DNA of 36,446 nucleotides, from positions 3,004 through 39,449 of the forward strand of contig LFSM01000032.1 in NCBI GenBank assembly GCA_001512745.1. The letters run 5' to 3'. Every line of letters starts with the position of its first letter. The stretch's first letter is position 1. The position numbers were made by a program, and so were the translations under genes. The notes under the pieces were generated by a model. That model was not told the DNA's origin and did not search any database. It worked only from the letters and a program-made list of their open reading frames with translations. Source of the DNA: Clostridiales bacterium DTU032. GTDB taxonomy: Bacteria; Bacillota; Clostridia; Saccharofermentanales; DTU023. Below, piece by piece: positions 1 through 36,446 of the stretch.

Positions 1-19
1 AGATGTGTATAAGAGACAG
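1..19 (+). other. Nextera/Tn5 transposase mosaic-end adapter remnant (AGATGTGTATAAGAGACAG), not biological sequence
   Basis: Exact 19-nt match to the Tn5 mosaic end used in Nextera libraries; it gives the artefactual N-terminal peptide MCIRDS in the supplied ORF. Confidence 0.97.
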
Positions 20-425
20 CAATAACTCTAGCGGCGGGATCTTCAACAATGCTGCCCAGGTCTGGAATCACACTTTTTACTGGAACTGTCTGGCGGCTGA
101 TGCCGGCGGAAAACCCGAAGGTGAATTAGCAAAAGCCATTGACGAAGCCTTCGGCTCCTTTGATGAATTTAAAGAAAAATTCTCTGCTACAGCTGCAGGA
201 ACCTTTGGTTCAGGCTGGGCCTGGCTGGTCAAGGACGCTGACGGAAAACTTGAAATTATCAGCACCAGCAATGCCGCTACACCGATGACAGATGGCAAAA
301 CAGCACTGTTGACCTGTGATGTCTGGGAACATGCCTACTATGTCGATTATCGCAATGCCCGTCCTCAGTACATAGAAAAATATTGGGATCTGGTCAACTG
401 GGACTTTGTCGCTGAAAATTACTAA
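20..425 (+). CDS. sodB: Superoxide dismutase (Fe/Mn family), C-terminal part, 5' truncated at contig edge
   Basis: [33 protein letters not shown] and [23 protein letters not shown] motifs; the N-terminus is missing and replaced by adapter. Confidence 0.93.
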
Positions 426-456
426 GGCATTCTGATACCCGATAATTTATAACTTC

Positions 457-492
457 AAAGGGTGTTTCCGGATGGAAGCACCCTTTGTTTAT
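457..492 (+). terminator. Rho-independent terminator after SOD gene
   Basis: AAAGGGTGTTTCC-GGAT-GGAAGCACCCTTT stem-loop followed by a short T-rich stretch. Confidence 0.75.
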
Positions 493-617
493 ATATTCAT
501 AAAATATTGATAAATATTGCTGTGTTTGATGTAGAATTAAACAAATAACAAAAGAAAAAAAGCTATACTTCCCCGATAATATGATTATTTAATATGCCTC
601 AGAAAGGAGTCCTGCTA

Positions 618-1307
618 ATGTATTGCCAGAATTGCGGAAGACAGCTAGCAGAAAACAGCAGTTTTTGTCCCTCATGTGGCCGAGCACTTAAGCGAGAAAT
701 ATTGCAAGCTTCGCAGCCTGCACAGTATGGAGGGATGCGGGGATTTTCAACTCGTATTGCTGACCCTGCTTTTGCCCAATATGTTAAGAGCAGTAACCGC
801 TACTCAGCAATCTTCACTTTGATTCTCGCAGTTGTTGCTGTCGTTGGTTTCTACATCTATGGTGAAAAGAGCTCGGAAATGGACAACCCCGGAGCGCTCT
901 ATATCGGTCTGGGTATTGGCGGCATGTTTTTACTGATTGCACTCTTTCAGATTTTAGGCCGCAAACGCAGTAAAACCTGGGACGGAACGGTGGAAGACAA
1001 AAAGATCAAAAAGAAAACTAGCCAGCACAATTATGGTGATGGTGATGTTCGCACTGAGGATTATCTGGAATATTCAGTTATTATTCGCAGCGACGCAGGG
1101 AAGAAGCATGTGCTTACATGGACAAATACTGATGTGCTTTACAACTATTACAATGTCGGTGACCGTGTCCGCCACCACTCAGGCTTGAAGTCCTATGAGA
1201 AGTATGACAAAAGTGCGGACAAGTTTATACCCTGCAATGCCTGCGGGACTATATGTGACATAAGGGACGATCATTGCTTTCGCTGCAAATGCCCCCTGCT
1301 TAAGTAA
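618..1307 (+). CDS. Zinc-ribbon membrane protein of unknown function (N- and C-terminal CxxC pairs, two TM helices)
   Basis: Start ATG at 618 preceded by AAAGGAG. MYCQNCGRQL...FCPSCGRAL at the N-terminus, two hydrophobic segments, IPCNACG...CFRCKCPLLK at the C-terminus. Confidence 0.8.
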   Translation: MYCQNCGRQLAENSSFCPSCGRALKREILQASQPAQYGGMRGFSTRIADPAFAQYVKSSNRYSAIFTLILAVVAVVGFYIYGEKSSEMDNPGALYIGLGIGGMFLLIALFQILGRKRSKTWDGTVEDKKIKKKTSQHNYGDGDVRTEDYLEYSVIIRSDAGKKHVLTWTNTDVLYNYYNVGDRVRHHSGLKSYEKYDKSADKFIPCNACGTICDIRDDHCFRCKCPLLK

Positions 1308-1427
1308 AGAGAAAAGACTGGGCAGAAACAGAAGTAGAAGGCGTCGCTAATTCTGCGACAAACGAGGAAGACAGCTTTTCCTAAATGGCAAAAGCATTTA
1401 TAAAAGTAGAAAAGGTGTGTGTTTAAT

Positions 1428-2228
1428 ATGAAAAAAGGAAAATTCGGTTTAAGCCCTGCCGCCATCGCGGTAATCGCCTTCATCTTTGTCTTGCTAAGAC
1501 AGCCGATTGCAGTGTTGCTGATATGCGGCTTTGCACTCTTAGCGGAAAAAGATGAGTGGCTGAACAGGCAGACCATACAGGCACTTCTTTTGATGATTGC
1601 CTATTATGTAGCAGACCTGATCCAGGGCTGGATTTTCGGCGGTCTGGCTACGTTCTTCGGATGGGTCAAGCTTTTCAAAGTAGCAAGTGTGATGGCTACG
1701 ATTAGCTCGATTGTCGGAACTATACTATACCTGGCCCTGGCTGTGTTCTCTGTCATTGCCATTATTAAGCTGCTTGGCGGCAAGGATGCGGGTCTTCCGC
1801 TGATCTCCCAAATTGCCAGTGGAGACTTTGTCATCAAAGAAAAACGGAGACCTGCGCCGGCCCCGGTTCAGCCGCAGTACGCAGCACCGGCACCGCCACA
1901 AGAGTCAGCCCCGGTTCAGCCGCAGTACGCAGCTCCGGCGCCGCCACAAGAACCGGCCCCGGTTCAGCAGCAGTATGCAGCACCGGCGCCGCCACAAGAA
2001 CCGGCCCCGGTTCAGCCGCAGTACGCAGCACCGGCGCCGCCACAAGAACCGGCCCCGGTTCAGCAGCAGTATGCAGCACCGGTACCGCCCCCTGCGCCAG
2101 TGGTTGAAGAAGCTCCAGCTCCGGTTCCGGCGGCCCCGGCCCCAAGCACAAGCTTTTGTGCTAACTGTGGCGCCCCTATGCACGAAGGAGCAGTATTCTG
2201 CGCTGAATGCGGTACAAAGGTCGGATAA
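1428..2228 (+). CDS. Membrane protein with Pro/Gln/Ala-rich tandem-repeat linker and C-terminal zinc ribbon
   Basis: N-terminal hydrophobic helices, 16-aa repeats APVQ(P/Q)QYAAPAPPQEP, C-terminal FCANCGAPMHEGAVFCAECGTKVG. Confidence 0.8.
   Translation: MKKGKFGLSPAAIAVIAFIFVLLRQPIAVLLICGFALLAEKDEWLNRQTIQALLLMIAYYVADLIQGWIFGGLATFFGWVKLFKVASVMATISSIVGTILYLALAVFSVIAIIKLLGGKDAGLPLISQIASGDFVIKEKRRPAPAPVQPQYAAPAPPQESAPVQPQYAAPAPPQEPAPVQQQYAAPAPPQEPAPVQPQYAAPAPPQEPAPVQQQYAAPVPPPAPVVEEAPAPVPAAPAPSTSFCANCGAPMHEGAVFCAECGTKVG
1860..2099 (+). repeat. In-frame 48-bp tandem repeat, 5 copies (last one diverged at its 3' end), with 96-bp higher-order periodicity
   Basis: Units at 1860, 1908, 1956, 2004 and 2052, each starting GCCCCGGTTCAG; the CCGCAGTAC versus CAGCAGTAT variants alternate in units 2-5. 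Confidence 0.92.
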
Positions 2229-2319
2229 ATATTTTGCTAAAAGCGAGCTGAGAAACTTTCTGTGAGCAGGGTAAACTGTACGGAAATATAGACTCCGGCA
2301 GCCTGGGAGGAGGTTGAAG

Positions 2320-2871
2320 ATGGAAAAGCTTGAGTGGCAGATTAGTGTACCAATATTCAGGAACACAGTAATATTGAAACAGCTGGGCCTGGCCATAGGG
2401 ATTCCCTTTGGCTTGGTCGTCCTTGTGATCGTGCTTGCATCTGGTAAGAGCGTCTATGCAATCTATGGACTGAGCCTTATTGCCCTGCTTTTCTTGTTGA
2501 CCTGGCTCCTGCTGATGGTAGTCTATCGGGGCAGATATGAGCTCGAGTTTATCATGGACGAAGGTGGTGTGACCTGCCGGACACAAACAAAGCAGGCCGG
2601 AAAAAACCGCATAATAAACGGCTTGACGATTGCGCTGGGATTGCTGTCCGGCAAAGCAACTACGGTTGGCAGTGGGATGCTGGCGCAATCCAAGCAGGAG
2701 GTTTTTCTCCCGTGGAAGCGGATCAGCAAAGTGAAGTACAAGAGAAATAATTACACGATACTTCTTCGTGCCGGCCCGACGGAACAGATTGCCTTGTTCT
2801 GCACAGCGGATAACTATCCACAGGTCGAACGCGAACTGATGCTGCGAAGAACAGATATGCTTGTTGAATAA
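2320..2871 (+). CDS. Small membrane protein (two TM helices plus C-terminal YcxB/PH-like soluble domain)
   Basis: ATG at 2320 after GGGAGGAGG. Hydrophobic pair IGIPFGLVVLVIVLAS / LSLIALLFLLTWLLLMVV, then a segment with VFLPWKRISKVKYKRNNYTILL. Confidence 0.65.
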   Translation: MEKLEWQISVPIFRNTVILKQLGLAIGIPFGLVVLVIVLASGKSVYAIYGLSLIALLFLLTWLLLMVVYRGRYELEFIMDEGGVTCRTQTKQAGKNRIINGLTIALGLLSGKATTVGSGMLAQSKQEVFLPWKRISKVKYKRNNYTILLRAGPTEQIALFCTADNYPQVERELMLRRTDMLVE

Positions 2872-2972
2872 TAACTCTTATGCTAATATTTAGACCTTAG
2901 CGAATCTGCAGTAAAACGTCGATTTCTAAGAAATACCAATGTTTCGGAAGAAACGAAAGAGGTCCAAGAAAA

Positions 2973-3251
2973 ATGGCAGACAAAACAATTACATGCAAAG
3001 ACTGTGGCGCTGATTTTGTGTTCACAGAGGCAGAGCAGGAATTCTACCGCGAAAAAGGCTTTGAAAACGAGCCGGTTCGCTGTCAGAGCTGCCGCCAGGC
3101 AAGAAAACGCGAAAGAGGGAGCAACCGTGGTCCCCGTACCATGTATCCCGCCGTATGTGCCGAATGTGGAAAAGACACAGAAGTACCATTCCAACCCAGC
3201 GATAACAGACCGGTATACTGCAGAGATTGCTACAGACCCAGTAATCGCTAA
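2973..3251 (+). CDS. Zinc-ribbon / CxxC-x-CxxC protein
   Basis: MADKTITCKDCGADFVFTEAEQEFYREKGFENEPVRCQSCRQARK...CAECGKDTEVPFQPSDNRPVYCRDCY: four CxxC knuckles typical of this small-protein family. Confidence 0.85.
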   Translation: MADKTITCKDCGADFVFTEAEQEFYREKGFENEPVRCQSCRQARKRERGSNRGPRTMYPAVCAECGKDTEVPFQPSDNRPVYCRDCYRPSNR

Positions 3252-3270
3252 GACTGATGTTTTACGTCTT

Positions 3271-3305
3271 AAGGAACCTTCGCCAGCCGGAGGTTCTTTT
3301 TTTGT
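3271..3305 (+). terminator. Rho-independent terminator upstream of gltX
   Basis: AGGAACCT-tcgccagccgg-AGGTTCTTTTTTT. Confidence 0.85.
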
Positions 3306-3398
3306 TTTTAGAAAAAACACATTACACTTGCAGTAATTATTGGTTATGATATTAAAGGAACAAAGACTGAGAGATTTTAAGATATACAGGAGGTAAGA

Positions 3399-5090
3399 AT
3401 GAGCAGAGAGCTTGCTGAGTTGATTTTTCCTAAAGTCACAAGAAGCACTTCAGAATACGAGAAGCTGTATCCGCTTCGCCTGGATGCGAAAGGAAAACAG
3501 CAATGCTGCGTGCGCTTTGCACCCAGTCCGACCGGTTTTCTACATGTAGGTGCTATTTATACGGCCTTAATCAATCGCCTGTTCGCGGATCATAATGACG
3601 GAGTTTTTCTTCTGCGTATCGAAGATACAGATCAGAAACGGTCCGTAGCCGGAGCAGTTGAAGAAATAATAAGCGCCTTTGACTTATTTAATATAAAAGT
3701 AGACGAGGGGGCCATTTCTTCAGATAGCTCAATGGGTGAATATGGTCCTTATTTTCAGTCGCAGCGCAAGGAAATCTATGAGGCCTTCGCCAAAGAACTT
3801 ATCAGCCGGGGTGACGCCTATCCCTGTTTCTGCAGCCCCGAAGATCTGGAAGAGCTGCGGCAAAGGCAAATGGAAGCGAAGAGTCCTGTTATGGGCTACG
3901 CAGAATCTGATGCCCGCTGCCGCAAACTGACAGGTGAAGAACAGATTGCCCGTATAAAAGCAGGGGACAATTATATTATTCGTCTGCGTTCACGTGGCAG
4001 TCATAAACAAACGCGGGTTTTCCTTGACGGCCTGCGTGGCGAGCTGGAGATGCCAGTCAACAATCAGGATATTGTCATCATCAAGGCCGACGGACTGCCG
4101 ACTTACCACTTTGCTCATTCAGTGGATGACCACCTCATGCGCACCTCACATGTAATTCGTGCTGATGAATGGGTTTCTTCTTTGCCCATACATGTTGAGC
4201 TTTTTGAAATTCAGGGCTTTGCTTTGCCTGAGTTCATTCATCTCAGTCCCATCCTGAAGCAGGATGGCAACTCCCGCCGCAAACTGAGCAAGCGGCTGGA
4301 TCCTGAGGCCAAAGCCAGCTATTACATTGAAGTCGGTTATCCTCTGCCGGCGGTAAAAGACTATCTGATGAATATCGCCAACTCGAATTTTGAGGATTGG
4401 CGGCGTGATAATCCTGACGCCGATATTGATGACTTTCCATTTGATATCTACAAGACAAGCGTATCAGGAGCCCTCTTTGATTTCGACAAACTGGGTAATA
4501 TTGCCAAAAAATATGTTGGCAGTATGAGTCAGGCGGAAATCATCGTTGCCTATAGCCAATGGCTGCAGGCCGATCTGGATACGGATGAGAATCGTGACAG
4601 CCGCCAGCTTATGCGCAGCTGGTTGCAGGAGTACAAAGAAGATTTCGAGCGCTCGATCGCGATCTGGCACGAGGGTCGCTTGGACGTCGCCAAGTGGGGT
4701 GATATCTACGAAAACTACCCCTATATTTATGACCCCTCTTTCAGTGAAAGGCAGCCACAATTACCCGGGGATTTTGTTGAACAAAAAGATGAAGTTATCG
4801 GCATTCTCAAAGCTTATTTGAAAAGCTACGATCACAGCGATGACAACAGCGCCTGGTTCAGCAAGGTGCGGGAGATTGCTGTAGAGTTCAATTACGCTGC
4901 GAAACCAAAGGATTATAAGAAAAACCCTGATCAATACAAGGGATCGATCGTCCATGTTTCATCTTATATCCGCTTTGCCATTAGCCATGAGCTGAACACT
5001 CCTGACCTGCACACCATGATTCAGTTTATCGGTGAGGAGGAAATGAGATTGCGGGTAGAAAAAATGATTTCAATTCTCAGCGATTTATAA
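3399..5090 (+). CDS. gltX: Glutamyl-tRNA synthetase, long clostridial-type variant
   Basis: CVRFAPSPTGFLHVGAIYTALINRLFA (HIGH region) and RRKLSKR (KMSKS-type); AGGAGGT ribosome-binding site upstream. Confidence 0.93.
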   Translation: MSRELAELIFPKVTRSTSEYEKLYPLRLDAKGKQQCCVRFAPSPTGFLHVGAIYTALINRLFADHNDGVFLLRIEDTDQKRSVAGAVEEIISAFDLFNIKVDEGAISSDSSMGEYGPYFQSQRKEIYEAFAKELISRGDAYPCFCSPEDLEELRQRQMEAKSPVMGYAESDARCRKLTGEEQIARIKAGDNYIIRLRSRGSHKQTRVFLDGLRGELEMPVNNQDIVIIKADGLPTYHFAHSVDDHLMRTSHVIRADEWVSSLPIHVELFEIQGFALPEFIHLSPILKQDGNSRRKLSKRLDPEAKASYYIEVGYPLPAVKDYLMNIANSNFEDWRRDNPDADIDDFPFDIYKTSVSGALFDFDKLGNIAKKYVGSMSQAEIIVAYSQWLQADLDTDENRDSRQLMRSWLQEYKEDFERSIAIWHEGRLDVAKWGDIYENYPYIYDPSFSERQPQLPGDFVEQKDEVIGILKAYLKSYDHSDDNSAWFSKVREIAVEFNYAAKPKDYKKNPDQYKGSIVHVSSYIRFAISHELNTPDLHTMIQFIGEEEMRLRVEKMISILSDL

Positions 5091-5101
5091 AAAGGGGGAA
5101 G

Positions 5102-6040
5102 ATGACTATGAGCAAAGAGGAGTTTCAGGCGCTGCTTGATCATAGTGTTGAAGAGGCCCGGGCAGTCCTTTCGCAGGGGAAGGTGGCAGATTACATTCCG
5201 GAGCTGAAAAAAGCGCCGGCTGACCAGCTCGGTATTGTGCTGACCGACCTTGAAGGCCACATCTATGCCAGCGGTGACAGCGACCAGCCTTTTACCATAC
5301 AGAGCATCGTCAAGGTCTTCGCCCTGCTCTACGCTCTGGAACATCTGGGTCCGGATAAAGTTTTTGAGAAAGTTGGCATGGAGCCTTCCGGAGCATCTTT
5401 TATGGAAATGACCACCTTGTCGGATTTTTCCAACAAGCCCAGCAACCCACTGATTAACGCCGGGGCGATCGTAATTTCTTCCATGATCTCTCAGGAAATA
5501 GACTTTGATCACTTTCTCGAATATATCAGCGGCCTTTGTGCCAGCGACGGCCTCAAAATAAATGAGGCCGTTTTCTTTTCAGAATTACATAACAGTGAAC
5601 GCAACCATGCTCTGGCCTGGGAATTAAAGCGCCTGCGATTGCTGACCAACGGCCTGGATGAATCCCTTCGCTTCTATACACGTGGCTGCGCGATAGAAAT
5701 GACAGCCAGAGAATTGTCGCGCTTTGCGGTGATTCTGGCCAACGGTGGTTATGATCCGCTTACCGGTGAGCAGAAGGTAGATGCTGAAATAGTTAAGATC
5801 ACATTGACCCTGCTTTTCACCTGCGGACTTTATAATGGTACCGGTGAATTTGCAGTTCGTATCGGCCTTCCGGCCAAGAGTGGTGTGGGTGGAGGGATAC
5901 TGGCAGCGGTACACCAGCGTTTCGGCATTGGAGCCTACGGTCCTTCCCTTGATATTTATGGCAACAGCATTGGCGCAATCAAGATGCTAAGTGAACTATC
6001 GGAAAAATTAGAATGGCATACTTTTGCCTGGAATGAATAA
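5102..6040 (+). CDS. glsA: Glutaminase (serine-dependent beta-lactamase-like fold, GlsA family)
   Basis: FTIQSIVKVFALLYALE (SxxK catalytic motif), NPLINAGAIV, LPAKSGVGGGILA, GNSIGAIKMLSELSE. The start may instead be the ATG at 5108. Confidence 0.93.
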   Translation: MTMSKEEFQALLDHSVEEARAVLSQGKVADYIPELKKAPADQLGIVLTDLEGHIYASGDSDQPFTIQSIVKVFALLYALEHLGPDKVFEKVGMEPSGASFMEMTTLSDFSNKPSNPLINAGAIVISSMISQEIDFDHFLEYISGLCASDGLKINEAVFFSELHNSERNHALAWELKRLRLLTNGLDESLRFYTRGCAIEMTARELSRFAVILANGGYDPLTGEQKVDAEIVKITLTLLFTCGLYNGTGEFAVRIGLPAKSGVGGGILAAVHQRFGIGAYGPSLDIYGNSIGAIKMLSELSEKLEWHTFAWNE

Positions 6041-6068
6041 ATTGACACCCGGCGTGGAGGTGAATACA

Positions 6069-6107
6069 ATGACTGAAAGTTTATTAATTTGCTTAGAATA
6101 TATATAG
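6069..6107 (+). CDS. Possible 12-aa leader peptide/uORF (MTESLLICLEYI) between glsA and pyrG
   Basis: ATG preceded by a consensus GGAGGT Shine-Dalgarno with 7-nt spacing; ends TAG at 6105-6107, about 70 nt before pyrG. Confidence 0.35.
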   Translation: MTESLLICLEYI

Positions 6108-6179
6108 CTGTCGGACATTGTTTTTTTAAATTTAAGCAGAAAGTAATTCAGATTTATTGTTGAGGAGAGGCAGAATTAA

Positions 6180-7820
6180 ATGAAGACAAAGTATATTTTT
6201 GTAACAGGTGGAGTTGTTTCAGGTCTGGGCAAAGGAATTACGGCTGCAGCATTGGGACGTTTGCTCAAAGCGAGGGGCTTGAATATCCGCAACCAGAAAC
6301 TGGACCCCTATATCAACGTTGATCCTTCATTAATGAGTCCGACCCAACACGGTGAAATATTTATAACTGAGGATGGTGCAGAAAATGATCTTGATATCGG
6401 TCATTACGAACGCTTTACCGATGTAAATCTGACTGCGGAAAGTGATATTACTTCCGGCCAGGTTTATCTTAATGTTATCAGCCGCGAACGCGCCGGCGAA
6501 TATGGCGGCGGCACTGTCCAGGTTGTTCCTCATGTTATTGATGAAATCAAAGATCATATCTATAAAGTTGGCGCAGTAGATGATGTTGACGTAGTCATCT
6601 CCGAAATCGGCGGCACCGTCGGTGACGTGGAAGGCCAGCCATTTTTGGAAGCTATCCGCCAGGTCTCCTATGATGTGGGACGTGAGAACTGCCTCTTTAT
6701 TCACGTAACGCTTTTACCATATTTGAAAAAACCCGGAGAGATCAAGACCAAACCCACCCAGCACAGTGTAAAAGAATTGCTCTCCTACGGTATACAGCCT
6801 GATATTCTGGTTTGTCGTACCGAGAAGGTGATGACAGCGGAGATCCGTAATAAGCTGGCACGTTTTTGCAATGTCCGCTTCGACTCTGTTATTCAGAATA
6901 TTGACTGTGCTTCTGTTTATGAGCTGCCTCTGGTTTTGGAAGAAGAAGGACTGGCTAATGTTGTCTGTGAACGCTTACAGATTGCACAGGGTGTTGAACC
7001 TGAGCTTGGTGACTGGATCCGTTTACTTGAAATGACCCGTACTAAGCGCCTGCCCATTAAAATAGCTTTGGTTGGAAAATACACAGAACTGCATGATGCC
7101 TACTACAGTGTTGTGGAGGCTATGGAGCATTCTGCTGTAGACATGGGACTGGAAGTGAAAATTAACTGGGTGGAGAGCCAGTTGCTCGAAGGAGTTTCTG
7201 ATGAAGAAGTTGCCCGCCATCTGGGCAGCCCTTCAGGTATTATTATTCCCGGAGGTTTCGGACCACGCGGAATGGAAGGTATGATCCGGGCTGCGCAATA
7301 CGCCAGGGAAGAAAAGATACCTTTCTTTGGCATCGGACTTGGTATGCAGATGGGCGTTGTGGAGATTGCACGCAATCTGGCAGGCCTGGCCAATGCACAT
7401 ACAGATGAGGCCGAAATACCCTGCCAGGATGTTTTCTTTTTCGACAATTTAACAGAGGAATATCGTGTAAAGATTAATGAGATTAATTTTGGCGACTTAC
7501 CCATAGTAAGCGGAGCACGTGAATTTGATATTGAAGAGGGAAGTTTGCTGCATGCCGTCTACGGCAGTTACCGGGCTTCTGAAAGACACCACCATCGCCG
7601 GGAGTTCAATCCTGCCTACATGACTCCTCTGGCTTCAACCGGCCTGAGGATGAGTGGTATTAACAGTGAATCGGGGAGAGTTGCGGCAGTAGAATTGCCG
7701 GATCATCCCTTCTATGTCGGCACGATCTTCCATCCGGAATTTAAGTCAAGACCGACAAGACCGCACAGATTATTTCATGCATTTCTGGAAAGTGCGCTGA
7801 AGCACAGTAAAGGAGAATAA
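6180..7820 (+). CDS. pyrG: CTP synthase with apparently inactivated glutaminase domain
   Basis: [61 protein letters not shown] and FHPEFKSRP. The nucleophile elbow reads FFGIGLGMQ instead of xxGICLGMQ. Confidence 0.96.
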
Positions 7821-7821
7821 G

Positions 7822-9318
7822 ATGGCAAAGATAGATTCCGAATTATCAAGAACCTTTAGTGAGTACCTCCTGCTTCCAAATCTGACAACCCGTGAGACAA
7901 ACACAGAAAACGTGTCCCTGGTCACGCCTCTGGTCAAGTACAAAAAAGGTGAAGAAGAGTGTCCGATTCAATTGAATATTCCTATGGTTTCGGCCATTAT
8001 GCAATCCGTATCCGGTGAACGCATGGCCATAGCTCTAGCTCGTTCCGGAGGCATGGCCTTTATTTTCAGCTCACAGACAATTGAGTCACAATGCGATATG
8101 GTACTGCGGGCAAAGAAGTATAAAGCGGGTTTTGTCAGCAGCGACAGTAACCTTAAACCTGATGACAAACTGTCAGATGTTTTGAAACTCAAAGAGAAGA
8201 CCGGGCACTCCACTGTAGCAATTACCGATGACGGCACTGCCAATGGCAAACTTGTCGGTATAGTGTCCAGCCGCGATTACCGGGTTTCCAGATTGTCGCG
8301 CGAAACTCCTGTATCCGAATTCATGACACCAATATCCGATGTGATCTACGGAGAAGAAGGTATTTCACTTTCTGAAGCCAATGACATCATCTGGGAGCAT
8401 AAGATAAATCAACTTCCGATCCTGGATAAAGATGGGCGCATGGTAGCTTTCGTTTTCCGCAAGGACTATGACAGACATAAGGAAAACCCGGCGGAATTAC
8501 TGGATGACCACAAACGTCTGATGGTGGGCGCAGGCATCAATACGCATGACTATATGGATCGTGTGCCTGCACTGATTGAAGCCGGTGCCGATGTCCTTTG
8601 CATCGACTCTTCCGATGGTTTCAGTGAATGGCAGAAAGACACCCTGGACTTTGTACGCAAGAACTATGGACCCGACTTCCCGGTCGGTGGAGGTAATGTT
8701 GTTGATGCAGAAGGTTTTCGCTATCTGGCAGATGCCGGCGCTTCCTTTATTAAAGTAGGAATAGGCGGCGGGTCAATCTGTATCACGCGTGAACAAAAAG
8801 GTATCGGCAGGGGACAGGCTTCCGCCTTATTGGCAGTGGCTGAGGAACGTAACCGCTATTTTGAAGAAACAGGTGTTTACATACCGATCTGTTCCGACGG
8901 TGGTATTGTTTTCGACTATCATATTGCCCTGGCTCTGGCCATGGGATCTGACTTTGTCATGCTGGGCCGCTACTTCGCCCGCTTTGACGAGAGTCCGGGA
9001 CGGACCTTATCCGTAAATGGAAACTATGTTAAGGAATATTGGGGAGAAGGCTCTGAGCGGGCAAGAAACTGGCAGCGTTACGAAACAGTCGGTGATGACG
9101 GTCAGATGCTCTTTGCGGAAGGTGTTGATTCCTATGTGCCTTATGCCGGCAAACTGAAGAACAATGTAGATAAGAGTCTGGCTAAGATAAGTGCTACCAT
9201 GGTTTCCTGTGGCTCTTTAAGCATCGATGAATTTCAGAAAAAGGCACGGCTTGTTGTTGTTTCGCCCACCAGCATTGTTGAGGGCGGAGCACACGATGTA
9301 ATCCGTAAAGATAGCTGA
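7822..9318 (+). CDS. guaB: IMP dehydrogenase with CBS domains (protist-like/Tritrichomonas-like subtype)
   Basis: [20 protein letters not shown] with catalytic Cys; [45 protein letters not shown]. Confidence 0.95.
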
Positions 9319-9427
9319 TTGCTACGTTTTCTGCAAAAAGAAGGCTGGTGTGTTATCCTTCCCTAGTGGCAGCGTCCACTATATGAATAAAAACATTTCA
9401 ATGGAAGAGAAAACAGGGGGAGAATCT

Positions 9428-9931
9428 ATGACTGAAAAAGCATACGAACTAACCTATAACGGATTGAACGAATTGCATGCCGAGCTGGAGGATCGCAAGA
9501 CCAGGGTAGCTGCAGACATCGCTGAACGCCTGAAACAAGCGCGTGAATTTGGTGATATCTCGGAAAACTCTGAGTTTGAGGAAGCGACTCAAGCTAAAGC
9601 GGATAATGAGATCCGTATCCATGAAATTGAAACAATCTTGAAAAATGCTACTGTCATTGAAGAAAAACGTGTCAGCAAAACACGTGTCAGTCTGGGCGGG
9701 CAGGTGCTTTTGCGTGATGAAGAGACAGGGGATGAGGAGTCCTATCTTATTGTTGGCGCCCAGGAAGAAGATATTTTTAACGGCAGATTGTCATATGAAT
9801 CCCCGGTTGGTTCTGCGCTGATCGGCAAGCAGAAGGGACAGGTAGTCGAAGTTAAGACTCCCTCGGGGATGCTAAAATATAAAATCATTGATATCTCGCT
9901 GCCTAAAGGAGTACATAATAATGACAAATGA
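9428..9931 (+). CDS. greA: Transcription elongation factor GreA
   Basis: LKQAREFGDISENSEFEEATQAKADNEIRIHEIE; GSALIGKQKGQVVEVKTPSG. ATG 9428 preceded by a GGGGGA ribosome-binding site. Confidence 0.94.
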   Translation: MTEKAYELTYNGLNELHAELEDRKTRVAADIAERLKQAREFGDISENSEFEEATQAKADNEIRIHEIETILKNATVIEEKRVSKTRVSLGGQVLLRDEETGDEESYLIVGAQEEDIFNGRLSYESPVGSALIGKQKGQVVEVKTPSGMLKYKIIDISLPKGVHNNDK

Positions 9932-11417
9932 TCAGCTGACACAGGATTCAGCTACAGAATTATCTGATCAGGAACAGGTAAGATTGGATAAACTGGAAGA
10001 ATTACGAGCCAACGGCGAAGATCCGTATCTGATTAGAAAGTGTGATGTTTCCTATCGTGCTCAGGAGATAATCGATAATTTCGAAGAGCTTGAGGAAAAA
10101 ACCGTAACAGTCGCCGGAAGGGTTATGAGCAAACGTGGTATGGGCAAAGTAGCCTTCAGCGATTTGCAGGATTCTACTGGCAAAATTCAGATTTTCAGTA
10201 AAATTGATGTCTTGGGCGAAGAAGATTATCAAAAATGGCAATCGCTTGATATCGGCGATCTTGTCTGGGTTGAGGGTCAGGTTTTCCGCACTAACCGCGG
10301 TGAGATTTCTATTCGCAATACCGGCTGGAAGCTGCTGAGTAAATCATTACGCCCCTTACCGGAAAAGTTTCATGGCCTGCGCGACACTGATACTCGTTAT
10401 CGCAAACGTTATCTTGATTTGATTGTGAACCCTGATGTGCGCGAGACCTTTGTCAAACGCAGCCTGATAATACAGACCATTCGTCAGGAACTGATGAAGC
10501 GCGATTTCCTTGAGGTAGAGACTCCCCAGCTCAACACTATTGCTGGCGGAGCTGCAGCAAGACCCTTCGTGACGCATCATAATGCCCTGGATATTGATCT
10601 CTTCCTGCGCATTTCACCTGAACTCTATCTGAAAAGACTGATTGTAGGCGGTTTTGACCGTGTTTTTGAAATCGGACGCAATTTCCGCAATGAGGGCATG
10701 AGCACCAAGCATAATCCCGAGTTCACCATGTTAGAGCTATATCAGGCCTATACCGATTATCACGGCATGATGGAACTGACTGAGGAACTGATCGTTAGTG
10801 CAGCCCGCGCTGTCTGTGGAGATCTTAAGGTCAGCTATCAGGGCATGGAAATAGATCTTACTCCGCCCTTCCGCCGTCTGACCATGATCGATGCAGTCAA
10901 AGAATACGCCGGCATAGATTTTAGCGAGATTGCAGATGATGCAGCGGCCCATCAGCTGATGGCAGAACATGAAGTAGCAGAGGTCCGGCCTGAGATGACC
11001 AGGGGCGACCTTTTGAACCACTGTTTCGAACTTTATGCAGAGGAAAAGCTGATACAGCCGACTTTCCTGATCGATTATCCGATTGAAATTTCACCACTGA
11101 CCAAGAAAAAACCGGACAGTGACGGTCTGGTGGAGAGATTTGAGCTCTTTATCGGCGGCCGCGAGTACGGCAATGCCTACTCCGAACTCAATGACCCCAT
11201 GGATCAGAAGGAACGCTTTGCAGACCAGATGAAGCGGCATGAAGCCGGAGATGAAGAAGCACAACTGCCGGATGAAGATTTTGTCGAGGCACTCGAGTAT
11301 GGCATGCCGCCAACCGGTGGTCTGGGTATCGGCATTGACCGTCTGGTCATGTTCTTGACAGACTCCGGATCCATCCGCGACGTTTTACTTTTCCCGACTA
11401 TGCGGCCCCTGAATTAA
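9921..11417 (+). CDS. lysS: Lysyl-tRNA synthetase (class II)
   Basis: Class II motifs FRNEGMSTKHNPEFTMLELYQAY and GLGIGIDRLVMFLTDSGSIRDVLLFPTMRP; overlaps greA by 11 nt. Confidence 0.96.
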   Translation: MTNDQLTQDSATELSDQEQVRLDKLEELRANGEDPYLIRKCDVSYRAQEIIDNFEELEEKTVTVAGRVMSKRGMGKVAFSDLQDSTGKIQIFSKIDVLGEEDYQKWQSLDIGDLVWVEGQVFRTNRGEISIRNTGWKLLSKSLRPLPEKFHGLRDTDTRYRKRYLDLIVNPDVRETFVKRSLIIQTIRQELMKRDFLEVETPQLNTIAGGAAARPFVTHHNALDIDLFLRISPELYLKRLIVGGFDRVFEIGRNFRNEGMSTKHNPEFTMLELYQAYTDYHGMMELTEELIVSAARAVCGDLKVSYQGMEIDLTPPFRRLTMIDAVKEYAGIDFSEIADDAAAHQLMAEHEVAEVRPEMTRGDLLNHCFELYAEEKLIQPTFLIDYPIEISPLTKKKPDSDGLVERFELFIGGREYGNAYSELNDPMDQKERFADQMKRHEAGDEEAQLPDEDFVEALEYGMPPTGGLGIGIDRLVMFLTDSGSIRDVLLFPTMRPLN

Positions 11418-11438
11418 GCTTTATAAATGATTAGACTT

Positions 11439-11476
11439 AAAAAGACGCTACTAGTAAAAAGGCAGCGTCTTTTTTG
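11439..11476 (+). terminator. Rho-independent terminator after lysS
   Basis: AAAAAGACGCT-actagtaaaaaggc-AGCGTCTTTTTT. Confidence 0.9.
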
Positions 11477-11524
11477 TTTAAAGAGTTCACCCTGTAAGCA
11501 GACTAGGGTATAATTGTTCAGGAT

Positions 11525-12130
11525 ATGAAGATTAATAAAAATAATGAAATTAGTCCCGCCTGGCAGGGCTTTATCGATAGTTGTCTCGCCTGCAGGAACT
11601 GTGAATTGTCGCAAAGCCGGCAGAATGTTGTTATCTGGCGCGGTTCCATAGATGCTCCGCTCATGATTGTGGGCGAAGGACCGGGAGCCAACGAGGACAG
11701 GCAGGGGCTGCCCTTTGTGGGGCGGTCCGGTGAATTGCTTGACACTCTCCTGCAAAGTTTAGAGCTGACAGAGGCTGATTACCACATCTGTAATATTGTT
11801 AAGTGTCGCCCGCCCGACAACAGAAACCCCAGGGAAGAAGAAGCCAGGGCCTGCCGCCGCCTGCTTACTGCACAGATACGTCTGGTCAAACCCAGGATCT
11901 TCTTGCTGATGGGAGCAACAGCCTACCGCTATTTTACCGGTGGAACTGAGGGAATCAGCAAGGTTCGCGGCAGCTGGATTGAGAGCAATAACTACTTCGT
12001 AATGCCGACTTACCATCCGGCCTATATTCTGCGAGACAACAGAAGGCGGCCTGAACTATGGCAGGATCTTTACGCTGTCAGGCAGAAATTGACCGAACTG
12101 GGGCTTAAAGAGCCATTATCTCAAGATTGA
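11525..12130 (+). CDS. Uracil-DNA glycosylase, family 4 (Fe-S type)
   Basis: CxxC at CRNCELS, GEGPGANEDRQGLPFVGRSGELLD, NIVKCRPPDNRNP, MPTYHPAYILR. Confidence 0.93.
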   Translation: MKINKNNEISPAWQGFIDSCLACRNCELSQSRQNVVIWRGSIDAPLMIVGEGPGANEDRQGLPFVGRSGELLDTLLQSLELTEADYHICNIVKCRPPDNRNPREEEARACRRLLTAQIRLVKPRIFLLMGATAYRYFTGGTEGISKVRGSWIESNNYFVMPTYHPAYILRDNRRRPELWQDLYAVRQKLTELGLKEPLSQD

Positions 12131-12196
12131 AAAAGTCTGTATTGTACAGAAAGAGACCGCCGGCCGCCACAAAATAATTTGAGGGGGAAATGAGTC

Positions 12197-14242
12197 ATGT
12201 CAAAGCTGAATACAGCTGCAAGTGAAGAAAACAGATTCGTCCTGCAATCACCCATGATTCCCCGTGGTGATCAGCCTGCTGCGATCAAAGCACTTGTATC
12301 AGGGCTGGATCAGGGAATGAAGGCGCAGACTCTTCTGGGCGTTACCGGTTCAGGCAAGACCTACACCATGGCGAAAGTTATCGAAGAAACTCAGCGTCCG
12401 GCTCTGGTCATTGCTCATAACAAAACTCTGGCCGGTCAGCTCGCAGCCGAGTTTACAGCTTTGTTTCCCGATAATGCTGTGGAATATTTTGTTTCATATT
12501 ACGATTACTATCAGCCGGAAGCCTACATACCTTCCCGTGATATTTATATTGAAAAAGATTCTGCTATCAACGATGAAATTGACCGTCTGCGCCACAAAAC
12601 GACTGCCTCATTGCTGGAGCGCCGTGACGTAATTGTAGTTGCTTCCGTATCCTGTATTTACGGTCTGGGCGACCCGGATGATTATGAGCATATGAGGATC
12701 TCTTTGCGCCCGGGCATGCAGATTGACCGTGACAAAGTGATTTCAGAACTGATACGTATTCAATACCAGCGGAATGATTACGAGACCAGGCGCGGTACTT
12801 TTCGTGTGCGTGGCGATACACTGGACATCTATCCTACTTCGGCCGAAAGCACACTTATCCGGGTGGTTTATTTTGGTGATGAAATTGAAGAGATCCGCGA
12901 AATTGACGCCATCACCGGACGCACACTCAGTGGCCGAAATTTTGTTAGTATATTCCCGGCCAGTCACTATACCACCACCGAAATTAAGATGAAGAAGGCA
13001 ACTGTTTCGATCCAGACTGAGCTGGAAGAGCGGCTGAAAGAACTGCAGAGCGAGGATAAGCTGCTGGAAGCTTACCGTCTGGAGCAGCGCACCCGTTATG
13101 ATTTGGAAATGCTGGTCGAGACCGGATTCTGTAAGGGAATTGAAAACTATTCACGCCATATGACAGGCCGCAAGGCCGGTGAACCACCCTATACCTTGCT
13201 GGACTTTTTCCCTGACGATTATCTGCTATTTATTGATGAGTCTCACGTAACGATTCCCCAAATCGGTGCCATGTATCATGGCGACCGTTCGCGCAAGGAA
13301 TCTCTGGTAGACTACGGTTTTCGCCTGCCCTCAGCTTTTGACAACCGGCCGCTGAGATTTGAAGAATTTGAGGAAAGAATGGGACAAAGCATCTTTGTCA
13401 GTGCAACGCCATCCCGTTATGAAGCTGATCACGCTGAACAGGTAGTTGAGCAGGTTATTCGTCCTACCGGACTGGTCGACCCCGAAATTGTTATTCATCC
13501 TATTGACGGTCAGATTGATGACCTGATTGACCGTATCCGCCAAAGAACCGCTGCAGGCGAGCGCAGCCTGGTGCTTACTCTGACCAAACGCATGGCAGAA
13601 GATATGACGGACTTTCTGAAGGAAGAAGGACTGGCTGTCGAGTATCTGCACTCAGATATTGTGACAGTGGAGCGTTTGAATATACTAAAAAGACTGCGCC
13701 GGGGAGAGTTCGATGTTCTGGTAGGAATCAATCTCCTGCGGGAAGGCCTGGACCTGCCTGAGGTTTCTCTGATTGCCATACTTGATGCAGACCGCGAAGG
13801 TTTCCTGCGTTCCACCACATCGCTGATACAGATCATCGGCCGGGCCGCTCGTAACGTCAACGGCCAGGTAGTCTTTTATGCCGACACAATAACAAAATCC
13901 ATGGATCAGGCAATCGAAGAAACCAACCGGCGTCGTGAAATACAGATTGCATATAACACGGAAAATAATATTATTCCGCAGACAATTAAGAAAGATGTCT
14001 ACGAGCTCTATGATACGGTTGTTGACCTGGTCGGGGAGGAAGAAGCTTCTCTGATCGAGGATCAGGAAAGCTTTGAAGAGCAGATCGCCCGCTATGAAAG
14101 ACAAGATCTGCGTCGCCTGGAGAAAAATTTGCAACAGGCCATGGAAGCTTTTGCCAGAGATCTTGAGTTTGAAGAAGCCGCAAAGATGCGCGATCGTCTG
14201 ATTTCGGTGCGGGGCCTGCTGGCCGGACGCAATAGAATCTAG
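12197..14242 (+). CDS. uvrB: Excinuclease ABC subunit UvrB
   Basis: [15 protein letters not shown] Walker [17 protein letters not shown] beta-hairpin, C-terminal UVR motif ([13 protein letters not shown]). Confidence 0.98.
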
Positions 14243-14354
14243 AGTCTGCAATAGTCCGATTTGCTATGATAAACTTTAGCTGTAGAAAAAAGGGAAGCCA
14301 ACTGCCAATACGGCTTAAAAATAGAAACAGATCAAGTCTGTAAAGGAGATAATA

Positions 14355-16115
14355 ATGTCTGTTACCATAGCTGAAAAGCGTTACCTCGACTGGAGCGAAA
14401 ATCCGGCCTTTGATGAAGTTACGCGTAACGAATTAAAGGCTATTGCCGGCGATAAAGCACAAATAGAAGACCGTTTTTATCAGGATCTTCAGTTCGGGAC
14501 TGCCGGCCTGAGAGGCATTATGGGGGCGGGCAGCAACCGGATGAATGTTTACACAGTTGCCCGGGCGGCTGCCGGTTTTGCCGAGTCTATCAAGCGGGAG
14601 GGCGAAGAAGCTGCGCGAAAAGGTGTTGCCATTTCTTATGACTCGCGCAATAATTCCAGACTATTTGCAGAACTCGCAGCCCGGATTTTTGTAAGCCGCG
14701 GGCTGACAGTCCACTTTTCTGATGAACTGAGACCGGTACCGCTTTTATCCTTTGCGATTCGTCATTTTAATTGTGCCGGCGGTGTGATGATCACAGCCAG
14801 TCATAATCCTAAGGAATACAATGGTTTCAAAGCCTTCGCTGCAGATGGGGCTCAGCTGGGCCCGGATGCAGCTGACAGCGTGTCAGCGGAGATGGATAAA
14901 ATCACAGATTTACCGGGTGTTATTGCCGGCAGTCTCAGTATGGAAGAAGCACATCAGAGCAAACTCTGGCAGGATATGGGGGCGGATCTCGATGCAGCCT
15001 ATGATGAAGCCCTGCTAAAGAATTCTCTGCAGGGTGATGTCGTTGCCGAATATGCAGACATACCCATAGTTTATACACCTCTCTATGGCACCGGCAACAA
15101 ACCCGTACGGCGTGTTTTGAAAAAAAGTGGTTTTAAGAATATTCACGTCGTCAGAGACCAGGAACTTCCCGACGGAAACTTCCCGACGACACCTTTTCCC
15201 AATCCGGAACTGCCGGAAACGCTGAATCTGGCTATTGAACTGGCGAAAGAACTGAAAGCGCCTCTGGTTATGGCGACTGATCCTGACGCAGACCGCGTAG
15301 GTATCGCTGTTCCCCAAGAAGATGGCAGCTATTATACTTTGTTAGGCAACGAAATCGGCATTCTGATGCTTGAGTATATTTTAAGCACTAAGAAAGAGCT
15401 GGGGATCTTGCCGGACAAGCCATTTGTGGTCTCATCAATTGTCTCGGGCCGCCTGACTGACAGAATCTGTGCAGCTTATGATTGTGACCTCTACCGCGTC
15501 CTGACCGGTTTCAAGTTTATAGCTGAAGCCATACATGAGCACGAAGATCTAGCTGACGGAAAATTTCAGTTTGGCTACGAAGAGGCATTCGGCTATCTGG
15601 CCGGCTCCTCAGTGCGTGACAAAGACGCTGTTGTTTCCACTATGCTTTTGGCAGAAATGGCTGCAGTTGCGGCAAGAGACGGCGAAACACTTCTGGACCG
15701 GCTCAACCGTATCTACGCCAATTACGGCTATGCGGCAGAAAACACCGTGTCTATCGTGCGTGAAGGGAAAAGCGGTTCCGATCTGATCAGGAAGACCATG
15801 AGTGAAATGCGCAGTGATCCCTTTGATAAATTCCATACTCTGGCCATTGAGAGCCTCAGTGATTTTGAAAAACTGACCAGGACCGACCTGGCCGGCAATA
15901 AGGAAACCGCTTTAAACTACGATCGCAGCAATGTTCTGCTATATGAATTGGAAGGCAACGATTTTTTCTGTATCCGGCCTTCCGGTACAGAGCCGAAGAT
16001 CAAAATTTACTTCGGCTGTTACGCCGGCACACAGGAAGAATGTGATGAAAAACTGAAGCTTTTGTCCGCGACAGTGCTGGACAGAATAGAAGACCTGATG
16101 GGAGAAGACGCGTAA
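14355..16115 (+). CDS. Phospho-sugar mutase (phosphoglucomutase/phosphomannomutase family)
   Basis: MITASHNPKEYNGFKAF active serine, TDPDADRVGIAV metal loop, RPSGTEPKIKIYF phosphate-binding loop. Confidence 0.94.
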   Translation: MSVTIAEKRYLDWSENPAFDEVTRNELKAIAGDKAQIEDRFYQDLQFGTAGLRGIMGAGSNRMNVYTVARAAAGFAESIKREGEEAARKGVAISYDSRNNSRLFAELAARIFVSRGLTVHFSDELRPVPLLSFAIRHFNCAGGVMITASHNPKEYNGFKAFAADGAQLGPDAADSVSAEMDKITDLPGVIAGSLSMEEAHQSKLWQDMGADLDAAYDEALLKNSLQGDVVAEYADIPIVYTPLYGTGNKPVRRVLKKSGFKNIHVVRDQELPDGNFPTTPFPNPELPETLNLAIELAKELKAPLVMATDPDADRVGIAVPQEDGSYYTLLGNEIGILMLEYILSTKKELGILPDKPFVVSSIVSGRLTDRICAAYDCDLYRVLTGFKFIAEAIHEHEDLADGKFQFGYEEAFGYLAGSSVRDKDAVVSTMLLAEMAAVAARDGETLLDRLNRIYANYGYAAENTVSIVREGKSGSDLIRKTMSEMRSDPFDKFHTLAIESLSDFEKLTRTDLAGNKETALNYDRSNVLLYELEGNDFFCIRPSGTEPKIKIYFGCYAGTQEECDEKLKLLSATVLDRIEDLMGEDA

Positions 16116-16121
16116 CTCCTG

Positions 16122-19100
16122 ATGACTTTTACACACCTGCATCTTCATACTGAGTACAGTTTGCTCGACGGTGCCATCCGCATCGCTGATCTGCCGGCGC
16201 GCTTAAAAGAGCTTGGCATGGACGCTTGCGCCATAACTGATCACGGAGCCATGTACGGAATTCTTGATTTTTATCGAAGTATGCGCAAGGAAGGTCTGAA
16301 ACCGATTATTGGCTGTGAAGTTTATGTGGCACCGCGCAATCACACGGATAAAGATGCCGCTTTTGACCGCGACCCATATCATCTGATCCTTCTGGCGGAA
16401 AACAATCAGGGTTATCACAATTTAATCAAGCTGGTATCGAGAGGCTTTATTGACGGCTTCTACTACAAACCACGCGTGGACCGCACCTTGCTGGAAGAAT
16501 ATCATGAAGGTCTCATCGCTCTGACGGCCTGCCTGTCAGGTGAAGTACCGCGTAAAATTATGCGGGGACAGATGGATGATGCCCGGGCTACAGCCTTATA
16601 TTATAAAGACTTGTTTGGTGCGGACAACTACTTTTTTGAAGTTCAGGACAATAAAATTCCGGAACAGAACGAAGTAAACTCACAGCTGATTCGTCTGTCA
16701 AAAGAGCTGGATATTCCGCTGCTGGCAACTAATGACTGCCATTATCTGAACAAGGGTGATGACTTTGCACATGAAGTTTTACTCTGCATGCAGACCGGCA
16801 AGAAGATGACGGATCCCGATCGGATGCGTATGAATTCCGACAGTTTCTACCTCTGTTCACCGGAAGAAATGGCTGCATCTTTTTCACATATCCCTGAGGC
16901 TGTGAGCAACACTGCAAAAATAGCCGAACGCTGTAATGTTGAACTGGAATTCGGTCAGATTTCTCTGCCGCATTTTGACACCGGCTCTGATGAAGATGGC
17001 CGTGAAATGCTGGAACGCTTGTGCCGTGAAGGCCTGGATGAAAGACTGCAGAGGCGCCCCACCGATATTTTGCGCGCAGATTATGAAGAGCGCTTAAAGT
17101 ATGAACTGGACGTCATTTTCAGCATGGGCTTTGTCGATTATTTCCTGATCGTCTGGGATTTTGTGCGTTTTGCCCGTGAGCAGGGCATTGCAGTCGGGCC
17201 GGGGCGAGGCTCCGGAGCCGGTTCTCTGGCAGCCTACACACTCTTTATAACTGACCTGGATCCTCTTAAATACGATCTTTTGTTTGAACGCTTTCTCAAT
17301 TCTGAACGCGTCAGCCTGCCGGACTTTGATATTGATTTCTGCTACGAGCGGCGTGGTGAGGTGATTGAGTATGTCACAGAAAAGTATGGGCAGGACCATG
17401 TCTGCCAGGTGATAACCTTCGGTACACTGGCAGCCCGGGCAGTAATTCGCGACGTAGGCCGGGCCCTGGATGTTTCCTACCAGGAGACAGACCGCATAGC
17501 GAAAATGGTGCCTAACCTGCTCAATATTACCCTGAAACAGGCCCTGGAGCTTAATCCCGATTTGAAAAAATCCTATCAGGAAGATGAATGTACCAGGCAG
17601 ATTATTGATTTAGCAAAAAAATTCGAAGGTATGCCGCGCCACGCCTCTACCCATGCTGCAGGAGTGATTATTGCAGGTAAAGCGGTGGATGAAATTGCGC
17701 CGCTGGCACGCAATGACGAAGCTATTGTGGTCCAGTTCACCAAGGACGATATTGAAAAAGTCGGTTTGCTTAAGTTTGACTTTCTCGGTCTGCGCACTCT
17801 TACAGTCTTACAGGAGTGCAAGGAACTGGTGGAGAAAAATTACAATCAGATCATTGATTTTGACGGTATGACTTACTCTGATCCGGAGCTCTTTGAAATG
17901 ATCGGCCGCGGTGATACGATTGGCGTTTTCCAGTTGGAAAGCAGTGGTATGACTCAGTTCATGAAAGAGTTAAAACCCAGCAATTTTGAAGACATTGTCG
18001 CAGGTGTTGCCTTGTTCCGTCCCGGACCCATGCAGGAGATACCGCGTTATGTTGAAAGCCGTCACGATGCCAGCAAGATTCATTACGACCACCCTTTACT
18101 GGAAGCGATTCTGGAAGTGACCTACGGTGTCATCGTCTATCAGGAACAAGTTATGCGTATTGTGCAGGACCTGGCAGGCTTTTCTCTAGGTCAGGCTGAC
18201 AACGTTCGCCGTGCCATGTCAAAAAAGAACCCTGAAGTTCTGGCCGGATACCGCAGTCTTTTTCTGGATGGAGGCTCTGATGAAGCCGGCAATGAAGTAA
18301 AAGGTGCTGTTGCAAACGGTGTGCCGCGCAAAGTTGCTTCCAAAATATTTGACGATGTTCAGTCCTTTGCCGGTTATGCTTTTAATAAATCACATGCTGC
18401 AGCCTATGCAGCAGTTGCCTATGATACGGCCTGGTGCAAGTACTATTACCCTGTTGAATATATGGCAGCTTTGCTTAATTCTTACCTGGGTAATCTGGAC
18501 AAGGCCAATATTTATGTGCGGGCTGCTGAGGCGATGAACATTGCAGTTTTACCACCTGACGTCAATTACAGCTCAGCGCGTTTTACTACTGAGAAGGGGT
18601 CGATTCGCTTTGCTCTGGCCGCTGTGAAAAATGTCGGTCAGGAAGCTGTAAATGAACTGGTCCGGGAAAGGGAAGAGAACGGTCTCTTCCTTTCATATGG
18701 AGATTTTCTGCGCCGCTGCGGCAGTCTGAGTCTCAACCGAAAAATGATTGAAAGTCTGGTTCGTTCTTCCGCCTGCGACAAGTTCAATATATCCCGTTCA
18801 AAGATGATCGCCGTGATTGACCCCTATATGGAACAGGTGCAGGCTTCACAACGCAACAAAATGGACGGGCAGCTTTCTCTCTTTGATTTTGTTGAAGAAG
18901 AAAGTCTGGCTGTGGCAGAACCTGATTATCCCACCGTACCTGAGTTCAGCCAGTCAGACCGCCTGGCCATGGAAAAAGAGATGCTGGGACTTTATGTCAG
19001 CGGCCACCCGCTGAAAGAATATGAGCACGCCTTTTCCAGCCTGCCACTGAGCTCGGCCCTGGACTTGGCAGATTCTGCCCAGAATCTGGCTGCCATTGAA

Positions 19101-19859
19101 GATTATACATTCATAGACGGGCCGGGACCTGAGTTCAGTAAAGACAGCTTGCAGGACGGCGATCCTCTTATTGTGGCCGGACTGGTGATCGCTGAGCGTG
19201 TCTTACTGACTAAGCGCAACGAGCGCATGGCCTTTATCACCATTGAGGATGCAACAGGCAGTTTTGAGTTAATTGTCTTTCCCCGTGTATTTGAAGAATC
19301 ACGCGAACTCTTGCGTGAGAATGAAGTTCTGCTGATTTCAGGCAGCCTGTCTCTGCGTGAAGATGAAGATCCCAAAGTGATTGCAGATAAGATTATGCTC
19401 TTACAGCCTGACTGCGAGCGCTTGCCGGAGGCAATGAAAATCAGCCGTCCGCGAAAAGGCCGGAACAGGCAGCACAATAATGGGCGCAGTAACAATACAT
19501 ATCAGGCTCCGAAAACAGCTCCGAAACAACAAGCTGCACCCCCGATAGAACAGCCTGGGGCCCCGGCTGCTGTGCGTGAAGCCGGCCCTGTTATGTACCG
19601 GGAGCAGGAAAATAGCGACTCGTCCAAGCATCAGAATATGTCCCTGGTGATTCGTTGTCAGGAAAGGCCATCAGAGGAATTTATTGATGCTGTCAGAGCA
19701 ACTTGCTCTTATTTTTACGGCCCGATGCCGGTTTATATTTTTGCTGAAAAGGAGGGCAGGATCATGGATCAGCTCGCCCTGCCTTCAATAGCATCTGACT
19801 CCGAAACCATTGCCATTTTTTGCCAGCGTTTCGGAACTGATAATCTCTGTCTGCTTTAA
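16122..19859 (+). CDS. dnaE: DNA polymerase III alpha subunit, DnaE-type with PHP domain
   Basis: FTHLHLHTEYSLLDGAIRI (PHP), GPGRGSGAGSLAAY, LPDFDIDFC, YQEQVMRI, FNKSHAAAYA; C-terminal OB fold. Confidence 0.97.
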   Translation: MTFTHLHLHTEYSLLDGAIRIADLPARLKELGMDACAITDHGAMYGILDFYRSMRKEGLKPIIGCEVYVAPRNHTDKDAAFDRDPYHLILLAENNQGYHNLIKLVSRGFIDGFYYKPRVDRTLLEEYHEGLIALTACLSGEVPRKIMRGQMDDARATALYYKDLFGADNYFFEVQDNKIPEQNEVNSQLIRLSKELDIPLLATNDCHYLNKGDDFAHEVLLCMQTGKKMTDPDRMRMNSDSFYLCSPEEMAASFSHIPEAVSNTAKIAERCNVELEFGQISLPHFDTGSDEDGREMLERLCREGLDERLQRRPTDILRADYEERLKYELDVIFSMGFVDYFLIVWDFVRFAREQGIAVGPGRGSGAGSLAAYTLFITDLDPLKYDLLFERFLNSERVSLPDFDIDFCYERRGEVIEYVTEKYGQDHVCQVITFGTLAARAVIRDVGRALDVSYQETDRIAKMVPNLLNITLKQALELNPDLKKSYQEDECTRQIIDLAKKFEGMPRHASTHAAGVIIAGKAVDEIAPLARNDEAIVVQFTKDDIEKVGLLKFDFLGLRTLTVLQECKELVEKNYNQIIDFDGMTYSDPELFEMIGRGDTIGVFQLESSGMTQFMKELKPSNFEDIVAGVALFRPGPMQEIPRYVESRHDASKIHYDHPLLEAILEVTYGVIVYQEQVMRIVQDLAGFSLGQADNVRRAMSKKNPEVLAGYRSLFLDGGSDEAGNEVKGAVANGVPRKVASKIFDDVQSFAGYAFNKSHAAAYAAVAYDTAWCKYYYPVEYMAALLNSYLGNLDKANIYVRAAEAMNIAVLPPDVNYSSARFTTEKGSIRFALAAVKNVGQEAVNELVREREENGLFLSYGDFLRRCGSLSLNRKMIESLVRSSACDKFNISRSKMIAVIDPYMEQVQASQRNKMDGQLSLFDFVEEESLAVAEPDYPTVPEFSQSDRLAMEKEMLGLYVSGHPLKEYEHAFSSLPLSSALDLADSAQNLAAIEDYTFIDGPGPEFSKDSLQDGDPLIVAGLVIAERVLLTKRNERMAFITIEDATGSFELIVFPRVFEESRELLRENEVLLISGSLSLREDEDPKVIADKIMLLQPDCERLPEAMKISRPRKGRNRQHNNGRSNNTYQAPKTAPKQQAAPPIEQPGAPAAVREAGPVMYREQENSDSSKHQNMSLVIRCQERPSEEFIDAVRATCSYFYGPMPVYIFAEKEGRIMDQLALPSIASDSETIAIFCQRFGTDNLCLL

Positions 19860-19936
19860 AGGGGATTTAGTATGAATGGTATAGATTATTTAAGTTAGCA
19901 GGTATAATCTACTAGTAGCTGATATCAGGAGAGAAT

Positions 19937-20938
19937 ATGGTAGAGGATCAAGTTCCAAAAAAAGAATTAAAGCATAAGAAAACAATTGCCATTCTGACTT
20001 CAGGCGGCGATGCCCCGGGTATGAATGGTGCCATCCGGGCCGTTACCAGAACAGCGCTGAATGCAGGATATCATGTTCTCGGAGTGAGGCGTGGATATCA
20101 TGGCTTGCTGCGCGGTGATATTGTCGAGCTGGATAGCCGCTCTGTATCAGACGTTTTGCATAGAGGCGGAACTTTTCTGATGACAGCCCGCAGCGATACT
20201 TTTGCTAGTGAAGAAGGTTTGAAAAAAGCCGTCGATATGGCGGATATCTTTAATATAGATGTGCTTGTAGTGATTGGCGGCGACGGTACTGCCCGCGGCG
20301 CTAAAGCCATAGCCGACAAGGGTGTTCCAGTAATTGTGATCCCGGCAACCATAGACAATGATATCGGAGCAACGGAATATTCGCTTGGTTTTGATACTGC
20401 TCTTAACACAGCCATACAAGCTATCGACAAGCTGCGTGATACTGCTTCTTCTCATGAACGTTGTTCGGTGGTAGAGGTGATGGGCAGGGAATCCGGCTAT
20501 ATCGCTCTGGGTGTCGGTGTCGCATCCGGTGCGGAAGTACTCCTGGTACCGGAGAAGGAATTTGATTTTAATGATGACATCGTACTTACCCTGATCAAAG
20601 ACCGCAATGCTGGGAAGCAGCATTACATCGTAGTCATGGCTGAGGGCGTGGGCCTGGCTTCTGACATGGCAAAACGCATTGAGGAGAGAACCGGTATAGA
20701 AACCCGTTCAACTCAGCTGGGTTATTTACAGCGAGGCGGTGCACCCAGCTACCGTGATCGCTGGATCTCATCGCTGATGGGTGTCAGAGCAGTGCAGGCG
20801 ATACTTGATGGCCGGCTAAACCGTATGATTATCCATAAGAACGGGGACTGCCATGATATAGATCTGGAGCAAGCACTGGCCGCGGGGAAACGACCTCTGG
20901 AAGATTCTCTCGATATGGCAGATACTATAACAATCTAA
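19937..20938 (+). CDS. pfkA: 6-phosphofructokinase
   Basis: TSGGDAPGMNGAIR, VIGGDGTARGA, IPATIDNDI, QLGYLQRGGAPS; the Gly in GGDGT is consistent with the ATP-type enzyme. Confidence 0.94.
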   Translation: MVEDQVPKKELKHKKTIAILTSGGDAPGMNGAIRAVTRTALNAGYHVLGVRRGYHGLLRGDIVELDSRSVSDVLHRGGTFLMTARSDTFASEEGLKKAVDMADIFNIDVLVVIGGDGTARGAKAIADKGVPVIVIPATIDNDIGATEYSLGFDTALNTAIQAIDKLRDTASSHERCSVVEVMGRESGYIALGVGVASGAEVLLVPEKEFDFNDDIVLTLIKDRNAGKQHYIVVMAEGVGLASDMAKRIEERTGIETRSTQLGYLQRGGAPSYRDRWISSLMGVRAVQAILDGRLNRMIIHKNGDCHDIDLEQALAAGKRPLEDSLDMADTITI

Positions 20939-20941
20939 CTG

Positions 20942-21535
20942 ATGAATAGGGAAGACATGACCGAAGAGGAAAAAAGAAATATACATTTCGTGCCTAATTT
21001 GCCGAATATTCTCACTATGATTCGTCTGGCAGCGATCATACCTTTAGTGATCTTACTTAGCAAGTGGCCTGAATATAAGACTTTATCATTTACCTTGTTT
21101 TTAGCCATCTGGCTGACTGATATTCTGGATGGCTATATCGCCAGAACCTATAATCAGATAACAGACTTTGGCAAACTATTTGATCCCCTGGTGGATAAGC
21201 TCTTCCAGATTGCTGTAGCAGCCACTATGGCAGCAATCGGACGTCTGCCTGTCTGGGTGCCAAGCTTCATTATCTTCCGCGAAACACTGATGATTTTGGG
21301 CGGCTACCTTTTGCTGAAGAATTATGAAGTGGTAGTTTACTCGGATATTTACGGCAAGCTGGCTACTGTCTTTTATGTAATAGCTTTATCGCTGCTCTTC
21401 TTTATCCCGGAAGAGCCGGCCTGGATCAAGCATGTTATTTTTATCCCGGGAGCGGTCTTGTCAGTAATTGCAACCTTGAATTATGCCAGGAAGAATATCC
21501 ATAATATTAAAAGCAGAAATAATACTACAAGATGA
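20942..21535 (+). CDS. pgsA: CDP-diacylglycerol--glycerol-3-phosphate 3-phosphatidyltransferase
   Basis: CDP-alcohol phosphotransferase motif DILDGYIARTYNQITDFGKLFDPLVDKL; multiple TM helices. Confidence 0.88.
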   Translation: MNREDMTEEEKRNIHFVPNLPNILTMIRLAAIIPLVILLSKWPEYKTLSFTLFLAIWLTDILDGYIARTYNQITDFGKLFDPLVDKLFQIAVAATMAAIGRLPVWVPSFIIFRETLMILGGYLLLKNYEVVVYSDIYGKLATVFYVIALSLLFFIPEEPAWIKHVIFIPGAVLSVIATLNYARKNIHNIKSRNNTTR

Positions 21536-23943
21536 TCTCCAGAAGCTTGCGAAAACTAGAGTTTCCCGGCATTATCCGCTTATTGTCTGACCAAGCGGAT
21601 ACTGAACCGGGACGCAAACTATGTGAAAAACTTCTGCCGGCTTCGAACAAGACGGAAGCTGAAGCCTGGCTGAAAGAAACTGATGATGCGGTCAACCGCC
21701 TGCTGGAATATGGCGGCCTGCCTTTTGCCGGTATTCAGGATATTCATTCACAGATCAGCCGTGCTGAAAACGGAGCTGTACTTAATGGCCGGGACCTGCT
21801 GCAGATCGCCGCTCTCCTGCGTGCAGTCGTACGCATGCGTCAGTCCATTCCGGAAAGCTGGACAGCAGCAAGAAGAGAAGCAGCTGAAGGGGACTTTCCT
21901 TACCATGCTATCTACAATCGCATTGAAGCACTGACAGCCTGCCAGAATTTACTGGGGGAAATTGAAAGCTGTATTGCCGGTGATGATGAGGTCTTTGACA
22001 GCGCCAGTCCCGAGCTGATGTCAATCCGCAGACGTATCCGGGATGCCCAGGCCAATATCCGGACTGAACTGGACAAAGTCTTGCGCAAGCACAGTTCTGC
22101 CCTGCAAGAGGCATTGATTACCGTCAGAGGCGACCGTTATGTAGTACCAGTAAAAAGCGAGCATCGGTCTGCTGTGCCCGGTTTGATTCATGACAGCTCC
22201 GCTTCAGGCAACACTGTCTTTATTGAGCCTATGTCGGTTGTCCAGCTAAACAACAAAATTCGCGAGCTCGCAGCTGAAGAAAGGCATGAAATAGACCGTA
22301 TACTGGCTCTGCTTTCAGCCGGCGTAGCAGAAGAATCTGTAGCTTTAAAGCAGAATTTACAGCTGCTGACAGAGCTTGATTTTGCTATGGCCAAGGGCAA
22401 GCTGTCTCTGGATATGAAAGCAGCCGCACCCAGTCTTAATTCTGAAGGCAGAATTGTCCTGCATCAGGCCCGTCATCCACTGATTAATAAGGACGATGTC
22501 GTGCCAATTGATTTCGAGCTCGGCATTAACTATCGCAGCCTGGTAATTACCGGTCCCAATACAGGCGGAAAAACTGTTACCCTCAAAAGCTGTGGACTTC
22601 TGACTGTGATGGCCATGGCAGGTTTGCATATCCCTGCGCGCAGTCCTTCTGAAGTGGCATTTTTCGACCTTGTTTTGGCGGACATAGGCGACGAGCAGAG
22701 CATTGAACAAAGTCTGTCAACCTTTTCCTCGCATATGAAGGAAATTATCGCCATCACAGAGCTGGCAGCACCGGGTACTTTGCTTTTGCTGGACGAACTG
22801 GGTGCCGGTACGGATCCCTCCGAGGGAGCAGCGCTGGCTATAGCCATTCTCAACTTCCTCAATCAGGCAGGAGCGCACACCGTTGCTACTACTCATTACA
22901 GCGAGCTTAAGGGCTATGCGATGAATACGGAAGGGGTGGAGAATGCCAGCTGTGAATTTGATATTGAATCTTTGCAGCCCACCTACAGGCTGCTGATAGG
23001 TGTGCCCGGAGTGAGTCATGCTTTTTCCATAGCTCAAAAGCTTGGTCTCAGCAGGGACATTATCGCTGATGCCAGACAGCTTATATCGGAAGAAGGCGCA
23101 CGTTTTGAACAGCTGATCACAGCAATTGAAAGCAGTCAGAAAGAAATTGATGACAAAAAGAGTGAGGCGGATAAACTCCAGAGCGAGTTGCAGGAGATGC
23201 GCCGCACTCTTGAACAGGAAAAAGAAAAGATAGGTCAGGAAAAAAAGAAGCTCTTGGCCGGAGCTGAAGCGCAGGCAGCTGAGATTGTCAACAAGACCCG
23301 CAGACAGATGGAAGAGATTATTGAAAATCTGGAAGCGGAAAGAGACCAGCTGCGCCTGGACCATCGCCTGCAAAGCCAACTGCGCGGGCAAATCAGCGAA
23401 GTGGAAAAGGAACTGAGTGCGCACAGGCAAAAGCGCAGCAGCTATCAGCTTCCGGGAGAGATTGAGATCGGTGAACGATACGAGGCTATCGATTTAAGTA
23501 TTGAAGGTATCGCAAGATCATTGCCGGATGCTAAAGGTCAGGTCCTGCTGGAAGCAGGACAGATCAGTTTCTCGGTAGCTGCAGACAGACTGCGTCCCGC
23601 AGTTCAAAAGCAGAAAGCACCGGGCCGCAAACGTAGTGCAGGACGATCAGCTGGCGGCACGACACCACAAAGGCTGACCACAGAACGTAAAATGCATGCC
23701 AGTACTGAAGTTATGCTGCGGGGGATGAGAGTGGATGAAGCTATACCGGCTATTGACCATTTCCTGGATGATGCTGTGCTTAACGGGATTTCACCGGTTC
23801 GTCTCATTCACGGCAAAGGAACCGGTGTCTTACGTCAGGTCACTCATGATTATTTAATGCGTGATCCCAGAGTCGATTCCTTCCGTATGGGAGTTGAAGA
23901 TGAGGGCGGTGACGGAGTTACCGTGGCCGAGTTGAAATTGTAG
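21532..23943 (+). CDS. mutS2: Endonuclease MutS2 with Smr domain
   Basis: ITGPNTGGKTVTLK Walker A, LLLDELGAGTDPSEGAAL Walker B, C-terminal Smr LIHGKGTGVLRQ; 4-nt ATGA overlap with pgsA. Confidence 0.96.
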   Translation: MISRSLRKLEFPGIIRLLSDQADTEPGRKLCEKLLPASNKTEAEAWLKETDDAVNRLLEYGGLPFAGIQDIHSQISRAENGAVLNGRDLLQIAALLRAVVRMRQSIPESWTAARREAAEGDFPYHAIYNRIEALTACQNLLGEIESCIAGDDEVFDSASPELMSIRRRIRDAQANIRTELDKVLRKHSSALQEALITVRGDRYVVPVKSEHRSAVPGLIHDSSASGNTVFIEPMSVVQLNNKIRELAAEERHEIDRILALLSAGVAEESVALKQNLQLLTELDFAMAKGKLSLDMKAAAPSLNSEGRIVLHQARHPLINKDDVVPIDFELGINYRSLVITGPNTGGKTVTLKSCGLLTVMAMAGLHIPARSPSEVAFFDLVLADIGDEQSIEQSLSTFSSHMKEIIAITELAAPGTLLLLDELGAGTDPSEGAALAIAILNFLNQAGAHTVATTHYSELKGYAMNTEGVENASCEFDIESLQPTYRLLIGVPGVSHAFSIAQKLGLSRDIIADARQLISEEGARFEQLITAIESSQKEIDDKKSEADKLQSELQEMRRTLEQEKEKIGQEKKKLLAGAEAQAAEIVNKTRRQMEEIIENLEAERDQLRLDHRLQSQLRGQISEVEKELSAHRQKRSSYQLPGEIEIGERYEAIDLSIEGIARSLPDAKGQVLLEAGQISFSVAADRLRPAVQKQKAPGRKRSAGRSAGGTTPQRLTTERKMHASTEVMLRGMRVDEAIPAIDHFLDDAVLNGISPVRLIHGKGTGVLRQVTHDYLMRDPRVDSFRMGVEDEGGDGVTVAELKL

Positions 23944-24032
23944 TTCGCAAGTCTGCTTAGAGTCATAATTTAAGTAGTTTTGTGTATAATAAGAAAAAGA
24001 TACCTTGTCTTACCAAAGGAAGAAGGTACCAT

Positions 24033-26006
24033 ATGAATCAAGCTTACTTGTTTAATCATGGAAAGAATCATCAAAGCTATAAGATGTTGGGGGCTCGCCC
24101 TGATGTCTCGGCAGACGGGGAGAGAGGATATCGTTTTGCAGTCTGGGCTCCTCATGCTGCACAGGTCAGTGTGGTGGGAGATTTTAACGGCTGGGATCCT
24201 GAGATCCATTCGATGATTGCTTACGGTACAACCGGAATCTGGCAAATATTCATTCCAAATGCAGTTGAGTATCAAAGGTACAAGTATGCAATCCGCACGC
24301 CAGAAGGGCGTGTTTTGCTGAAAGCCGACCCATATGCACGCCATGCAGAAACCAGGCCGAATACTGCTTCCATTCTCTACGATGCGGAAGATGACTACGA
24401 GTGGGGAGATGCAGATTTCTGTGCCCGCAGGCGGCCCGTAGAAGATGACAGACCGCTAAACATCTATGAAATGCATCTTGGCAGCTGGCGGCGTTACGCT
24501 GACGGAAATCCTTATTCATATCGCGATATAGCTCCGCAGCTGGCCTCATATGTCAAACAGCTGGGCTACAATGCAGTTGAAATCATGCCTGTGATGGAAC
24601 ATCCGCTCGATGCCTCCTGGGGTTATCAGATAACAGGTTATTTCGCACCTACTTCCCGTTATGGCAAACCGTCGGATCTGAAGTTTCTTATTGATACCCT
24701 GCATCAGAATGACATCAAAGTAATCCTTGACTGGGTGCCCGGACATTTTCCGCGCGATGATTTCGGTCTGGCTAATTTCGACGGCCAGCCTCTTTACGAA
24801 TATTCCGATGCCATCAGAGCTGAACATCCAAACTGGGGGACCCTGGTTTTTGATTTTGCCCTGGCTGAAGTACGTTCTTTCCTGCTCTCCAATGCCTGGT
24901 ACTGGCTGGAAGAGTTCAATGTTGACGGACTGCGGGTAGATGCTGTCTCCAGCATGGTCTACCTGAATTTTGGCCGCGAATATTCCGCCTCTGCACGTAA
25001 TGTACAGGGCGGTTACGAGAATCTTGAAGCTATCGCTTTTATCCGGGAAATGAATGAACTGGTCAGGGAGAATTTTCCTTACTGTATTATGGCAGCTGAG
25101 GAATCCTCAACCTTTCCCAAGGTAACCGGACCTGTGTCTGAAGGCGGACTGGGTTTTACTCATAAATGGAATATGGGCTGGATGAACGATACTTTGTCTT
25201 ATATGACTTCCGATTACTACGCCAGAGGTCAGGTTCATGACAAGATCACCTTTTCTATGATGTATTCTTTCAGTGAAAAGTTTATTCTCCCGTTTTCGCA
25301 TGATGAGGTAGTCCACGGCAAAAAATCCTTGCTGGGACGGATGCCAGGAGATTACTGGAGACAATTCGCTTCACTTCGCACCTGTTACATGTATCAGATG
25401 TCATTCCCCGGAGACAAGCTGAATTTTATGGGCAATGAATTTGCTCCCTTTATTGAATGGCGTTACTACGAAGAACTGGAATGGTTCCTGCTGCAGTATC
25501 CGAATCACAAAGGCATGTTTGAATTTGTGACTGCACTCAACCATATTTATCTGGAAAACCCTGCCTTGTGGGAAGTAGAAGATTCCTGGGAAGGCTTCGA
25601 ATGGATCGTGGCAGATGACAGGGAAAACAGCATCTTTGCTTACGCACGCTATGCTAAGGAGCGCAGTCAGACCATTGTGTCGGTGTTGAATATGACCCCG
25701 GCATCCTATAAGAATTATCGTTTGAATGTGCCCCATCCCGGCCGCTACAGATTAATATTAAACAGTGATGATGCCCGATATCAGGGCAGTGCTTATGCCG
25801 ATCTGGAACAGGGGGACACCGTTTTCTGGACCTCAGCCGAAAAAGAAAGAGAGAGGCTGTCTTTGGAAGACAAGATGAGAGATCTTGCTTCACCTCTGGA
25901 AGGAGAGCAAGATAATGCCGACTCCGGACTTGGCTATTACATCGATATGCCCTTGCCGCCACTTGCAGGCCTGTATTTGGTTTATGAGGGAGAGGAAAAG
26001 AATTAA
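24033..26006 (+). CDS. glgB: 1,4-alpha-glucan branching enzyme (GH13)
   Basis: CBM48-type FAVWAPHAAQVSVVGDFNGWD, DGLRVDAVSSM, MAAEESSTFP, LPFSHDEVVHGKKSL; ATG 24033 with an AGGAAGAAGG ribosome-binding site. Confidence 0.96.
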   Translation: MNQAYLFNHGKNHQSYKMLGARPDVSADGERGYRFAVWAPHAAQVSVVGDFNGWDPEIHSMIAYGTTGIWQIFIPNAVEYQRYKYAIRTPEGRVLLKADPYARHAETRPNTASILYDAEDDYEWGDADFCARRRPVEDDRPLNIYEMHLGSWRRYADGNPYSYRDIAPQLASYVKQLGYNAVEIMPVMEHPLDASWGYQITGYFAPTSRYGKPSDLKFLIDTLHQNDIKVILDWVPGHFPRDDFGLANFDGQPLYEYSDAIRAEHPNWGTLVFDFALAEVRSFLLSNAWYWLEEFNVDGLRVDAVSSMVYLNFGREYSASARNVQGGYENLEAIAFIREMNELVRENFPYCIMAAEESSTFPKVTGPVSEGGLGFTHKWNMGWMNDTLSYMTSDYYARGQVHDKITFSMMYSFSEKFILPFSHDEVVHGKKSLLGRMPGDYWRQFASLRTCYMYQMSFPGDKLNFMGNEFAPFIEWRYYEELEWFLLQYPNHKGMFEFVTALNHIYLENPALWEVEDSWEGFEWIVADDRENSIFAYARYAKERSQTIVSVLNMTPASYKNYRLNVPHPGRYRLILNSDDARYQGSAYADLEQGDTVFWTSAEKERERLSLEDKMRDLASPLEGEQDNADSGLGYYIDMPLPPLAGLYLVYEGEEKN

Positions 26007-26037
26007 TCAGCAGAATGCTTGCTGACCTATAAAAATT

Positions 26038-26070
26038 CTTCAGTCTGACCCGGATCCGGACGGGCTGAAG
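26038..26070 (+). other. Intergenic stem-loop between glgB and glgC
   Basis: CTTCAGTCTG-A-CC...GG-A-CGGGCTGAAG (10-bp outer stem including two G-U pairs, A-A mismatch, then CC/GG), no downstream T-tract. Confidence 0.6.
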
Positions 26071-26095
26071 AGGGGACAGAAGAAAGGATTGGAAA

Positions 26096-27361
26096 ATGGC
26101 GCATCAAAATGTGATAGCTATGATTTTAGCTGGCGGACAAGGGTCCCGCCTGGGAGTCTTAACGGAGTTTCTGGCCAAACCGGCAGTTCCTTTCGGGAGT
26201 CGTTACAGAATAATTGATTTCCCCTTAAGCAACTGTTCCAACTCAGGTATAGAAGCTGTTGGAGTTCTTACTCAGTACCAACCACTGCAGCTTAATTCCT
26301 ATATAGGAAACGGACACCCCTGGGATCTGGATCGTAATGATGGTGGTACCTATATTTTGCCGCCCTATATCAGCCAGGAAGGCAGTGACTGGTATCTGGG
26401 AACAGCAAACTCAATCTACCAGAACATTCCCTTTATCGACAGTTTTGGCCCCAAGCAGGTTGTCATACTATCCGGCGACCACGTCTACAAAATGGATTAT
26501 TCCAAGATGGTGAAAGCTCATACAGATATTGGAGCGGACGCAACTATTGCTGTAATCGAAGTGCCCTGGGAAGAGACCGAACGATTTGGCATCATGAACA
26601 CGGATAAAAATAAGCGCATTACAGAATTTGAAGAAAAGCCGGCTCACGCTAAAAGCAATCTGGCTTCTATGGGTGTTTATTGTTTTGACTGGCCAAGTCT
26701 GCGCCGCTGCCTGATCCAGGATGAGGCTGATCCTGACTCCAAGAACGATTTTGGTCATAATATTATTCCCAAGATGCTGGCCGAAGGCCTTTATCTTCAC
26801 GCCTACACCTTTAACGGCTATTGGAAAGATGTCGGAACGGTTAAGTCGCTTTGGGATACCAATATGGATGTACTGGATAAGCCGGATGAGATTGATCTGC
26901 ATGACGATTCCTGGACCATCTACAGCAAAAACCCCCAGCTCCCTTCCCACTATTTCGGGCCTGATGCAGTGGCTGAGAGAATCGCCATTAGTGACGGAGC
27001 CGAGGTGCACGGAGAAGTCAGACACTCGATTATCAGTGTAGGTGTGATGATTGAAGAGGGTGCCATAGTTGAAGATTCAATCATAATGCCGGGTGCAATT
27101 GTTAAATCAGGCTCCGTTCTGAAAAAATGCATAGTAGGCATGAATACAGTCATTGAATCTTCTGTGCGGATAACACCGGAAACGCATGATTTGTGCTCAT
27201 TCCTCAATGAGAAACTCTGTGAGGACGGCATTAGCGTCATAGGCCAGGATCTCATTATTCATAAGGGTGCCAAGATTTGTGGCAACTCGATGATCGGTCC
27301 GCAAGATGCCGTGACACATCCGCATATTGTTTCCGAAATGCCAAGCAGATATTCATATTAG
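26096..27361 (+). CDS. glgC: Glucose-1-phosphate adenylyltransferase, catalytic subunit
   Basis: [45 protein letters not shown]; left-handed beta-helix C-terminus. Confidence 0.96.
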
Positions 27362-27371
27362 GAGGTAGAAA

Positions 27372-28478
27372 ATGTTAGTTAACGCTATGGGATTAATTCT
27401 GGCAGATAATCAGCGAGTTAAACTGGGACCTCTGAGCGAACCGCGCGCGCTTTCAGCCATGCCCTTTGCCGGCCGTTTCAGAATTATCGATTTTCTACTC
27501 TCAAACATGGTTAACAGTGGTATTAAGCGGGTAGGCGTAATAGCTCTTACCCGGTATAAATCTCTGATGGATCATTTAGGCACCGGTGCCTCCTGGGATC
27601 TGGACCGCATGAATCAGGGACTTTATCTGCTGCCACCTTATATCAATCCCCTGACCCGTTCATCAGATCGCTCTGACCTAAGCAGCATTATCGATTATAT
27701 CGAAAGCGGTTCTCAGGATTATGTTGTGATCACAGACTGCAATCTGGTCATGAACACCTTATACAATGACATTCTGGATCAACATTTGGATTCAGGGGCC
27801 GCCATCACGGTGATGTACAATCACGACGCTTATGAATATGGCATACCGAATATTTCGCTTACATTAGATGAAGATGAGCGTGTGACAGATGTATTAGTTG
27901 ACATGCAAAATCCGCCCTCTGACATCAGCGCAATTAATGTCGCAGTCATCAGAAGAGACCTGCTCTTGTCACTTTTGGAGGATGCACGCTCCCGTGGGGT
28001 GACAGACTTTACCTTTGTCAGAATTATGGAATACTATAAACAACTGGATGTAAGAGGCTGCGAACACAAGGGTGGGATTTTCCGTATCAACTCCATGGCG
28101 AATTACTTTAAGGCTTCCATGGGACTTTTTGATGATGAACTCCGGCATGAGCTTTTCTCAAGACAAAATCCGATATACACCAAGGTCAAGAATAAACAGC
28201 CCTGCCTGGTTGAAAGCGGCAGCAGAGTGAAGAATGTTTTGGCCTCAGATGGCTGCATCATTCAGGGGGACGTGGAGAATTGCGTACTTTTCCGCGGAGT
28301 TACCATCGGCAAAGGTGCGAAGCTTCGCAACTCGGTTATTTTCCAGGACACCCAGATATCAAATGACGTCAATTTGAACTATGTAGTTATCGACAAAGAC
28401 AGCGTAGTGAAAATGGGTGTCAAATTATTAGGTCATCCCGGCTTTCCTGTTGTTATTGGGAAAGGTTCGATCGTATAA
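27372..28478 (+). CDS. glgD: Glucose-1-phosphate adenylyltransferase, GlgD (non-catalytic/regulatory) subunit
   Basis: GlgC-like fold but LILADNQRVKLGPLSEPRALSAMPFAGRFRIIDFLLSN lacks the GGGxGxRL catalytic loop; directly follows glgC. Confidence 0.94.
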   Translation: MLVNAMGLILADNQRVKLGPLSEPRALSAMPFAGRFRIIDFLLSNMVNSGIKRVGVIALTRYKSLMDHLGTGASWDLDRMNQGLYLLPPYINPLTRSSDRSDLSSIIDYIESGSQDYVVITDCNLVMNTLYNDILDQHLDSGAAITVMYNHDAYEYGIPNISLTLDEDERVTDVLVDMQNPPSDISAINVAVIRRDLLLSLLEDARSRGVTDFTFVRIMEYYKQLDVRGCEHKGGIFRINSMANYFKASMGLFDDELRHELFSRQNPIYTKVKNKQPCLVESGSRVKNVLASDGCIIQGDVENCVLFRGVTIGKGAKLRNSVIFQDTQISNDVNLNYVVIDKDSVVKMGVKLLGHPGFPVVIGKGSIV

Positions 28479-28502
28479 AGCCCTCAGGAGTGGGTTCTAT
28501 TT

Positions 28503-29963
28503 ATGAAAATTCTATTTGTAAGCTCGGAAATGAATCCATTGGCGGCAACAGGTGGATTGGGAGATGTCGTAGGATCGCTGCCACGGGTCTTGCGTCAGAA
28601 AGGACATGACGCACGCGTTATTCTTCCGCTTTATCGCCAGATAAAACAGGACTATTCTGAAGATCTTATCTTCATGCGCTGGTCCATGATTAAATTGGGC
28701 TGGCGCACTATGTACAGCGGCTTGTTCCGCCTTGACCTGGATGGACTTCCCGTATATCTGATCGATAACGAATTTTACTTCGGCCATGATAATCTCTATA
28801 TAGATTACAGCTTTGACATTGAGCGCTTCTCTTTTTTCCAGCGGGCCGTATTGGAGACTCTAGGTGAGGAGATGGGTTTTGAGCCGGACATTCTGCATCT
28901 CAATGACTGGCAGACAGGTATGATTCCTGTGATTCTGGAAGCGCATTATAAGTCCAAGGGCTACCACAAAAATGTCAATTGCGTGATGACCATTCACAAC
29001 CTGAAATATCAGGGGATACACGGTCGCGAACAAATCCAGGATCTCTTTGACTTGTCTGATGAATATATGTCAGAAGCCGGCGTTTTGAAAGATGGTGTTC
29101 CCAATTTTCTTAAAAGCGGCATACAGTATTCTAACCGTGTTACGACCGTTTCGCCCAACTATGCCAGAGAAATCATGACTGACTATTTCGGCGAAGGCCT
29201 CAATGGTTTGCTGGCAGCTCAGGGCTGGAAGGTGAGCGGTATTCTCAATGGCATTGACACTGAAAGCTATAATCCGGAAACCGATGTAGAAATTAAAGCA
29301 AATTACAGCCCTCATGCCTGGAAACGGGGTAAGGCGACCTGCAAGAAGGCTTTGCAGGCTGAACTTGCTTTAGCTCAGGATGCGAAAACTCCTCTATTTG
29401 TCATGGTAACCCGCCTGGTTGAGCAAAAAGGCCTGGATCTGCTGCTGTATATTATTGATGAACTTTTGGAGGAAAACGTGCAGCTGGCAGTACTCGGGAC
29501 CGGCAATCATGAATATGAACAGAGTTTAGCTGAGGCTGCGGGAAGACACCCGGACAAGATGCGGGCCCTGATCAAATTTGACGGTAAACTGGCCCGCCGC
29601 ATGTATAGCGCCGGTGACCTCTATCTGATGCCTTCACTCTTTGAACCCTGCGGTTTATCACAAATGATAGCCATGCGCTATGGCACTTTACCAATCGTTC
29701 GCCAGACAGGAGGCCTGGCTGATACGGTGCAGGCCTATGACAAGTTCAAAAACACAGGCAGCGGTTTCGGTTTTCTCAATATAAATGCTCACGAGCTGCT
29801 TTTTACAGCTAAAGAAGCCATTGCTGTCTACAGAAATAATCCTGATGCCTGGAAGCAGATGGTAGAGACAGCTATGCGCAGCGATTTTACCTGGGATAAG
29901 TCAGCAGACGAATATATTAAGTTATACGAGGATATTATGAAGGAGACGTCTCAGATTGACTGA
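28503..29963 (+). CDS. glgA: Glycogen synthase (ADP-glucose, GT5)
   Basis: MKILFVSSEMNPLAATGGLGDVVGSLPRVL, HLNDWQTGMIPV, SLFEPCGLSQMIAMRYGTLPIVRQTGGLADTV. Confidence 0.97.
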   Translation: MKILFVSSEMNPLAATGGLGDVVGSLPRVLRQKGHDARVILPLYRQIKQDYSEDLIFMRWSMIKLGWRTMYSGLFRLDLDGLPVYLIDNEFYFGHDNLYIDYSFDIERFSFFQRAVLETLGEEMGFEPDILHLNDWQTGMIPVILEAHYKSKGYHKNVNCVMTIHNLKYQGIHGREQIQDLFDLSDEYMSEAGVLKDGVPNFLKSGIQYSNRVTTVSPNYAREIMTDYFGEGLNGLLAAQGWKVSGILNGIDTESYNPETDVEIKANYSPHAWKRGKATCKKALQAELALAQDAKTPLFVMVTRLVEQKGLDLLLYIIDELLEENVQLAVLGTGNHEYEQSLAEAAGRHPDKMRALIKFDGKLARRMYSAGDLYLMPSLFEPCGLSQMIAMRYGTLPIVRQTGGLADTVQAYDKFKNTGSGFGFLNINAHELLFTAKEAIAVYRNNPDAWKQMVETAMRSDFTWDKSADEYIKLYEDIMKETSQID

Positions 29964-31980
29964 TGTGAGGCTGGATCATTATATAAGTGACGAGCGCTAC
30001 AGATCTCCGCTGGGGGCGGTAGCTGCTAATACAAAGCTCACCCTGAGGATCGATGTTAATAAACCGGCGGAGGAGATAGAATCCGTCCGTGTTTATTATG
30101 CCTATGGGTTAATGCATTTCTTTCCCGGTTCCATTCCTATGGAATGTGATCTTACAGACGAAGAAGCGAGTTCTTTTGTTCAGACTATTCGCATGGACGA
30201 TGTTGCCGGCCTGTTCTATTACTGGTTTGAAGTCCGTCTGAAAGATCAACGTTATCGCTGGTGTTTTCCGGATCCGGACAGCTCAAACCTCCAGGGATAT
30301 ACACTCCTTGACAGCCTGCACTTTTCTCTGAACGGCACGGAAGAGATTCCCGGCTTTAAAGTGACGGTCCATGAAGAGAATTTTAAGACCCCCGACTGGA
30401 TGAAGGGTGCGGTGGTTTATCAAATATTCCCCGATCGTTTTAATCGTGGCGAGAATTTTGATAAAAAACGTATAGAAGCATATCTGAATTATGAAGAGAG
30501 AATCTGGCACGATGACTGGTCGGCAGATGTCGACATCAAAGGAAAAGCCGGTTTTCCTTATGAAGCCAACGATTTTTTCGGCGGTACTTTGCAGGGCATT
30601 AAGGAGAAGCTGCCCTATATAGCATCTTTTTCGGTTGATTGTATCTATCTCAACCCAATTTTCCAATCGCGTACTAACCACCGCTACGATACCGGCGATT
30701 ACTTCCGGATCGATCCGCTGCTGGGTACAGAAGAAGACTTTCGTGAGCTTTGTGCTGAAGCGGAAAAGTATAAAATTTCCTTGATTCTCGACGGTGTCTT
30801 CAGTCACACCGGTGCAGACAGCAGATATTTCAACAAATATGGCCGCTATGACAGTGTCGGTGCCTGGCAGGAAAAAACTGAAGGCAAGCTTTCTCCCTAC
30901 ACTGCCTGGTACAAGTTCACCGGTGATGCGGATACGGAAGTGCCGGCAGTAAAGGCTACCGGTAAAGATGAGCTGCTCTATGAGTCCTGGTGGGATTTTG
31001 ACAACCTGCCCAATGTCAGGGAAGAAGAACTATCCTATAAAGATTTTATCTGCGGTGAAGACGGCGTACTGGCTTATTGGCTAAAAGCCGGCGCCCGCGG
31101 TTACCGTCTGGACGTATCGGATGAAATACCCGATCCCTTCCTGCGTTCGCTGCGCCGGCGGGTAAAGGCGGTCAAAGAGGATGCTTATATTGTAGGTGAA
31201 GTCTGGGACGGACCGACATCGCAGATTAGTTACGGAGCTCACCGTGATTTTATTTTCGGTCGCACACACGATGCTACAACCAACTACCCGGCCCGGGAAA
31301 GCGCATTTTCCTGGCTGTTGGGTAATGAGGGAACAGAGAAAATCTGCAAGAGATTTAACTACTATCTGCTCATCATGCCGCGTGAAGCCTTATACGTAAT
31401 GCTGAATCCACTGGGCAGCCATGACACGGAGCGGGCAGTGAACGTCCTTTCCGGAGTTCCGACACCGGCCAGGCGTGAAGACCAGAAGAAACGCAGGCTC
31501 TCTCCTGAAGAAAGAAAGAAGGGAGAAGAGCGCCTGCTTCTGGCTCTGCTGATGCAGGTAGCTTTCCCCGGGGCAGTACAGCTTTATTATGGTGATGAAC
31601 GCGCTATGGAAGGTTTCAAGGATCCCTTTAACCGGCGCACTTATCCCTGGGATAAGGAAGAACCGGCTTTGACGGATCTCTTCCGTTCAATTCTTAATCT
31701 ACGCCATGAACATGCAGTTCTGCGCACAGGCGAGGTCGAAGTGAAGGCAGCCGACAGAGATGTCCTCGAGATCAGACGCTATCTTAATGCTCCCACACAT
31801 GATGGCGGGGACTGGACCGATGCCTTTGGCCGGCCTGCAGAGGGAGAAAAGAGTTTGACCTTCCTTTTCAATCGCTCGGAGCAGAAGTCAAAACCGCTTG
31901 ATTTGCTGGACGGTGCAAGTCTGCCTGCCATGACGGGAGTACTGATTTCAGGATCAGAAATTAAGTATTTCAGCAGCTAA
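29956..31980 (+). CDS. GH13 glycoside hydrolase (neopullulanase/cyclomaltodextrinase-like alpha-amylase)
   Basis: TTG start with AAGGAG upstream, overlapping glgA by 8 nt; YQIFPDRFNRG, GYRLDVSDEIP, VGEVWDG, LGSHDTERA. Confidence 0.92.
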   Translation: MTDVRLDHYISDERYRSPLGAVAANTKLTLRIDVNKPAEEIESVRVYYAYGLMHFFPGSIPMECDLTDEEASSFVQTIRMDDVAGLFYYWFEVRLKDQRYRWCFPDPDSSNLQGYTLLDSLHFSLNGTEEIPGFKVTVHEENFKTPDWMKGAVVYQIFPDRFNRGENFDKKRIEAYLNYEERIWHDDWSADVDIKGKAGFPYEANDFFGGTLQGIKEKLPYIASFSVDCIYLNPIFQSRTNHRYDTGDYFRIDPLLGTEEDFRELCAEAEKYKISLILDGVFSHTGADSRYFNKYGRYDSVGAWQEKTEGKLSPYTAWYKFTGDADTEVPAVKATGKDELLYESWWDFDNLPNVREEELSYKDFICGEDGVLAYWLKAGARGYRLDVSDEIPDPFLRSLRRRVKAVKEDAYIVGEVWDGPTSQISYGAHRDFIFGRTHDATTNYPARESAFSWLLGNEGTEKICKRFNYYLLIMPREALYVMLNPLGSHDTERAVNVLSGVPTPARREDQKKRRLSPEERKKGEERLLLALLMQVAFPGAVQLYYGDERAMEGFKDPFNRRTYPWDKEEPALTDLFRSILNLRHEHAVLRTGEVEVKAADRDVLEIRRYLNAPTHDGGDWTDAFGRPAEGEKSLTFLFNRSEQKSKPLDLLDGASLPAMTGVLISGSEIKYFSS

Positions 31981-32014
31981 GCAAGTCAGACCGGTCCAAT
32001 ATAGCTGGTTTAAA

Positions 32015-32040
32015 AAGGGCATCTCAGCCGAGATGCCCTT
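32015..32040. terminator. Convergent (probably bidirectional) terminator between the GH13 gene and the minus-strand lipoprotein gene
   Basis: AAGGGCATCTC-agcc-GAGATGCCCTT perfect stem; the T-run is on the minus strand (GCCCTTTTTAAA). Confidence 0.85.
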
Positions 32041-32064
32041 AGTAGCTAAATTTCCAATTAGAAA

Positions 32065-33012
32065 TTATTCTTTTTGTTTTGTCTCATGCTCAGCCGCAGC
32101 CAGAGCAGCCAGAGCTTTCTTCTTTTTCCGCTTCTTAGTGAAGTAGATGATCAAAATAATCAGTACAACGACCAGAATGACAGGGAAACCAACAGCTATG
32201 CCGATGAAGAGATACTGGGCAAGCAGGAGCAGGATCGTGCCCAGTCTGCTGAAACCATTGCTGATAAAGTATTTAACATGCTGCCAGGACAAAGGCTCCA
32301 GTTCGCTCGGCTTTTCGAGCAGAGGATCTTTTTCCTGATAGATATCAATATAAACCCGGGAATTGCTAGTCAGCAGTTCCAGACGATTTAAGCGCCCCTG
32401 CAGTGATTCAAGTTCCAGAGTCAGCTGGTCGATTTTAGCTTGCACCTGCAGTGTTTCATCGATAGTTTCAGCACTAGACAGCATCTCCCGGTAATGATTG
32501 AGCAGGTCACGAGTTGTTGCAAGTCTGGTTTCAGTATCATAGTAAGAATCGGTGACATCCTCACTGGTAACTGATTGACGCTCAATCTTAACACCGCTGT
32601 CGCCAATCTGGCGCAGGAAAAGATCCAGCTTGTCACCCGGCACTTCGACCGTCATCTGTATATAGATGTAGTTATTAATTTGTTGTGAGAAATCCGAGAC
32701 GAAACCTCCCAGTGAACTGGCTTTACTTTCAATGTCGGACTTCGTTTTGACCGGATCCGTCGAGACTATAGTCATATCCGCGTTTTTTATCACTCTTCGC
32801 GGTAAACTCGGATCTGCCGGGTTAACTGAATCAGGGTTTATGGACGGCAGATCCATATCCTCATCGGGAGCAAGAGATCCGTTGTAATCATTGGCATATT
32901 CAGGTTCTCGTGGTGCTGTGTCTTTATTTGCAACTGCTGAACAGCCACTGACAATAACGCTCAGGATCAGGAGCAGACTCAATAACAGGAGCAAAATATT
33001 TTTCTTTTTCAT
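32065..33012 (-). CDS. DUF4349-type lipoprotein (signal peptide, coiled coil, C-terminal TM)
   Basis: MKKKNILLLLLSLLLILSVIVSGCSA lipobox, RRVIKNADMTIVSTDPVKTKSDIESKASSLGGFVSDFSQQ, coiled-coil, C-terminal TM plus lysine-rich tail. ATG 33012 preferred over 33021 for ribosome-binding-site spacing. Confidence 0.85.
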   Translation of the reverse strand: MKKKNILLLLLSLLLILSVIVSGCSAVANKDTAPREPEYANDYNGSLAPDEDMDLPSINPDSVNPADPSLPRRVIKNADMTIVSTDPVKTKSDIESKASSLGGFVSDFSQQINNYIYIQMTVEVPGDKLDLFLRQIGDSGVKIERQSVTSEDVTDSYYDTETRLATTRDLLNHYREMLSSAETIDETLQVQAKIDQLTLELESLQGRLNRLELLTSNSRVYIDIYQEKDPLLEKPSELEPLSWQHVKYFISNGFSRLGTILLLLAQYLFIGIAVGFPVILVVVLIILIIYFTKKRKKKKALAALAAAEHETKQKE

Positions 33013-33168
33013 ACTTGCCATCCTTTCTTTAAGGACACGACACTAGTGTTGCAGTGTAAGCTTTATTTTATTACAAGATGCTGAGCATGCATAGACATAG
33101 CAGCTGCCCTTAACTATTAAGACAGGAACAGCCGGTGAATATTCGCGATCCCGGCATATTCCGGTGCC

Positions 33169-33201
33169 TGCATAGATTGGTGCCAGGCACCAATCTATGC
33201 A
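33169..33201. repeat. 33-nt perfect palindrome (16-bp arms, 1-nt centre), REP-like
   Basis: TGCATAGATTGGTGCC-A-GGCACCAATCTATGCA, located one nucleotide beyond the permease stop codon. Confidence 0.95.
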
Positions 33202-33202
33202 C

Positions 33203-34921
33203 TCAGATCTCTACGCGCTCCAGCAGTTCCGATGCCATGCGTTGTGCCAGCCAGGTAAAGAAAGCGGTCAGACCCAGAGCAAGCACCAGCAAAAAGCTGC
33301 TGGTTATTGCCGAATTTCCATTAGTTACAGAATTGAGCAGGAAGCCAAAAGCTACAAAAACGCCGGCCAGCCCCATGCTGCCAAACATGCCGATCATGGC
33401 CGACTTAGAGTTTTTAACAGCCTGATTCTCCCTGGTCCAGTTCAGGGTAGGGTATTTCATATCGATGCAGATCCCGGCCATTTGTACCATATAGGTGCTG
33501 TTCCAGCCGATTATAGCAGCGACCAGGATCAGCAGCGGGGAAAACTTCAGGAAAGTTCCAATGACAAGAATGGTTAGCAGCCAGAGGGTACCGGATACAG
33601 ATATGCCGGGAAATACCCAGGCAATCAGCTGCCTGTGTGCGGCTGCCGGAATTAGTTTAGTGGTCTGAAAGGTCTGTCCCTGACGTGAAATTGCAGTAGA
33701 AGATGCCATGTTAAAGCTGCCGAAGAAGACACCGGCAGCGACAAATACCATTACAACAATCCAGAGATCTGACCGCCACCAGGCATCGCTCTGGAAGTAG
33801 GCAATCTGGTCGGCGAAAATTGAATCCATAGCATCACCGCCTGCTGTCCCGCCGATAATGCCGCCTAGTATCATGGCTACCGGCATAATTACTGAAGAGA
33901 GTATTGTCTGCATAAAGAAAGTAGGCGACCGCAGGAGCAGCTTCCATTCTTTGCTGATCAGAGCCCGGGTCTGTGAACGGGGTTTCAGGGCTTTGCGGAT
34001 CTGTTCCTCAGTCAGTACACGTACCGCTTGCGAGCCTTTGCTGCCGAGGACTCCCGGTAAATAGAGTTTACTGGCTGCAAAAAGCATGACAGCGACAGAG
34101 GCCATGTTTACTGCTGCCAGCAGAAAGAGATACAACAGCGACTGCCAGGAGTTTGCATTTCTCAGCATCAGGTCAGCGAAGAGGGAAGAAGGAATATAAC
34201 GAAGACCTGGACTATAAACGCTTTCGGGTATCAAGAGCCCCGGTGTCTGCTCCATCCCCATTTGAGATGAGACCCTGCTCATGGTTAGAGCAAAGGCCAT
34301 GATGACTACAGTGAAGATAAGGTTGGAAATCAACTGGAAACGGTCCTTATTACGGGCAAAACGTGTGAAACGCATCAGGAAAAAGACCGGGATCAGTAAA
34401 ATGGCAAAGGGAGCAATTGAATTCAAGAGTATAAATGGAAGAATCAGAAAATAAAAGCCCACAGTTCGTCCCGCTACTATCGCATGCGCCAGCAGAGCAG
34501 GCAGGAAGAATGAAGCCACAGCAACAAAAATGTATATAAAGGCTTCTGTCAGCTTGGAAGCAACGTAAGTTCCCGGCTTAATCGGCAAGGCCAGAAAAAA
34601 TTCAGTCTTATCTTCATGATAAAGCGATGAAATCCCTTGCATAAAACCAAAAATAACAGTTATTACCGGTATCATGAAGGCGACTGAAGATACAAACTGA
34701 TCTTCCATCCCTAAAAGCTTGAGTGTTCTGGTCATGGCTACTCCGAAGAAGGAGGAATAAACCATAATAACCGAATATGAAATAACCAGAGCCAGCCAGG
34801 GTTTTTCGGCAAATATTGAAGGCCTTTTGCGCTTTTTTCCAGCTCTCAACTCTCCGGAACCACCTATGCCCCTGATAGAATCGGAGATCAGAACACGCAA
34901 TAAGAGCAGATATTTTCTCAT
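33203..34921 (-). CDS. ABC transporter permease (ABC-2-type, multi-TM)
   Basis: Many hydrophobic segments; overlaps the upstream ATPase gene by ATGA (34918-34921). Confidence 0.88.
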   Translation of the reverse strand: MRKYLLLLRVLISDSIRGIGGSGELRAGKKRKRPSIFAEKPWLALVISYSVIMVYSSFFGVAMTRTLKLLGMEDQFVSSVAFMIPVITVIFGFMQGISSLYHEDKTEFFLALPIKPGTYVASKLTEAFIYIFVAVASFFLPALLAHAIVAGRTVGFYFLILPFILLNSIAPFAILLIPVFFLMRFTRFARNKDRFQLISNLIFTVVIMAFALTMSRVSSQMGMEQTPGLLIPESVYSPGLRYIPSSLFADLMLRNANSWQSLLYLFLLAAVNMASVAVMLFAASKLYLPGVLGSKGSQAVRVLTEEQIRKALKPRSQTRALISKEWKLLLRSPTFFMQTILSSVIMPVAMILGGIIGGTAGGDAMDSIFADQIAYFQSDAWWRSDLWIVVMVFVAAGVFFGSFNMASSTAISRQGQTFQTTKLIPAAAHRQLIAWVFPGISVSGTLWLLTILVIGTFLKFSPLLILVAAIIGWNSTYMVQMAGICIDMKYPTLNWTRENQAVKNSKSAMIGMFGSMGLAGVFVAFGFLLNSVTNGNSAITSSFLLVLALGLTAFFTWLAQRMASELLERVEI

Positions 34922-35688
34922 AAGCTCCCCGCTTCCTCCTCGCTTAGCGCAAAGGGACTGAATTGTTCCTCACCTACCATTTCCAGGAAAATACTCTCGA
35001 GAGAGCTGTCCTCCTGGTATTTTTTCCTCAACTCAGCCATGGTTCCGACAAAAAGCAGCTTGCCTTCTGATATAACCCCAAGCCGGTCGCAGACTTTTTC
35101 CGCTACGTCTAGTACGTGAGTAGAGAAGAGCACAGTGTTGCCCTTATCGGCATGCTCCCGCATCATGTTTTTAAGCTGGTAGGAGGATGAGGGATCAAGT
35201 CCTGTCATCGGCTCATCCAGAACCCAGGTGGGAGGATTATGGATCAATGCTCCGATGAGAATTATCTTCTGTCTCATGCCGTGAGAATAAGATTGAATCT
35301 TTTGATCCAAAACATTGCTCATCGCAAAACGGTGTGACAAATCCTTGATGCGTTCGACACGCAAATCTTCGCCTACCTCATAGATATCAGCCAGAAAACG
35401 CAAATATTCAATGCCCTTAAGGCGCAGAAAAATATTTGGATCGTCGGATACAAAGGAGAGATTCTTCTTGGCTTCCAGCGGCTTTGCCACCACATCGATG
35501 CCATTAATCTTTATACTGCCGTGGTCGGGCAGCAAGAGTCCGGTAATCATTTTTAAAGAAGTTGTTTTGCCGGCACCATTAGGACCTACAAATCCGAAAA
35601 TTTCATTATCATAAATTTCCAAACTTAGATTATCAACTGCCTGTGTCTCCTGGTCATATGACTTGGAGATCTCATGAATACTAATCAT
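34918..35688 (-). CDS. ABC transporter ATP-binding protein
   Basis: FGFVGPNGAGKTTSLK Walker A, YSHGMRQKI signature, TWVLDEPMTGLDP Walker B; start MISIHEISKSY at 35688. Confidence 0.95.
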   Translation of the reverse strand: MISIHEISKSYDQETQAVDNLSLEIYDNEIFGFVGPNGAGKTTSLKMITGLLLPDHGSIKINGIDVVAKPLEAKKNLSFVSDDPNIFLRLKGIEYLRFLADIYEVGEDLRVERIKDLSHRFAMSNVLDQKIQSYSHGMRQKIILIGALIHNPPTWVLDEPMTGLDPSSSYQLKNMMREHADKGNTVLFSTHVLDVAEKVCDRLGVISEGKLLFVGTMAELRKKYQEDSSLESIFLEMVGEEQFSPFALSEEEAGSL

Positions 35689-35878
35689 CTCAGTTACCCC
35701 TTTTTCCTCTTGTATAATTACTATATATAGAGCGCCTGGTAAAGAAATACAGTCAAAAGCCAAACTGGCAGCCGATGAAATTTACCTGTGAATCCGCTCT
35801 GGACAGGTCATTGAAAATTATATCACGCGTAGCGAAACAGTGCAGAAGAGTAAAGTTCGTATAAAGTTAAAAAAGATG

Positions 35879-35907
35879 TTGACAAGCTTTAAAAAGCTTG
35901 GTATCCT
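35879..35907 (+). promoter_or_regulatory. rRNA operon promoter: TTGACA - 17 bp - TATCCT
   Basis: -35 at 35879-35884, -10 at 35902-35907, A-rich tract upstream; spacer contains CAAGCTTTaaAAAGCTTG. Confidence 0.75.
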
Positions 35908-35913
35908 AGCTAA

Positions 35914-36055
35914 GCGCCTTAAAAAAGAGAGGCGCGTCGGATCTTGAAAATTGAACAGTGCAAACACAAAGACGGGTCCAGAAGATTCTATAAAAATAGA
36001 GTTAGACGGAACGGACAATTAATTTAAGTAAATGAGCCAAAAGGCTCTCAAATAT
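35914..36055 (+). promoter_or_regulatory. Pre-16S leader with GCGCCT/AGGCGC hairpin and CTTGAAAATTGAACAG antitermination/leader-type element
   Basis: Hairpin GCGCCT...AGGCGC at 35914-35935; TCTTGAAAATTGAACAG (about 35942-35958) resembles leader elements commonly seen before Bacillota 16S genes; GAGCCaaaaGGCTC hairpin just before the 16S. Confidence 0.6.

Positions 36056-36446
<391 letters not shown>

Follow-up and report, generated by a model that had tools for sequence, protein, structure and literature searches.

In textbook accounts, the nitrogen for CTP, GMP and asparagine synthesis is channelled from glutamine in vivo, free ammonia being scarce in cells. Canonical CTP synthases (PyrG), such as those of E. 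coli, T. thermophilus and M. tuberculosis, combine a synthase and a glutaminase domain. GTP activation and ammonia coupling in this enzyme involve Thr51, a gate formed by Pro54, His57 and Val60, the residues Arg105, Asp107 and Leu109, the 436–442 motif, and Arg468 and Arg470 (PMC9138612; for the GTP contacts see also PMC8325340). CTP synthase accepts external ammonia in vitro (PMC9138612), as does GMP synthetase (PMC10526850), and the E. coli CTP synthase mutant G352P has almost full activity with NH4Cl at undetectable glutamine-dependent synthesis (PMC9138612). By analogy, the closest precedent for the protein described here is vertebrate CPS1, which retains a dead glutaminase domain with a Cys to Ser replacement, has its old ammonia tunnel blocked and uses free ammonia (PMC4655335). 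CPS1 is, however, another enzyme with another reaction, and a single enzyme of ureagenesis as opposed to several bacterial nucleotide enzymes. Single-domain NAD synthetase (NadE type N) likewise amidates with free ammonia in vivo and has no glutaminase, but this ammonia form is thought to be ancestral and is common (44% of genomes; PMC3376133). In a survey of approximately 800 genomes, which counted domains and not catalytic residues, pyrG, guaA and asnB were always glutaminase-fused (PMC3376133). A natural ammonia-only CTP synthase was not found in the open-access literature (subscription papers and preprints lay outside the scope of the search), in keeping with the first-pass annotation of this locus, whose author knew of no described natural family of this kind.

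The window analyzed here, a stretch of 36,446 nucleotides from the 1.6 Mb metagenome-assembled genome (MAG) of Clostridiales bacterium DTU032, encodes a PyrG that departs from this scheme. The relevant features are as follows (residue comparisons from the alignment to E. coli PyrG; roles of the gate, coupling-loop and Arg468 positions after PMC9138612).

5102–6040, plus strand: glsA, glutaminase A (TIGR03814, 338 bits), beside pyrG only in the DTU032 genus
6180–7820, plus strand: pyrG, CTP synthase with disabled glutaminase domain, 546 aa (NF003792, TIGR00337, PF06418, PF00117)
6180–6977, plus strand: synthase (amidoligase) domain, residues 1–266, with Lys18, Lys40, Asp72 and Glu142 (E. coli 140) kept
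6330–6359, plus strand: GTP-site and tunnel-gate residues, Thr51 replaced by Leu and Val60 by Ile, Pro54 and His57 kept
6492–6506, plus strand: L4 coupling loop, residues 105–109, Arg105 replaced by Ala and Leu109 by Gly
7047–7817, plus strand: degenerate class I glutaminase (GATase) domain, approximately residues 290–546
7335–7337, plus strand: Gly386 (codon GGA) replacing the catalytic Cys (E. coli Cys379)
7494–7511, plus strand: position of the lost wing/GTP motif GG(T/S)MRL (E. coli 436–441)
7590–7592, plus strand: His471 at the GTP-site position of E. coli Arg468
7731–7739, plus strand: His518-Pro-Glu520 of the former triad, retained here and missing in some relatives
7822–9318, plus strand: guaB-like IMP dehydrogenase gene, downstream of pyrG (NF005493, 878 bits)

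The pyrG frame encodes a complete CTP synthase (NF003792 CTP synthase, 710 bits; TIGR00337, 664 bits) with both domains in the expected order (PF06418, 401 bits; PF00117, 95 bits), which places it within the PyrG fold family. Its AlphaFold2 model (mean pLDDT 91.3, pTM 0.89) has E. coli CTP synthase as top PDB matches, full-length at TM 0.92–0.96 and 44–47% identity. The two-domain fold and the synthase active site are thus common to this protein and canonical PyrG, whereas the catalytic Cys, the GTP site, the L4 coupling residues and the tunnel gate are not. The first-pass annotation had read a Gly codon at the nucleophile position within an intact frame and a preserved His/Glu motif, and all three observations are borne out by the alignment and the unbroken ORF. 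With the Cys of the class I triad absent, the protein falls outside the glutamine-hydrolyzing CTP synthases, even though the His and Glu are in place; within the family these are missing from 7 and 11 of 33 sequences, respectively.

The replacement is fixed in the family to which DTU032 belongs, DTU023 (Clostridia). Sequence search detected PyrG in 34 of its 38 genomes, all of them MAGs that are 68–97% complete, and 33 distinct full-length PyrGs representing six genera were aligned with a comparison set of 80 sequences from outside. All 33 carry Gly at the Cys379-equivalent site, as does the PyrG fragment of a further genome (L119 in G033), and they encode it by four codons (GGA 11, GGT 10, GGC 9, GGG 3); outside the family, 76/80 sequences have Cys. 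A base miscall, already thought unlikely in the first-pass annotation, is hard to reconcile with this diversity across separately assembled genomes. The ratio dN/dS is 0.003–0.019 in the synthase domain and 0.04–0.13 in the glutaminase domain, and these low values indicate that pyrG is functional and that even its glutaminase domain is still under purifying selection.

Which residues were lost follows a consistent pattern. The synthase catalytic residues Lys18, Lys40, Asp72 and Glu140 (E. coli numbering) are identical in 33/33 family and 80/80 other sequences, and Pro54, His57 and Arg470 are invariant like them. On the other side of the balance, Val60, Arg105, Leu109, the second wing Gly and Arg468 are each kept in none of the 33 family sequences, and Thr51 is replaced. 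The wing Gly-Gly is kept in 0/33 as against 71 of 76 Cys-type sequences, and the Arg468 position is occupied by His throughout the family and by Arg in 80/80 others. Among the Cys-type PyrGs, 59 of 76 are unchanged at all eleven scored sites. In DTU032 PyrG the whole GTP-activation site (Thr51, Leu109, wing motif, Arg468) has been replaced. The earlier impression of an intact synthetase half therefore holds for the catalytic residues, but not for Thr51, Val60, Arg105 and Leu109. The family has been selective in what it lost, having given up the residues for glutamine hydrolysis, GTP activation and coupling and preserved those for UTP amination.

The gene neighborhood offers a possible substitute for the disabled domain. 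The end of glsA lies 139 bases before the start of pyrG, the two genes are neighbors in each of the five DTU032-genus genomes, and the glsA product has a clear profile match, so that GlsA might feed ammonia to PyrG in trans as the non-homologous half of a split amidotransferase. We regard this as improbable, because GlsA is absent from g6 (14 genomes) and g7 (seven genomes), both with Gly-type PyrG, and is located away from pyrG in g5. The Gly change must accordingly have preceded the pairing with GlsA or arisen without connection to it; GlsA is ruled out as a general PyrG partner and could at most be a local source of ammonia. Other candidate partners were rejected as well. A free-standing class I glutaminase acting in trans did not emerge in the DTU032 genus, where PF00117 matches only PyrG and a GuaA remnant, and no common upstream gene is apparent, since divergent ORFs of approximately 510–540 aa without Pfam match precede pyrG in g2, g4, g5 and g7, and 5′-nucleotidase-like genes take their place in g6. 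Downstream, guaB is the constant neighbor of Gly-type pyrG in every genus examined. Elsewhere in the window, positions 1419–2228 encode a membrane protein whose proline-rich repeats read APAPPQEPAPVQPQYA and whose C-terminal end is zinc-ribbon-like. The first 19 positions (AGATGTGTATAAGAGACAG) resemble a Nextera transposon adapter end, which the ORF at 3–425 starts by translating; as the window begins at contig base 3004, the adapter lies within the contig and might mark a misjoin.

Alternatively, the Gly-type clade could be a paralog with another function, CTP being supplied by cytidine salvage. This would fit the genomes G005, G006 and G010, which encode a Cys-type PyrG beside the Gly-type one, as well as G007, G008, G009 and G011, in which the sequence search found no PyrG although three of the four are at least 90% complete. 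In G005 and G006, moreover, the triad His and Glu are missing from the Gly-type proteins (L115, L117) as well (YEPQL). Against this, the Gly-type enzyme is the only PyrG in 31 of the 34 PyrG-bearing genomes, a second, canonical pyrG being found in none of them, its synthase residues are invariant and its dN/dS is very low, and we consider a paralog of different function as improbable as the GlsA arrangement. The Cys-type proteins of the three genomes are placed elsewhere in the tree, and this different grouping suggests their later acquisition.

It is more doubtful still that glutamine hydrolysis persists by means of a nucleophile at another position of the glutaminase domain. The retained His and Glu of DTU032 PyrG would be compatible with it, but C415, the only Cys that this domain has, is conserved in no more than 25/33 family sequences and can be found in ordinary PyrGs too; some relatives do without the His or the Glu, and the GTP site is lost. 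Sequencing error or a decaying pseudogene, which the draft state of the MAG and the adapter remnant at the window start might suggest, has next to no probability and is ruled out by the codon diversity of the 33 relatives, their open frames throughout and the purifying selection.

DTU032 PyrG is thus very probably an ammonia-dependent CTP synthase, a proposal that the first-pass annotation had derived from one residue and that the comparative evidence now supports and widens to several enzymes. According to this proposal, the N-terminal domain would phosphorylate UTP and then aminate it with free cytosolic ammonia as the amine donor. The C-terminal domain, in which glutamine hydrolysis should be impossible because the nucleophile is gone, would be retained as a structural part, and GTP would probably no longer be needed. 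In wild-type CTP synthase, external ammonia enters partly via the GATase side. With Val60 replaced by Ile or Lys, the altered gate might make such entry harder instead of easier, which counts against the proposal. The use of external ammonia by CTP and GMP synthetases and the active G352P enzyme nevertheless imply that DTU032 PyrG should be able to aminate UTP with free ammonia. It resembles G352P (PMC9138612) in its expected independence from glutamine; the latter is a laboratory point mutant, however, whereas the natural clade is also devoid of the Cys and of the GTP and coupling sites.

PyrGs without the Cys are not restricted to the family. Four of the outside sequences lack it, two with Gly (L040, G213) and two with Ser (G211, L098); judging by isolate names, L040 stems from a termite-gut Defluviitaleaceae and L098 from a termite-gut Bacteroidales, whose genome also contains a partial Cys-type PyrG on a separate contig. 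A pattern search of 391 genomes of the class, with a pattern covering part of the possible codons, yielded three true non-Cys PyrGs including DTU032; among its 30 matches only DTU032, G213 and G211 were PyrG, and the others were discarded. As an AU test rejected a single clade of all non-Cys PyrGs and the two Ser cases are separate, the sequences indicate at least three origins of the Cys loss overall. The Gly-type sequences taken by themselves may have a single origin, long branches meeting at this point of the tree. In all four outside genomes with a non-Cys PyrG, GuaA also lacks a working glutaminase domain, and CarA of G211 and of the L040 genome has Gly for Cys and a replaced His; HisH of G211 retains its Cys.

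Within the family, Cys-dependent amidotransferases other than PyrG have likewise lost catalytic residues. In GuaA of DTU032 (contig 86), the ATPPase and C-terminal domains are complete, but the N-terminal part has neither the Cys elbow nor the His-Pro-Glu motif. The GuaA glutaminase domain is gutted in 19/19 readable family genomes that have the Gly form as their sole PyrG; an intact GuaA is encoded by G005, G006 and G010, all with a Cys-type PyrG, and by G007 and G008, where PyrG was not detected. Beside its intact copy, G008 encodes a second GuaA (L157) whose glutaminase part is full-length but degenerate. The AsnB-type protein starts with MSDFIG, MSDYIG, MSDYFG or MADYFG instead of the expected MCGI in 5/5 genomes of the DTU032 genus, and it carries the only class II glutaminase domain detected in the DTU032 genome; none was detected in g6. 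An AsnB-type start with Asn for the N-terminal Cys (MNGIAG, L251) was seen in G006, whose GuaA and GlmS keep their Cys. PurF has Ser for Cys (MSGIVG) in five genomes of g7 and retains the Cys in g3, g4 and g5. CarA, TrpG, PabA and HisH were not detected in the DTU032 genome by PF00117. Glutamine synthetase was detected in 12/38 family genomes; by eye, contig 85 of DTU032 contains a glutamate synthase FMN domain-like ORF (L215:3658–5001) beside a 634-aa glutamine synthetase-like ORF. The use of glutamine (or asparagine) is not abolished, since one such amidotransferase, GatCAB, is present with an apparently intact GatA.

On these sequence comparisons, DTU032 PyrG is best explained as belonging to a set of enzymes in which glutamine has repeatedly been given up as the amide donor. 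We consider it fairly likely that several unrelated anaerobe lineages, namely DTU023, two further lineages within the class and the termite-gut Defluviitaleaceae and Bacteroidales, have repeatedly lost Cys-dependent glutaminases in several amidotransferases at a time, and form CTP, GMP and asparagine, and in some cases carbamoyl phosphate and phosphoribosylamine, from free ammonia. An ammonia-rich habitat might plausibly have removed the selection for glutamine-channelled nitrogen.

One practical consequence is that automatic annotation is misled, as DTU032 PyrG passes as a "glutamine hydrolyzing CTP synthase" and the gutted GuaA exceeds the NCBIfam cut-off for a "glutamine-hydrolyzing GMP synthase." If the proposal is correct, the glutaminase half of these enzymes would be dispensable under some conditions and would have been dropped repeatedly and from several enzymes, and natural ammonia-only CTP and GMP synthases would become available for the study of GTP control and ammonia tunnels. 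For the family DTU023 itself, the predicted enzyme set implies that nucleotides are made from free ammonia and not from glutamine.
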